Of a stretch of 64,000 bases of DNA, positions 1 through 64,000 are shown one piece after another (position 1 is the first letter of the stretch; every line of letters starts with the position of its first letter). Where the stretch lies: the NCBI RefSeq assembly GCF_013372265.1, contig NZ_CP054051.1, positions 1 to 64,000 on the forward strand, read 5' to 3'. Source of the stretch: Aliarcobacter cibarius. Lineage in GTDB: Bacteria > Campylobacterota > Campylobacteria > Campylobacterales > Arcobacteraceae. A program made the position numbers and the translations under genes. The notes under the pieces are model-generated. The model did not search any database, had not been told where the DNA came from, and was given only the letters and a program-made list of their open reading frames with translations.

Positions 1-1314
1 ATGACAAGCAAAGATTTTTTAACAATTATTCAAAAAGAGTCAAATAAAAGCGATTATGATAGATACTTAAAACAATTAGTTTATAAAAAAGTATCATCAG
101 ATGAGAATATTGCTATTTTTGAAGTAAATAATAAATATATAGCTTCATGGATAAAAAGTAAATTTACAGATTTAATCCAACACTGCTTTGAAATATACAA
201 TGGTTCAAAACCAAAAATTGAGATAAGACTAGCTGGTGAAAAAAAAACTAAAAAAGAGATTTTAAAAGAACAAGTTGAAAATGAAACTTCAGAAAGTACT
301 ATTTTAAATCCATCTTACACTTTTGATTCATTTGTTGTTGGACCATCAAATCAAATGGCATATAATGCTTCACTAGCTGTTGCCAATAAACCAGGTATTC
401 AATATAACCCACTATTTATTTATGGGGGAACTGGTCTTGGTAAAACTCACCTTTTACAAGCAATTGGAAACCATGCGCTAGAAAAAGGTAAAACTGTTAT
501 ATATGTTACTATTGAACAATTTATGAACGATTTTACTTTTTCTATAAAAAATAAAAACATGGAACATTTCCGTGCTAAATATAGAAATTGTGATGTTCTA
601 CTAATAGATGACGTTCAATTTTTAAGTGGTAAAGAACAAACTCAAGAAGAGTTTTTCCACACATTTAATGAACTTCATAATGCTAAAAAACAAATAGTAA
701 TGACAAGTGATAGATTACCTTCACAAATTGCTGGACTTGTTGATAGATTAAGATCAAGATTTGAATGGGGATTAACAGCTGATGTACAAATCCCTGGTCT
801 TGAAACAAAAATAGCTATTATTGAAAAAAAATCTGACTTAAATGGAATCAAATTAAGTAAAGAGATTATTAATTTTATTGCTACATCTTTAGATAATTCA
901 ATAAGAGAAATAGAGGGTGTTATCATTAGAATAAATGCTAGTGCATCTTTATTAAATCAAGAAATAAATTTAGCAATGGTTCAAGGTCTTTTAAAAGAAC
1001 AAATTAAAGAAAACAAAGAAAATATCAAACTTCCTGATATTATAAATATAGTTTCTAGTGAATTAAATATAAAACCTAGTGACATAAAATCAAAAAAAAG
1101 AACAGCTGCTGTTGCAAATGCAAGAAGAGTTGTTATTTATCTTGTGAGAGAATTAACACACAATTCTATGCCAGACATTGCAAAAGTACTTGGAATGAAA
1201 GATCATAGTTCAATTTCTCACAATATAAAAAAAGCAAATGAATTAATGGAACAAGACGAGAATTTTAAACTTGTAATTCAAAATTTAAAGAATAAAATTA
1301 TAAATAAGGAGTAG
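1..1314 (+). CDS. dnaA: Chromosomal replication initiator DnaA
   Basis: Initiator ATPase that binds DnaA boxes, melts the origin and loads the replicative helicase. The 437-residue protein has the family's usual length. Visible are an N-terminal helicase-interaction domain, a short linker, an AAA+ core with Walker A GGTGLGKTH (about residues 142-150) and Walker B LLIDDVQF (about 200-207), and a C-terminal DNA-binding domain with the signature DHSSISH (401-407). The ATG is base 1 of the window, so the record was probably rotated to start here and the promoter is not visible. It is followed by a candidate origin and dnaN, the classic arrangement. Confidence 0.98.
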   Translation: MTSKDFLTIIQKESNKSDYDRYLKQLVYKKVSSDENIAIFEVNNKYIASWIKSKFTDLIQHCFEIYNGSKPKIEIRLAGEKKTKKEILKEQVENETSESTILNPSYTFDSFVVGPSNQMAYNASLAVANKPGIQYNPLFIYGGTGLGKTHLLQAIGNHALEKGKTVIYVTIEQFMNDFTFSIKNKNMEHFRAKYRNCDVLLIDDVQFLSGKEQTQEEFFHTFNELHNAKKQIVMTSDRLPSQIAGLVDRLRSRFEWGLTADVQIPGLETKIAIIEKKSDLNGIKLSKEIINFIATSLDNSIREIEGVIIRINASASLLNQEINLAMVQGLLKEQIKENKENIKLPDIINIVSSELNIKPSDIKSKKRTAAVANARRVVIYLVRELTHNSMPDIAKVLGMKDHSSISHNIKKANELMEQDENFKLVIQNLKNKIINKE

Positions 1315-1467
1315 AAGTTTTAAACTGTTATGTGAAAAGATGTGAATATAAACATAAGTTTAATCACTGAGTAAAGTTTCGATTTTACAAGGCTTTAAAC
1401 TATATTTTCATCTTTTCACATACACCTACTACTTTTACTAAAAATAAACAAAAACATAGGAGAAAAA
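1315..1467. promoter_or_regulatory. oriC: dnaA-dnaN intergenic region, candidate origin with DnaA-like boxes
   Basis: This 153-bp AT-rich gap carries a perfect 14-bp inverted repeat: TATGTGAAAAGATG at 1329-1342 and CATCTTTTCACATA at 1409-1422. Each arm contains TTTTCACA, and another TTCACA-type site lies at 1341-1349 on the minus strand. Epsilonproteobacterial DnaA boxes share a TTCAC core, so these look like DnaA sites. The position next to dnaA supports an origin subregion. The repeat could instead act as a dnaA terminator, but no T-run follows it. The region must also hold the dnaN promoter. Confidence 0.55.
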
Positions 1468-2538
1468 ATGAAGTTTGTAATTACAAAAAATATACTTGAA
1501 AATGTTATAGCTTCAATGCAACCTTTTTTAGAAAAAAAAGATTCTAGTGCAATAACATCACATGTATATTTAGAAACAAAAGATAATAAATTAATTGTAA
1601 AAGCAACTGATTATGAAATTGGATTAGAAACTACTGTAGAAAATATCTCTGATATAGAAAATGGAAAAACAACAGTTAATGGTAATAATCTATTAGGAAT
1701 TATTAAAAGATTAAAAAATGAAAACATTACTTTAGAAGCTGATTCAAATAATCTTATAATAAAACAAAATAAATCTGTATTTAAATTACCAACTTATGAT
1801 GCTAATGAATATCCAAATATAAATAAATATGAAAATTTAAAAGAATTATCAATTTCTACTATAAATTTCATAAACTCTATTAAAAAAATAACTCCTTCAA
1901 TAGACAATAACAATCCAAAATTTGAATTAAATGGTGCTTTATTAGATATCAAAAGTCAAAAAATAAACTTCGTTTCTACAGATACAAGAAGATTAGCACT
2001 ATCTTATTTAGAAAATATTTCTAATGATGAAATGCAATTAATTATTCCAAAAAAAGCTATTATAGAAATTCAAAAACTATTTTTAGATAATGCAAAAATT
2101 TATTGTGATCAAACAAATTTAATTGTTTCAAATAACAATACAAAATTCTTTACTAAATTAATAAATGGAAAATTCCCTGATTATGAAAGAATTATTCCTT
2201 CAACACTAAAATATAGTTTTCCATTACCAAAAAACATTTTGATAGAATCAATTAAACTTGTAACTTCATTATTTTCAAATATAAAAATTACATTTAACCC
2301 AAAATATATAATTTTTGAATCATTAGATGAAGATAGTGTAGCTACAACTCAAATAGATATTGATATAAATATTCCTAATGAGTTTTATTTAGCTGTTAAT
2401 GCAAAATATTTACTTGATTTTTTAAGTACATCAAATAGTGAAAAAATAAAAATAGGATTCAATGAATCGAATTTACCATTTTATTTAGAAGATGATAAAT
2501 TTTATACAGTTGTAATGCCAATAGTTTTAGAAAAATAA
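1468..2538 (+). CDS. dnaN: DNA polymerase III subunit beta (sliding clamp)
   Basis: Ring-shaped processivity clamp that tethers the replicative polymerase to DNA. The 356-residue length fits the family, as do the start (MKFVITKNILENVIA) and the C-terminal tail with YTVVMPIV, the usual end of domain III. The sequence is more divergent and lysine/asparagine-rich than many clamps, as is normal for AT-rich epsilonproteobacteria. The ATG has a good AGGAG site seven bases upstream. It lies between dnaA and gyrB on the same strand, and gyrB starts 22 bp after its stop, suggesting co-transcription. Confidence 0.96.
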   Translation: MKFVITKNILENVIASMQPFLEKKDSSAITSHVYLETKDNKLIVKATDYEIGLETTVENISDIENGKTTVNGNNLLGIIKRLKNENITLEADSNNLIIKQNKSVFKLPTYDANEYPNINKYENLKELSISTINFINSIKKITPSIDNNNPKFELNGALLDIKSQKINFVSTDTRRLALSYLENISNDEMQLIIPKKAIIEIQKLFLDNAKIYCDQTNLIVSNNNTKFFTKLINGKFPDYERIIPSTLKYSFPLPKNILIESIKLVTSLFSNIKITFNPKYIIFESLDEDSVATTQIDIDINIPNEFYLAVNAKYLLDFLSTSNSEKIKIGFNESNLPFYLEDDKFYTVVMPIVLEK

Positions 2539-2548
2539 TAATAAATAA

Positions 2549-4882
<2,334 letters not shown>

Positions 4883-4897
4883 AAGGAGAAGAAAATA

Positions 4898-5281
4898 ATG
4901 GAAATAAAATATGGTGAAAAAGAAATTTTAGAATTTGATATAAATAATTCTGAAAATTTTTGGCCAAATGAGCATGAAAAAAATTATACAATAGATATTG
5001 AATTACCTGAATTTATGGCAAAATGCCCAAGAAGTGGTTATCCAGATTTTGCAACAATCAAAATTCAATATATTCCAAATAAAAGAGTTATAGAATTAAA
5101 AGCTTTAAAAATATATATTAACTCTTTTATGAATAGATATATTTCTCATGAAAATTCTGCAAATGAAATATTTGATACACTATTTAACAAATTAGAACCA
5201 AAATGGCTTAAAGTTATAGCTGATTTTAAACCTAGAGGAAATGTTCATACAATTATCGAAATAGATAGTTCTAAAATATAA
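4898..5281 (+). CDS. queF: NADPH-dependent 7-cyano-7-deazaguanine reductase
   Basis: Reduces the nitrile of preQ0 to the aminomethyl of preQ1 in the queuosine tRNA-modification pathway. The 127-residue protein is the short unimodular QueF type. The catalytic cysteine is Cys43 in AKCPRSGYPDFATI, with the partner aspartate Asp50; ELKALKIYI and the later SHENSANE match the substrate-binding region. The start has an AAAGGAG site. It sits 15 bp after gyrB and 12 bp before the next ORF, so it is probably expressed with them. Confidence 0.93.
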   Translation: MEIKYGEKEILEFDINNSENFWPNEHEKNYTIDIELPEFMAKCPRSGYPDFATIKIQYIPNKRVIELKALKIYINSFMNRYISHENSANEIFDTLFNKLEPKWLKVIADFKPRGNVHTIIEIDSSKI

Positions 5282-5293
5282 GCGAGAGTAAAC

Positions 5294-5890
5294 TTGGAAA
5301 GATTGGTTAGTACAGCTGAAGCAGCCGAAATTTTAGGCCTTTCTTTACAAGGTATACACTATCGTATAAAAAAAAATCAACTAAAATCAGTAAAACAAGA
5401 TGGAAAAGTTTTTGTATATATAACTGATGAAAAACCACAGTTTAATACAAATCAAATCACTCAAAATACAATTAATATACAAAGTAGTTTTGATAAAATT
5501 CTTGAATCAAAAGATGAACAAATTTCTCTATTAAAAAAGTCAATAAAATGGATGAGAAGACAATATATTTCTGAAATAGAAAGACTTGAAAAAAATCAAA
5601 AAAGAATAATCGAAGTTTTTAATAGTGAAATTAAACTTCTTCAAAGTGCATTTAATGAAATGAGAGCTATATATAAGCCACAAATTGAAGATAAAAAAGA
5701 ATGTGAAAAAAGTAGTGAATTTATTACAATAAAAGAATTTTTTGCTATTTTAAAAAGAGCTAATAAAAGTGAAATAGAGATAAAAAGTATTATTTTTAAT
5801 GCAATAAAAAAAGGTGATAAAAGATTTATTTATAATAAAATAGATAAAAAACTTTTGATTTTAAATGATAGTTTTGAGGATTTAATTTAA
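5294..5890 (+). CDS. HTH DNA-binding protein with coiled coil, unknown role
   Basis: Not assignable to a named gene. The 198-residue product starts with an excisionase/MerR-like helix-turn-helix (STAEAAEILGLSLQGIHYRI, about residues 5-24), followed by a lysine/glutamate-rich probable coiled coil (about 65-120) and a C-terminal charged domain. The start is TTG at 5294 with a weak GAGAG site; no better in-frame ATG precedes the HTH. It follows queF by 12 bp and may be the last gene of the gyrB-queF run. Binding of a short operator as a dimer is an inference from architecture only. Confidence 0.7.
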   Translation: MERLVSTAEAAEILGLSLQGIHYRIKKNQLKSVKQDGKVFVYITDEKPQFNTNQITQNTINIQSSFDKILESKDEQISLLKKSIKWMRRQYISEIERLEKNQKRIIEVFNSEIKLLQSAFNEMRAIYKPQIEDKKECEKSSEFITIKEFFAILKRANKSEIEIKSIIFNAIKKGDKRFIYNKIDKKLLILNDSFEDLI

Positions 5891-5907
5891 ATAGGAATAT
5901 TAGCTAA

Positions 5908-6014
5908 GTACTCCTCTTCAGATACCCAATCACAACCCTAAAAAAGGTGCCTTGCTATGTTCCCATCCTGGGGCGTTGTCTTTAGTAGAACTTGAAAGGG
6001 TCTAAAAAGGAGCA
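5908..6014 (-). ncRNA. ffs: Signal recognition particle RNA, small (4.5S-like)
   Basis: RNA scaffold for Ffh in co-translational membrane targeting. On the minus strand the apical domain reads CAGG-AUG-GGAA-CAU-AGCA: a GGAA tetraloop capped helix flanked by the CAGG/AGCA symmetric loop that Ffh recognises. The outer ends pair over about 16 bp (5' GCUCCUUUUUAGACCC with 3' GGGUAUCUGAAGAGGAGU, allowing G-U pairs and a two-base bulge). Length is about 107 nt. Both ends are estimates from the helix. The plus-strand reading lacks the conserved loop. Confidence 0.82.
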
Positions 6015-6048
6015 TTCAAAACACCTTTGTGTTCTCAATGCTACTTTT
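6004..6048. terminator. Strong hairpin overlapping the 5' end of the SRP RNA
   Basis: AGCATT and AATGCT arms (6011-6016 and 6037-6042) enclose a second AACAC/GTGTT helix, and AAAAG/CTTTT outside extends the stem. On the plus strand it could end transcription from the gyrB-queF run. On the minus strand the hairpin is followed by five Ts but lies at the SRP RNA 5' end, where it may be a processed leader. Direction is unresolved. Confidence 0.45.
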
Positions 6049-6101
6049 AAGAATTTTGATTATAACTAAGATAAAATTAATCTATTATAAAAAAGAGAGA
6101 T

Positions 6102-6509
6102 ATGTCATATTTAATACTTTTTATTTCAGCATTTGCTTCTGCAACTTTACTTCCACTTGGAAGTGAAGCATTACTAATTTACAATATTAAAGAAGGGTTA
6201 AATATTTATATTCTTTTATTTGTTGCAACTTTTGGAAATGTTTTAGGTTCAGTTTTTAACTATTATTTGGGATTAAAAGGAGAAGAGTATTTAATAGAAA
6301 AAAAACTTGTAAAACAAAAATATATAGATAGTTCAAAAAAATATTTTGATAAATTTGGTTCAATTTCTATTTTATTTGCATGGTTACCAATAATTGGTGA
6401 TCCAATTACTTTTATAGCAGGTGTTTTGAAATACAATTTTAGAAAATTTCTTATTTTAGTTATCATTTCAAAATTTTCAAGATATTTTTTTATAGTTTTA
6501 ATAATTTAA
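6102..6509 (+). CDS. YqaA-like small membrane protein (DedA/SNARE-associated superfamily)
   Basis: The 135-residue protein has three to four hydrophobic segments and the family pattern: an N-terminal helix with ATLLPLGSEALL, a glycine/asparagine-rich helix (FGNVLGSVFNYYLG), an amphipathic stretch with FDKFGSISILFAWLPIIGDP, and a last membrane helix. This matches the YqaA subgroup of DedA-like proteins, thought to act in membrane homeostasis or lipid handling; a specific substrate is not known. The ATG is preceded by a weak GAGAG site. It is convergent with the minus-strand methyltransferase, ending 4 bp from it. Confidence 0.75.
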   Translation: MSYLILFISAFASATLLPLGSEALLIYNIKEGLNIYILLFVATFGNVLGSVFNYYLGLKGEEYLIEKKLVKQKYIDSSKKYFDKFGSISILFAWLPIIGDPITFIAGVLKYNFRKFLILVIISKFSRYFFIVLII

Positions 6510-6513
6510 ATTT

Positions 6514-7320
6514 CTATTTTTCAATATCCCAAGATATAAATGCCCAAGTTAAATATTCATTTTTTTCTTTAAATCTATAAGTTGAATTAAAATATTCTCT
6601 TAGATTCTTTTCTTCTTTTTTTGATATTTTCTCTAAACTCCATTTTAATCTTTGAATAAAATCATCTTCATTTAAAGTTTTAAATCTTTTATTATTTGTT
6701 TTTATAAAATCAACTTTTGCAAAAATTCCCATACTATGAAGAGTATTTAAAATGTAGATATAATCAGGTCGTGGAATAATATCTCTTTTAATTTGAGTTA
6801 ATATCTCTTTATCTATAAAACTACCACCAAGTTTTGTAGTTATATAAACTCTTTTATTTGCTTTTTCATTTAATTTTTTTAGAGCTTTTTTTATATTCTT
6901 AACTTCCATAGATCTACTAGCAACTACTATATCAGCTTTTGGAACATCTTCCCAATTATCATACCATGATTTATGAATGGTTACTAAATTTTCAATATTT
7001 TGTTCTTTTGCGTTTTCTTTTGCTAGGTCTAACATATAACTTGAATAATCAAGAGCATAAACTACTTTTAACTTATTTGCTAATGCTAAGCTAATAGTTG
7101 CTGGTCCGCTTCCAATATCAAGTAAAGTTTCACAATCAATAATATCAATTTTTTCTATAAAATCTTTTGTATATGAACTAGTTTTTATATTTTGATTAAA
7201 CTCTTTTGCTTTTTTATCCCAATCGGTACTACTTTTGCTTTTAAAAGTAGATTTTTTCATCTGTTGTTTATATAGCTTTGAAAAATCTAGTTTATCCAAG
7301 TTTGTTTTTATTAGAGGCAT
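6514..7320 (-). CDS. Class I SAM-dependent methyltransferase, substrate unknown
   Basis: The 268-residue protein has motif I LLDIGSGPATISLALA, followed by an acidic ALDYSSYML and a motif IV-like KADIVVASRSMEV, giving a Rossmann-fold methyltransferase. A lysine-rich N-terminus precedes the domain. It is the last gene of the molybdate cluster on the minus strand, starting 10 bp after modC, so it may be co-transcribed with molybdate uptake. Whether it methylates a pterin, protein or other molecule cannot be told from the sequence. Confidence 0.8.
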   Translation of the reverse strand: MPLIKTNLDKLDFSKLYKQQMKKSTFKSKSSTDWDKKAKEFNQNIKTSSYTKDFIEKIDIIDCETLLDIGSGPATISLALANKLKVVYALDYSSYMLDLAKENAKEQNIENLVTIHKSWYDNWEDVPKADIVVASRSMEVKNIKKALKKLNEKANKRVYITTKLGGSFIDKEILTQIKRDIIPRPDYIYILNTLHSMGIFAKVDFIKTNNKRFKTLNEDDFIQRLKWSLEKISKKEEKNLREYFNSTYRFKEKNEYLTWAFISWDIEK

Positions 7321-7330
7321 TTTATTTCCT

Positions 7331-8185
7331 TTATATAGCTTTTATAATTGGAGTAAATGCTTTTGTACTAACATTTACTTTTTGTCCTACAATTAGATTT
7401 TTTGCTTCATTATTTGATATTACAATTTCAACAATTTGCTGACCTATTGCAACAATTGCTATATATATAACATCAACTTTTATAATATCAAGTAGTTCAC
7501 CTTCAAAACTAAATTTCTGGCTACCTTGAGTCTTTAAAAGAATCTCCTTAGGTGTTCCATCGTTGGTAATTTTACCATTTGAGAGAACTAAAACTCTTGA
7601 TGCTAATTTATATATTTCACTTGGATCATGGCTTATCATAATTGTAGTAGTTTTAAACTCTTTATGTAGAGTTAATATTTCATTTTGAAGTTTATTTCGC
7701 ATATTTGGATCAAGAGCTGAAAGAGGTTCATCCATAAGAAGTATTTTTGGTTTTTTCATTAAAGCTCTACATAAACTAACACGTTGTTTTTGACCACCAC
7801 TTAAAGAGTCTGGATATCTATTTTTAAGTTCATATAAATCTGTTACATTCAAAAGATATTTTGCAAGTTCTTTATCTTTTTTTACATAAAGTAAATTATC
7901 AAATATATTTAAATTTGGGAAAAGAGCATAATCTTGAAACACAAATCCAATATCTCTTTTTTGAATGGGCATTGAGATTTTTTCATCTAACCAAATCTCA
8001 TTATCTACAACTATTTTTCCACTAGCTTCTTCAAGGCCAGCTAAAACTCTTAAAATTGTAGTTTTACCGCTTCCACTAATTCCACTTAATGCTACAAATT
8101 CTTGATTTTCCAAAGATAAATTAATATCTAAATTCATTTTTCCATTCGAACCATGAAGCTCTTTTTTTATATTTAAATTTATCAT
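7331..8185 (-). CDS. modC: Molybdate ABC transporter ATP-binding protein
   Basis: Cytoplasmic ATPase that powers molybdate import through ModB. Walker A is GISGSGKTT, the Q-loop lies in FVFQDYALFPNL, the ABC signature is LSGGQKQRV, and Walker B is ILLMDEPLSALD. The last 60 residues form one TOBE/Mop-like domain that can bind oxyanion. The length (284) is shorter than the about 350 residues of Escherichia coli ModC. The gene overlaps modB by 4 bp, a sign of translational coupling. Confidence 0.9.
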   Translation of the reverse strand: MINLNIKKELHGSNGKMNLDINLSLENQEFVALSGISGSGKTTILRVLAGLEEASGKIVVDNEIWLDEKISMPIQKRDIGFVFQDYALFPNLNIFDNLLYVKKDKELAKYLLNVTDLYELKNRYPDSLSGGQKQRVSLCRALMKKPKILLMDEPLSALDPNMRNKLQNEILTLHKEFKTTTIMISHDPSEIYKLASRVLVLSNGKITNDGTPKEILLKTQGSQKFSFEGELLDIIKVDVIYIAIVAIGQQIVEIVISNNEAKNLIVGQKVNVSTKAFTPIIKAI

Positions 8186-8877
8186 TTAGAAAAACCTATC
8201 TTTTTTTGTTTATTATTGAAAATATATACACAAAGTAGAGTTAAGAAACTAAGAATTATCATAATCAAACTGTATATATGGGCATTTTTATAATCCATTA
8301 TTTCAACAAATTCATAAATTGCAATTGCTGCAACTCTTGTCTCATTTGGGATACTTCCACCAATCATTAATACAACTCCAAACTCTCCAACAGTATGTGC
8401 AAAAGTTATGATTAGAGCTGTTAATAAAGAAGGTTTTATATTTGGTAATGCAATTAATAAAATAGTTTTAAATTTACCTTTTCCGCTAATATAGCTAGCT
8501 TCAAGCATATTTTTATTTAGACTTTCAAATCCACTTTGTAGAGGTTGAACCATAAAAGGAAGACTGTAAATACAGCTAGCAATAATAATTCCATAAAAAT
8601 TGAAAACTAAACTTATTCCAAATTGTTCTTGGAAAAATTGACCAACAATTGAGTTATGAGATAATCCCCAAAGAAGATAAAATCCTAAAACAGTAGGAGG
8701 AACGACAAGAGGCATTGTACAAAGAGCTTCTAAAAAAGGTTTTAATTTTGATTTTGTTTGAGACAAATACCATGCAAGTGGTAAACATAGAATAAATAAA
8801 ATTAAAGTAGTGATAAATGCTAATTTGAATGATAATAAAAATGGTGTAAAGTCTATATTTAGTAAGTAATCAATCAT
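8182..8877 (-). CDS. modB: Molybdate ABC transporter permease
   Basis: Inner-membrane channel subunit of the molybdate importer. The 231-residue protein has about five hydrophobic segments and the EAA coupling loop (EASYISGKGKFKTILLIALP) that contacts ModC. MPLVVPPTVLGFYLL is typical of ModB. It overlaps modC by 4 bp downstream and the Mop protein by 8 bp upstream. The usual periplasmic partner ModA is not in this gene run. Confidence 0.92.
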   Translation of the reverse strand: MIDYLLNIDFTPFLLSFKLAFITTLILFILCLPLAWYLSQTKSKLKPFLEALCTMPLVVPPTVLGFYLLWGLSHNSIVGQFFQEQFGISLVFNFYGIIIASCIYSLPFMVQPLQSGFESLNKNMLEASYISGKGKFKTILLIALPNIKPSLLTALIITFAHTVGEFGVVLMIGGSIPNETRVAAIAIYEFVEIMDYKNAHIYSLIMIILSFLTLLCVYIFNNKQKKIGFSK

Positions 8878-9262
8878 TTAAAACTCTTAAAATTGATAAA
8901 TCACTAGCTTTTATTAAGATATTTACATAATCATTTTTTTGAAGATTTAATCGTAAAAAAGAATCTTTAGTAATTATACTTTCTAGGTAGCAATCATTTG
9001 TATTTAAAGTTATACTACTTAAAAGTTCACCATCGTTGATATCTACAATTTTTGCAAGAGTTTGGTTTGATAAGCTAATATTTTCAATTGGTTTTTTTGA
9101 TATTATTACATTTGTTGGTTTTACCGATAACTCAACTTTTGTTCCAACAACAATATCTTTATTCAATTCTAAACTCATCATTTTTAGTATTGTATCGTTG
9201 AAATCAAACTCTACAATATTTAGATTATCAATAGATTTTATATTTTTAACTCTTGCAATCAT
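8870..9262 (-). CDS. Di-Mop (TOBE) molybdate-binding protein
   Basis: The 130-residue protein consists of two tandem Mop/TOBE repeats (about 1-57 and 66-128) and nothing else. Each repeat shows the pattern of short strands ending in a conserved VxxxIKASD/VKPTN segment. Such proteins bind and store molybdate or tungstate in the cytoplasm, or take part in sensing. The N-terminal repeat is degenerate. It lies between modE and modB in the operon, in the place where other Campylobacterota carry a small Mop gene. Confidence 0.78.
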   Translation of the reverse strand: MIARVKNIKSIDNLNIVEFDFNDTILKMMSLELNKDIVVGTKVELSVKPTNVIISKKPIENISLSNQTLAKIVDINDGELLSSITLNTNDCYLESIITKDSFLRLNLQKNDYVNILIKASDLSILRVLND

Positions 9263-9276
9263 AATTGTTTTTTCTC

Positions 9277-10059
9277 TTATTTACCAATCATAATATCAGA
9301 TGCTTTTATTATTGCATCTACTTCAAGTCCAACTTCAAGTCCTAAATCTTCTAAAGAGTTAGTTGTTAACACAGTAACCACCTTATCACCATTTAGAATA
9401 TCTATAATAACTTCAGAATTTACATCTCCTTTATTTATGGACTCTATTTTACCTCTTAAACTGTTTCTGGCACTAATTTTTATATTTGTATCCGTTGATA
9501 TTAGAACATTACTTGATTTAATTAAAGCAACAACTTCATCACCTATTTTTAAGTCAAGATTTTCTACAGAGTTTAAAGTGATAATAGATACTAATTTTTT
9601 ATCATTTTTAAGTTCTAAAGAGATTTGAGCATTAACGCTTCCAAGATTTATATCTACAATTTTTCCAATAATTTGGTTTCTAGCACTAAGTTGCATAGAC
9701 AATCTCCTAATTGTTTTTAGAGTTCCACTATTTATATCTGTAATTCGGTTTAGGTTTTCCAAAAACTTTTTTTGTTCTTCTTTCAATATTAAGTATGTAT
9801 TTAAAAGATTTTCTCCATATTTTGTAAGTTTTGTTCCTCCACCACCAGTTCCTCCAGTCTCTTTTATTACTATTGGAGTATTTGATAGATTATTCATATC
9901 TTCAATAGCTTCCCAAGCAGCTTTATAGCTAAGAGGAACTTCTTTTGCTGCTTTATTAATTGAGCCAAATTTTTTTATAGCAATTAGCAAATCAATTCTT
10001 TTTTCAAGTAGAAATGGTTTATTAAATAATTCTAAAGTTAAATTAGCTGAAATAGACAT
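9277..10059 (-). CDS. modE: ModE-type molybdate-responsive transcription regulator
   Basis: Winged-helix repressor/activator that binds DNA when loaded with molybdate. The N-terminal LysR-like HTH (INKAAKEVPLSYKAAWEAIE) is followed by the ModE glycine-rich wing TGGTGGGGTKLTKYG, then two Mop domains each opening with SARNQI/SARNSL. I place the start at the ATG at 10059, giving MSISANLTLELF, rather than the upstream TTG at 10101, because the family begins here and an AAGG lies upstream. It heads the mod operon and has a TATATA-N6-TATATA dyad in its promoter. Confidence 0.87.
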   Translation of the reverse strand: MSISANLTLELFNKPFLLEKRIDLLIAIKKFGSINKAAKEVPLSYKAAWEAIEDMNNLSNTPIVIKETGGTGGGGTKLTKYGENLLNTYLILKEEQKKFLENLNRITDINSGTLKTIRRLSMQLSARNQIIGKIVDINLGSVNAQISLELKNDKKLVSIITLNSVENLDLKIGDEVVALIKSSNVLISTDTNIKISARNSLRGKIESINKGDVNSEVIIDILNGDKVVTVLTTNSLEDLGLEVGLEVDAIIKASDIMIGK

Positions 10060-10115
10060 TCTAGAAGACCTTTTTATGGTTGTATTTTTAATATATAGCA
10101 ATAAAAATTCTAGCT

Positions 10116-10135
10116 TTATATACCTTAATATATAA
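10116..10135. promoter_or_regulatory. Putative ModE operator (TATATA-N6-TATATA dyad)
   Basis: A perfect dyad, TTATATA-CCTTAA-TATATAA, lies 57 bp upstream of the modE ATG, in the divergent promoter region shared with the DUF4010 gene. Known ModE sites have TATA-rich half-sites separated by six or seven bases, so autoregulation is plausible. The AT-rich background makes chance occurrence a real alternative. Confidence 0.45.
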
Positions 10136-10219
10136 TGATATAATATTTATTTTTGCAGTTTATGAAATTTCTTAAATTTATTATATTATTATGAAATTAA
10201 TTATAGACAAGGAAGCTAT

Positions 10220-11467
10220 TTGAATTTAAATGATCTTTTAACGTATTTTATACCGACAATAGTTTTTAGTTTTTTAATAGGTCTTGAAGTTAGAGCTTAT
10301 TTGGCTAAATTTCATGAAAATGATGACAAAATGTTTTTTGGAACAACTAGGACATATGCTTTTTTAGGTATTGTTGGTTTTATTTTTTATGAAATAGAGC
10401 CAGAAAACTTTTCAGTTTTTATAGCTGGTTTTATAGCAATAACTATTCTTTACACCCTATTATTTAAGAAATTACTTGAAAGTGACAAAACTAGCATAAT
10501 TTTGTATTTGGTTTCAATGATTGTTTATAGCTTTGGTCCTCTTGTAAATCTATATCCACTTTGGTTGGCATCATTAATTTTTGTGATGGTTATATTTTTA
10601 TTAAATGCAAAAAATAAACTTTTAAGTTTTAATCTAAAAGTTAATATTTATGAATTAGAGACTTTAGGAAAAATAGTTTTACTTTCAGCTGTTGTTTTAC
10701 CACTTCTTCCAAAAGATAATAATATTCCATATCTAGGAATATCTTTATATAAGATATGGTTTACAGTGGTTGTTATCTCTACAATTTCATATATTAGTTA
10801 TTTGGTTCAAAAATATATTTTTCCATCAAAAGGTATGCTTTTAACAGGAATATTGGGAGGATTATATTCTTCAACTGCTGTAACAGTAGTTTTATCAAAG
10901 AAGTCTCAAACGTTACAAGAAAATAAAATTTTTACAGCTTCGATAATTGGTGCAACTTTGATGATGTATCTTAGATTAATAGTAATTGCAGCTATTTTTA
11001 ATATAGAAGTTTTTAAAATAATTCTATTTCCATTTTTGGCATTTTCTATTTTATGCTTGATAATAGTATTTGTTTATTATAAAAAAGCTATAAGTTCTCC
11101 AAATAAAATAGAATTAGCTGATTCAAATCCTTTAGAGTTGGGAACAGCATTTTTATTTTCATTTTTGTTTATAGTAACTATGATGATTACAAATTTTGTA
11201 GTTGATAACTTTGGAGCTACAGGTTTAAACATTTTATCTTTAATAATTGGTTTTACAGATATTGATCCATTTGTTTTATCATTATTAGCAGGAAAATATA
11301 ATATTGATAGTTTTGCAGTTGCATCTGCTGTTATAATTGCTGCTGGAAGTAATAATATTTTAAAAGCCGTTTACACAATATGGTTTGGAAAAGATAATGC
11401 AAAAGAGTCTTCAATTATTTTATTTATTTTAGGGATATTGACAATTTTAGTAGGATTTATTTTATAA
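10220..11467 (+). CDS. MgtC/SapB-DUF4010 family membrane protein
   Basis: A 415-residue polytopic membrane protein with about a dozen hydrophobic segments. The N-terminal third matches the MgtC/SapB pattern (FLIGLEVRAYLA, then GTTRTYAFLGIVGF) and the remainder the DUF4010 pattern (GLYSSTAVTVVLSKKS, LIIGFTDIDPFVLSLL). Function is unknown, though related proteins are linked to magnesium homeostasis. The start is TTG at 10220 with AAGGA nine bases upstream. It is divergent from modE. Confidence 0.82.
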   Translation: MNLNDLLTYFIPTIVFSFLIGLEVRAYLAKFHENDDKMFFGTTRTYAFLGIVGFIFYEIEPENFSVFIAGFIAITILYTLLFKKLLESDKTSIILYLVSMIVYSFGPLVNLYPLWLASLIFVMVIFLLNAKNKLLSFNLKVNIYELETLGKIVLLSAVVLPLLPKDNNIPYLGISLYKIWFTVVVISTISYISYLVQKYIFPSKGMLLTGILGGLYSSTAVTVVLSKKSQTLQENKIFTASIIGATLMMYLRLIVIAAIFNIEVFKIILFPFLAFSILCLIIVFVYYKKAISSPNKIELADSNPLELGTAFLFSFLFIVTMMITNFVVDNFGATGLNILSLIIGFTDIDPFVLSLLAGKYNIDSFAVASAVIIAAGSNNILKAVYTIWFGKDNAKESSIILFILGILTILVGFIL

Positions 11468-11542
11468 ATTCTACTAAAAGTTACATTCCTCTTAAAATTT
11501 ATATATTAAATAGTAAAACTAATAGTAAATAAATAAAAAATT

Positions 11543-11620
11543 GCTATAATCACAAACAATTAATAACCGATGAGTATAAAACTTACAGCAGAAGTTTAAC
11601 TAAAACAACTATACTCATCG
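11543..11620 (+). ncRNA. Possible small hairpin RNA or convergent terminator
   Basis: CGATGAGTATA (11568-11578) and its exact complement TATACTCATCG (11610-11620) form an 11-bp stem enclosing a second AAACTT/AAGTTT hairpin. A good -10 box, TATAAT at 11544-11549, lies just upstream, so a short plus-strand RNA could start near 11556. No T-run follows, which argues against a classic terminator. The element sits between the convergent DUF4010 and LysR genes. Confidence 0.35.
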
Positions 11621-11624
11621 CTTA

Positions 11625-12458
11625 TTAATCTATCTGTAAACTTTTTAAATAATCACTGATTTTTGGAATATTGTCCGCTCTACAAACTAAACAAGTTGGA
11701 ATATAAGCTTCATCTTTTGGTAGGATAGTTACTTTTATATCTTTGTCATATCCCATTTTTTTCACTATACTCATAGGAAGTAAAGATTTTCCCATTCCCA
11801 CTTTTATACAAGAAAGAATAGTTTCTAAATTCCCAAAAGGTAAACTCTTTTCTACAAAAATATTTTTTTGTTGATAATAACTTTTTAAAAATTCATCATA
11901 AACACAACCCTCTTTAAAAGTTAGTGCTACATTTGGTGAATCGTCTTTTTGAGGTTCTAAAATGGCTATTTCTTCCTCGAACTTTTTTAATACTATCAAA
12001 GAATCATTTGTTGGCTCACCACTTATAAATGCAATATCAACTTTGTAATCAAGTACTAATTCATAGATATCTTTTGTTGTTCCTGTAAATAATTCTAAGT
12101 GCATATTTGGAAAATCTTGATGTAATTTTAATAAAAATGGAGAAATTCTAACAGCTGCATTACAATCTGTTGAACCAATTTTTAATGAACTTATCTCAAC
12201 ACTATTATTAGAAATAGAATCAATACAATTTTGCATTTTGTGAATTAATTCAAGAGCTTGAGGATAAAGTTTTTCGCCCTCTTTAGTTAAAATTACTCCC
12301 TTTGGAACTCTAAAAAATAGTTCAACCCCAAGATTTTTTTCAAGTTGTTTTATTCTTGAAGTTACATTTGATTGAGCACATTTTAATTCACTTGCAGCCA
12401 TAGAGATACTTTTTTTATTAGCAACATTTACAAAAACTTTTAATAAATTTAAATCCAT
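11625..12458 (-). CDS. LysR-family transcription regulator
   Basis: Regulator with an N-terminal winged HTH (KKSISMAASELKCAQSNVTS, then RIKQLEKNLGVELFFR) and a C-terminal periplasmic-binding-like effector domain. I chose the ATG at 12458 (MDLNLLKVF), which matches the family start and has AAGGA eight bases upstream; the longer reading from 12485 would begin inside that site. It is divergent from the MFS transporter at 12552, which is therefore its likely target. The inducer is unknown. Confidence 0.88.
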   Translation of the reverse strand: MDLNLLKVFVNVANKKSISMAASELKCAQSNVTSRIKQLEKNLGVELFFRVPKGVILTKEGEKLYPQALELIHKMQNCIDSISNNSVEISSLKIGSTDCNAAVRISPFLLKLHQDFPNMHLELFTGTTKDIYELVLDYKVDIAFISGEPTNDSLIVLKKFEEEIAILEPQKDDSPNVALTFKEGCVYDEFLKSYYQQKNIFVEKSLPFGNLETILSCIKVGMGKSLLPMSIVKKMGYDKDIKVTILPKDEAYIPTCLVCRADNIPKISDYLKSLQID

Positions 12459-12551
12459 ATCATTTTTCCTTATATCACATATCATTATTAATTATTTGAC
12501 ACAAAATAACCTTTAGTGATATGATAACGAAATTTTGACGAGGATGAGATA

Positions 12552-13733
12552 ATGTTGAAACTTTTTGATAGAAATAATAATGTAGCTATTTTAATAGCTG
12601 GTATTTTTTCTATAATAATTGGTTTAGGAGTTGCTAGATTTGCTTTTACAGGTTTAATTCCTGCTATGCTTGATGATTATTTGAGTATTAAATTTGTAGG
12701 GATTTTAGCTTCTTTAAATTTTGCTGGATATTTAAGTGGATCTATATTTTCAATATTTATAAAAGATATAAATATAAAAGTTTATCTATATAGATTTGGA
12801 ATTGTTTTAGCAATTCTTACTACTTTTATTTTGGCTTATAGCGATGATAATACACTTTGGTCAATATCAAGAGTATTAGCAGGTTTTGCAGGGGCTATGT
12901 GTTTGATTGTAGGAACAGCAATTGTTATGCAAAAACTTACAATAAAAAGTAAAACAAAAGCTATGGGGATTCATTTTAGTGGTATTGGATTTTCAATTTT
13001 AACAACAGATTTAATTGCAACATTTGTAATGAGCTTAGGTAATACTTGGAGAGATTCTTGGAGTGTACTAGCAATTTTTGCAATAATATTATCGTTTTAT
13101 AGTATGTATATTTTATCTTTTGATAAAGAGGTAAAACAAAAAGCAGTAAAAACTAAATTTGATTTTTCTATTTTTACACCATTTGTAATAATATTAATTA
13201 TGGCATATTTTGCTGAAGGAGTTGGATTTGTTGTTCAAGCCTCATTCTTGCCAGATATTATAAATAATCTTCCAGGGTTAGAAGGGTATGGTAGTATTAC
13301 TTGGACTTTAGTTGGAGTTGCTGGAATACCTTCTTGTATTATTTGGATGTTTTTAGCACATAGATTTGGAAGTTCTAATATAATAATAATTGCATTATTA
13401 CTTCAAGCAGTTGGTATTTTAATTCCAGTTTTTTCAACAAATATGTATCTAAATTTATTGAGTGGAGTTTTATATGGTGGAACATTTATTGGTCTAGTAG
13501 CACTTTTTATGAATTTAGGTGGACAGTTATCAAAAGGAAATCCTGTAGTTCTAATGGGAGCTATGACATCTTCCTATGGAATAGGGCAGGTAATTGCTCC
13601 ATTATATAGTGTATATTTCATTGAGAAATATGGAAATTATGATTATTCTCTTATTTTAACGGCTGTTATAGTTGTTGGAGGGGCTGTTTTACTGTTAATG
13701 GCTAAGAAGTTTGAGCCAAAAGATATAGATTAA
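12552..13733 (+). CDS. YbfB/YjiJ-family MFS transporter
   Basis: A 393-residue major facilitator with about twelve hydrophobic segments. The N-terminal IIGLGVARFAFTGLIPAML is the signature of the YbfB/YjiJ group, exporters of mostly unknown substrate. It is divergent from a LysR regulator 93 bp away, a common regulator-exporter pairing. Its stop codon overlaps the end of the convergent sulfite-reductase-like gene by 4 bp. Confidence 0.87.
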   Translation: MLKLFDRNNNVAILIAGIFSIIIGLGVARFAFTGLIPAMLDDYLSIKFVGILASLNFAGYLSGSIFSIFIKDINIKVYLYRFGIVLAILTTFILAYSDDNTLWSISRVLAGFAGAMCLIVGTAIVMQKLTIKSKTKAMGIHFSGIGFSILTTDLIATFVMSLGNTWRDSWSVLAIFAIILSFYSMYILSFDKEVKQKAVKTKFDFSIFTPFVIILIMAYFAEGVGFVVQASFLPDIINNLPGLEGYGSITWTLVGVAGIPSCIIWMFLAHRFGSSNIIIIALLLQAVGILIPVFSTNMYLNLLSGVLYGGTFIGLVALFMNLGGQLSKGNPVVLMGAMTSSYGIGQVIAPLYSVYFIEKYGNYDYSLILTAVIVVGGAVLLLMAKKFEPKDID

Positions 13734-14812
13734 AGAATTAATCCTATATCTTTTAGATTTGAAGCTAAATCTTGACTATTTTTTGTAGGAGCATCAAGAA
13801 TTATAATATTTGATTTATGTGTAATTTTTATTTTTGAAGCACCATAACGCTTTAAATTAAAAACTAATTTTTCTAAATCATTTTTTGATAATTTTGCATC
13901 TTTTGATTTTAATCCAATGTATGAAAAACCTTCAATTAGACTTTCATTTATTCCCATTCTAGGTTTCTTTGGTTCTATATTTGTATTTATAAAACAAGAA
14001 TCTTGAATTTTAAAATCTAACATAGATGATAAAATATTATAAAAATTTACAAGTTCAATTTCATCTAAAAAGCTTTTAAAATCACTGAATTTTATATCTT
14101 CTCTTTGTCCAAAATCTTTATAAATATTTGCTATAGCTCTAGCTGTTGGAATTATTTGTGAACTTGTTATATTTCCAATACAAGTATTTAAAATTTTTAC
14201 TTCAAATACTATTTTATCTTTTAGATTTTTTGTTGCATTAAAACTAACATCTGGTAAAAAACCAGCATCACAACCCTCTCTATAACCACTTATTGCAAAT
14301 TGTAAAGAGTTTGGAAGATTAAAAAAGTTCTTATTTCCTACAAAGGTATCATTTAATTTGTTTGCAATATCTTCAACATCAAATAGTTGAGTACTATCTA
14401 AACCATTAACAGGACACGTAATAACTTTTTTTATACTATGTCCTGATTCAAAAAAGCTTGATAATTCAACCTCTTTTAGAAGATTGAAAATTTTTGGAAG
14501 AGAGAAAAGTTTTAGATTTCTAAACTCTAATTTTTGACCTTCTTTAAAACTTATTTCATCAATGTTAAACTCATTTAATATATTTAAAATAGCTTTTAAT
14601 TGTACTAGATTTAGTTCCCCTAAATTTAGAGGAACTTTAAGAGCAAAAAATGATTGTTCTTCATCTTGAGCATAAATACCATGCCATTTAAATCTTTCTA
14701 AATCCTCTAAATCAACTCTTTCAGCTGTAACACAATAGTAAAAAATATCAGCAATAATATCATTGCTTGATTTATCACTTTTTATTTTTTCTATATTTAA
14801 TTTATGCGACAT
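13730..14812 (-). CDS. Sulfite/nitrite reductase-like protein lacking the 4Fe-4S half
   Basis: The 360-residue protein aligns by eye with the first half of siroheme sulfite/nitrite reductases: a ferredoxin-like half-domain (SFFALKVPLNLGELNLVQLK), the siroheme-region stretch VITCPVNGLDSTQLFD, and LPNSLQFAISGYREGCDAGF. It then has the second ferredoxin-like half (DAKLSKNDLEKLVFNLKRYG) and stops. The C-terminal C-x5-C and C-x3-C motifs that bind siroheme-linked 4Fe-4S are absent; family members are about 550 residues. It is last in the cys operon, 9 bp after cysN. It may be a partner subunit, a siroheme carrier or a decayed enzyme. Confidence 0.72.
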   Translation of the reverse strand: MSHKLNIEKIKSDKSSNDIIADIFYYCVTAERVDLEDLERFKWHGIYAQDEEQSFFALKVPLNLGELNLVQLKAILNILNEFNIDEISFKEGQKLEFRNLKLFSLPKIFNLLKEVELSSFFESGHSIKKVITCPVNGLDSTQLFDVEDIANKLNDTFVGNKNFFNLPNSLQFAISGYREGCDAGFLPDVSFNATKNLKDKIVFEVKILNTCIGNITSSQIIPTARAIANIYKDFGQREDIKFSDFKSFLDEIELVNFYNILSSMLDFKIQDSCFINTNIEPKKPRMGINESLIEGFSYIGLKSKDAKLSKNDLEKLVFNLKRYGASKIKITHKSNIIILDAPTKNSQDLASNLKDIGLIL

Positions 14813-14821
14813 AAAAAACCT

Positions 14822-16216
14822 TTAAAAAATCTCTTTGCACTCCCAGTGTGGAAAATGTTTTCTAACAAGAGCATTAAATTCAATCTCAAAAGCACTATAA
14901 GAACTATCTTTTTTGCTTTGATCACTTGATTTTGCTCTAATCATTCCAGCACCTACAGTATTATTTGTTACTCTATCAATAATAATAAAGCTACCCATCG
15001 TTTTTATTTTATCATAAGAATCATAAGCAACTATTTGTTCTAAATCAAGTTTCGCTCTAGCAATTTCATTTAAATTTAAAGTATTTGTTGCACTTCTTTC
15101 CAATGTGTTTACATCTGTTTTATAATAAAATTGACTAATTGTTCCAACTGTTGTTGTAGTTGCTCTTTTTATAAAATATTGTTTCCCTTTTATTAAAGGA
15201 TCTTCACTAAGCCATACTAAATCAACATCAAAATTGTTTGCTTCATCTGCTTGTTCATCACTTTTAACAATTACATCACCACGACTAATATCTATCTCAT
15301 CTTCTAGCGTTAGAGTAACTGCTTGTTCTGCGTAGGCATAAGGTAAATTTCCTTCATAAGTTACAATCTCTTTTATTTTAGAGCTTTTTTTAGAAGGAAG
15401 AACTGTAATTTCATCTCCAACTTTTATAACTCCACTTGCGATTGTTCCACAAAATCCTCTAAAATCAAGATTTGGTCTATTTACATATTGAACTGGAAAT
15501 CTAAAATGTGTTAAATCTCTATCACTATCAATTTGAACATTTTCTAAATGTTGCATTAAAGTTTCACCTGTATACCAAGGAGATTTATCACTTCTTTCAA
15601 CAACATTATCACCATTTAGTGCAGATAATGGAATTAATGTAATATTATTTGTAAGACCTAGTTCTTTTGCAAATTTTAAATAATCTTCTTTAATTTTGTT
15701 AAAAATATCTTCTCTAAAATCCATTAAGTCCATTTTATTAACTGCTACAACGATATGTTTAATACCTAATAGTTTATTAATAAAAGAGTGTCTTTTAGTT
15801 TGAGTTTGAACTCCATATCTAGCATCTATTAGAATAATTGCTAAGTTTGCAGTACTAGCTCCCGTTGCCATATTTCTTGTATATTGCTCATGTCCTGGAG
15901 TATCAGCTATGATAAATTTTCTTTTATCTGTTGAAAAATATCTATATGCAACATCAATAGTGATACCTTGTTCTCTTTCACTTTGAAGACCATCTACAAG
16001 TAAAGATAAATCAAATTCATTGTCTGTTGTATTATTTTTTTTACTATCTTTTTTTATACTTGCTAGTTGATCTTCAAAAATCATTTTTGAATCATGAAGA
16101 AGTCTTCCAATTAAAGTAGATTTTCCATCATCAACATTTCCACAAGTAATAAATCTAAGAAGTTGTTTATTCTCATGCTCTTTTAAATAAGCTTTTATAT
16201 CGTCAATTTTTTCCAT
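14822..16216 (-). CDS. cysN: Sulfate adenylyltransferase subunit 1 (GTPase)
   Basis: GTPase subunit that drives formation of APS from sulfate and ATP with CysD. Elongation-factor-like G motifs are clear: [15 protein letters not shown] (G1), [17 protein letters not shown] (G3) and NKMDL (G4), followed by EF-Tu-like beta-barrel domains. The length (464) is that of CysN alone; there is no fused CysC kinase domain. It begins 2 bp after the cysD stop. Confidence 0.96.
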
Positions 16217-16217
16217 T

Positions 16218-17129
16218 TTAAAAATACCCTTCTATTTTTTTCTTCTCCATAGACCCAGCACTGTCATTGTCTATAACTCTTCCTTGTCTTTCACTTGTTT
16301 TACTTAAAAGCATCTCTTCAATTATCTCTTCAAGAGTTGTTGCAGTTGAATTTACAGCTCCTGTTAGTGGGTAACATCCTAAAGTTCTAAATCTAACCAT
16401 CTCTTCTTTTATAACATCTTCTGGACCAATTGGCATTCTTTCATCATCCACCATGATTTTTACACCATCTTTTTCAACTACTGGTCTTTTTGCTGCAAAA
16501 TATAGAGGAACTATAGGTATTTGTTCTAAATAGATATATTGCCAAATATCAAGTTCTGTCCAATTTGAAAGTGGGAAAACCCTAATACTTTCATCTTTGT
16601 GAACTCTTGCATTGTAGATATTCCAAAGTTCTGGTCTTTGATTTTTTGGATCCCATCTATGATTCTTATCTCTAAAAGAATAGATTCTCTCTTTTGCTCT
16701 AGATTTCTCTTCATCTCTTCTAGCTCCTCCAAAAACAGCATCAAATTTATATTTATTTAACGCTTGTTTTAAACCTTGAGTTTTCATAATATCTGTGTGA
16801 ACAGCACTACCATGTGTAAAAGGTCCAATTCCTTGAGCAATTCCATCTGGATTTGTGTGAACTAAAAGTTCAAAACCTTCTTCTTTAGCTCTTTGGTCTC
16901 TAAAAGCAATCATCTCTTTAAATTTCCATAAAGTATCTACGTGAAGTAGGGGAAATGGTAATTTTGCAGGAGCAAAAGCTTTAATAGCAAGGTGTAACAT
17001 AACAGCAGAATCTTTTCCAACACTATACATCATTACAGGATTATCAAACTCTGCAACAACTTCTCTAATAATGTGAATTGATTCAGCTTCAAGCTGTTTT
17101 AAATGCGTTAATTGTTTTGTATCTAACAT
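16218..17129 (-). CDS. cysD: Sulfate adenylyltransferase subunit 2
   Basis: Catalytic subunit of ATP sulfurylase, making APS in assimilatory sulfate reduction. The PP-loop is [17 protein letters not shown] near residue 37, with [16 protein letters not shown] and the C-terminal [14 protein letters not shown] as expected for the family. The 303-residue length is typical. It lies between cysH (41 bp upstream) and cysN. Confidence 0.97.
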
Positions 17130-17170
17130 TTTTCCTTCTTTATTTAATAATTTGGAAACTCTAAGAAGAG

Positions 17171-17872
17171 TTATTTTTTATGAAGACCACACTCTTTATG
17201 TTCTGGGTCTTCCCACCACCAACGTCCAGCTCTTATATCTTCACCAGCTTTTATAGCTCTTGTGCAAGGTTCACATCCAATACTTGGATATCCTTGATCA
17301 TGAAGTTTGTTGTAAGGAACTTTATTTGCTCTTATGTATTCCCAAACATCATCTTCATTCCAATTTATAAGAGGATTTAATTTGATTACTTTAAAATTTT
17401 CATCCCATTCAATAACTGGAAGATTAGTTCTAGTGATACTTTGTGATGCTCTAAGTCCTGTTATCCAGATATCAACATTTTTAAGAGCTCTTTTTAGAGG
17501 TTCAATTTTTCTAATATTGCAACAGTTTTTTCTATTATCAATACTTTCAAAATGACCATTTACTCCTTGAGTAATATACAGTTTTTCAACATCATCAAAT
17601 TTTGGAAAAAAAACTTCTAGTTTCACACCATATTTTAAATTTGTCTCATCCATAACTTTATAAGTTTCACTATGAAGTCTACCTGTATCAAGAGTAAATA
17701 CTCTACTATTTTTATTTACTTTAAAAATCATATCAGTTAAAACTTGATCTTCAACACCTAAACTAGAGCTTAATGCTACATTTTTGTAATTTTCTAATAT
17801 ATATTTGATTAAATCAGTTGTATTTAAAGATAAAATTTTTTCTTCAATATTTTTTACTATTTCTATACTCAT
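17171..17872 (-). CDS. cysH: Adenylyl-sulfate (APS) reductase
   Basis: Thioredoxin-dependent reductase giving sulfite. The PP-loop-like [12 protein letters not shown], the tandem cysteines in [18 protein letters not shown] and the later [20 protein letters not shown] are the four iron-sulfur ligands of the APS-using type. The catalytic tail ECGLHKK carries the nucleophilic cysteine. Escherichia coli PAPS reductase lacks the CC and CxxC pairs. This agrees with the absence of a cysC kinase here. The 233-residue length fits. Confidence 0.94.
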
Positions 17873-17880
17873 AAAATACC

Positions 17881-18111
17881 TTAAATTTGATAATCGTTTT
17901 CTACTTGTTTTACAGTTCCAAATTTTAATCTATTCCAAGCTCTTTCATGAAAATAGTATAAAATCATTTTTGTAATAACTTCAATTGATCCAATTGAAGC
18001 CGCCATAACTAAATTTCCAGTTACAAAGTAAGATACTATTATTGTATCTAGTGTTCCAACTGTTCGCCATGATATTGTTTTTACAACCGACCTATATGGT
18101 TTTTCGTGCAT
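17881..18111 (-). CDS. DUF2061 family membrane protein
   Basis: A 76-residue protein of the DUF2061 family, recognisable from RSVVKTISWRTVGTLDTIIV and the following hydrophobic helix, with a conserved HERAWNR motif near the C-terminus. Two membrane segments are likely. Members are often found inside sulfate-assimilation operons, as here between cysK and cysH; the molecular role is unknown. Confidence 0.85.
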   Translation of the reverse strand: MHEKPYRSVVKTISWRTVGTLDTIIVSYFVTGNLVMAASIGSIEVITKMILYYFHERAWNRLKFGTVKQVENDYQI

Positions 18112-18142
18112 AAATTTCCTAAATTCAAGCCATATAGAAGAA

Positions 18143-19075
18143 TTATTCTTCTATATAGTCATATAAACCAGAGCTTAAATATCTCTCACCTGTATCACAT
18201 AAAATTGTAACTATTGTTTTACCTTCGTTCTCTGGTCTAGAAGCAATTATTTTTGCTGCTAATGCATTTGCACCTGCTGAAACTCCAACAAGAAGACCTT
18301 CAGTTTTTGCTAATGCTCTTGAACTTTCAATTGCATCATCATTTGCAATTTTGATAACTTCATCATAAATTTTTGTATTTAAAACATCTGGTACAAATCC
18401 AGCTCCGATTCCTTGAATTTTATGAGGACCAGGAGCTCCACCACTTAAAACAGGAGATGCTTCAGGCTCAACAGCAATTATTTTAATATTTGGATTATGA
18501 GCTTTTAATACTTCTCCAACACCTGTTAAAGTACCACCAGTTCCAACACCTGCAACAAAGAAATCAACTTTTCCATCTGTATCTTTTAAAATCTCTTTAG
18601 CAGTTGTTGTTTTGTGAATTTCTGGATTCGCTTGATTTTGGAACTGTTGTAAAATTATTGAATTTGGCGTTTGCTCTTTTAATTCATTTGCTTTTTCAAT
18701 AGCACCTTTCATACCTTTTTCAGCTGGAGTAAGAACTAATTTCGCTCCTAAAGCTTGTAAAAGTCTTCTTCTTTCTATACTCATAGATGCTGGCATTACA
18801 AGAATTAATTTTAATCCTAATGCTGCACTAACAGATGCTAAAGCAATACCAGTATTTCCACTTGTTGGCTCAATTAAAGTTGAATCTTTATTTATAAGAC
18901 CATCTCTTAAAGCTACTTTTATCATATTTGTTCCAATTCTATCTTTTACAGAGTGACTTGGATTCATAAATTCACATTTTCCTAAAACTGTTGCTCCACT
19001 TGCATCACTTGCATCTTGAAGTTTAACTAATGGAGTATTTCCTACTAATTCTGTTATATTGTTTGCAAAATTCAT
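18143..19075 (-). CDS. cysK: Cysteine synthase (O-acetylserine sulfhydrylase)
   Basis: PLP enzyme making cysteine from O-acetylserine and sulfide, the endpoint of this cluster. The PLP lysine is in [11 protein letters not shown] (about residue 43), the substrate loop is [12 protein letters not shown], and the phosphate-binding loop is [10 protein letters not shown]. The 310-residue length and the [13 protein letters not shown] tail fit CysK. It is preceded by an Rrf2 regulator 21 bp upstream. Confidence 0.96.
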
Positions 19076-19096
19076 ATTTTCCCTTTCAAATTTTAT

Positions 19097-19510
19097 TTAA
19101 ATATTATAATGTAAAAATTCATTGTATTTGTTTTGATACTCATCTAAATTTGATAAGCTTAAATCAAAAATCTTTTTCATCTTCTCTTTTGATTCATCAA
19201 AAAATAGATCTAATATAGGGTTATCAACCTTTGAATCGACTATTTTTATATCATCTTCAAGAGCAACTAAAATCTCTACTATTTTTATATCTTCTGGTTT
19301 TTTAGCCAAAAGATAACCACCCCTTGCACCTCTTATACTAGTTACCAATTCAGCACGTCTAAGTTTACTTAACAGCTGCTCTAAGTAATTTTGCGGAATA
19401 GATGCATTTGCCGAAATATCTTTTATTTGCATGGGAGTTTCATCATTATGGCGGCTAAGTTCATACATAGCTGCCAAACCATAAACTCCCTTTGTTGAAA
19501 TTAAAGGCAT
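19097..19510 (-). CDS. Rrf2-family regulator, possibly of cysteine metabolism
   Basis: A 137-residue winged-helix protein with the Rrf2 pattern MPLISTKGVYGLAAMYELSR and IPQNYLEQLLSKLRRAELV followed by RGARGGYLLAKKPEDI. The cysteine cluster of IscR/NsrR is absent: I see no cysteine in the protein. That, and the position between metY and cysK, make it more like CymR, which controls sulfur genes via cysteine synthase. Regulation of this operon is inferred from context. Confidence 0.85.
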   Translation of the reverse strand: MPLISTKGVYGLAAMYELSRHNDETPMQIKDISANASIPQNYLEQLLSKLRRAELVTSIRGARGGYLLAKKPEDIKIVEILVALEDDIKIVDSKVDNPILDLFFDESKEKMKKIFDLSLSNLDEYQNKYNEFLHYNI

Positions 19511-19519
19511 TTCATAACC

Positions 19520-20788
19520 TTAATTTAACGCCTGATTTAAATCTTCAATTAAATCAGCTGTATCTTCTAAACCAATTGAAAGTCTAACTGTAACTGGATT
19601 TACACCTGCTTTCTTCAACTCTTCTGCATTCATTTGAGAGTGAGTCGTAGATGCAGGATGTGTAATTAAAGATTTACTATCCCCAATATTTACAACAACG
19701 CTAAACAGTTTTACACTATCAATAACTTTTTTAGCTTCTTCAAAACTCTCTACTTCAAAAGAGATAAGACCACTTGCTAAACCACCTTTGAAATATTTTT
19801 GTGCTTTTGCATAATATTTGTCATCTTTTAATCCAGGATAAGCAACATTTTTCACTTTTTTGTGAGATTTTAAAAACTCAGCAACTTTTAGAGCATTTTG
19901 TGAATGTTTCTCAACTCTTAGACTTAATGTCTCTAAACTTTGAATTAAAAGCCATGAGTTAAATGGTGCTGGAGTAGCTCCAATATCTCTTAAGAGAGAT
20001 AATCTAACTCTTAAACAAAAGTTTGGAAGAGGAACTTCTGTATATACTAATCCATGATATGATGCATCTGGAGTTGTAAATTGTGGATATCTAGCGCTAT
20101 TTGTTTTGAAAAATTCTGCTAAATTATCTCTTTCAACTATAACTCCACCAAGAGCTGTTCCATTTCCACTTGTATATTTGCTTGTAGAGTGAACAACTAC
20201 ATCAACTCCCCATGAAATTGGATTGAATAAAGAAGCTGTTGCAACTGTATTGTCACAAATTGTGATAATTCCATATTTTTTTGCAACTTCAACAATTTTT
20301 TCAATAGCTGGAATTGCTATTTGTGGGTTTGATAATGATTCAAAGAAAATAGCTTTTGTTTTATCATCAACTAACTCTTCTAGATTAGAAGCATCATCAC
20401 TATTAAATACTTTTACACTAATTCCAAATCTTTTTAATGTGAAGTGAAAAAGTGTCACACTTCCACCATAAAGTTTGTCAGAGATTAAAATATTATCTCC
20501 AGCTTCAGCAACGTTTGCAACTGCATAAAAAATAGCAGCAGCTCCACTAGAAGTTGCTATAGCAGCAGCTCCATTTTCAAGTTGAGCATATCTTTGTTCT
20601 AAAATATCAGTTGTTGGATTGTTTAATCTTGTATAGATTGATCCAAGTTCTTTTAGTGCAAATAGATTTGCTGCATGCTCGCTATCTCTAAATGCATAAG
20701 CTGTTGTTTGAGAAATTGGAACAGCCATCTCTCCATTTCCATTTTTTTTATCATATCCTGTGTGGATAGCAATTGTATCTTTTTGCAT
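19520..20788 (-). CDS. metY: O-acetylhomoserine sulfhydrylase (MetY-type)
   Basis: PLP enzyme of the Cys/Met metabolism family that makes homocysteine from O-acetylhomoserine and sulfide. It opens with the conserved TIAIHTGYDKKNGNGEMAVP. The PLP lysine is in HSTSKYTSGNGTALGG, and PSIGLEDTADL-like VRLSIGLEDTADLIEDL closes the protein. The 422-residue length suits the sulfhydrylase rather than cystathionine lyases (about 390). It is the first gene of the minus-strand sulfur operon. Confidence 0.92.
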   Translation of the reverse strand: MQKDTIAIHTGYDKKNGNGEMAVPISQTTAYAFRDSEHAANLFALKELGSIYTRLNNPTTDILEQRYAQLENGAAAIATSSGAAAIFYAVANVAEAGDNILISDKLYGGSVTLFHFTLKRFGISVKVFNSDDASNLEELVDDKTKAIFFESLSNPQIAIPAIEKIVEVAKKYGIITICDNTVATASLFNPISWGVDVVVHSTSKYTSGNGTALGGVIVERDNLAEFFKTNSARYPQFTTPDASYHGLVYTEVPLPNFCLRVRLSLLRDIGATPAPFNSWLLIQSLETLSLRVEKHSQNALKVAEFLKSHKKVKNVAYPGLKDDKYYAKAQKYFKGGLASGLISFEVESFEEAKKVIDSVKLFSVVVNIGDSKSLITHPASTTHSQMNAEELKKAGVNPVTVRLSIGLEDTADLIEDLNQALN

Positions 20789-20908
20789 TTTTAAATCCTT
20801 TATAAATTAATCAAGTTTAAATATATTGGAATTATAAACAATTTTTTTTGAAATGTCAAGTCTTTTAATCAAATTTATATAAATATACTATTTATAGGCG
20901 TTGTAGTT

Positions 20909-20933
20909 AAAGTTGATATATTTAATCAACTTT
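20909..20933. promoter_or_regulatory. Inverted repeat upstream of the sulfur operon
   Basis: AAAGTTGAT (20909-20917) and ATCAACTTT (20925-20933) form a perfect 9-bp dyad with a 7-bp spacer, about 120 bp upstream of metY and 60 bp upstream of the divergent cupin gene. It resembles a dimeric operator; the Rrf2 regulator or a cupin-gene regulator could be its reader. No T-run follows, so a terminator is less likely. Confidence 0.4.
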
Positions 20934-20993
20934 GTAATACTAGTTAAGTAAGATTCTGATAGAATACCATAAAATCAGTAAACGAGAAAGAAA

Positions 20994-21311
20994 TTGTTGA
21001 AAAAATATAATATTTTTGATAAAGTAATCATCGATAAAAATGAAGAGAATTTTTTCCAAATCTTCAAAAATGAGAGCATAAGAGTAGAAAGAATTGTTTC
21101 AAATGGGCAAAAATCTCCTGAAGATTTTTGGTATGAACAAGTAGAAAATGAATACATTTTGCTTTTAAGTGGTAATGCAATTTTGGAATTTGAAGATTTT
21201 GAAGTAGAGTTAAAAAAGGGTGATTGTTTAAATATAGAAGCTATGCAAAAACATAGAGTGAAATTTACATCTTTAGATGAACCAACTATTTGGTTTGCAA
21301 TTTTTTATTAA
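20994..21311 (+). CDS. Small cupin-domain protein
   Basis: A 105-residue single cupin barrel: EYILLLSGNAILEFEDFEVELKKGD is split into the two strands of a cupin motif, followed by HRVKFTS. The usual first motif histidines are largely missing, so metal binding is uncertain. The start is TTG at 20994 with GAGAAAG upstream; a second TTG follows at once. It ends 9 bp before the next gene and is probably co-transcribed with it. Function unknown. Confidence 0.72.
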   Translation: MLKKYNIFDKVIIDKNEENFFQIFKNESIRVERIVSNGQKSPEDFWYEQVENEYILLLSGNAILEFEDFEVELKKGDCLNIEAMQKHRVKFTSLDEPTIWFAIFY

Positions 21312-21320
21312 AGGAAGATT

Positions 21321-22550
21321 TTGAAAATAGCAATTATTGGAGCAGGAGCAGCAGGAATAATGGCTGCAATTACAGCTAAAAGAGTAAATAAAAATTTAGA
21401 CATAGATATATTTGATGCAAACAAAACTGTAGGAAAAAAGATATTAGCAAGTGGAAATGGAAGATGTAATATCTCAAATAGTTCTATTTCTTCAAAAAAT
21501 TATTTAGGAGAAAATCCATCTTTTGTTGATTTTGCATTAAAAGAGTTTGATTTTAAAGTCTTTGAAAAGTTTTGTAAAAGTATAGGGTTGTTATTGGATG
21601 AGAAAGAGAGTGGAAAAGTATATCCTTTGTCAAATGAAGCAAAATCTGTAACAAATCTTTTATCTTTAGCTTTGGAGGATTTCAAAGTTAATATTTATTA
21701 TGAACATTTTATAGATGATATAAAAAAAATAGATAATAAATTTATAGTTATTTGTAAAGAAAAAGAGTTTAAAGATTATGATAAAGTTGTAATTACTTCT
21801 GGTTTAGGTGCTGCTCCACAACTAAACTCAAGTGAAAAAGGTTTAGAAATTGCTTCAAATTTTGGACATACTTTTAATCCAACATATCCTTCTTTGGTTG
21901 GACTTCAAACACAAAATACATATAACGGAAAGCTTCAAGGTGTAAAAAAAGAGTGTAATGTAAGTTTATATGTAAATGGTAACTTTGAACAAGAAATATT
22001 TGGAGATGTGTTATTTACAGCTTATGGAGTTTCTGGGTTTGCAATATTAGATATCTCTCAAAGAGCAGTTTTGGCATTAACTAATTTTTCTGATGTAGAA
22101 CTAAGAATAAATTTCTTTCCAAAGATAAATGTAAATGATTTAGCAAATCAAATTCAAACTTTATTTAAAACACTAAGTAATCAAAAAGCAATAGATATAT
22201 TAACAGGACTTGTATCAAACAAAATAGCTCCAGTATTATTGGATATTTGTAAAATAGATAAAGATACAAAATCAAGTGATATAAATATGAAACAAATAAA
22301 AGCATTATCACATCAATTAAACTCTTGGCGATTAAAAGTTATTGATACACAAGGTTTCTCACATGCAGAAGCAAGTGGTGGAGGAGTTAGAACACCAGAA
22401 ATAGATAATAAAACTTATGAAAGTAAAATAGTAAAGAATTTATATTTTGCTGGAGAAGTTTTAGATATTGTTGGAAATAGGGGAGGATACAATCTTCACT
22501 TTGCATGGGCAAGCGGATATTTGGCAGGAAAACATATCGCAATCAAATAA
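21321..22550 (+). CDS. BaiN/RdsA-family NAD(P)/FAD-dependent oxidoreductase
   Basis: A 409-residue flavoprotein of the HI0933/YhiN family. The FAD-binding GxGxxG is AIIGAGAAGIMAAITAKR at the N-terminus; KKILASGNGRCNISN and the C-terminal GGVRTPEID and VGNRGGYNLHFAWASGYLAG are family signatures. The physiological substrate is not established for most members. The start is TTG with AAGGAAG just upstream. Confidence 0.88.
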   Translation: MKIAIIGAGAAGIMAAITAKRVNKNLDIDIFDANKTVGKKILASGNGRCNISNSSISSKNYLGENPSFVDFALKEFDFKVFEKFCKSIGLLLDEKESGKVYPLSNEAKSVTNLLSLALEDFKVNIYYEHFIDDIKKIDNKFIVICKEKEFKDYDKVVITSGLGAAPQLNSSEKGLEIASNFGHTFNPTYPSLVGLQTQNTYNGKLQGVKKECNVSLYVNGNFEQEIFGDVLFTAYGVSGFAILDISQRAVLALTNFSDVELRINFFPKINVNDLANQIQTLFKTLSNQKAIDILTGLVSNKIAPVLLDICKIDKDTKSSDINMKQIKALSHQLNSWRLKVIDTQGFSHAEASGGGVRTPEIDNKTYESKIVKNLYFAGEVLDIVGNRGGYNLHFAWASGYLAGKHIAIK

Positions 22551-22681
22551 AATAACTTTTTAAGTATAAATATAATTTATAAACTACTGATTATTTCAAA
22601 TAATTTATGAAAAGTTAATATCTAATTAAATAAAATAATAACTGATGATAGCACAAATAAAATAATAAAAGGAAACATAAA

Positions 22682-24643
22682 ATGTTTAAAAATCTTAGTA
22701 CAAAAACTAAGCTTTTAGTTTTTCCCATCTTGGTTGTAATAATTTCAATCATTGTCGCTGTTAGTTATTTAACTTCTATGAAATATATAGAAGAAAGAAC
22801 ACAAATAGCTATAAAAACGCAAGATAGCGTTAAAATACTTCTAGAGGCAAGAATTACTGTATACCAATTTATGCAAGATTCTACTCAAGATAAAAAAGCA
22901 ATAGTTATAAATGAATTTAAAAAATTAAGTAATCAAATGCTTACTTTAAAAGATTTATTTCAATCTGACAGAAATAAAAAAGTTGCAGATGATTCAATAG
23001 CAATGATAAATGAGTATGTTAAAGGTTTTGAGTATATATCAGAGATTATGATAAAAGATAAAACTACAAATCTAAAAGATACTATATCTCATATGGTTGA
23101 AGTTGCACAGAAACTTCAAGATTCTATCATATCTTTAAATAGTGATGTGAATAAAACAAAAGAAGAAGCTATGAATTTTTTGAGTACAGAGTTAGCTTTA
23201 ATTGGAATAATTTCGATTATAGTATTTATAGGAATATCTGTATTTATTTCAAATAGTATTATGAAATCTTTAGTAAATGTTAAAGAAGGTTTATTAAGCT
23301 TTTTTGGCTTTTTAAATAGAAAAACTAATAATGTTCTTACTTTAGATGATGGTGCGAAAGATGAGTTTGGTGATATGGCAAGACTTATTAATGAAAATAT
23401 CAATATAGTAAAAGATACTATAGTAAAAGACAATGAATTAATAGCCGAAGCGAAAATGGTAATGGTGAGAGTACGAAATGGGTGGTATTCTCAAACTATA
23501 GATAAGTCAACTCCAAATTCCTCATTAAATGAATTTAAAGATGAATTAAATGAAATGATAAGTCATACAAAAGCGAGATTTGTTCAAATAAATGAAGTAT
23601 TAGCATCTTATGCAAATTATGATTATAGACCAGTTTTAAATCTTGGAAAAGATGATGAAGCAGATGGTGTTCTTGAAAAGATGATTACAGGAATTAACAC
23701 TCTTCAAAAAGCAATTACATTGATGTTAAAAGATAATTTAATAAATGGAGTTAAATTAGAAGACTCTTCAAAAATATTGATAGAAAATGTAAATAAATTA
23801 AATACAAGTGCAAATGAAGCAGCAGCAAGTCTTGAAGAGACAGCAGCTGCACTTGAAGAGATAACAAGTACAGTTGTAAATAACACAAATAATGTCATGA
23901 AAATGCAAGATTATTCAGCACAAGTTAGTGATTCTGCTAAAAAAGGCCAAGGAATGGCTAGAAATACGGCTGTTGCTATGGATGAAATTACAAATCAAGT
24001 AACAAATATAAACGAGGCAATAACTGTAATTGATCAAATTGCATTCCAAACAAATATTCTTTCACTTAATGCTGCTGTTGAAGCAGCAACTGCTGGTGAG
24101 GCTGGAAAAGGATTTGCTGTTGTTGCTCAAGAGGTTAGAAATCTAGCAAGTAGAAGTGCTGAAGCTGCAAAAGAGATTAAGAACATTGTTGAAATTGCAA
24201 CACAAAAAGCACAAGAAGGGAAAAATATTTCAGATGATATGATAAAAGGTTATGAAGATTTATTGAATAACATTGAAAAATCTGCTTCAATGATAGTTGA
24301 AATTTCGAATGCTTCAAAAGAGCAACAAAGTGGAATTTCTCAAATTAATGATGCAGTAACAATGCTTGACCAACAAACTCAACAAAATGCTGTAATTGCA
24401 TCAAGAACTCATGAAATAGCAATGGATACAGATAATATTTCTAAACATATAGTAGATGATGTAATGGAGAAAAACTTTGATGGTAAAAATGAGATTATTT
24501 CACAATCTAAGAAAGTTTTAAAAACAGATACTAAAAGAAACGATTCTAATGGTGAAATTGAAGTAAAGAATAAAGTAACTTCAAAAAAAGTTGAACCAAT
24601 AAAGTCAAAATCATCAAACGATGACGAATGGGAATCTTTTTAA
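22682..24643 (+). CDS. Methyl-accepting chemotaxis protein
   Basis: Transmembrane chemoreceptor. The 653-residue protein has a first membrane helix (about 12-32), a periplasmic four-helix-type sensor, a second helix (about 168-190), HAMP-like repeats, and the cytoplasmic signalling hairpin with the conserved tip region around [20 protein letters not shown] and [20 protein letters not shown]. The extreme C-terminus DDEWESF resembles the NWETF pentapeptide that tethers CheR and CheB after a flexible linker. The ligand is unknown. A palindromic terminator follows. Confidence 0.95.
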
Positions 24644-24653
24644 GATTTCGTTG

Positions 24654-24675
24654 AAGTGGGATTTAAATCCCACTT
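24654..24675. terminator. Bidirectional palindromic terminator
   Basis: AAGTGGGATTTAAATCCCACTT is a perfect 22-bp palindrome between the chemoreceptor and the convergent outer-membrane efflux gene, whose stop codon it overlaps. It can form the same hairpin in either transcript. T-tracts on both sides are short. Confidence 0.65.
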
Positions 24676-26038
24676 AATCTATATTCCCACCTAAAGTTTT
24701 AAAAATCTCAACTCTATTTTCTAACTCTTCTAAGTAAGTTTGTACTAAAGCTTTTTGAGAATTAATGTAAGCTTTTTGAGCAATTAACATATTTAAATAA
24801 CTTCCGTAACCAATTTTATAAGAGTTTAACGCAATTTTATAAGCATCTTCAACAGTAGTTGTAAGTTCTTTTTGATTTTCTAATTTAGTGTATATATTTT
24901 TTCTTACAATTAAAGCATCATTTACCTCTTTAAAGGCTGTTTGAATACCTTTTTGATACTCATTTAATGCTATCTCTTTTTGAGTTTTACTCAAATCTAG
25001 TTTTGCACTATTTTCACCAGCATTGAATATTGGAATATTTATAGAAGGACTTAACTGCCAGAAACTATTTGGATTTGAGAATAGGTTATTTAAACTTGAA
25101 CTTGCAAATCCAGTATTTGCAGTTAGACTAATACTAGGAAAAAAAGTAGCACGTGCTGCACCAATATTTGCATTCTTTGCTCTTAATTTATATTCAAGTT
25201 CTTTAATATCTGGTCTACTTAAAAGAATATCAGAGTTAATTCCAGATTTTAAAAGAGCTAAATAACTATCATCTTTTTTTAGATTTTTTGGAATTAAGTT
25301 TTCATTTAAATTTGAACCAATTAGTAATTCAAGAGAATTTATATCTATTTGGACAAGATTTTCATAAACTATAATTTGATTTTCACTCTCTTTTAAGATA
25401 GCAAGACTAGATAGTAGATCCTCTTTATTTATAACTCCTGCATTAAATTTCTTTTGAGTAAGCTCATAAACACTACTTAAATTTTTGTTTATCTCTTTTT
25501 GTAAATTAAGATTTTCAAGATTCGAAGCTAAACTTAAATAAGAGTTTATTGTTTGTGAAATTAAAGCTAGTTTTGTAGAGTTTAAAGCATATTGAGTAGC
25601 AAAAAAACTATTTTTTGCTGCGTCATTTAAACTTCTATTTTTCCCAAATAAATCAAGTTCAAAAACTGTTCCAACCGATGCTTTATAGTTGTTTTTTATA
25701 ATTTCTTCTTTTTTGTCTCTAGAAAAACTACCATTTGCATCTATTTTGGGATACAAATTTGATTCTTCAATCCTATAAAGAGATTTTGATTCTTCAACTC
25801 TTAAAAGAGCAATTCTTAAATCTTTATTATTTTCTAAAGCAAGATTTACAATAGATTTTAAGTTTTCATCAATTAAAAAACTATCTAAACTAATATCTGA
25901 TTTTTCATCTATTTGTTGATAATTTTTAAAATTCTTTGGAATAGAGTCATCATTACTTAGTTCTAAATTAGGTGCCATTGATACACAAGAACTGAAAAAA
26001 AGAGTAAAAAATGTAAGACTTAGGGATTTTTTAAACAT
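24674..26038 (-). CDS. Outer-membrane efflux channel (TolC/CmeC/NodT-type lipoprotein)
   Basis: Outer-membrane channel of a tripartite RND pump. The 454-residue protein begins with a lipoprotein signal (TLFFSSCVSM, lipidated Cys at about 18), followed by two outer-membrane efflux repeats with long helices and a typical internal motif SRPDIKELEYKLRAKNANIG. It overlaps the pump gene by 8 bp and is the last gene of the operon. Confidence 0.92.
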   Translation of the reverse strand: MFKKSLSLTFFTLFFSSCVSMAPNLELSNDDSIPKNFKNYQQIDEKSDISLDSFLIDENLKSIVNLALENNKDLRIALLRVEESKSLYRIEESNLYPKIDANGSFSRDKKEEIIKNNYKASVGTVFELDLFGKNRSLNDAAKNSFFATQYALNSTKLALISQTINSYLSLASNLENLNLQKEINKNLSSVYELTQKKFNAGVINKEDLLSSLAILKESENQIIVYENLVQIDINSLELLIGSNLNENLIPKNLKKDDSYLALLKSGINSDILLSRPDIKELEYKLRAKNANIGAARATFFPSISLTANTGFASSSLNNLFSNPNSFWQLSPSINIPIFNAGENSAKLDLSKTQKEIALNEYQKGIQTAFKEVNDALIVRKNIYTKLENQKELTTTVEDAYKIALNSYKIGYGSYLNMLIAQKAYINSQKALVQTYLEELENRVEIFKTLGGNID

Positions 26039-29000
26039 TTTTCACCTCTTTTGAAAATATCTTTTTAATTATTACAAAGAATAATGGTACAAAAAATATA
26101 GCAAGTATGGTAGCACTTATAGTTCCACCTAAAATTGCTGTTCCAATTGCAATTCTACTATTTGCTCCAGCTCCTGAGGATATAGCAAGAGGAATGATTC
26201 CTGCAATAAATGCTAAAGAAGTCATAACAATTGGTCTTAATCTTAATTTTGCTCCAGTAATTGCAGCTTCAATTAAATTCATACCATCTTTATATGCACT
26301 ATTTATAAATTCAACAATCAAAATTGCATTTTTTGAAGCAAGTCCCATAACTGCTAAGAGAGCAACTTGGAAATATACATCGTTACTTAAATCTCTAAAA
26401 TATATACTTAAAACAGCTCCAAAAACTCCTAAAGGTACTACTAAAAGAACAGAGAAAGGTACACTCCAACTTTCATAAAGTGCAGCAAGGCATAAAAATA
26501 CAACTAAAATAGAAATAGAGTATAAAATCAAACTTTGATTACTTGCAAGTTTTTCTTGGTATGAAGCTCCACTATATGCATGCATTAGTCCACTATTTAC
26601 ATTAGTTGATATTTTATCCATTTCATTCATAGCATCCCCAGAACTAATTCCAGCCGCAGCACTTCCTTGAATTTCATAAGACATGAAACCGTTAAATCTA
26701 GTAAGTTCTTCTGGAGAATAAACCCAAGAAAAAGAGCTAAATTCACTAAATGGAGTCATTGAACCATTGCTGTTTCTAACTTTCCATTTATACAAATCTT
26801 CAGGAGCTGTTCTAAATGGCGCATCACCTTGAATATAAACTCTTTTTATTCTAGTTTTATCAATATAGTCATTAACATAAGTTCCACCCCAAGCAGCACT
26901 AAGTGTTGTATCTATATCTTTTAGATTAATCCCTAAAGCTAAAGCTTTATTTGTATCATAAGATATTTTTAGTTGAGGAGATTCTTCTGTTCCATCGGCT
27001 CTAACAGAGTTTATTTTTGGATTTTTAGTAGCTTCTTCGATTATTTTATCTTTTGCTTCTCTTAACTCTTCTCTTGATAGATTTGAACTAGCAAGTAATT
27101 GAAATTCGAAACCATCGCTTGAACCTAAACCTTGAATAACACTAGGATTTATAGTAAATACTCTAGCATCTCTTACGAAATATTTACTGTTTGGGTCATT
27201 AAAAGCTTTTGTGGCTCTTTGACTTATTTTATCAACATGGTTATTTTTATCTCTAAAATCCCAATTCTTTAATGATACATAAGCAGTTCCAACATTTTGT
27301 CCACTACTTCTACTACTAAACCCAGAAATTGTAAATATAGTATTTAAAGCAGCACTCTCTTCTGTCATAAAATAGTCTCTAACAATATCTGCTACATCAA
27401 CAGTTCTTGAAGCAACTGCTCCAACAGGAAGGGTATATTGAACCATTAAACTTCCTTGATCCTCTTTTGGTAAAAAGCTAGTTGGAAGTTTTATAAATAT
27501 ATATGCAGAAGATATAACTATTATTAGATAGAACATTACCCATCTTTTTGGTACGATTAAAGTTTTTTGAACTAGATTTTTATATTTTTGTGTGAAGTTC
27601 TCAAATTTAGTATCAAACCAGAAGATAAAACCACTAGTTTTTTCTTTATGAGGTTTTAAAATAGTTGCACATAAAGCAGGAGTTAAAGTAAGAGCAACAA
27701 TTACAGATAAAATCATAGATGAAATAATTGTAATTGAAAATTGTCTGTAAATTATTCCTGTTGATCCACTAAAAAATGCCATAGGTAAAAATACTACAGA
27801 TAAAACAGTTGTTATTCCTATTAGTGCACCTGTTACCTCATTCATTGAAAGAATAGTTGCTTCTCTTGCATCTAAACCTTTTTCACTCATATTTCTTTCA
27901 ACATTTTCAACGACAACAATAGCATCATCAACCAAAAGTCCTATGGCTAAAACTAAAGCAAACATAGTAAGAGTGTTTATTGTGTAACCAAATATATTTA
28001 AAATTGCAAAAGTTCCTAAAAGAACAACAGGTACTGCAATTGCAGGAATTATTGTGGCTCTTAGATTTTTTAAAAATAAAAACATTACAAGAATTACAAG
28101 AATAATTGCTTCAATTAAAGTTTTTACAACTTCATTTATTGATGCTTTTATGAAATGAGTTGTATCTCTAGGATAGGCAATTTTATAACCCTCAGGTAGT
28201 ATGTTTTCAGCTTCTTTTAGAAACTCTTTTACTCTATTTGAAGTTGCAACAGCATTTGCTCCACTTGCAAGTTGAATAGATATACCAGAAGATGGGTAAC
28301 CATTTAATGCTGTAACATTATTGTAGTTTTGAGCACCTATTTCAACTCTTGCTACATCTTTTATTTTTACACTACTTCCATCTAAATTTGATTTTAGAAC
28401 AATATTTTCAAATTCAGGCACAGATTGGAACATACTTCTAGCTGTTACTGTTACAGATAGTTGTTGATTATCAACTGTTGGCATTGCTCCAAGTCTTCCT
28501 GCACTTGCTTGAGAATTTTGAGCATTTATAGCATTTTCAATATCTTTTGGAATTAAATTATATTTTTCAAGTTTATATGGGTCTAACCATATTCTCATAG
28601 CATATTGTCCACCATAAACTTGAACATCTCCAACACCTTCAATCCTTGAAATACTATCTTGAAGGTTACTTACTAAAAAGTCACTAATATCTGTTTTATC
28701 AGCAAGATTATTTGAATCATAAATACTTGCCATCATCAAAAAGTCACTTTGAGATTTAAATACTCTTACTCCTTGTCTTTGCACATCTTCAGGAAGTCTT
28801 GATAGGATTTGATTTACTTTATTTTGAACTTGAACTTGTGCAATATCAGCATCTACTTCTTGACTAAAAGTTATTTTTATTCTTGAATTTCCTGATGAAC
28901 TAGAACTAGAAGAAAAATATAGCATGCCATCAAGTCCAGTTAATTGTTGTTCTATTATTTGAGTTACACTATTTTCAACAGTTTTAGCATCTGCTCCTGA

Positions 29001-29150
29001 ATAAGAAGCATTTATATTTATCTGAGGTGGAACAATATCAGGGTATTGCTCAATTGGTAAAATATAGAGACTTATAACTCCACTTATCATAATAATAAGC
29101 GAAATTACCCAAGCAAAAATTGGACGAAAAATAAAAAACTTAGCAATCAT
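26031..29150 (-). CDS. RND multidrug efflux permease (AcrB/CmeB family)
   Basis: Proton-driven inner-membrane exporter of the hydrophobe/amphiphile efflux family. The 1039-residue protein has an N-terminal membrane helix, two large periplasmic loops and twelve membrane helices. GLLVDDAIVVVENVERNM contains the essential Asp pair in helix 4, and the late ASKNAILIVEFI motif contains the helix-10 lysine. It lies 3 bp after its adaptor gene. Substrates are likely bile salts, dyes or antibiotics as for CmeB, but this is inferred. Confidence 0.96.
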   Translation of the reverse strand: MIAKFFIFRPIFAWVISLIIMISGVISLYILPIEQYPDIVPPQININASYSGADAKTVENSVTQIIEQQLTGLDGMLYFSSSSSSSGNSRIKITFSQEVDADIAQVQVQNKVNQILSRLPEDVQRQGVRVFKSQSDFLMMASIYDSNNLADKTDISDFLVSNLQDSISRIEGVGDVQVYGGQYAMRIWLDPYKLEKYNLIPKDIENAINAQNSQASAGRLGAMPTVDNQQLSVTVTARSMFQSVPEFENIVLKSNLDGSSVKIKDVARVEIGAQNYNNVTALNGYPSSGISIQLASGANAVATSNRVKEFLKEAENILPEGYKIAYPRDTTHFIKASINEVVKTLIEAIILVILVMFLFLKNLRATIIPAIAVPVVLLGTFAILNIFGYTINTLTMFALVLAIGLLVDDAIVVVENVERNMSEKGLDAREATILSMNEVTGALIGITTVLSVVFLPMAFFSGSTGIIYRQFSITIISSMILSVIVALTLTPALCATILKPHKEKTSGFIFWFDTKFENFTQKYKNLVQKTLIVPKRWVMFYLIIVISSAYIFIKLPTSFLPKEDQGSLMVQYTLPVGAVASRTVDVADIVRDYFMTEESAALNTIFTISGFSSRSSGQNVGTAYVSLKNWDFRDKNNHVDKISQRATKAFNDPNSKYFVRDARVFTINPSVIQGLGSSDGFEFQLLASSNLSREELREAKDKIIEEATKNPKINSVRADGTEESPQLKISYDTNKALALGINLKDIDTTLSAAWGGTYVNDYIDKTRIKRVYIQGDAPFRTAPEDLYKWKVRNSNGSMTPFSEFSSFSWVYSPEELTRFNGFMSYEIQGSAAAGISSGDAMNEMDKISTNVNSGLMHAYSGASYQEKLASNQSLILYSISILVVFLCLAALYESWSVPFSVLLVVPLGVFGAVLSIYFRDLSNDVYFQVALLAVMGLASKNAILIVEFINSAYKDGMNLIEAAITGAKLRLRPIVMTSLAFIAGIIPLAISSGAGANSRIAIGTAILGGTISATILAIFFVPLFFVIIKKIFSKEVKNV

Positions 29151-29153
29151 TTT

Positions 29154-30284
29154 CTAATCTTTATACTGTGTACTTAAATCTTTAGGGATAACTACACTTC
29201 TACTATTTATTTTATTTAATCCTTCGACAATTATTTTGTCATTAGGGTCCAATCCTTCAAGAACTAACCATTTGTTATTTATAGCTCTTTGTATTTTTAT
29301 CACTTTTTGAATAGTTTTATTCTCATTTGTGATAAGCGTAATTATAGGATTTCCTTTTTGGTCTCTTAATACAGCTTGTTGAGGTATTAAAAAAGCATCA
29401 ACTTTTTTTTGGCTTTGTAAAGTTGCTTTTGTCATCATTCCTGATAGTAAAAGATTATTTGGATTTTCAAATATAGCTCTTAAAATTACTGTTTGGCTAC
29501 TTTCATCAACATTTAATTCTCTAGCTTCAAGTTTTCCTTTTATTGGATAAACAAAACCGTTGTCAAAACTCAAAGTTACTTCAATATTATCTTGTAAGTT
29601 TATAATATTTTTTAAATTTAATATTTCATTATAAGATTGAGTTAAATCTACAAAAACAGTTTTAGTATCTCTTATATTTACTAGTTCTTGTGTTTGATTT
29701 GCATTTACTAATGCACCAACAGTTACATTAGAAATACCAATAAATCCACTAATTGGTGCTTTTATTTCACATCTATTTAAATCTATTTTCGCACTTTCAA
29801 GTTCAGCAACTCTTTGTTCAACTAAAGCTTTTGCTTGCATATAAGAGGCTTTTATATCATCATATTCTTGTTTTGAAATCCCATCAAATTTTAGAAGCTC
29901 ATCGGCTCTTTTACTTTTTGCTTCACTACTCATTAGGTTTGCTTTTGCACTACTTAAAAGAGCTTGTGCTTGGTTTACATTTGCTTTGTATGTAGAATTC
30001 TCAATTTTATATAAAACATCACCTTCTTTTACAAAGCTTCCATCAGCAAATAGTTGTTTTTCTATAATTCCACTAATTTGTGGACGAATTAGAGCTAGCT
30101 CTTTTGCTTTTACTCTTCCTATAAGTTCTATTTCTAAATTTACGGGCTCTTTTTTAGGATTTATAAATCCAACTTCAATAGGTATTTGATTTTTAGGTTT
30201 TGTATTTGTCTGATCTTTTTGTTCACATGAACTTAGAAAAAGTGTTATAAAAAACAGTAAAAAAGTAGTCTTAACAGATTTCAA
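29154..30284 (-). CDS. RND efflux periplasmic adaptor lipoprotein
   Basis: Membrane-fusion protein joining pump and outer-membrane channel. The 376-residue protein has a lipoprotein signal (TLFLSSCEQK), a lipoyl half-motif (IRPQISGIIEKQLFADGSFV), a helical hairpin (about 90-150), the second lipoyl half (KAPISGFIGISNVTVGALV) and a beta-barrel/proximal domain. It is the first gene of the three-gene operon. No dedicated repressor gene is next to it. Confidence 0.94.
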   Translation of the reverse strand: MKSVKTTFLLFFITLFLSSCEQKDQTNTKPKNQIPIEVGFINPKKEPVNLEIELIGRVKAKELALIRPQISGIIEKQLFADGSFVKEGDVLYKIENSTYKANVNQAQALLSSAKANLMSSEAKSKRADELLKFDGISKQEYDDIKASYMQAKALVEQRVAELESAKIDLNRCEIKAPISGFIGISNVTVGALVNANQTQELVNIRDTKTVFVDLTQSYNEILNLKNIINLQDNIEVTLSFDNGFVYPIKGKLEARELNVDESSQTVILRAIFENPNNLLLSGMMTKATLQSQKKVDAFLIPQQAVLRDQKGNPIITLITNENKTIQKVIKIQRAINNKWLVLEGLDPNDKIIVEGLNKINSRSVVIPKDLSTQYKD

Positions 30285-30347
30285 TTAATTTACCTTAAAT
30301 AAAAAATTTGTGTATTTTATGATAACTTTATTAACCAAATTTTAATA

Positions 30348-32108
30348 TTAAAGATAGTTATTAAATACTACAACTTTGTCTCTACCACTATTTTTTGCTT
30401 CATATAGAGCTTTATCTGCTTTTGAAATTATATCTTCTGGTTTTACTAAATTATTATAATAAGTGGCAACTCCTAGGCTAACTGTTAATTTATTAGGGTA
30501 ACTTGAGAATTTATGGATTTTTACAGCTTGATTTATATTTGAAGCTAAAATTTTTGCACCTTTTGCATCTGTATTTGAGCAAATAATTAAAAACTCTTCT
30601 CCTCCCCAACGACCTAGAGTATCTGTAATTCTAATATAGCTTTTTACAATTCTTGATACTTCAATTAAAACATCATCTCCCACTTGATGCCCAAAGTTAT
30701 CATTAACTTTTTTAAAGAAATCAATATCCAGCATAATTACAGAAAAATTTAAATCGTATCTTTTACTTCTATTAAATTCTGCATTTAAAACTTCATCAAG
30801 TTTCGTACGATTATAAAGATTTGTTAATTTATCTGTGATAGATAATTTTTCTAATTCATCATTTTTCTTTTTTAATTCTTTTGTTCTTTCTTCAACAATT
30901 TTTTCTAAATAGTTTTGATATTTATGAATTGATTTTGCCATTTGGCTAAAAGCTGTTGATAGAAGATTTACTTCAAGAGTTGAAGCTTTTATATCAACTA
31001 TTCCTTCATATCTTCTATCTTTTATTTTATTAATTTGACTAACAAGTTCATATATAGGATTAATAATCATATTTGAAAATAAGATTATTATAGGAAAAAT
31101 AACTAATGTAGTTAATCCAAAAATAAAAATTAGTGATAAACTTTGATTTCCATAATTATTTATAGTTTTATCATATTCACAGAATATTGCAATATAACTA
31201 TACTCATAATCTGATTTAATTTTATTTATTTGAACTATATATTTCTTTTCATTTAGCTTTATGATTTGTGCTTCATGAAATTTATCAAAATTTTTATTTA
31301 ATTTATAAAATTCGTTAAAAATTGATAAATTATTATTTAAAGAATAGATAACTAATCCATCTTCATTAAATAAAAATAAATCCATATAATTATTTTCAAT
31401 GTGATCTGTAGATATATGGCCAAAATAATTACTAAGTAGATCTAATGCTATTACATTATTACCATTAAATTTCTTTGCATAAGTAAATCCCATAGACTCA
31501 ACACTATAAAATTTATAAGGATCCGTTTTAATTGGCGAGTTAGAGACTAAGGCATCTTTATACCAAGGTCTTTGTTTTGGAACAAAATTAGTTTCTTCAA
31601 TTTTTGTAGAGTTTACATTTAAATCTTTATCTAATAAGACTATCTCTTTTTTATTTTTGCTATTTTTTTGTATTTCTATTTTTAACCATCTATCTTCTTC
31701 TTTTGCATTGTAAAAAGATTTTAATGATTCATGAGCATTTAGGTTTATAACTTGAAAAAAACTTCCATCTTCATATCCTGAATAAATACCATAAATATAA
31801 GGGTGAGATTTGAGAACATTTACATATAAATCTAAATTAGAAGCCTTGTCATTCATTAAACTTAACATATTTATTGTGTCAAAATTTGAATTTTCATCAT
31901 TTTGAATAGCATTAGAAATATTTTGAGTTAGTCCATGAAGTTTTAAATCAACAATTTCAAGAGATATTTTTTTACTAAAATAGAATAATTGAATACCTAC
32001 AACGGATATTAAGAATAAGGCAATAACAAAAAAAAGTGATAGTACGGTTCCTCTTAAAGAGAATCTCGATTTTAAAAAATTTAACATGCCAAAATCCAGT
32101 GTTAGCAT
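30348..32108 (-). CDS. Membrane-bound diguanylate cyclase with Cache sensor
   Basis: Makes cyclic-di-GMP in response to an extracytoplasmic signal. The 586-residue protein has a membrane helix (about 20-44), a periplasmic double-Cache-type sensor with PRPWYKDAL, a second helix (about 325-350), a HAMP-like segment, a coiled coil, and a GGDEF domain with an intact active-site WGGEEFLIICSN. An RxxD inhibitory site is not obvious. The true start may be the second Met (residue 8). A single gene with its own promoter; ligand unknown. Confidence 0.9.
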   Translation of the reverse strand: MLTLDFGMLNFLKSRFSLRGTVLSLFFVIALFLISVVGIQLFYFSKKISLEIVDLKLHGLTQNISNAIQNDENSNFDTINMLSLMNDKASNLDLYVNVLKSHPYIYGIYSGYEDGSFFQVINLNAHESLKSFYNAKEEDRWLKIEIQKNSKNKKEIVLLDKDLNVNSTKIEETNFVPKQRPWYKDALVSNSPIKTDPYKFYSVESMGFTYAKKFNGNNVIALDLLSNYFGHISTDHIENNYMDLFLFNEDGLVIYSLNNNLSIFNEFYKLNKNFDKFHEAQIIKLNEKKYIVQINKIKSDYEYSYIAIFCEYDKTINNYGNQSLSLIFIFGLTTLVIFPIIILFSNMIINPIYELVSQINKIKDRRYEGIVDIKASTLEVNLLSTAFSQMAKSIHKYQNYLEKIVEERTKELKKKNDELEKLSITDKLTNLYNRTKLDEVLNAEFNRSKRYDLNFSVIMLDIDFFKKVNDNFGHQVGDDVLIEVSRIVKSYIRITDTLGRWGGEEFLIICSNTDAKGAKILASNINQAVKIHKFSSYPNKLTVSLGVATYYNNLVKPEDIISKADKALYEAKNSGRDKVVVFNNYL

Positions 32109-32173
32109 TCATACAAGAAAGATTGTAGCCAAATATTGATAACATAACAATAAATAAATGCTTAAGGTAGAAA

Positions 32174-32527
32174 ATGAATAAAATATTAGATAATTTGGTG
32201 CAATCTGAATATAATTGTAATGTTGCATTTTATATACATTTAAAAGAGTTTAATCAAAATGTTAGAGATGAACTTGAAAAAAGAATTAGTGAAGTTTTTT
32301 TCTTTTCAAGAGGTGTAAATTGGAAGTTTGATAGTTTTGGAATAGAAAAAGCTGGTGAAAGAAAAAATGAAATTTTAGGTTTTTTTATATTTAGAACAGC
32401 AGAAGTTGATAAATTAAAAAAATTATTTTTACAAGAGTTTAAAGACTATCCAAATGCTGTAAAAATTTCTTGTTCAGTAGCAAAATATCAAAAAGTTTGT
32501 GAAGAGTTTTTTGAGCTTGATATCTAA
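32174..32527 (+). CDS. Conserved-looking hypothetical protein
   Basis: Not recognised. The 117-residue acidic/basic mixed protein has no signal or membrane segment and three cysteines (two near the C-terminus). It is read divergently from the diguanylate cyclase and ends 1 bp from the convergent exporter gene. Codon use and the ATG start after a weak AAGG site look like those of real neighbours. Confidence 0.6.
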   Translation: MNKILDNLVQSEYNCNVAFYIHLKEFNQNVRDELEKRISEVFFFSRGVNWKFDSFGIEKAGERKNEILGFFIFRTAEVDKLKKLFLQEFKDYPNAVKISCSVAKYQKVCEEFFELDI

Positions 32528-32528
32528 A

Positions 32529-33683
32529 TCAAGCTCTATATGTTTTTAAAATCAGAAAATTTACAATAGAAATTATTGTAATACTAAAAGCAATCACAAA
32601 AAAACCACTATCTTCAAAGTTTAAAGCAATAGAAGATATCATCGCTCCAAGACCAAATTGTAACACTCCAATAACTCCACTAGCAACTCCAGCATTTTTT
32701 GAGAAATGTTCAAGAGCCATAGCCATGCAGTTACCAAAAATAAACGCCATCATACTCATGTAAGATGCAATTATTATTACTACAAAAGTTAGAGTTATAT
32801 TTTTATGAACTAATAAGAAAATTATCCCAACTATTATTTGAAATAGTAATGCAAATTTTGTTATATCGAGAGCTTTATATTTTTTTAGTAAATTTACATT
32901 TACTTTTATCATGAGCATTAAAATAATGAAATTTATCCCAAAAAACAATGGAAATAGGTCAGTTGATATTTTAAAATATTCAATGTATATAAATGAAGTT
33001 CTTGAGATGATAATAAAAAAACCTCCAAAACTAAGTGCTAAAACAAACATAGCTTTTAATGCTGTAAAGTTTGAAAGAACTATTTTATATGATTCAATGA
33101 TATTTTGTTCTGTTTTTGTAAAGCTTTCGGGTAAATCTTTATAAACAAAAAAAGCAACTAGTAGGGCATAAATTGTAAGAAATATAAAGATACCTTCCCA
33201 AGGGAAAAAGTGAATAATTGCTGCACCAAATACAGGTGCTAAAAGTGGGGCTAAACTTCTTACTATTCCAATTAAAGAAAATACTTTTGCAGCTTCCTGT
33301 CCTTTAAATCTATCTCTTACAGCTGCAGCTGCATTTACAACAGTGATTCCTCCAAAAAATGCTTCTAAAAATCTATAAACCCATAATTCATATATATTTG
33401 AACTAAAAATTATTAAGAAACTAAAAAATGCATAACCAATAAGTCCAACAATAGAACCGATTCTTCTTCCATATCTATCAGATATTGGTCCACCAAAAAT
33501 TTGTCCTACTGCAAAACCTATCAAAAAAATTGATAAAGATAGTTCAATTTTATGTATATTTACATCAAAATATTTTGCAATTTCAGGAATAGATGGTAAG
33601 TAAGTATCAACTCCCATAGGTGCAACAGAGGATAAAACAGAAATTAATATAATTAAATATACATGGTTAATAGATTTTTTCAT
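32529..33683 (-). CDS. Bcr/CflA-family multidrug efflux MFS transporter
   Basis: Drug-proton antiporter of the major facilitator superfamily. The 384-residue protein has twelve hydrophobic segments; GVDTYLPSIPEIAKYF at the N-terminus and FGGPISDRYGRRIGSI in the loop between helices 2 and 3 are typical of the Bcr/CflA group. Single-gene unit; substrate unknown. Confidence 0.9.
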   Translation of the reverse strand: MKKSINHVYLIILISVLSSVAPMGVDTYLPSIPEIAKYFDVNIHKIELSLSIFLIGFAVGQIFGGPISDRYGRRIGSIVGLIGYAFFSFLIIFSSNIYELWVYRFLEAFFGGITVVNAAAAVRDRFKGQEAAKVFSLIGIVRSLAPLLAPVFGAAIIHFFPWEGIFIFLTIYALLVAFFVYKDLPESFTKTEQNIIESYKIVLSNFTALKAMFVLALSFGGFFIIISRTSFIYIEYFKISTDLFPLFFGINFIILMLMIKVNVNLLKKYKALDITKFALLFQIIVGIIFLLVHKNITLTFVVIIIASYMSMMAFIFGNCMAMALEHFSKNAGVASGVIGVLQFGLGAMISSIALNFEDSGFFVIAFSITIISIVNFLILKTYRA

Positions 33684-33780
33684 TGATACTCTTTGGAATG
33701 ACTAAATAAAGTGGATTTAAAATAGTTTAATATAATTTGGAAGATTGTAACAAAAAGAGGATAATAACTCCTCTTTTTAT

Positions 33781-34218
33781 TTATTTAAGCATGCTATTTA
33801 GCATCCATAAATCTTTTTCAAGTTTTGCAACTTTTTCATCTGCAAAAGCTTCAGTTCCTTTATCTCCAGAGTTTGAAGCTAAATCACTTAACATTTTGAA
33901 AGAGTTTAAAAGATAATTAAAATCTTTTACAATTTTTTCTACAATCTCTTTTGATTTGAAACTATCAGCAGTTTCAGTTTCAATTTTTGTAGCATCAATT
34001 AATTCTTGCATAGTTAAATAAGGTTTCTCTCCTAAGATGATTGCTCTTTCCGCTGCATCATCATATAAAACCGACATTTCATTATAAAGTCCCTCAGTGT
34101 ATGAGTGGACAGGATGAAAATCCATACCTTTTACATTCCAATGATAATTGTGAATTTTTATATATAGTGCATTTGCATCGGCTTGAATTTGTTTTAATTG
34201 TTTTACTACGCTTGACAT
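33781..34218 (-). CDS. dps: Dps-family ferritin-like DNA protection protein
   Basis: Twelve-subunit mini-ferritin that oxidises and stores iron with peroxide and protects DNA. The 145-residue protein carries the inter-subunit ferroxidase residues: His in YKIHNYHWNVKG, and the Hxxx-DDxxE pattern in FHPVHSYTEGLYNEMSVLYDDAAERAI. The length and four-helix pattern fit NapA/Dps of Campylobacterota. A typical oxidative-stress gene; no clear PerR site was identified. Confidence 0.93.
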   Translation of the reverse strand: MSSVVKQLKQIQADANALYIKIHNYHWNVKGMDFHPVHSYTEGLYNEMSVLYDDAAERAIILGEKPYLTMQELIDATKIETETADSFKSKEIVEKIVKDFNYLLNSFKMLSDLASNSGDKGTEAFADEKVAKLEKDLWMLNSMLK

Positions 34219-34277
34219 AATTTAATCCTTTTTAATAAAATGTTGCGAAATCATTATATAACCAAAAAATCTATTTG

Positions 34278-34931
34278 TCAATATTTTTTTATAATTTCTA
34301 AGATTTCTAATGGAGTTGAAACAATAAAGTCTGCACCATGTTCTTTTAGCTCTTTTTCATTTCTGAATCCCCATAAAACTCCGATAGATTTCATATTTGC
34401 AGATTTTGCAGTTTGCATATCTACTTTTGTATCTCCAACAAAATAGATTTTTTCATACTCAGAGTTTAAAGCTTTTGCTATATTTATAGCTGCTACAGGA
34501 TGAGGTTTTTTTGGAATGTCATCTTTTTGCCCATGTACTTCAATAAATGGATAATTTCCGAAAATCTCTCTCACATATTTTCTTGTCATTTCGTGAGGCT
34601 TGTTTGATAAAACTGCTAAATTACAGTTCATTTTTACTAGCTCATCCAAAAGTTCTATAATTCCATCATATGGTTTTGTATTTGTTTGAAGATTATCTTC
34701 ATATAAATCTTTGAATCTTTTTGAAACTTCATCTTTAAGTGAAGTATTGTCTTTTAGTACATTATCAACTAATATATCAATACCATGACCAACAAAATAT
34801 TTATATTCATCAATTTCATATGATTTTAGATTTAAACTTTTCAAAACTTCATTCATACAAATTGCAATATCTTCTATAGAGTTTAACAAGGTTCCATCTA
34901 AATCAAAAATCAAACTAATTTTATCTTTCAT
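34278..34931 (-). CDS. gph: HAD-family phosphatase, phosphoglycolate phosphatase-like
   Basis: Haloacid-dehalogenase hydrolase with motif I FDLDGTLLNS, motif II LSNKPH, and motif III/IV FVGDTKVDMQTAKSAN. The 217-residue length with an alpha-helical cap fits Gph, which removes 2-phosphoglycolate made during DNA repair. Other small phosphate esters are possible substrates. Divergent from the ThDP enzyme gene. Confidence 0.82.
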   Translation of the reverse strand: MKDKISLIFDLDGTLLNSIEDIAICMNEVLKSLNLKSYEIDEYKYFVGHGIDILVDNVLKDNTSLKDEVSKRFKDLYEDNLQTNTKPYDGIIELLDELVKMNCNLAVLSNKPHEMTRKYVREIFGNYPFIEVHGQKDDIPKKPHPVAAINIAKALNSEYEKIYFVGDTKVDMQTAKSANMKSIGVLWGFRNEKELKEHGADFIVSTPLEILEIIKKY

Positions 34932-35250
34932 TTTTATCCTTTTTTATGTAGTTTATCGAAAAATAATAAAATCTTCAAAATCAAATTATGGGATGTTACG
35001 TAACAAAATAGTTTATCTATGTGTAGAAAAGAAAAGCCATTAATTGGGACATATTTAAAAAGTGTAACTTTTTGTTAACTAAAAAAGAGCAGTTTGCAAA
35101 ATAAAATTAATATTATATAAAGTATAGTTTGAATATGGTTATAATATCAAATGTTTATCGAATATGATAAATATTTGTATTTAAAATTACAAAATTTACA
35201 TATTTTGAATATAGTCATTTAGTAAAACATAATAAACGGAGTAAAAAAAG
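34932..35250. promoter_or_regulatory. Divergent promoter region between gph and the ThDP enzyme gene
   Basis: This 319-bp gap contains no gene that I can support. It holds a perfect palindrome TGTTACGTAACA at 34994-35005, a likely -10 box TATAAT at 35140-35145 for the plus-strand enzyme, and a 5' leader of about 100 bases ending with GGAG seven to ten bases upstream of the ATG at 35251. The palindrome is a candidate operator. Confidence 0.5.
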
Positions 35251-36903
35251 ATGAATGCATCAGATTTATTTATAAAAGCATTAGAAAACGAAGGTGTAGA
35301 GTACATTTTTGGTGTTCCAGGTGAAGAGAACTTAGATTTCTTAGAAGCTATGAGAAAATCAAAAATCAAACTTATATTAACAAGACATGAGCAAGGTGCA
35401 GGATTTATGGCTGCAACTTATGGAAGATTAACAGGAAAAGTTGGAGTTTGTTTATCAACTCTTGGCCCTGGAGCTACAAATTTTGCTACAAGTGCTGCTT
35501 ATGCACAACTTGGTGGAATGCCAATGATGATGATTACAGGTCAAAAACCAATCAAAAAATCTAAACAAGGTAGATTCCAAATCGTTGATATCGTTAGAAT
35601 GATGAGACCAATGACTAAATTTGCAAAACAAATTGTAAATGCACACAACATTCCTTCTGTTGTAAGAGATGCTTTTAAAATTGCTACAACTGAAAGACCA
35701 GGTGCTGTTCATATTGAATTACCTGAAGATATTGCAGATGAGCACGTAGATGCAGATACAACTATTTATCCAGTACACAATGTAAAATATCCTGTTGCTG
35801 TTGATGAAGTAATTGCTGAAGCAGTTGCTATGATTGAAAAAGCAAAAAGACCATTATTATTAATTGGAGCTGGAGCTAATAGAACAAGAATCGGAACTAC
35901 ATTAACAGATTTCGTAAATAAAACTGGTATGGCATTCTTTTCTACTCAAATGGGTAAAGGTGTTGTTGATGAAAACCACCCAATGTGTTTAAGTGCTGCT
36001 GCATTATCAAAAGACGATTTTGTTCACTGTGCTATTGATAGAGCAGACTTAATTATTAATGTTGGACATGATGTTATTGAAAAACCACCATTCTTTATGT
36101 CAAACAAAGAGGGTGCAACAAAAGTTATGCACGTTAACTTCTTCCCATCAGAAGTAGATGATACGTATTTCCCACAAATGGACGTTGTTGGTGATATAGC
36201 TGGAAATATTAAAAAATTAACAGATAAAATCACTGTTCAAGCTCACTGGGATTTTGATTACTATACAAGATTAGCAGATGAAATTAGAACAAGATTATCT
36301 AAATATTTTGGTGATAATAGATTCCCAATTTTACCACAAAGAGCAGTAAGAGCAATTAGACAAACTTTAGATGCTGAAGATATTGTAACTTTAGATAACG
36401 GTGTTTACAAAATCTGGTTTGCAAGAAACTATAGATGTGCTAGACCAAATACATTATTATTAGATAATGCATTAGCAACAATGGGAGCAGGATTACCTTC
36501 AGGAATGATGGCTAAAATGATTAACCCAAATAAAAAAGTTGTAAGTGTTTGTGGTGATGGTGGATTCATGATGAATTCTCAAGAGATGGAAACTGCAGTA
36601 AGATTAGGTCTTGATTTAACAGTAATCATTTTAAATGACAATGCATACGGAATGATTAAATGGAAACAAACTGGTATGGGATTTGAGTCATTTGGACTAG
36701 ATCTTGGAAATCCTGATTTTGTTAAATATGCTGAATCTTACGGAGCTAAAGGTTATAGACCAAAATCAGTAGAAGAATTTGAAAAAACATTAAAAGAATG
36801 TGTTAATGGTAAAGGAGTTCATTTAATTGATCTTGCTGTTGATTACTCTTTAAATCATGCAATTTTAAATGAGTTATTACCTCAAAAAACTTGTATGATA
36901 TAA
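35251..36903 (+). CDS. Thiamine-diphosphate enzyme, acetolactate synthase large-subunit-like
   Basis: A 550-residue ThDP-dependent enzyme: N-terminal pyrimidine-binding domain with FGVPGEENLDFLEA (catalytic Glu), a central domain, and the C-terminal ThDP/Mg motif GDGGFMMNSQEMETA ending NDNAYG. The closest match by eye is the catabolic AlsS-type acetolactate synthase, which condenses two pyruvates and needs no small subunit; none is present. The next gene is an aldehyde dehydrogenase, so a broader decarboxylase/carboligase role is possible. A terminator separates the two. Confidence 0.82.
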   Translation: MNASDLFIKALENEGVEYIFGVPGEENLDFLEAMRKSKIKLILTRHEQGAGFMAATYGRLTGKVGVCLSTLGPGATNFATSAAYAQLGGMPMMMITGQKPIKKSKQGRFQIVDIVRMMRPMTKFAKQIVNAHNIPSVVRDAFKIATTERPGAVHIELPEDIADEHVDADTTIYPVHNVKYPVAVDEVIAEAVAMIEKAKRPLLLIGAGANRTRIGTTLTDFVNKTGMAFFSTQMGKGVVDENHPMCLSAAALSKDDFVHCAIDRADLIINVGHDVIEKPPFFMSNKEGATKVMHVNFFPSEVDDTYFPQMDVVGDIAGNIKKLTDKITVQAHWDFDYYTRLADEIRTRLSKYFGDNRFPILPQRAVRAIRQTLDAEDIVTLDNGVYKIWFARNYRCARPNTLLLDNALATMGAGLPSGMMAKMINPNKKVVSVCGDGGFMMNSQEMETAVRLGLDLTVIILNDNAYGMIKWKQTGMGFESFGLDLGNPDFVKYAESYGAKGYRPKSVEEFEKTLKECVNGKGVHLIDLAVDYSLNHAILNELLPQKTCMI

Positions 36904-36920
36904 TTAAAAATATCATTTCA

Positions 36921-36950
36921 AAGGGGCTTTAAATTTAAAGCCCCTTTTTT
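36921..36950 (+). terminator. Rho-independent terminator
   Basis: AAGGGGCTTTAAATTTAAAGCCCCTT forms a near-perfect GC-capped hairpin followed by a run of Ts, directly after the ThDP enzyme gene. Confidence 0.88.
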
Positions 36951-36979
36951 AATTTAAAACATTCAAAGGAGAAAATATA

Positions 36980-38371
36980 ATGAGTACTATTGAAGTTACA
37001 TCACCATTTGATGGAAAAGTAGTTGGAACTGTAAAATTTAACAGTTACGAAGAAGTTGAGGCAGCTATAGATTTAGCACATAAAACTTTTTTAGATAGAG
37101 CTAATTGGTTACCAAAATATAAAAGAATTGAGATTTTAGAAAATGTAATGAAAATTATGTCTTCTCAAGTTGAAGAGCTTACAATTCTTTGTGCAAGCGA
37201 AGGTGGGAAACCATATATTGATTCAAAAGTTGAAATTCAAAGAGCTATAAATGGAATTAAAATTGCTATTGAGCAAATTGGATTACAAGAAGGACATGAA
37301 ATTGCTATGGGTCATACTGTAAGTTCTGCAAATAGAATGGCGTATACAATGAAAGAACCAATAGGTGTTGTTGCTGCAATTTCTGCATTTAACCACCCAT
37401 TTAACTTAGCAGTTCACCAAGTAATTCCTGCAATTGCTGTTGGTTGTCCAGTTATTATTAGACCAGCAACTCAAACTCCAATGAGTGCAATTAGACTAGT
37501 AGAAATTTTAGAAGAAGCAGGTTTGCCAAAAGGTTGGGCGCAAGCAGTTGTTTGTGATAGAAATGCAGGTGAGTTATTAGTAACTTCTCCAAAAACAGCA
37601 TTCTTTACATTTATTGGTTCAGGTCCAGTTGGTTGGTACTTAAATTCAAAATCATCACCAGGAACAAGAAGTGCACTAGAGCATGGTGGAGTTGCTCCTG
37701 TAATTGTTGAGCCAGATGCAGATATAGAAAGCATGATTCCAGATCTTGTAAAAGGTGGATTCTACCATGCAGGTCAAGTTTGTGTATCAGTTCAAAGAAT
37801 TTTTGTACACGAATCAATAACAGATTTAGTAGCTTCTAAAATTGCTGAAAAAGCTTCAAAATTAGTTGTAGGAAATCAATTAGACCCTAAAACTGAAGTT
37901 GGACCATTAATTAATCACAATGAAGTAAATAGAGTTGAAGAGTGGGTTAATGAAGCAGTTACTAAAGGTGGAAAAATTTTAACTGGTGGAAAAAGAATTT
38001 CTGATTCATGTTTCCAACCAACTGTTATTCTTAACCCATCTGATGATGCGATTATTTCTCAAAAAGAGATTTTTGGACCAGTTGTAGTTGTATATTCATA
38101 TAAAACGTTAGATGAAGCAATTTCAAGAGCAAATCAATTAGATGTTTCTTTCCAAGCAGCAGTATTTACAAAAAATATTGATACAGCATTAATAGCAGTT
38201 AAAAGCTTAAATGCAACAGCAGTTATGGTAAATGATCATACAGCATTTAGAGTTGACTGGATGCCATTTGGTGGAGCTAAAACTTCTGGTTTAGGTTTAG
38301 GTGGAATTCCTGATTCTATGGCAGAAATGCAAAATCAAAAAATGATGGTTATAAAATCTCCAGTTTTATAA
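36980..38371 (+). CDS. NAD(P)-dependent aldehyde dehydrogenase
   Basis: Oxidises an aldehyde to the acid or acyl form. The 463-residue protein shows AISAFNHPFNLAVHQVIPA, the nucleotide-binding FIGSGPVGWYL, the general-base Glu in LEHGGVAPVIV and the nucleophilic Cys in HAGQVCVSVQRIFV. The GxVCVSxQR pattern suggests the lactaldehyde/sulfoacetaldehyde-like or glyceraldehyde groups, though the exact aldehyde is not readable. Its location after an acetolactate-type enzyme suggests an aldehyde from the same pathway. Confidence 0.87.
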   Translation: MSTIEVTSPFDGKVVGTVKFNSYEEVEAAIDLAHKTFLDRANWLPKYKRIEILENVMKIMSSQVEELTILCASEGGKPYIDSKVEIQRAINGIKIAIEQIGLQEGHEIAMGHTVSSANRMAYTMKEPIGVVAAISAFNHPFNLAVHQVIPAIAVGCPVIIRPATQTPMSAIRLVEILEEAGLPKGWAQAVVCDRNAGELLVTSPKTAFFTFIGSGPVGWYLNSKSSPGTRSALEHGGVAPVIVEPDADIESMIPDLVKGGFYHAGQVCVSVQRIFVHESITDLVASKIAEKASKLVVGNQLDPKTEVGPLINHNEVNRVEEWVNEAVTKGGKILTGGKRISDSCFQPTVILNPSDDAIISQKEIFGPVVVVYSYKTLDEAISRANQLDVSFQAAVFTKNIDTALIAVKSLNATAVMVNDHTAFRVDWMPFGGAKTSGLGLGGIPDSMAEMQNQKMMVIKSPVL

Positions 38372-38394
38372 TTTTAGAATTTACGATATATTTT

Positions 38395-38427
38395 AAAGCT
38401 AAGGTTTTTATAGCCTTAGCTTTTTTT
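38395..38427 (+). terminator. Rho-independent terminator
   Basis: AAAGCTAAGG (38395-38404) pairs with CCTTAGCTTT (from 38414), followed by seven Ts. It closes the aldehyde dehydrogenase transcript just before ung. Confidence 0.88.
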
Positions 38428-38443
38428 ATTTAAAAGGATAAAA

Positions 38444-39091
38444 ATGACTTGGGAAGAAGTAATAGCTTTAGAAAAGCAAAAAGATTATTATAAAAATTTA
38501 AAAAATGAAATAGATAAAAAATATGAGGAAACAATAGTGTTTCCAGAAAAAGAAAATATCTTTAAAGCATTTACTTTAACAAAGTTAGATAATTTAAAAG
38601 TAGTAATTTTAGGACAAGATCCTTATCATGGAGTTGGTCAAGCTCAAGGATTAGCTTTTTCGACACCTTCAAATATAAAAAATCCACCATCAATGCAAAA
38701 TATTTTAAAAGAGATAGAAAGTGATTTAAGAAGAAAATCTGTTTGTGAAAATGGAGATTTAACAACTTGGGCAGAGCAAGGTGTATTACTTTTAAATACT
38801 GTTTTAACTGTTCAAGAGTCAAAAGCTGGAAGTCATCAGAAATTAGGATGGGAAATATTTACAGACAATATTATTAAATATATCAGTCAGAATTGTAATG
38901 ATATTGTATTTTTATTGTGGGGTAGCCCAGCAATTAAAAAAAGCAATTTAATAGATAAAAATAGACATCATATACTCTCATCAGCTCATCCAAGTCCACT
39001 TAGTGCATATAGAGGATTTTTTGGTTGCAAACACTTCTCAAAAACGAATGATATTTTAAAAACATTGAATAAAAAAGAAATTATTTGGTAA
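38444..39091 (+). CDS. ung: Uracil-DNA glycosylase
   Basis: Base-excision repair enzyme removing uracil from DNA. The 215-residue protein has the water-activating GQDPYHG, PPSMQNILKEIE, the tight LLLNTVLTV strand and the DNA-intercalation HPSPLSAYRGFFG loop, all hallmarks of family 1 UDG. It ends 1 bp from the convergent YgbA_NO gene. Confidence 0.97.
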   Translation: MTWEEVIALEKQKDYYKNLKNEIDKKYEETIVFPEKENIFKAFTLTKLDNLKVVILGQDPYHGVGQAQGLAFSTPSNIKNPPSMQNILKEIESDLRRKSVCENGDLTTWAEQGVLLLNTVLTVQESKAGSHQKLGWEIFTDNIIKYISQNCNDIVFLLWGSPAIKKSNLIDKNRHHILSSAHPSPLSAYRGFFGCKHFSKTNDILKTLNKKEIIW

Positions 39092-39092
39092 C

Positions 39093-39440
39093 TTAATTAA
39101 ACAGATTCATAACTCTTGATTTTATTTTTCCAAGAGATAATTTAATAGCTGAATATTTCATAACTTTTGCAATTTCTTTCCATTTTTCTTTTTCATAGCA
39201 GGGAGTAGGGCAAGCTCTACATCTTGGTTTTATATCATGAGGACAATCTTTTAATTTATTAAATGAGTAAGATATAGCCTTATAACACTCCGTACATAAA
39301 CTTAATAATAAGAAGTACTTTTGATTTTTGTAATTTAAAAGTTCTAATTTTGATTCTTGATTTGTATGTTTATCTCTACAGTATAATTCATAAAATTTTT
39401 TGAGCGTATTTATCTCAATTTCAAATTTATCATTTGTCAT
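39093..39440 (-). CDS. YgbA_NO family protein (nitrous oxide-stimulated promoter family)
   Basis: A 115-residue cysteine-rich protein of the YgbA_NO family: CRDKH near the start, LCTECYKAI in the middle, then CPHDIKPRCRACPTPCYEKE, a probable metal or cluster site with six or more cysteines. Family members are induced by nitric oxide in proteobacteria and help recovery from nitrosative stress. It is divergent from a Crp/Fnr regulator with a perfect FNR-type box about 60 bp upstream of its ATG, near the -41.5 class II position, a good sign of activation. Confidence 0.85.
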   Translation of the reverse strand: MTNDKFEIEINTLKKFYELYCRDKHTNQESKLELLNYKNQKYFLLLSLCTECYKAISYSFNKLKDCPHDIKPRCRACPTPCYEKEKWKEIAKVMKYSAIKLSLGKIKSRVMNLFN

Positions 39441-39495
39441 TTTGTTTCTTTTACTTTATTTTATAGCATATTTACATACAATCATTAATATAAAA

Positions 39496-39509
39496 TTGAT
39501 AAATATCAA
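39496..39509. promoter_or_regulatory. FNR-type box TTGAT-N4-ATCAA
   Basis: A perfect palindromic site, TTGAT-AAAT-ATCAA, lies between the divergent YgbA_NO and Crp/Fnr genes. For the minus-strand gene it is centred roughly 40 to 50 bp upstream of the start expected from the TATAAA box at 39460-39465, which suits activation. For the plus-strand gene it abuts the ribosome-binding site (13 bp from the ATG), which suits repression. Confidence 0.8.
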
Positions 39510-39522
39510 TGAAGGAGAAAAA

Positions 39523-40179
39523 ATGACATCAGGAGCTAAACGAAATGATGATTATGCTTTTTTTAGTTTTTTGAAAGAAGAAGATTTAAAAAGGTTAAAA
39601 GATATAAGTTTTAAAAAAAGTTATAAAAAGGGCGAAATATTATTTTACAAAGGTGAAGAATCGAAATATTTACATTTATTAATTAGAGGGATTGTTAAGC
39701 TATACACTCACGATTTTAAAGATAATGAAGTTGTAATTCATAATTTAATGGGACCATCATTAATAGCAGAAATAGTAAATTATGAGGAGATAAATTTTTT
39801 AGCAAATTGTGCATTTGAAACAGATTCAGATGTGTTATTGATTGATTACAAAAAATTCAAGGAAGAATTCTTATTAAAACCAGAAATTACAATGTTTTTT
39901 ATAAAATCACTTACAAAAAAAATAAAATTTTTAGAAAATTTCATAAATTACAACATAACACTAAATAGTATGGAAAAAATTGCTAAATTTTTATATGAAA
40001 ATGAAGAGATACTAAAAAATTTAAGGCAAGTAAAAATCGCACAAATTTTAAATATAACACCAGAAACATTTTCAAGACAGTTAGCAAAACTTAAAAAAGC
40101 AGAAATTATTGAAAATGAAAAAGGTTCTATAAAAATACTAAAACATGAAGAATTAAAAAAATTTATTACCTCTTACTAA
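39523..40179 (+). CDS. Crp/Fnr-family transcription regulator
   Basis: A 218-residue regulator with an N-terminal cyclic-nucleotide-type beta-barrel (KGEILFYKGEESKYLHLLIRG split around residues 33-53) and a C-terminal HTH (IAQILNITPETFSRQLAKLK). No N-terminal cysteine cluster as in true FNR is present, so it is of the NssR/Dnr-like kind, possibly NO-responsive. I chose the ATG at 39523 with GAAGGAG directly upstream; a longer frame from 39400 overlaps the divergent gene and is unlikely. An FNR box lies just before it. Confidence 0.88.
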   Translation: MTSGAKRNDDYAFFSFLKEEDLKRLKDISFKKSYKKGEILFYKGEESKYLHLLIRGIVKLYTHDFKDNEVVIHNLMGPSLIAEIVNYEEINFLANCAFETDSDVLLIDYKKFKEEFLLKPEITMFFIKSLTKKIKFLENFINYNITLNSMEKIAKFLYENEEILKNLRQVKIAQILNITPETFSRQLAKLKKAEIIENEKGSIKILKHEELKKFITSY

Positions 40180-40228
40180 AATTATAAAGTTATAATATAA
40201 TTTTTTACATTATTTTTAAGGAGTGTAA

Positions 40229-40585
40229 ATGAGAAATATTTTAGCTATTATGGCTTTAAGTGGTAGTTTATTATTTGGTGCAGTTAACCTTCAAACTGCT
40301 TCTAAAGAAGAGCTTATGAGTATAAAAGGTATTGGTGAGAAAAAAGCTGAACAGATTATTGAATATAGAAAATTAAATAAAATTTCAAAACCTGAAGATT
40401 TAAAAAATATAAAAGGTTTTGGAGATGGTGTAGTTGAAAATGTTCAAAATGATGTAAAAGAAAAAGATTATATATCAAAAAAAGCTACTGAATTAAAAGA
40501 AGAGCCATCTAAACAAGTAAATAAAAAAATAGATGACAAAGTAAATGATTTAGATAGTAAACTTCAAAATAAACTTAAATTCTAA
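40229..40585 (+). CDS. ComEA-like helix-hairpin-helix protein, secreted
   Basis: A 118-residue protein with a cleavable signal peptide (about 1-18) and one helix-hairpin-helix pair, NLQTASKEELMSIKGIGEKK and the following LKNIKGFGDG, the DNA-binding part of ComEA. A charged low-complexity tail follows. ComEA binds incoming DNA in the periplasm during natural transformation; other small HhH proteins are possible. A hairpin follows at 40594-40627. Confidence 0.83.
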   Translation: MRNILAIMALSGSLLFGAVNLQTASKEELMSIKGIGEKKAEQIIEYRKLNKISKPEDLKNIKGFGDGVVENVQNDVKEKDYISKKATELKEEPSKQVNKKIDDKVNDLDSKLQNKLKF

Positions 40586-40593
40586 TCTTTTAA

Positions 40594-40627
40594 TTACAAA
40601 CTAAAGTGAAATCTCTTTAGTTTGTAA
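40594..40627 (+). terminator. Probable terminator hairpin
   Basis: TTACAAACTAAAG (40594-40606) and CTTTAGTTTGTAA (40615-40627) form a perfect 13-bp stem with an 8-base loop; the following T-tract is weak (ATTTATG). Confidence 0.6.
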
Positions 40628-40664
40628 ATTTATGATAAAATCTTTCAAAAATTAAAGGAAGATT

Positions 40665-41084
40665 TTGAAACTTACCGTGAATTCTCTTTGTCCTTGTGGA
40701 AGTTTAATAAAATATAAGAAGTGCTGTAAAATTTTTCATGATAATATAAAAAATCCATCAAATGCTTTAGAACTTATGAAATCTAGATTTAGTGCATATG
40801 CTTTTAAAAAGAGTGATTATATTATAAAAACAACACATAAAGATAATATTGATTACTCCATAAATACTGAAATTTGGAAAAAGGAAATAGAGCTTTTTTC
40901 ATCAGATACAATTTTTGATAAATTAGAAATTTTAGATTTTATAGATGCAGATATAGAAAGTTTTGTTACATTTAAAGCAACACTTTATCAAAATAAAAAA
41001 GATGTATCTTTTATAGAAAAAAGTAGATTTATAAAGGAGAATGGTTTATGGTTATATGTAGATGGAGAGTTTTTAGACAATTAG
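40665..41084 (+). CDS. YchJ-family SEC-C motif protein
   Basis: A 139-residue protein with an N-terminal SEC-C zinc motif (CPCGSLIKYKKCCKIFH) and the YchJ/NTF2-like remainder. The zinc motif also occurs at the C-terminus of SecA. No activity is known for the family. The start is TTG at 40665 with AAGGAAG upstream; this gene has no upstream in-frame ATG. Confidence 0.83.
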   Translation: MKLTVNSLCPCGSLIKYKKCCKIFHDNIKNPSNALELMKSRFSAYAFKKSDYIIKTTHKDNIDYSINTEIWKKEIELFSSDTIFDKLEILDFIDADIESFVTFKATLYQNKKDVSFIEKSRFIKENGLWLYVDGEFLDN

Positions 41085-41095
41085 AATAGTATTAT

Positions 41096-41941
41096 TTAAA
41101 TACTATTCTCTCTTCCTAAGAATTCTGAAGCTTCTGCAATAATCATAAAACCATCTGGATCATATTTTCTAATTAATTCTCTTAAAAGTTCAATTTTACT
41201 TACATCAACTGCAACATATATTACAGTTTTTTGTTGTCCCTGATGCAATCCAATCCCACTTAGAATTGTTCCATGCTCTTCAATTCTCTCTCTTATTTGT
41301 TCTTTTAAAACTTCAATATTAGTTGATAGTATATTTACTATTTTTTTAGAAGGTCTTCCTGTAAGTAAAACATCAAGAACTTTCATTCCTACATAAACAC
41401 TTAGTAAGCTATAAAGAGATTTATCAATATCATTGTAAACAAAAATTGATGCAAACATTATTATTGCATCAATAGCTAGTAAAACTTCTGCTGCTTTAAA
41501 CTTTGTTTTCTTTGCAACGATTTCTCCAATAACTGATGTGCTTCCTGTTGAAGCTCTACCTTTTATAATTAATCCAATACCTAAACCAATAAATATTCCA
41601 CCAAAAATTGCAGCTAATAAAATATCATGTGTAATTGCATTAATTTTTATAACTTCTTTTAAAATATCTGTAAAACTTGATAGTAAAATAACAACAATAA
41701 AAGTTTTAAATAAATAGTATTTTCCAAAATATATATATGAAAGTATTAAAAAAGGAATGCTAACCATAGCCATAAAAATACCTAAAGTAATAGATGGAAA
41801 TACTGTATGGAGCAATAAAGATATACCAATTCCTCCACCTGTAATAATCTCATTTGGAGATAAAAAAGTTACTGTTCCAAATGATAAACAAAAAGAACCA
41901 AGGATTATAAAAATGTATTGTTTTAAATTAAATTTTTTCAT
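41096..41941 (-). CDS. YitT family membrane protein
   Basis: A 281-residue membrane protein with five to six hydrophobic segments followed by a soluble DUF2179 domain (ILSTNIEVLKEQIRERIEEH, about 200-275). The N-terminal SFGTVTFLSPNEIITGGGIG is the YitT signature. Function is unknown, and transport has been proposed only by homology. Single gene, convergent with the YchJ-like gene. Confidence 0.88.
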   Translation of the reverse strand: MKKFNLKQYIFIILGSFCLSFGTVTFLSPNEIITGGGIGISLLLHTVFPSITLGIFMAMVSIPFLILSYIYFGKYYLFKTFIVVILLSSFTDILKEVIKINAITHDILLAAIFGGIFIGLGIGLIIKGRASTGSTSVIGEIVAKKTKFKAAEVLLAIDAIIMFASIFVYNDIDKSLYSLLSVYVGMKVLDVLLTGRPSKKIVNILSTNIEVLKEQIRERIEEHGTILSGIGLHQGQQKTVIYVAVDVSKIELLRELIRKYDPDGFMIIAEASEFLGRENSI

Positions 41942-42119
41942 ATTGTTCCAATATAGATAGTATTTACTAAAAGTTTTAGATTTGAAGATGTATTAATTCT
42001 TTTTAATAGTAGGCTTTTAGTATAGTTAAAATAGACGTTTTATACCTTAAATTGTATAATAAGTTTTCGTAAACCTTTATTATATAAGGTTTGTAAGTAG
42101 AATAGATTTAAGGATAATA

Positions 42120-42857
42120 ATGAAGATACTTTTTTCTCCAAGTGAGACAAAAATTGGCGGAGGGGATATTAAGTGTATTGATAAAAATAGTTTTATATTT
42201 CCAGAACTTTTTGAAAAAAGATTAGAAATTTTAGAAAAATACAATAATTATTTAAAAAATGCTTCAAATAATGATTTGGAAAAACTTTTTGGAACAAAAA
42301 AAATTGAAGTAATTGAAAAATATAAACAAGATATTTTTAAAAGTCCAATAATGAAAGCAATTCAAAGATATGAAGGAGTTGCTTATGATTATTTAAATTA
42401 TAATAGTTTGGAAGTATCTGCACAAAAATATATAGATGAAAATACACTAATATTTTCTAATATTTTTGGGGTTATTAAAGCTGATGATAAGATTCCAGAT
42501 TATAAGTTAAAACAGGGTGAAAGTTTTGAAAATCTAAAAATTGATAAGTTTTATAGTGATAATTTTAGCCAAACCTTAGATAATTATCTTCTAGATGAAG
42601 ATATATTAGATTTAAGAGCTGGATTTTACGAAAAATTTTATACTATAAAAAAGCCTTACTTAACAATGAAATTTATAAAAGAAGGAAAAGTTGTAAGTCA
42701 TTTTGCAAAAGCTTATAGGGGAGAGATTTTAAAACTACTTGCTTTAAAAAATATAAAAACATTTGAACAATTATTAAATTTACAAATAGAAAATTTGAGT
42801 ATTGTTGAAATTAAAGAACAGAAATTAAAAAAAGAGATAGTATACACAATAGGATAG
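42120..42857 (+). CDS. yaaA: Peroxide stress protein YaaA
   Basis: Limits free iron and protects DNA and proteins under peroxide stress. The 245-residue protein begins MKILFSPSETKIGGG and has the conserved AIQRYEGVAYDYLNY and the C-terminal LDLRAGFYEKF and FAKAYRGEILK motifs. Its leader contains a small hairpin, AAACCTT/AAGGTTT at 42071-42092. It is 3 bp upstream of the CorA-like gene. Confidence 0.92.
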   Translation: MKILFSPSETKIGGGDIKCIDKNSFIFPELFEKRLEILEKYNNYLKNASNNDLEKLFGTKKIEVIEKYKQDIFKSPIMKAIQRYEGVAYDYLNYNSLEVSAQKYIDENTLIFSNIFGVIKADDKIPDYKLKQGESFENLKIDKFYSDNFSQTLDNYLLDEDILDLRAGFYEKFYTIKKPYLTMKFIKEGKVVSHFAKAYRGEILKLLALKNIKTFEQLLNLQIENLSIVEIKEQKLKKEIVYTIG

Positions 42858-42860
42858 TGG

Positions 42861-43829
42861 ATGAAAAATATAGATTTTATAGGGTTTGTACTAGATAAAG
42901 AGGGGTCTGCTAAAGAGATAGCTTTTAATGAAATTGATAATTATAAGAAACATGATAACCTTTTGTGGTTACATTTTAACTATACAAAAGCAGAAGCAAT
43001 AGAGTGGATTAGTACAAAGAGTGGTATAGATAATATAGCTGTTGATGCATTATTGGTTGATGAGACTAGACCTAGAACAATAGTTTTAGGTGATAATTTA
43101 CTTCTTGCTTTAAGAGGTGTAAATTTAGATCCTAATTCAAAACCAGAAGATATGAAATCTATAAGATTGTATATATCAGAAAATATGATAATAAGTACAA
43201 GTAGAAGAACTATTTTATCAGTTATTGAGATGATTGACGAGTTAAAAAAAGGAGTTGGAATAAAAAGTCCTTCAGAATTTTTAGTTGAACTTACATACAA
43301 AATGATTGATAGAATTGATAGTGTTATAGATAAAATTCATGATAGAAGTGATTTATTAGAAGATAGCATCTTAGAATCTATAAAAAAGAATCAAAGAGTT
43401 GAAATTCTAAATATTAGAAGAGAAATTATTATATTAAAAAGATATCTTAGTCCACAAAAAGAAGCTTTAATAAAACTTTATAACGAAAAAATTTCATGGT
43501 TAAATGAATATCAAAAGATAGAGTTAAGAGAAACGAATGACCAATTAATAAGACATATTGAAGAGTTGGATACTATTAGAGATAAAATTATGTTAATTCA
43601 AGATGAACTTGTAAATAATCTTAGCCAAGAACTAAATAGTAAAATGTATATTATGGCTATAATCTCTGCAATTTTTTTACCTCTGACATTTTTAACTGGA
43701 CTTTTAGGTATAAATGTTGGTGGAATTCCAGGTGCAGAAAATGAAAATGCATTTTATATTTTTACTATAGTTTTATTATTTGTTGTTACATTTCAGTTTT
43801 TTATATTTAAAAAGAGTAAGTGGATATAA
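42861..43829 (+). CDS. CorA/ZntB-family divalent cation transporter
   Basis: A 322-residue pentameric channel-type transporter: large cytoplasmic N-terminal domain, a long stalk helix (about 165-260) and two C-terminal membrane helices joined by GINVGGIPG in place of the GMN of CorA. That GxN variant with the NVGGIPG extension is typical of the ZntB branch, which exports or imports zinc. Tail KKSKW is positively charged as usual. Translationally close to yaaA. Confidence 0.9.
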   Translation: MKNIDFIGFVLDKEGSAKEIAFNEIDNYKKHDNLLWLHFNYTKAEAIEWISTKSGIDNIAVDALLVDETRPRTIVLGDNLLLALRGVNLDPNSKPEDMKSIRLYISENMIISTSRRTILSVIEMIDELKKGVGIKSPSEFLVELTYKMIDRIDSVIDKIHDRSDLLEDSILESIKKNQRVEILNIRREIIILKRYLSPQKEALIKLYNEKISWLNEYQKIELRETNDQLIRHIEELDTIRDKIMLIQDELVNNLSQELNSKMYIMAIISAIFLPLTFLTGLLGINVGGIPGAENENAFYIFTIVLLFVVTFQFFIFKKSKWI

Positions 43830-43849
43830 GATAAATATAATTCTTTGGT

Positions 43850-44935
43850 TTAATTATCTTTTTTTATAAAATACATTGCAATAAAGGCAAGCATTGCGAA
43901 TATTGCACTGTATAAAAATAGATTCTCTCCGTAAGTTTTACCAGCAACTAATGCTCCTAAAAAACCGCCTAATCCATATGCAAAACCATACATAAATTGT
44001 TGAGCCAATTTTTTATTCTCATATAAACTGTATAAATACATAATTGATGCTGTGTGAAATAATCCAAACGAAAATGCATGTAAACTTTGAGTGAAGAAAG
44101 CAATCTCAAGAGAATTAGGATAAAGATATAATAAATACCATCTAAATGCTGTTATTGCTAAACAAATTTTTATTAAGTTTTCTAAATTCTTTTTTAATAT
44201 AGGGGCTTGAAAATAGAGCATTAAAATTTCACAAATAACACCAAAAGCCCATAAATATGATGTCATCTCAAGACTCATTCCATGGTCAGTTTCATATATT
44301 GTAAAAAAATTATAAAACCCTCCAAAACTAAATTGCATAAAAAATAGAGCTAACCAAAATGGGAAATATTTAAAAAATGAGAATTTCTTATTATCTGGAG
44401 TTTCAATTTCATTTTTTACTTCATATTTTAAAAGGACTATAGAAAAAATAGCAGTTAAAACAATTACAACTAAATAAAAATGAATAGCAATAAAGCTAGA
44501 AGTTAAAACTTTTGCTAAAACAATAGCAATAGCCATGAAACCAATAGAACCAAAAAGTCTTGATTTTCCATATCCTTCTTTTCCTAAGTTTGATATGGCA
44601 ATTACTTCTAGGTAAGGTAAAATAAGTGATAAAGCAGCTGCTAATATTGCATTGTTTAACAAAAACAAGAAGAAGTGTTCAAGTGTTAGATAAAAGCATG
44701 AAACACCAACGATTGAAGTTATTAAAGCAACTATAAATATCTTATTATCAAGTTTGATATGTTTTAAAAATAAAAAAGGTACTGCAAATCTCATAAGAGG
44801 GGCAATTGCTAGTACTATTCCAATATCAAAATATGAATATCCAATATCATTTAGAACTTTCGGTAAAAATATTACATAAATTCCAGTTGCTGCAAAATAG
44901 AAAAAGTAAAATGCAGATAGATTAAAAAATAGCAT
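43850..44935 (-). CDS. MFS transporter (MFS_1-like, 3-phenylpropionate/H+ symporter type)
   Basis: A 361-residue, about twelve-helix transporter whose beginning (FYFFYFAATGIYVIFLPKVL) and GYGKSRLFGSIGFMAIAIVL match the HcaT/MFS_1-like branch. The substrate is unknown. It is the last gene of the secG-to-MFS minus-strand run and starts right after the RDD gene. Confidence 0.83.
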   Translation of the reverse strand: MLFFNLSAFYFFYFAATGIYVIFLPKVLNDIGYSYFDIGIVLAIAPLMRFAVPFLFLKHIKLDNKIFIVALITSIVGVSCFYLTLEHFFLFLLNNAILAAALSLILPYLEVIAISNLGKEGYGKSRLFGSIGFMAIAIVLAKVLTSSFIAIHFYLVVIVLTAIFSIVLLKYEVKNEIETPDNKKFSFFKYFPFWLALFFMQFSFGGFYNFFTIYETDHGMSLEMTSYLWAFGVICEILMLYFQAPILKKNLENLIKICLAITAFRWYLLYLYPNSLEIAFFTQSLHAFSFGLFHTASIMYLYSLYENKKLAQQFMYGFAYGLGGFLGALVAGKTYGENLFLYSAIFAMLAFIAMYFIKKDN

Positions 44936-45421
44936 TTAGGAGTCTATAATTTTTGTGTTTGATAGTATATCTTGGAAAGTTTTTCTTTCTTTATTTATAT
45001 AAGGGGTAAACATAAAGAATATTGAAATTACAGAAGCTAATGTAGCCGCATATCTAATAATTACTTGTAAAACAGAAATTCTAGCTAATGATTTGTTATC
45101 TACAAGTTTTAAATCATAAGCTTTTAATCCAGGAGTTTGACCGTTTTTTAGCCAAAAAATAGCAATGATTATAAAATGAATAGCAAATATAATTCCCCAA
45201 CCAAGAGTTCTATTCTCAGCAAATTCTTGACCACTACCCATAACAAGATAGATAACTATGTACAAAATTGGAGTCGTAATTAAAAAAGTATCTGTTAAAA
45301 AAGCTTTGAATCTTGAAGATAGTTTCGAAGACATATATTTTGAAGAGTTTTGTAAAACTGTGTTAGAGTTAGTTTTATCTTCATTCCCTCTATTTTGTTT
45401 TACATCTCTCCATTTAGCCAT
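44936..45421 (-). CDS. RDD family membrane protein
   Basis: A 161-residue protein with three membrane segments. The first is preceded by SSRFKAFLTDTFLITTPI, the Arg-Asp-type RDD signature (here R and D with spacing), and the loop has NGQTPGLKAYDLKLVD. Function is unknown. Its ATG overlaps the pyrE stop by one base, a coupling sign. Confidence 0.85.
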   Translation of the reverse strand: MAKWRDVKQNRGNEDKTNSNTVLQNSSKYMSSKLSSRFKAFLTDTFLITTPILYIVIYLVMGSGQEFAENRTLGWGIIFAIHFIIIAIFWLKNGQTPGLKAYDLKLVDNKSLARISVLQVIIRYAATLASVISIFFMFTPYINKERKTFQDILSNTKIIDS

Positions 45422-46029
45422 TAGTTCCCTCTACTTCCAGGTTTAATAGCTATACTTCCTTCTTTACACATAGGACAATCTTCAGGACTATACATTTCAA
45501 ATGCAAAATCTTCAAGTGCAAAAAGCGGTTTATCAAGTGGTAATTTACAGTTATCTTTTCTTTCAATAGAACTTCCAACTCTTTGGCAGAAACCTCTATT
45601 TGCAAGAGCTGCATAAGCAACAACTTCTCCTCCACCTTTTACAATTTCTCTAGCAGCTTCTAAAGCACTTCCTCCAGTTGTTATAATATCTTCACAAACT
45701 AGATATTTCTCACCAGATTTTACTTCAAAACCTCTTCTAATTGTCATTTCTCCATCAGCTCTTTCTGCAAAGATAAATCTTACATCTAAAGCTGTTGCAA
45801 GTGCAAATCCAGCAATTAATCCACCAAGTGCAGGTGCACAAACAGCATCAATTTTAATACCAGATTTTTTAATCTCTAAAGCCAGTGCTTCAGCTAAAAC
45901 TTTTGCAGTTTTTGGATCTTCTAAAACTTTTGCACTTTGTAAATAAAATCTTGAATGGTTACCGCTGCTTAGTTTAAAATGCCCTTCAAGTAAAGCACTA
46001 GCATCTTTATATATTTGTTCTATATTCAT
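45421..46029 (-). CDS. pyrE: Orotate phosphoribosyltransferase
   Basis: Joins orotate to PRPP to make OMP in pyrimidine synthesis. The 202-residue protein has [16 protein letters not shown], the catalytic loop region and the PRPP-binding [15 protein letters not shown]. The C-terminal DCPMCKEG tail is common in the longer PyrE type. It follows frr by 2 bp. Confidence 0.96.
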
Positions 46030-46031
46030 AT

Positions 46032-46589
46032 TTATACCGTTAAAATTTCTTTCTCTTTTGATTTTAAAGTTTCATCAGCTTTTGCTACAAAACCATCAGT
46101 GATTTTTTGAATCTCATCTTGTGCTTTTTTGTTATCATCTTCAGTGATTTCTTTATCTTTTAGCATATTTTTAATTTTTGTGTTAGCATTTTGTCTAATA
46201 TTTCTAATTGCTACTTTTGCGTTATCTGTCATAATTTTAGCTTGCTTTGCAGTTTCTTGTCTTTGCTCAACTGTCATTGGAGGGAAAAATAGTTTAATTA
46301 CTTCACCATTGTTATTTGGATTTACACCAATATTCGCAGTTTGAATAGCTTTTTCAATAGTTCCTAAAAGATTTTTTTCCCAAGGACTAATTGTAATAGT
46401 TGTAGCATCAGTTGCTAATACAGAACCAACTTGAGATAAGTCAGTCATTGTTCCATAGTAATCAACCTTGATGTTATCTAAAATATTTACACTTACCTTA
46501 CCAGTTCGTAAAGTTTTGTAATCTCTTTTTAAAGATTCAATAGATTTCTCCATTTGCTCTTTTGTTTGTGAATAAACTTCATTCAACAT
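46032..46589 (-). CDS. frr: Ribosome recycling factor
   Basis: Splits the post-termination ribosome with EF-G. The 185-residue length and motifs fit well: [20 protein letters not shown] near the start and the C-terminal three-helix-bundle with [20 protein letters not shown] and [19 protein letters not shown]. Confidence 0.97.
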
Positions 46590-46602
46590 AAAAAATTCTC
46601 CT

Positions 46603-47544
46603 TTATTTGATTAGTAATTTGTTGGAAATAGTGTAGTAATCAGTGCTTATAGCAACTCTACTTCTATTTAAATTCAACTTCTTATTTAATTTAACTTCTA
46701 TTATACCATTATTTACTTTTACATCTTGCCAATTGTAAGTTGAGACAAATACTTTAGCTTCTTTAATCTCAGGATTAACCCTAGCTTTTATAGTTTGTAA
46801 AATACCATTTTTAGGATATTCTTTTGGTTCAATCCATTCAACTTCTAAAGTTTTATATTTTATTTTCTCTTTTATATCTACATTTCCAACTAAGGCTATT
46901 CTATTTATATCAAAAATATTGCTTTTTGAATTTATTGAACCATTATTTTGATCTAGTATAGAGATAAAATCAAATTTTTCTATCTCACTTTGTACTCTAT
47001 CATCATATTCACCAAAAGGATAAGAATAAATTTTTGCTTTATATCCCATATTCTTTTCAAAAATTTCAATAGCTTTTTTAGTATCTTCTATAATCTCCTG
47101 ATTTGAAAGTTTAACTAAGGATTTATGTGAATAAGAATGAAGTTCTACATCCCCATATTTTTTTGCTTCCCTTAGTTCATCCCAAGTCATAAAGTCATTG
47201 TATTTGCTATTTGTTGCTTCAATATATACAAAAAGTGTAAATGGATAAGCATATTCTTTGAAAAGATTTAAACCATTTTCGTAAAAACTTTTATATGCAT
47301 CGTCAATAGTTAAAGCAACCCAATTTGAAGGAATTTCTTCTCCATTTTTTAGTTTATTTAGAATTTTTCCTAAAGCTACAACTTCATAATTGTGTTTTTT
47401 AAAATATTCAAATTGTGTTTTTAATTCTTGTAAGCTAGTGTTAGTGCTTTGATGTTCTGAATCATTGAATCTATGATAAACAAAAACCTTTGCATCTGCT
47501 AGTAGATACAAAGGTAAAAAGAAAAGAAGTAATAAATACTTCAT
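46603..47544 (-). CDS. Secreted polysaccharide deacetylase family protein
   Basis: A 313-residue protein with a signal peptide ([14 protein letters not shown]) and a NodB-type domain. The catalytic DD pair is in [16 protein letters not shown] and the metal HxxxH in [13 protein letters not shown]. The C-terminal 90 residues are beta-rich. It may modify cell-surface polysaccharide in the envelope, although the substrate is unknown. It lies 10 bp after secG. Confidence 0.87.
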
Positions 47545-47554
47545 ATTATTTTAA

Positions 47555-47911
47555 TTATTTACTCTCAGGAGCTTTATTTTCAGTTGTTGGTGCAACTGGA
47601 GCTGTTGGTGCAGATTGAGCAGGAGTTACTGGGCTAGCCGGTATTAAAGACTCTTGTTTTACTGAATCAATAGCACTTTTATTTCTCTCTTGATTATATG
47701 TGTACCCTAAGAAAAGAGTATTTAATACAAAGATTAATCCTAAAAACATAGTTGCTTTTGTTAAAAAATTAGCAGGACCTTTTGCTCCAAAAAGTGATTC
47801 ATTACTTCCACTATATGCTCCCAATCCCATACTTGAGCTTTTTTGAAGAAGCACTACGATTACAATAAGTACTGCTAAAACAAATTGAACTATTAAAAGT
47901 GTAGATGTCAT
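47555..47911 (-). CDS. secG: Protein-export membrane protein SecG
   Basis: Small accessory subunit of the SecYEG translocon. The 118-residue protein has two membrane helices, the conserved GAYSGSNESLFGAKGPANFL loop between them, and a proline/alanine-rich cytoplasmic tail common in epsilonproteobacteria. First gene of the secG-deacetylase-frr-pyrE-RDD-MFS run. Confidence 0.95.
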   Translation of the reverse strand: MTSTLLIVQFVLAVLIVIVVLLQKSSSMGLGAYSGSNESLFGAKGPANFLTKATMFLGLIFVLNTLFLGYTYNQERNKSAIDSVKQESLIPASPVTPAQSAPTAPVAPTTENKAPESK

Positions 47912-48007
47912 TATCTATATTCCTTTTTAAAAAATGGTTTCTATTTTATCGAATGCTTATTAAAAACTAGCTAAAATAAAACTTAAAATTTTAAATCGAA
48001 GAGATAA

Positions 48008-48700
48008 ATGCAACAAAGAAATCAATTCTCAAAATATGCTAATGAATATAAGTCTTATAATATTATTCAACAAATTTGCGCAAAGTCATTGGTTAGAGAG
48101 TTAAAATCAAAACCAAAGAGAATTTTAGAATTAGGTTGTGGAAGTGGGCAAATTTTTGCAAATGTAAATTGGGAATTCGATAAATATTTGGCAATAGATG
48201 GTTCTCAAGAGATGTGTAATCTTCATCCAAAAGTAAAAAATCTTGAAATTAAGTGTTTTAATTTTGATAGTGTTGAATTTTTTAATGAAATAAAAGATAA
48301 AAATTTTGATATGGTTATATCATCTTCTGCTTTGCAGTGGTCAAGAGATTTAAAAAAAGTAGTAGAAAATTTATCAAAAATAACGAAAGAGATAAATGCA
48401 GTACTTTTTACATCAAATACTTTTAAAACAATTCAAAATATTACAGCTACAAAATCTCCTATTTTAGATGAAAATAGTATTAAAGAAGCATTTTCTACTT
48501 ATTTTAAATGTGAATTTGAAACAATACTATATAAGTTAGAATTCTCTAACAAAAAAGAACTTTTTGATTATATAAAAAAATCAGGTGTTAGTGGAAGTAG
48601 TGAACTACCATATGAGAAAGCTAAAAAGCTTTATAAAGAGTACAATATAAACTATTTAGAATTTGAAGTTATTTTTGTTAAAACAATTTCTAAATTATAA
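48008..48700 (+). CDS. BioC-like SAM-dependent methyltransferase
   Basis: A 230-residue class I methyltransferase: RNQFSKYANEYKSYNIIQQ at the start, motif I RILELGCGSGQIF, and FDMVISSSALQWSRDLKKV. This is the pattern of malonyl-ACP methyltransferase BioC (biotin synthesis), and the small size fits the epsilonproteobacterial form, but specificity is not certain. Its last 49 bp overlap the convergent ThiD2-domain gene. Confidence 0.78.
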   Translation: MQQRNQFSKYANEYKSYNIIQQICAKSLVRELKSKPKRILELGCGSGQIFANVNWEFDKYLAIDGSQEMCNLHPKVKNLEIKCFNFDSVEFFNEIKDKNFDMVISSSALQWSRDLKKVVENLSKITKEINAVLFTSNTFKTIQNITATKSPILDENSIKEAFSTYFKCEFETILYKLEFSNKKELFDYIKKSGVSGSSELPYEKAKKLYKEYNINYLEFEVIFVKTISKL

Positions 48701-49056
48701 AGTTCATATCTTATATATTTAAAGTTTTCACTATCTTTGATTGAATAAAGTTTCAATAACTCTTCTAAAACTCTTGCACTTTCTTGTGCTCTTTTAAAAT
48801 TTGCTATTAAAATTGAGTTTAAATCATCTCTATTTTGTTCACTTTTAATTGATTGTCTTAGAACATCATTCTGAACATCTCTTGAAGCTAAAATTTCATA
48901 AAAATTTTCAACTCTTGAAAGGTGTCTTAGATTTTTTAATTTTGTAGAAAGTTCTTTATCATTATAGATATATCTAAAAACATCCTCTACAACTCTAATT
49001 CCTTCTCTTAATCTATTAAGGTTTGCATCTATTATTCTGTAAGTGTTATTATTCAT
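48652..49056 (-). CDS. ThiD2-domain protein (thiamine-phosphate pyrophosphorylase-associated)
   Basis: A 134-residue protein matching ThiD2, the domain often fused to ThiE: YRIIDANLNRLREGIRVVED and LKNLRHLSRVENFYE. Stand-alone versions are common in Campylobacterota and may act as HMP-P kinase or a related thiamine step. The 3' end overlaps the convergent methyltransferase by 49 bp. Confidence 0.83.
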   Translation of the reverse strand: MNNNTYRIIDANLNRLREGIRVVEDVFRYIYNDKELSTKLKNLRHLSRVENFYEILASRDVQNDVLRQSIKSEQNRDDLNSILIANFKRAQESARVLEELLKLYSIKDSENFKYIRYELYNLEIVLTKITSNSK

Positions 49057-49098
49057 ATATTTTATTAAATAAAGAGACTGTTATAGCCTCTTTATTCC

Positions 49099-49794
49099 TT
49101 ATTCATTATTCTTAGCTATACCAAGAATTTGAAGAAGTGATATAAATAAGTTGAAGAAGTCTAAATATAAAGATAGAGCAGCTTCAACAGGAGAATCATA
49201 ATGTCCTTTGATTATATTTTGTGTATCATACAAAATAAATGCAGAGAAAATTAAAGCTCCAGCACTAGCGATCATTAATTGCATCATTGATGATTGAATA
49301 AAGATATTTGAAATACCAGCAACAATCATAATAATTAAAGCAATGAATAAAAATTTACCCATAGAGCTAAAATCTCTTTTAGTTGTCATAGCAAACATAG
49401 ATATAGCACCAAATGCAATAGATGTCATTAAAAATGCTTGACCAACGATAGCAGCTCCATCAGCCATTGCAAAAATTGATGCTAAAAGAGGAGCAATTGT
49501 AAGACCTGTAATAAATGTAAATACAAATAAAACAGCTAAGTTTACACCTGGAGTGTGTTTAACTCTTGGAATTACAAACCATATTAAAGCAATTTCAATT
49601 GCAAATAAAACCCATTTCATAGGACCCATTAAAATATTAACCATACCAAGCCCTATATATGAACCAGCAGTAGCAGCTAAAAGTGAACCAGCAAACAATT
49701 GATAAGTAGCTTTTAAAAAGCTCATTAAATATGCTTGAGATGATTCTTGTGAATATTCAGACGATTTATTAGTTAAATAATCTCTGTTGTACAT
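49099..49794 (-). CDS. Bax inhibitor-1/YccA family membrane protein
   Basis: A 231-residue protein with seven hydrophobic segments, of the BI-1/YccA (LifeGuard) family: SLLAATAGSYIGLGMV, FTGLTIAPLLA and the C-terminal SAFILYDTQNIIKGHYDSPVEAALSLYLDFFNL. Members act as pH-sensitive calcium leaks or modulate FtsH; the role here is not known. It is upstream of and divergent from the rRNA operon. Confidence 0.92.
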   Translation of the reverse strand: MYNRDYLTNKSSEYSQESSQAYLMSFLKATYQLFAGSLLAATAGSYIGLGMVNILMGPMKWVLFAIEIALIWFVIPRVKHTPGVNLAVLFVFTFITGLTIAPLLASIFAMADGAAIVGQAFLMTSIAFGAISMFAMTTKRDFSSMGKFLFIALIIMIVAGISNIFIQSSMMQLMIASAGALIFSAFILYDTQNIIKGHYDSPVEAALSLYLDFFNLFISLLQILGIAKNNE

Positions 49795-49939
49795 TTCCCT
49801 TCCTTTTTATATTATAGTTTTATAACCTTTTTTACTTAATAAATCTTATTAAGTTAGATATTATAGTATATAAAATTGGTAAATAAAAGGTAAATAAGAA
49901 CAATTTCCAAAATTTAAGCGACATTTAAGCGTATAGCTC

Positions 49940-49968
49940 TTGACAACTGAGAAAAATCCTATTATAAT
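49940..49968 (+). promoter_or_regulatory. Consensus sigma70 promoter of the rRNA operon
   Basis: TTGACA at 49940-49945 and TATAAT at 49963-49968 are separated by exactly 17 bp. The start is predicted near 49975, about 230 bp before 16S. Full -35 consensus is rare in this lineage, so it stands out. Confidence 0.9.
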
Positions 49969-49974
49969 TCCCGT

Positions 49975-50206
49975 CCAATTTGACCGAGAGAGGTTAAGTT
50001 AAGATCTTTAAAAAATGAAGTAAGTTTGTAAAGATAATAATCTTTGTAAACCGAATATGTTAATCTTAAATATTCAATACAAAAAAATAATGAACAAGAA
50101 GTCAAATTCTTGTCTATAAATTTGAGTGATAATTTTGTAATTTAGTAATAAAAAACAAAAATGTCAGTTTCATACACTACATAATGATTAATTAGATTAA
50201 TCAATA
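49975..50206 (+). other. rRNA leader with 16S processing stem (upstream arm)
   Basis: No gene. The leader holds a 40-base arm at 50036-50075 that pairs almost perfectly with 51773-51811 after 16S, forming a long duplex typical of RNase III processing. A local hairpin AAGAA/TTCTT-type lies near 50095-50117. Confidence 0.75.
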
Positions 50207-51725
<1,519 letters not shown>

Positions 51726-51772
51726 CAGAGAAATAAGTTAAGATTTGTTTCTTAACTATTCAGAAGAACAAA

Positions 51773-51811
51773 GAAGATTTAAGATAATATGTTCGGTTTA
51801 TAAAGATTATT
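51773..51811 (+). repeat. 16S processing stem, downstream arm
   Basis: Reverse complement of 50036-50075 with only a few mismatches over about 39 bases; the pair encloses the 16S rRNA, as expected for an RNase III duplex. Confidence 0.78.
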
Positions 51812-51828
51812 TGAAAAAATAGGTGAAG

Positions 51829-51905
51829 GGGCCTATAGCTCAGCTGGCTAGAGCGCTCGACTGATAATCGTGAGGTCTCAGGTTCAAGTCCTGATAGGCC
51901 CACCA
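51829..51905 (+). tRNA. tRNA-Ile (anticodon GAT)
   Basis: A 77-nt cloverleaf in the 16S-23S spacer: acceptor GGGCCTA/TAGGCCC, anticodon loop CTGATAA reading GAT, T-loop TTCAAGT, with encoded CCA. Confidence 0.97.
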
Positions 51906-51915
51906 TAAATAATCT

Positions 51916-51991
51916 GGGGAATTAGCTCAGCTGGGAGAGCGCCTGCTTTGCACGCAGGAGGTCAGCGGTTCGATCCCGCTATTCTCCACCA
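51916..51991 (+). tRNA. tRNA-Ala (anticodon TGC)
   Basis: A 76-nt cloverleaf: acceptor GGGGAAT/ATTCTCC, anticodon loop TTTGCAC reading TGC, T-loop TTCGATC, with encoded CCA. The Ile-Ala order is the common rrn spacer arrangement. Confidence 0.97.
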
Positions 51992-52362
51992 TCTATTAAA
52001 CTTAAGAGTGTAAGAGCTTTTAAAGTTTTAATATAAGTTTTATAATATGATTATAAGATTTATATTAGAACTTAAAAAAATAGGTTTCTAAATGATATTT
52101 AAAAATATAATGTTAAAGTCTTTAAAATTTTTTCGTAAATTTGAATAGCGATATTTGAATTTAAATAAAAAAATTTCATATCTAAAAAATTTAATAGAGA
52201 TATTAAATATAACTATAGATAACACAACTATATTATTGAACAATATGTTTAATAAGATAGTAGCCAAAGAATATTATCAAATTTAGAAGTTGTAGTTTAC
52301 TATAACTTTTAGGCAAGAAAAAAGGAACCTGAATAAAATCGTAAGATTTTTTTAGACTCCGT
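51992..52362 (+). other. Spacer before 23S with processing stem (upstream arm at 52242-52271)
   Basis: No gene or tRNA in these 371 AT-rich bases. AATATG...CAAAGAA at 52242-52271 is nearly complementary to 55284-55314 after 23S, giving a stem of about 30 bp that encloses the 23S RNA for RNase III cleavage. Confidence 0.75.
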
Positions 52363-55274
<2,912 letters not shown>

Positions 55275-55441
55275 TAAACAATTTTCTTTGGTTTACTATC
55301 TTATTAAGCATATTTATTATGTTTAATTAGTGTTTATTAATATAGATACAAATATGAAATACAAATAAAGACTTTAACATTAGATTCTCAAAATCACAAT
55401 TTGAGTGTTAAGAGTTTATTCAAGCTTTTAACACTCGAATT
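55275..55441 (+). other. 23S-5S spacer with processing stem (downstream arm 55284-55314) and pre-5S hairpin
   Basis: Contains the downstream arm of the 23S processing stem and a hairpin TGAGTGTTAA/TTAACACTCG (55402-55411 and 55428-55437) just before 5S. No gene. Confidence 0.7.
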
Positions 55442-55558
55442 TGCTGGTGGTTAAAGAGAAGTGGAAATACCCAGCCCCATTCCGAACCTGGTAGTCAAGC
55501 ACTTCATCGCCGATAATACTGCAGGGTCCCCTTGTGGAAACGTAGGTCGCTGCCAGCT
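55442..55558 (+). rRNA. rrf: 5S ribosomal RNA
   Basis: About 117 nt from GCTGGTGGTTAAAGAGAAGT to GCTGCCAGC. The ends pair (GCTGG/CCAGC) and the conserved CCCATTCCGAACCTGG loop is present. Confidence 0.96.
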
Positions 55559-55575
55559 CTTTGAGTTTTTTTCCC

Positions 55576-55628
55576 AAAAGCTTACCTTTTTACATCTTAT
55601 CGGTGTAAAGTGGTAAGCTTTTTTTTTA
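55576..55628 (+). terminator. Rho-independent terminator of the rRNA operon
   Basis: AAAAGCTTACC (55576-55586) pairs with GGTAAGCTTTT (from 55612), with an inner TTTACA/TGTAAA helix, followed by nine or more Ts. Confidence 0.92.
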
Positions 55629-55770
55629 CGCCTTCTTCTGTATTACTTATTTCACATTAGGAAAATCTCTTGAATAACAATCCCAATAACCCTTCATGGT
55701 TTAAAATTAGAAACTATCTTAGTAAAATTAGTAGAGTTTTATGGTTGGAATGAATTAGGGAATAAAATTA

Positions 55771-56904
55771 TTACTACACCGATAAATTAAACTAATATTA
55801 TGGATATTGTTGGTACAATTTCTAATGGAAAAATTAGATAAAAATGATGCAAGAAAAGTAGATTCAAAAACATTGCAATATCTTCGGGATAGAGCAATAA
55901 AATTAAGAGAGAGTGGTGTTAGTAATATTGAGACAGCTAGTATTTTAGGTTTATCAAAAATTACAACTTCAAGATGGTATAGTAAATACAAAAAAGATGG
56001 ACAAAAAGCTCTTAAAGTTCAAAAGACAGGTAGACCAAAAAAGAGTGGTAAACGCCTTAGTGATGAACAAGAATCAAGAATTATTAGTATGCTAATAGAT
56101 ACAACACCAGAACAGCTAAAATTTAAATTTGCCCTATGGACAAGGGAAGCAGTAAAACAATTGATTTTGAGAGAACTTGATGTTGATATGCCAATATCAA
56201 CTGTTGGAGATTATTTAGCTAAATGGCAATTTACATCTAAAAAGCCAATAAAAAGAGCTTATGAGAGAAAAGATAGTGCTACAAAAGCTTGGCTTGAAAT
56301 AGAGTACCCAAAGATAAAAAAAGAAGCAAAAATAAATAATGCTGATGTTTGGTGGGCAGATGAAACAGCTTGTGTTTCATTGCCAAGTAATCTAAAAGGA
56401 TATGCACCAATAGGAAGTAAAATAAAACCAATATTAACTCATACAGCTAAAAAGTTTAAAGTTAATATGATAAGTGCTATTACTAATACAGGTAAATCAA
56501 TGTTTGCACTTTATGATGATTCAATAGCTACTGATAATTTTATAGATTTTTTAGAAAAAGTAATAAAGTCAAATGATAAAAAAGTATTTATGATAGTAGA
56601 TAACCTAAGAGTACATCATGCTAAAAAAGTAAAAGAGTGGGAAGAAGAGAATAAAGATAAAATAAAACTATTTTATCTACCACCATACTCTCCTGAATTT
56701 AACCCAGATGAATATTTAAATCAAGATTATAAAAGTAATGTACATAAAAATGGTCTGCCAAAGAATCAAAAAGAATTGAAAGAAAACACACAAAATTATA
56801 TGGAGAGTTTACAAAGAAATCCACAAAAAGTTGCAAATTTCTTTTTACATCCTAGTGTGAAATATGCTAGTTGATAAAATTAACTCTGTTTATTGGGGGA
56901 GTAA
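55771..56904 (+). mobile_element. IS630-family insertion sequence, apparently complete
   Basis: A 1134-bp element with imperfect terminal inverted repeats (TTACTACACCGATAAA left; TTTATTGGGGGAGTAA right), flanked by the TA dinucleotide that this family duplicates (55769-55770 and 56905-56906). It carries one transposase gene and lies in the VF530 gene. Confidence 0.88.
55825..56874 (+). CDS. IS630-family transposase
   Basis: DDE transposase of about 349 residues. The N-terminal HTH is [20 protein letters not shown], followed by a second winged region. Catalytic residues appear as [11 protein letters not shown] (D), [14 protein letters not shown] (D) and [19 protein letters not shown] (E). I place the start at the ATG at 55825 (MEKLDKND); the frame is open to a TTG at 55807. 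It appears intact and uninterrupted. Confidence 0.9.
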
Positions 56905-57041
56905 TAATATTAGATGTTTTAATTTTGATCCATCTATAAGTTCAAGTCTTAAATTTTTAAGAAAAACTTCTTGGGCTAGAGAAAAAGTAGAAAAACTATA
57001 TTTAAATACATTTTCTAATTAAATAAATTATAGGAATATAT

Positions 57042-57063
57042 ATGATAAAAAAAATTGATGTTA
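57042..57063 (+). pseudogene. Start of an unknown gene cut by the second IS630 copy
   Basis: AGGAATATATATG precedes MIKKIDVI, which runs straight into the IS630 terminal repeat after a TA. Only seven or eight codons remain; the rest of the gene is not found on the far side. Function unknown. Confidence 0.4.
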
Positions 57064-57442
57064 TTACTCCCCCAATAAAATACATAAATAATTAGCCAGC
57101 ATATTTCACACTAGGATGTAAAAAGAAATTTGCAACTTTTTGTGGATTTTTTTGTAAACTCTCCATATAATTTTGCGTATTTTCTTTTAACTCTTTTTGA
57201 TTCTTTGGCAGACTATTTTTATGTACATTACTTTTATAATCTTGATTTAAATATTCATCTGGGTTAAATTCAGGAGAGTATGGTGGTAGATAAAATAGTT
57301 TTATTTTATCTTTATTCTCTTCTTCCCACTCTTTTACTTTTTTAGCATGATGTACTCTTAGGTTATCTACTATCATAAATACTTTTTTATCATTTGACTT
57401 TATTACTTTTTCTAAAAAATCTATAAAATTATCAGTAGCTAT
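57064..57442 (-). mobile_element. Truncated IS630-family copy (right end only)
   Basis: A 379-bp remnant, opposite in orientation to the complete copy. It keeps the terminal repeat TTACTCCCCCAATAAA and the C-terminal third of the transposase, from the ATAGCTACTGAT homology to the stop codon near 57090. Only a few residues differ from the complete copy (for example NSLPKN against NGLPKN), so the two are recent relatives. The ORF at 57092-57376 is its 94-residue tail, including the catalytic D and E. Confidence 0.85.
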
Positions 57443-57591
57443 GACAAGTTCAATTAAAAGTGATACAATTAACTACTATAAAAAGGTTATTAATGAAAAA
57501 TAGTTCAATTAAAGATACTACAGAATATAGAATAAGAATGTATAATATAAATTATTTTTAAATAAAAATGCTACAAAATTTAAGGTAAAAA
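57443..57591 (+). mobile_element. Short remnant, possible end of another insertion element
   Basis: The IS630 remnant stops exactly at TGACAAGTTCAATTAAAAG, which looks like a terminal repeat. A 22-codon ORF (57494-57562, MKNSSIKDTTEYRIRMYN) follows and then stops. Family not identified; the rest of the gap is AT-rich and leads to the TnsA-like gene. Confidence 0.3.
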
Positions 57592-58101
57592 ATGAAGATA
57601 AGTCATAAGAATCGTAAAATTGGATATACATATGGAAGTACCTCTGGAAAGTTTATGTTTAGAAATAAAAAGATTATTCTTTTTGAATCATTACTAGAAA
57701 AAAGTTTTTTACAAGTTTTAGAATTTAATGATATGGTTTTAGACGTTGTAGAACAACCTTTTACTATTGAAACTCAAACAACAAAGGGGAATAAGGGTTC
57801 TTATACTCCTGATTTTTTAATTTATTTTAAAGAGCCAGAGTTAAGAACTACTAATCCAATAAAACCTATTGTTGCAGAAGTTAAACCTTCTAAAAAATTA
57901 ATTCAAAATAGAATTGAACTTAAACAGAAATTTAAATCAGCAATAAAATTTTGTAATGAACAAGAATTTAGATTTAAAATTTTTAATGAAAATAGAATTA
58001 GAAGTACTGAAGTTGATAACATTGTTTTTTTAAATAGATATAAAGACTATAAACCAGATCAATCTAAAATAGCATCAGCAACTGTGTCATTATTTAAATA
58101 G
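57592..58101 (+). CDS. TnsA-like transposon endonuclease, 3' end replaced
   Basis: The 169-residue product has the TnsA N-terminal nuclease core: FESLLEKSFLQVLEFNDMV (Glu), KGSYTPDFLIYF (Asp) and IVAEVKPSKK (E-V-K), the residues of a restriction-like fold. In Tn7 relatives TnsA cuts the 5' transposon ends with TnsB. No tnsB or tnsC follows. The last 13 or so codons (QSKIASATVSLFK) are antisense to an istB remnant, so the true gene has lost its C-terminus. RBS AAGG is well placed. Confidence 0.75.
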   Translation: MKISHKNRKIGYTYGSTSGKFMFRNKKIILFESLLEKSFLQVLEFNDMVLDVVEQPFTIETQTTKGNKGSYTPDFLIYFKEPELRTTNPIKPIVAEVKPSKKLIQNRIELKQKFKSAIKFCNEQEFRFKIFNENRIRSTEVDNIVFLNRYKDYKPDQSKIASATVSLFK

Positions 58102-58247
58102 TTATACCAACTTGAAACAGGTAATTGAGAAGTAATTATTGTGGAATTTATCTCTGTTCTATCTTCAATTATTTCAAATAAATTTGTTGCATCATCAGTT
58201 GTAATAGTTGAAGTTCCAAAGTCATCTAAAATTAGTAATTCAAATCT
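58060..58247 (-). pseudogene. istB remnant (IS21-family helper ATPase)
   Basis: On the minus strand, about 62 codons read RFELLILDDFGTSTITTDD, then NSTIITSQLPVSSWYNYLNN and DTVADAILD. This is the Walker B to C-terminal part of IstB. The N-terminal Walker A part is missing, and there is a frameshift at the left boundary. It overlaps the end of the TnsA-like frame. Confidence 0.75.
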
Positions 58248-58302
58248 TTATATATTCAAAGATTTTTTCACTTGCTTGTTTCAAATTGAATCTTTTTTGG
58301 AT

Positions 58303-58446
58303 TTAAATTATATTTTTATTTTGCAAATAAAAATATAATTTAAATGTATCGCTATAAGCTTTGATTGTATTATTACTAGCACCAACTGTTAAAGAAAGGT
58401 ATGTGTTGAGATATTTTGATAAAAAGTATAAAAAACTATTTTTCAT
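58303..58446 (-). pseudogene. Tyrosine-recombinase N-terminal fragment
   Basis: A 47-codon reading frame, MKNSFLYFLSKYLNTYLSL followed by TVGASNNTIKAYSDTFKLYF, matches the core-binding domain of XerC/D-like and transposon-type integrases. The catalytic domain is gone. It lies just upstream of the istB remnant on the same strand. Confidence 0.6.
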
Positions 58447-59384
58447 AATCTATATCCACATAAATATAAAAACTTACAGAGTAAGAAGAGATAAATTTTA
58501 ATAAATATCTCTTTGGTTTAGAGATAAACTTTTTTATAGAACTAAAAATAAAATTAGTATATTTTCTTGTAAAGAGAAAATGAATATTTTTATAAAATCA
58601 TTATAACAAAAGATACTTCTTTGATACAAATTTTCAATCGAAATATAAAAACTTACAGAATAAAAAGATATATATTTTAATAAATATCTCTTCATTATTA
58701 AGCCAATTTTTTACTCAAAACTAGAGATAGAATTTATAAAAATTAGTAAATATTTTACATAAAAATTCAAAAGAAGATATACATTTTTGATGTAAATTTT
58801 CAATCAAAATATAAAAAATTACAAAGCAAAAAGAGATAAATAAATTCAAAAATCAGTTAAGTATTTCAATATTTTTTGTAAAAAAAGATATAAATTTTAA
58901 TAAATATTTCTTCATTATTGAACCAATTTTTTACACAAAATTTACATATTTTTTAATTGCATTTTAGTCAAATTCTGTATAAAAAATGAGGTAAAAATTT
59001 CTAATATCTTGTTGTAAAAAAATCACTATTTTTAAAAACTTATGTTTTGCTGAATAAGTTATTTTATTATTAAATAAGGGGGTTTTTCAAAAATCAATTT
59101 TAAGTTTAATTTAAGAATTAAATTATTAGCAAATATATGTATTTTTTACTTTAAAATAATATTTATTTTATTGATTTTTTAACTAAAGATAAAAAATAAA
59201 AAAAGTGTAAAAAACTTAACAAAATCAAAAAACCTCCGTCCTAAATATTAAATTTTAATTTTTGAAAAGAATATTTAGAGAAAAAATATTAAAAAAATAA
59301 ATATAAAAACATACTTTTGTAGTATAAAAATAATCAAAATATATAGCTTTAAAGATTTGATTTTTTTAGATTTTTTTGAGAATT
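58447..59384. repeat. AT-rich region with degenerate direct repeats
   Basis: No gene in about 900 bp. A segment of about 55-75 bp with AATATAAAAACTTACAGA and TTTTAATAAATATCTCTT recurs at about 58461, 58641 and, less well, 58801 and 58879; ACCAATTTTTTACACAAAA-like ends recur at 58703 and 58921. Copies are diverged and not evenly spaced. It may be old mobile-element ends or a decayed gene. Confidence 0.45.
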
Positions 59385-59417
59385 AATACAACACCCCAGT
59401 CGGGTGGAGTATTTTTT
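59385..59417 (+). terminator. Orphan Rho-independent terminator
   Basis: AATAC-aa-CACCC-cagtc-GGGTG-ga-GTATT followed by TTTT is a terminator-like hairpin in the plus direction. No gene ends before it; it may belong to a lost gene or a short RNA starting near the TATAAA at about 59320. Confidence 0.6.
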
Positions 59418-59435
59418 AGAAATAATTATAAATAT

Positions 59436-59650
59436 TATTTATTTAGTTATTTTTTTATGCTCTTCGATTTCTTTTTCCATGTTTTTTACTATGGCTAAAA
59501 CATCATCATCAAACAAACTTGAAGGGTCAGAAACAGTATTAATATTGAACTCAATATCATTAAGAATTTTTACTTTTCTTCCGTATAAAAATGCGTTCCA
59601 AGTGAACAAAAATAAATTCACTAAACCATCACCTTTGAATGAAGTTGAGT
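59436..59650 (-). pseudogene. C-terminal fragment of an unknown protein
   Basis: A minus-strand frame of about 70 codons, ending SDPSSLFDDDVLAIVKNMEK and EIEEHKKITK, looks like a genuine acidic/coiled-coil C-terminus. Its N-terminal side is cut by the istA fragment at about 59650. The family is not recognised. Confidence 0.4.
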
Positions 59651-60167
59651 AGAGAAATTATTTATAGACTTCAGTGGTATGACTATGAATGTTTTAGATA
59701 AAGACAGTGGTGAAATAAGTAAAGTTCAGATATTCGTTGCTGTATTAGGAGCTTCTGATTATCCATTTGTAAAAGCAATTGCAACTCAAAGTAAAAAAGA
59801 TTTTATAAATGTACATGTTGATATGTTTAAATACTTTGGTGGTGTTCCAAATATATTAGTACCTGATAATTTAAAAAGTGCTGTAAGTAAAGCTTGTAAC
59901 TTTGATCCAGATATAAATCCTGATTATTTAGCAATGGCTAGACACTATAACACAGTAATAATTCCAGCAAGAGTTGCTAAACCAAAAGATAAAGCTAAAG
60001 TTGAAAATGGTGTAAAAATAGTTCAAAGATGGATATTAGCAAGATTAAGAAATCATATCTTTTTTAATATTGAAGCTTTAAATCTAGCAATTGAAAAATT
60101 GATTCCAATTTATGTAAATAAAAAGATGAAAAGGCTTGATAAAAGTAGACTAGAACTATTTGTATAA
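59650..60167 (+). pseudogene. istA fragment (IS21-family transposase)
   Basis: An internal piece of the IstA DDE domain, from LFIDFSGMTMNVLDKDSGE through VQIFVAVLGASDYPF, GGVPNILVPDNLKSAVSKAC (D) and KPKDKAKVENGVKIVQRWIL (E), to a premature stop after RLELFV. The N-terminal HTH and the C-terminal part are missing. It is separated from the istB remnant by 1.4 kb and is in the opposite orientation, so the element has been broken and rearranged. Confidence 0.87.
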
Positions 60168-60358
60168 TAGAGGTGAAAAAAAGATAAACAAAATATAATA
60201 AAATTAATATTATTTTAATGCTTTATAGTTTGTATAAAATTCTTTCAATTTAGTTCAACCTAACATTTCAATTCAGTTTAATTTAAATGTAACTAACATA
60301 TAATTATTTTGATAGTTTAAATATAACAATATTTGAATTTATCGTTTTTATCTTAGAG

Positions 60359-60364
60359 TATAAT
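60359..60364 (+). promoter_or_regulatory. -10 box of the structured RNA
   Basis: TATAAT at 60359-60364 predicts a start near 60371-60375, where the GC-richer structured segment begins. No clear -35 is seen, which is normal for this lineage. Confidence 0.6.
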
Positions 60365-60371
60365 TCTTATA

Positions 60372-60487
60372 TTTGGGGATGGAAACATCTTGCTTAGGCG
60401 TGAAGTGGGGTTACGACCAGTACCTGAAAAGGTTAGTCCTAGATGACTTTTAACTGCTATCGTCTCACTTCCATTATCAGTTTTTTC
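60372..60487 (+). ncRNA. Structured RNA of unknown class
   Basis: A GC-richer segment of about 115 nt in very AT-rich DNA, with a -10 box before it and six Ts (60481-60486) at the end. Predicted helices are GATG-GAAA-CATC (60378-60389), then nested GAAGTG/CACTTC (60402-60407 with 60466-60471), ACGA/TCGT (60413-60416 with 60460-60463) and CAGT/ACTG (60418-60421 with 60453-60456) enclosing two hairpins, ACC/GGT and AGTC/GACT. I do not recognise the class; tRNA, SRP, 6S and tmRNA patterns do not fit. Confidence 0.55.
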
Positions 60488-60941
60488 TATAACTTGTCAC
60501 TACCAGTTTATTTTTATAGATTTCATTAGTTACTAGTATCAATTCTTTTTGGTTTTTTAACATTTTGTATGTGGAAAGTTCATTGTTTGATACACCGACT
60601 TCATTTAATTTCAAAGCATTTTTAAATAGTATAGGTAAATTTAAAATATCCATAGTTTGTAAGTCATTTGGATTATAATGTTTTTGAAGGATGTGTCTAA
60701 AACCTTTGTTATCATCACCCATTCTGAGTAATATAATCTTGTCATTCACTTTAAATTCTACTTTATCAACTTTACCATTAATAAATTCTATCATATCTTG
60801 TTGATATTTTTTGAATTTAGTATTTTTTTTTGATTCAATAATTTTTATTTCTTTTTTTATCTTAGCAAGATTCTCAGAATATATACTCAATTTATTTTTC
60901 CAATGTAATAAGTTCAAATTAAATTTTGAGAAGTATATCAA
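60477..60941 (-). CDS. Nuclease-like domain ORF (PBECR/MuF-C-type), probably truncated
   Basis: The 154-codon frame starts only at TTG (60941) with no ribosome-binding site, and continues open to the stop of the upstream ATPase gene, so its N-terminus is doubtful. The lysine-rich first part is followed by KIILLRMGDDNKGFRHILQK, similar to the GxxHIxxKH pattern of barnase/EndoU/ColicinE5-like nuclease domains found at toxin and phage-protein C-termini. The assignment is by pattern only. It is convergent with the structured RNA, which overlaps its last codons. Confidence 0.4.
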   Translation of the reverse strand: MIYFSKFNLNLLHWKNKLSIYSENLAKIKKEIKIIESKKNTKFKKYQQDMIEFINGKVDKVEFKVNDKIILLRMGDDNKGFRHILQKHYNPNDLQTMDILNLPILFKNALKLNEVGVSNNELSTYKMLKNQKELILVTNEIYKNKLVVTSYRKN

Positions 60942-61019
60942 AAAAAATTTTATTGATTTGCAAAATTTAAATTTATAACTATTTTGGTCTAATACGAATA
61001 TTATGAATATTTTTTTATA

Positions 61020-62225
61020 TTACAAAAACATCCCAAAAGGTATAGCTATTAAATCATCACTAAATTCAACTACCATATCACCATTATAAAAGACTACACC
61101 TAAACACTTTTTTTCATCATATCTACTTTGTAAATCTATAATATGTTTAAAATCTTCTTTTTTTACACTGCTGCTTTGTTTTATTTCTATAGCTAAAAGT
61201 TCATTATCTACTTCTATTATAAAATCTATTTCTTTTTTATCATTTGTTCTATAATGAAATATTTGTGCTTGTTTTTGTAAATAAGATAGATGTTTGTTTA
61301 GTTCACAAAATATATATGTTTCAAAAATTTGTCCACTATATGTTGAATTTAAAAGTTGTTCTTTTGAATTTATTTTCAGTAAATTACATAGTACCCCTGT
61401 GTCATTAAAAAATACTTTTGGTGACTTTACGAACTGCTTTCCTATATTTATAAAATATGGTTTTAAAAGTGTCACTTGGTAGATTCGGCTTATGATAGAA
61501 AGATAATTTTCTGTTGTTATATCTTTTATACCTATATCATTGCTTAGGCTTGATTTATTTAAAATTGTACCACTTCTAGTCGATAAAATATTTACAAATT
61601 TAATGAAACTATCTATATCTCTTATATCAGCTAAATCTCTAGCATCTCTTTCTATATAAGTTGCAATGTATGAAGTAAACCATAAATCTTTTGATAAACC
61701 ACTAAGTTCTAAAATCTCAGGATAACCACCATCTAAAATATGATTACACACTTCATCAGTATAATCTTTTTTGACTAATTTGAAATCTCTATTTAGTAGT
61801 TTTTCTATGATATTTTCATTTGGTTTATCATTTTTTTCTTTTGAACTAAGAGGATGAAGTCGCAGTTCGCAAAGTCTTCCAGCTAAAGTATCTTTACTAT
61901 CTTTATGATCAAGAACATTTGAGCTTCCTGTAAGTAAAAAATCTCCATTAACTCTATTTGAATCAATGTGCATCTTTATATATTCTAAAAGAGATGGAAC
62001 TTTTTGTATCTCATCAAGACAAATAGGAAACTCGATATTTTTAAGAAAACCTTTTGGATTTTCTTTTGCATAAAGTCGAAGTTCTCCATCATCAAATGTA
62101 AGATAATTTTCAAAATTTTCAAGTGCAAGAGTTGATTTACCAACTTGTCTAGCACCATTTAAAAGTACAACAGGAAATGTATCTAGTGCTATTTTGAGTA
62201 TTGATTCTAGTGTTCTTTTTTTCAT
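61020..62225 (-). CDS. ATP-binding protein of the AAA/DUF4143 family
   Basis: A 401-residue protein with Walker A LLNGARQVGKSTLAL, Walker B ICLDEIQKVPSL, sensor FLLTGSSNVLDH, and a C-terminal DUF4143 domain with a nuclease-like ending: FHYRTNDKKEIDFIIEVDNE and LLAIEIKQSS (E-x-K). Members are common in genomes with mobile elements, and their function is mostly unknown. It looks intact, unlike its neighbours, with an ordinary ATG. Confidence 0.85.
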   Translation of the reverse strand: MKKRTLESILKIALDTFPVVLLNGARQVGKSTLALENFENYLTFDDGELRLYAKENPKGFLKNIEFPICLDEIQKVPSLLEYIKMHIDSNRVNGDFLLTGSSNVLDHKDSKDTLAGRLCELRLHPLSSKEKNDKPNENIIEKLLNRDFKLVKKDYTDEVCNHILDGGYPEILELSGLSKDLWFTSYIATYIERDARDLADIRDIDSFIKFVNILSTRSGTILNKSSLSNDIGIKDITTENYLSIISRIYQVTLLKPYFINIGKQFVKSPKVFFNDTGVLCNLLKINSKEQLLNSTYSGQIFETYIFCELNKHLSYLQKQAQIFHYRTNDKKEIDFIIEVDNELLAIEIKQSSSVKKEDFKHIIDLQSRYDEKKCLGVVFYNGDMVVEFSDDLIAIPFGMFL

Positions 62226-62297
62226 TTTATCTCTTTAATGGTATATTTTTTACCATTATACTATATAAATTTATAATAAAAACTTGAGTAATAGTTA

Positions 62298-62746
62298 AAC
62301 CCGGATTATGCAATAGTAGAATTTCAATTTAATCAAACATACAATAAAATCTAAGTTCAAACATTATTTCAAAGGATCACCAAATGGGTGAACTAAAAAT
62401 AGAATATTCAGATAAAAAGTTACATTATGATGGCATATAACATTATGGCACTATTCAAACACGAAGTGCTCAATTCAAATATGATGCTTTCTACCTTAAG
62501 ATCCTACTGCTTTGCATTAGGATCTTGGATTACAGAACATGCTAATATAAAGACACTAAAAATATCACTTCCTCAAAAAAGACGAGCTTGGATGGATGGT
62601 TTGTTTGAAAATGTGAAACAATCACAACTGCCATTCAAATATACCTGACAATTTTGAACTAAATTACACTCAAAGAAGCTAAAAAATTACAATCTATAGT
62701 TGTAAAATAATCAGCTATGCACTTTTTCTATTGCATAATCCGGGTT
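62298..62746 (+). mobile_element. Internally deleted IS1380-type element with perfect 19-bp ends
   Basis: AACCCGGATTATGCAATAG (62298-62316) and its exact reverse complement (62728-62746) bound a 449-bp element. Inside, ATG at 62384 starts MGELKIEYSDKKLHYDGI and stops; a frame at 62427-62648 carries the transposase C-terminus (MMAYNIMALFKHEVLNSNM, then SLPQKRRAWMDGLFEN). The middle of the gene is gone. The element looks like a MITE-like, non-autonomous derivative that a full copy could still move. Confidence 0.8.
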
Positions 62747-62789
62747 AAAATTATAATGATTAGAAAAATATAATATTAGTTCACATGAT

Positions 62790-62885
62790 TTAAATTTACT
62801 TCACTAAAAGATAAATTTGAAAAAAAACAAAATAGTAGAATTTCTAAAATTAGTGAAATATTAAATCGTAAGAGATCTGAATAAA
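62790..62885 (+). pseudogene. Short C-terminal reading-frame remnant
   Basis: A frame ending FTSLKDKFEKKQNSRISKI and SEILNRKRSE stops at 62885, between two IS1380 ends. It could be the tail of a disrupted gene; the family is not recognised. Confidence 0.25.
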
Positions 62886-62894
62886 AGAATCTTT

Positions 62895-63030
62895 ATCCCG
62901 CATTATGCAATAGCTAAATAAGAATCTAAAATAAAGTACCATAAAATAACACTTCATAAGCATTCATAAGGAACACCAAATGGGTGAATTAAAAATTGAG
63001 TATTCTGATAAAAAAGTTACAATTTGGACA
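62895..63030 (+). mobile_element. Left end of a second IS1380-type element, truncated
   Basis: ATCCCGCATTATGCAATAG is a near copy of the 19-bp end above, followed by a spacer and ATG (62980) with MGELKIEYSDKKVTIW, the start of an IS1380-type transposase. After about 16 codons it meets the IS1634-type gene on the other strand. No right end is seen. Confidence 0.7.
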
Positions 63031-64000
63031 AAGAGTTGTATTTGTTACATATCCTTTGATACCATCCCAAAGTCCATCTTGTTCAAATTTTTCATAATTT
63101 ATTACAACTTCAATTTCATTTTTTAAGTGAAGGTATTTATTATATCCTCTACTATTGATTTTATCTTTAGTAAGTTTCCCACTTTTAATAGTTTTTTCTA
63201 ATCTTTTTAAACCTTTCTCTCTATTATATTTATCTTTTTTTGCTCTTTTTTGAGTATATGATAAAATTAAAGTGAGATCATCCTTTTTGACAGATGCTAA
63301 ATTATTTTCATCATTAAGATTTAGAGAAAGTATCTCTTTTTTTGTAATATGATTTTCATTTTTTATTCTTGCACCCAGAATAAATTCATAGTTATTTATT
63401 TTCAGTTCTTCAATATTCTGTTTTGATAATAATCCTGAATCTGCAATTACAATTGGTTTTTGTAAATTAAACTTTTGTTCAAACTTTTCTAGTATTGGAA
63501 TTAGTGTATTACCTTCATAGCTATTTCCTTCATAAATATCATAGCCTATTGGGTATCCATATTCACCTACTAGAAGTCCAAGCATTATTTGTGGACTTTG
63601 AAATTTCCCATCTTTACTGAATCCAATCTTTCTTAAATCATCTTCATCCTCATTCTCAAAGTAGAGTATTGTTACATCATAAAATAAAACAGTTATCTCT
63701 CCAACTATTTTTTTTGTATGTAAAAAAGCAACTTGTTCTATTTCATCTTTGTATTTATTATGAAACTTATCCATAAACCTATAAATCTTCATAATATCAA
63801 TATCTATATTTCTATATCTTTTTAGGTATTCAATAACTTTTAATTTACTACCAGGGTTTATAAGTCTTGTGATTACTAAATGTTTTAATATTTCATCTTT
63901 TGTTATTTTACTAAATCCAATATAATCAAATATTTTCCCAATAAATAGTTCTGGTCCAATACATAAAACACTATTTGTTGAAAGATTTTTTACAAATGTA
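62989..64000 (-). pseudogene. IS1634-family transposase, 3' truncated and continuing past the window
   Basis: The minus-strand frame is open from the window edge and reads SKITKDEILKHLVITRLINPGSK, TVLFYDVTILYFENEDEDD (catalytic D), and VIADSGLLSKQNIEELKINN (D), then GIKGYVTNTTL where the family similarity stops. The C-terminal region with the catalytic Glu is replaced by sequence antisense to the IS1380 end from about 63030, so the protein is truncated. The N-terminus lies beyond 64000. Confidence 0.82.

Follow-up and report, generated by a model that had tools for sequence, protein, structure and literature searches.

A structured RNA encoded on the plus strand and a convergent, toxin-like gene on the minus strand adjoin each other in the window (the whole 64,000-nucleotide stretch of Aliarcobacter cibarius DNA that was analysed), and comparison with related loci suggests that they probably constitute a toxin-antitoxin pair in which the RNA directly inhibits a BECR-fold RNase. 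The RNA retains its fold across genera, and is present in Arcobacter-like bacteria as well as in their phages. In the earlier note on this DNA, the RNA was described without the convergent ORF, which is the source of its most likely meaning. Three guesses were made there as to its nature, among which an RNA antitoxin is supported, while a decayed regulatory RNA is not, given the conservation of the fold and a copy with 100% identity on the A. cibarius plasmid pACIB. The shared identical stretch amounts to 261 bp, and the pACIB match at 99.4% identity spans 2.66 kb (window 59644–62299).

The structured RNA and its transcription

The RNA core has a GC content of 44% (60400–60471) compared with about 23% in the surroundings, which agrees with the GC-richer stretch reported earlier. 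Its predicted fold is much as had been drawn: within an outer stem lies an inner stem that carries two hairpins, one of them GAAA-capped. The GAUG-GAAA-CAUC hairpin can form (Table 1). The earlier note had proposed an unassigned structured RNA on the plus strand, to be checked against Rfam and for covariation; both checks were run, and the proposal is borne out by covariation, by G-U asymmetry and by the lack of an Rfam match. No Rfam 15 family exceeded its gathering threshold for the RNA, and relaxed E-values returned chance-level matches only. A CRISPR repeat was rejected (CRISPR-DR2 at E 0.37, under threshold), as was tRNA or tmRNA identity, neither being detected within the RNA. There are no tandem repeats in the RNA gene.

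Table 1. Features of the RNA–nuclease locus and its surroundings in the window.
Feature	Position	Strand	Basis or remark
Structured RNA gene	60344..60473	+	Minimal extent by conservation: alignments, pair counts, model matches, G-U versus A-C asymmetry
RNA core	60400..60473	+	Pair counts, model R1
P0, long 5' hairpin	60344..60386 (arms 60344-60363, 60367-60386)	+	Conservation upstream of the earlier 5' limit; alignments
P1, GAUG-GAAA-CAUC hairpin	60378..60389	+	100% paired, compensatory changes
P2	60402-60409/60464-60471	+	Pair counts, model R1
P3	60414-60416/60460-60462	+	Pair counts, model R1
P4	60418-60421/60453-60456	+	Pair counts, model R1
Hairpin 1, ACCU-GAAA-AGGU (variant I RNAs)	60422..60433	+	Compensatory changes at two pairs
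Hairpin 2, AGUC-CUAGAU-GACU	60435..60448	+	Strongly conserved loop
Putative BECR-fold RNase toxin, ~137 aa	60477..60890	-	TTG start, selected by comparing relatives
Candidate promoter TTTAAT-16-TATAAT, weak, 9/12	60277..60304	+	Best match in window; spacing as in L023
TATAAT, previously taken as promoter	60359..60364	+	Inside P0
TTTTTT, previously taken as terminator	60482..60487	+	Complementary to last codons of toxin ORF
DDE_3 transposase ORF	55807-56874		
Partial inverted copy of DDE_3 transposase ORF	57092-57376		
TnsA-like nuclease ORF	57592-58101		
rve-domain fragment	59679-60167		

The compared set consists of 18 distinct loci from Campylobacterota genomes and phages, the window included. 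Variant I comprises the window, L023, L024, L034 (near-identical L033), L035 and L041; variant II, with the core AGCGTTTAGTAAGCCC or one close to it, comprises L028, L029, L036, L037, L038, L039, L043, L059 and L062; variant III, with few sequences behind it, comprises L042, L045 and L046. A DNA search of 104 family genomes found true relatives in two (G009 and G051) only, most other matches across the family being AT-rich noise. Further loci in genomes and phage contigs were obtained with a covariance model built from three sequences (R1), a second model (R2) and patterns, and the RNAs of L045 and L046, matched by neither model, were spotted by eye. Two candidates were set aside as chance: a viral pattern match without a model match (L032), and an R1 match inside a large protein gene of G358 (E 0.047). 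Nothing was found for two further viral patterns, and the contigs recovered when viral contigs were scanned a second time at the protein level all belonged to the known set.

The folding energy of 60372–60487 alone is unremarkable (z -0.39); for the extended RNA, z is -2.2 in the window, -3.6 in L034, -4.6 in L038 and -6.3 in L041. At the level of sequence comparison, the decisive evidence for a structured RNA is pairing, not folding energy. Compensatory changes were already visible among the first three sequences. In variant I, 98.5% of cells are paired, as opposed to 26–48% with the partners slid, and both-side changes occur in hairpin 1, hairpin 2 and P2. The corresponding value for variant II is 96.6%, with both-side changes at 10 pairs, and in ten extended sequences the value is 94.7% when P0 is taken in full, or 95.9% when P1 and the upper part of P0 are taken instead. 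Both-side changes are more numerous than in all, or nearly all, shuffles and far more numerous than in any slid control, although the slid controls are somewhat flattering because the structures were drawn from the same sequences; the pair tests covered nested helices only. In P2 and P3 there are 12 G-U pairs and A-C pairs are absent, so that the plus strand is the RNA. As for P0, the ratio of 34 G-U to 9 A-C (20 pairs, 10 sequences) disfavours a DNA operator palindrome. The window, L023 and L024 have a GNRA tetraloop on hairpin 1; L034 does not. Some bases of P1 also belong to the lower half of P0, so that the two cannot both be fully formed, and with both helices covarying they might act as a conformational switch.

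Since the conserved P0 lies upstream of the limits given previously (60372–60487), these are replaced by the minimal extent in Table 1, and the gene may start further upstream, near 60311. A TTGACA-(16 to 18)-TATAAT promoter with at least 11 of 12 matching positions lies within the 160 nt searched upstream in 10 of the 18 loci, and is perfect in six; dinucleotide shuffles predict 0.19 and 0.007 loci, respectively. The same search of the opposite strand in the 18 loci gave no match of at least 11 of 12. The weak candidate in the window is placed 95 nt from the core, compared with 94 nt for the perfect TTGACA-17-TATAAT of L023. The TATAAT previously regarded as the promoter is probably not a -10 box, since it lies inside P0, which is transcribed in relatives. 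In L043 and L039, P0 is seemingly absent and TATAAT is found just before P1, and start sites may therefore vary among members. The TTTTTT assigned as terminator belongs to the toxin coding sequence and begins 10 nt past the closing stem; no terminator-like site was found.

The convergent nuclease-like gene and its linkage to the RNA

At its 3' end, the RNA core is separated by 3 nt from the stop codon of the toxin ORF. Searching viral and genome contigs, as well as 397 Campylobacterota genomes, with profiles of the protein family identified relatives both as stand-alone genes and as C-terminal domains of large proteins. Against the PDB, the family profile matches a CdiA toxin (7m5f, E 7.6e-5). 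Among 22 members compared with Pfam, PBECR1 is weakly matched in four (best E 0.0021) and PBECR3 weakly in two, the window protein falling below cut-off; DUF3519 matches occur in large proteins, and no member matches the ToxN family. The window toxin could not be named from PHROGs, NCBIfam or PADLOC. The 12 stand-alone members share an invariant His and, in the C-terminal part, a VV(T/S) motif, a pattern that fits the PBECR active site, which combines a His in the N-terminal helix with a Thr or Ser in the last strand (PMC5512222). From the remote homology and the conserved His and Ser/Thr, we infer that the protein is a BECR-fold endoribonuclease. Two variant II loci have small helix-turn-helix-like ORFs directly upstream of the toxin on the same strand (L036 3662–3940 and L038 1437–1646), which are possible regulators. 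In the large fusion proteins (L047–L052, L057) the nuclease-like domain occurs without an RNA detectable by these models, and in several such copies the last-strand Thr/Ser is replaced, e.g., KIFDFY; these may be inactive or differ.

Each of the 12 distinct, intact stand-alone protein genes has the RNA tail-to-tail with it, recognised by eye in the case of L045 and L046, and the RNA core ends 1–4 nt from the stop codon in 10 of the 12. This spacing is tight, though needless for a trans-acting antitoxin. In L045 and L046 the variant III RNA overlaps the ORF end, with a perfect promoter ahead of each. The distances among the RNAs are correlated with those among the proteins (Mantel r 0.83, p 5e-5), which points to a travelling unit and not to binding, because any two linked genes would correlate.

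Six of the 18 RNAs adjoin a broken toxin or none. The frame of the toxin ORF is lost after about 105 residues in L039, and the last 62 residues are all that is left in L043; no toxin remnant was found in the sequence around the RNA in L023, L024, L059 and L062. RNAs thus exist without a nuclease, yet among the 12 intact stand-alone toxins none lacks an RNA, as a toxin-antitoxin pair predicts.

Two of the free-standing RNAs are close to other BECR genes, proximities that are suggestive but not proof. PBECR1 exceeds the cut-off once in the 104 family genomes, on the 4748-bp contig that also carries the L024 RNA (L024 41–295 and 3787–3858; G051 contig C8), a phage fragment with a P22-like portal. 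PBECR3 exceeds it in five of the 104, in one case about 0.4–0.5 kb from the L023 RNA, where the PBECR3-like gene (6193–6579, minus strand) is divergent from the RNA (6995–7064, plus strand). By eye, L023 also contains Cas1- and Cas2-like ORFs (3–1002), and an ORF (2618–2890) that reads as a repeated peptide and resembles a CRISPR array. No BECR gene was detected near the RNAs of L059 and L062. The former, a variant II RNA (5377–5448, plus strand) on the 83-kb large-phage contig 3300043420_001819 of IMG/VR, has no detected toxin gene, and could be a phage-borne counter-antitoxin.

As for the genomic settings, insertion-sequence remains occupy 55807–60167 of the window (Table 1). In the phage locus L035 (3195–4498), the cassette adjoins a TIR-domain gene (PADLOC PDC-S35, CAP12/Pycsar TIR) at a site flanked by portal and terminase genes, which is probably a spot for defence genes or morons.

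Proposed mechanism and alternative explanations

In the mechanism that we propose, the plus-strand gene would be transcribed from its own promoter into a structured non-coding RNA of roughly 130–165 nt, and the minus-strand gene would produce the BECR-fold endoribonuclease. Bound to the nuclease, the RNA would block it, and would probably do so by lying over the active site or the RNA-binding site. Should RNA synthesis stop, as upon phage takeover or loss of the element, a longer-lived nuclease would be freed to cut cellular RNA. Polymerase collision resulting from tail-to-tail transcription may add control. Toxicity, direct binding, neutralisation and the trigger are all steps that we infer.

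A fixed RNA–protein pairing fits any obligate ribonucleoprotein, and the RNA could instead be a cofactor or guide that the nuclease needs in order to act, with the mutually exclusive P0 and P1 pairings serving as a switch. We regard this as unlikely, since RNAs with a broken or absent protein are what is expected of an antitoxin, and the BECR RNases of known toxins are active without RNA. It is quite improbable that the RNA acts in the manner of a type I antitoxin by pairing with the toxin mRNA and blocking its translation. The genes are convergent with touching 3' ends, and if the RNA were longer it would overlap the toxin mRNA at its end, but such an overlap is at the mRNA 3' end, extended complementarity is absent, and the best duplex (-43.9) is no better than the mean with shuffled mRNA (-44.1); the conserved fold and loops would also be needless for such action. 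Copies that stand alone in phage contigs (L024, L059) would suit an RNA that belongs independently to a phage or mobile element and lies beside the toxin gene by accident, an explanation made very improbable by the near-constant distance at all 12 intact stand-alone genes in differing genomic settings, and by the correlated RNA and protein distances. Finally, cassette recombination sites are likewise imperfect inverted repeats directly 3' of an ORF, but that a DNA element (a recombination or attachment site, or an operator) has been mistaken for RNA is scarcely credible in view of G-U pairs in one sense only, strong promoters that read into the RNA, and conserved unpaired loops.

Comparison with known RNA antitoxins

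With the RNA as an antitoxin, the closest comparison is with the type III systems (ToxIN, CptIN, TenpIN; AbiQ), which share an RNA antitoxin that binds an endoribonuclease, as proposed here, and an association with phages and mobile DNA. In strict type III systems the antitoxin is encoded as tandem repeats (PMC5086642), in contrast to the single branched RNA without repeats described here. The strict definition also includes a pseudoknotted RNA. Furthermore, the type III RNA precedes the toxin gene within a single operon and is separated from it by a terminator, whereas the present RNA is convergent with its own promoter, and by Pfam the toxin is not of the ToxN/CptN/TenpN type but resembles BECR nucleases. 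Because the repeats, the upstream co-transcribed order and the toxin family all differ, we claim no type III membership.

Two other systems demonstrate that toxins of other kinds can also have an RNA antitoxin. In the AbiF/RCd22 system of a Clostridioides difficile prophage, the toxin is neutralised directly by a non-coding RNA that does not belong to classical type III (PMC12373285). The proposed pair is similar in setting such an RNA against a toxin protein, and in AbiF/RCd22 this is likewise prophage-borne, but AbiF belongs to the Abi_2 family, and RCd22 is located upstream of the toxin gene and has two abiF motifs. AvcID also pairs an RNA antitoxin, AvcI, with a toxin of a fold other than ToxN, although AvcD is a deoxycytidylate deaminase and not a nuclease (PMC10511110). 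The PBECR nucleases of phages and polyvalent proteins resemble the present protein through weak family matches, the His and Thr/Ser residues, the phage link and the existence of solo versions; the source describing them mentions no RNA antitoxin, and the window protein falls below the Pfam cut-offs (PMC5512222).

Within the open-licence literature, an RNA antitoxin was named together with BECR in a type II review only, and novelty is provisional because the search covered open-licence papers only. The known inhibitors of BECR RNases are, to our knowledge, proteins. We tentatively consider that the RNA may define a new class of RNA antitoxin, in which a branched RNA acts against BECR-fold RNases encoded tail-to-tail, and free copies provide RNA 'immunity', including against phage-delivered nucleases. 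A covariance model that works for an RNA family absent from Rfam is also gained. Very many toxins and phage effectors are BECR RNases (PMC5512222), and few toxin families are known to have RNA antitoxins that act on the protein; an RNA inhibitor of a BECR nuclease would, if true, widen the scope of RNA antitoxins. A nuclease of this kind would also gain a natural RNA ligand, and the free phage RNAs would be explained as possible protection.
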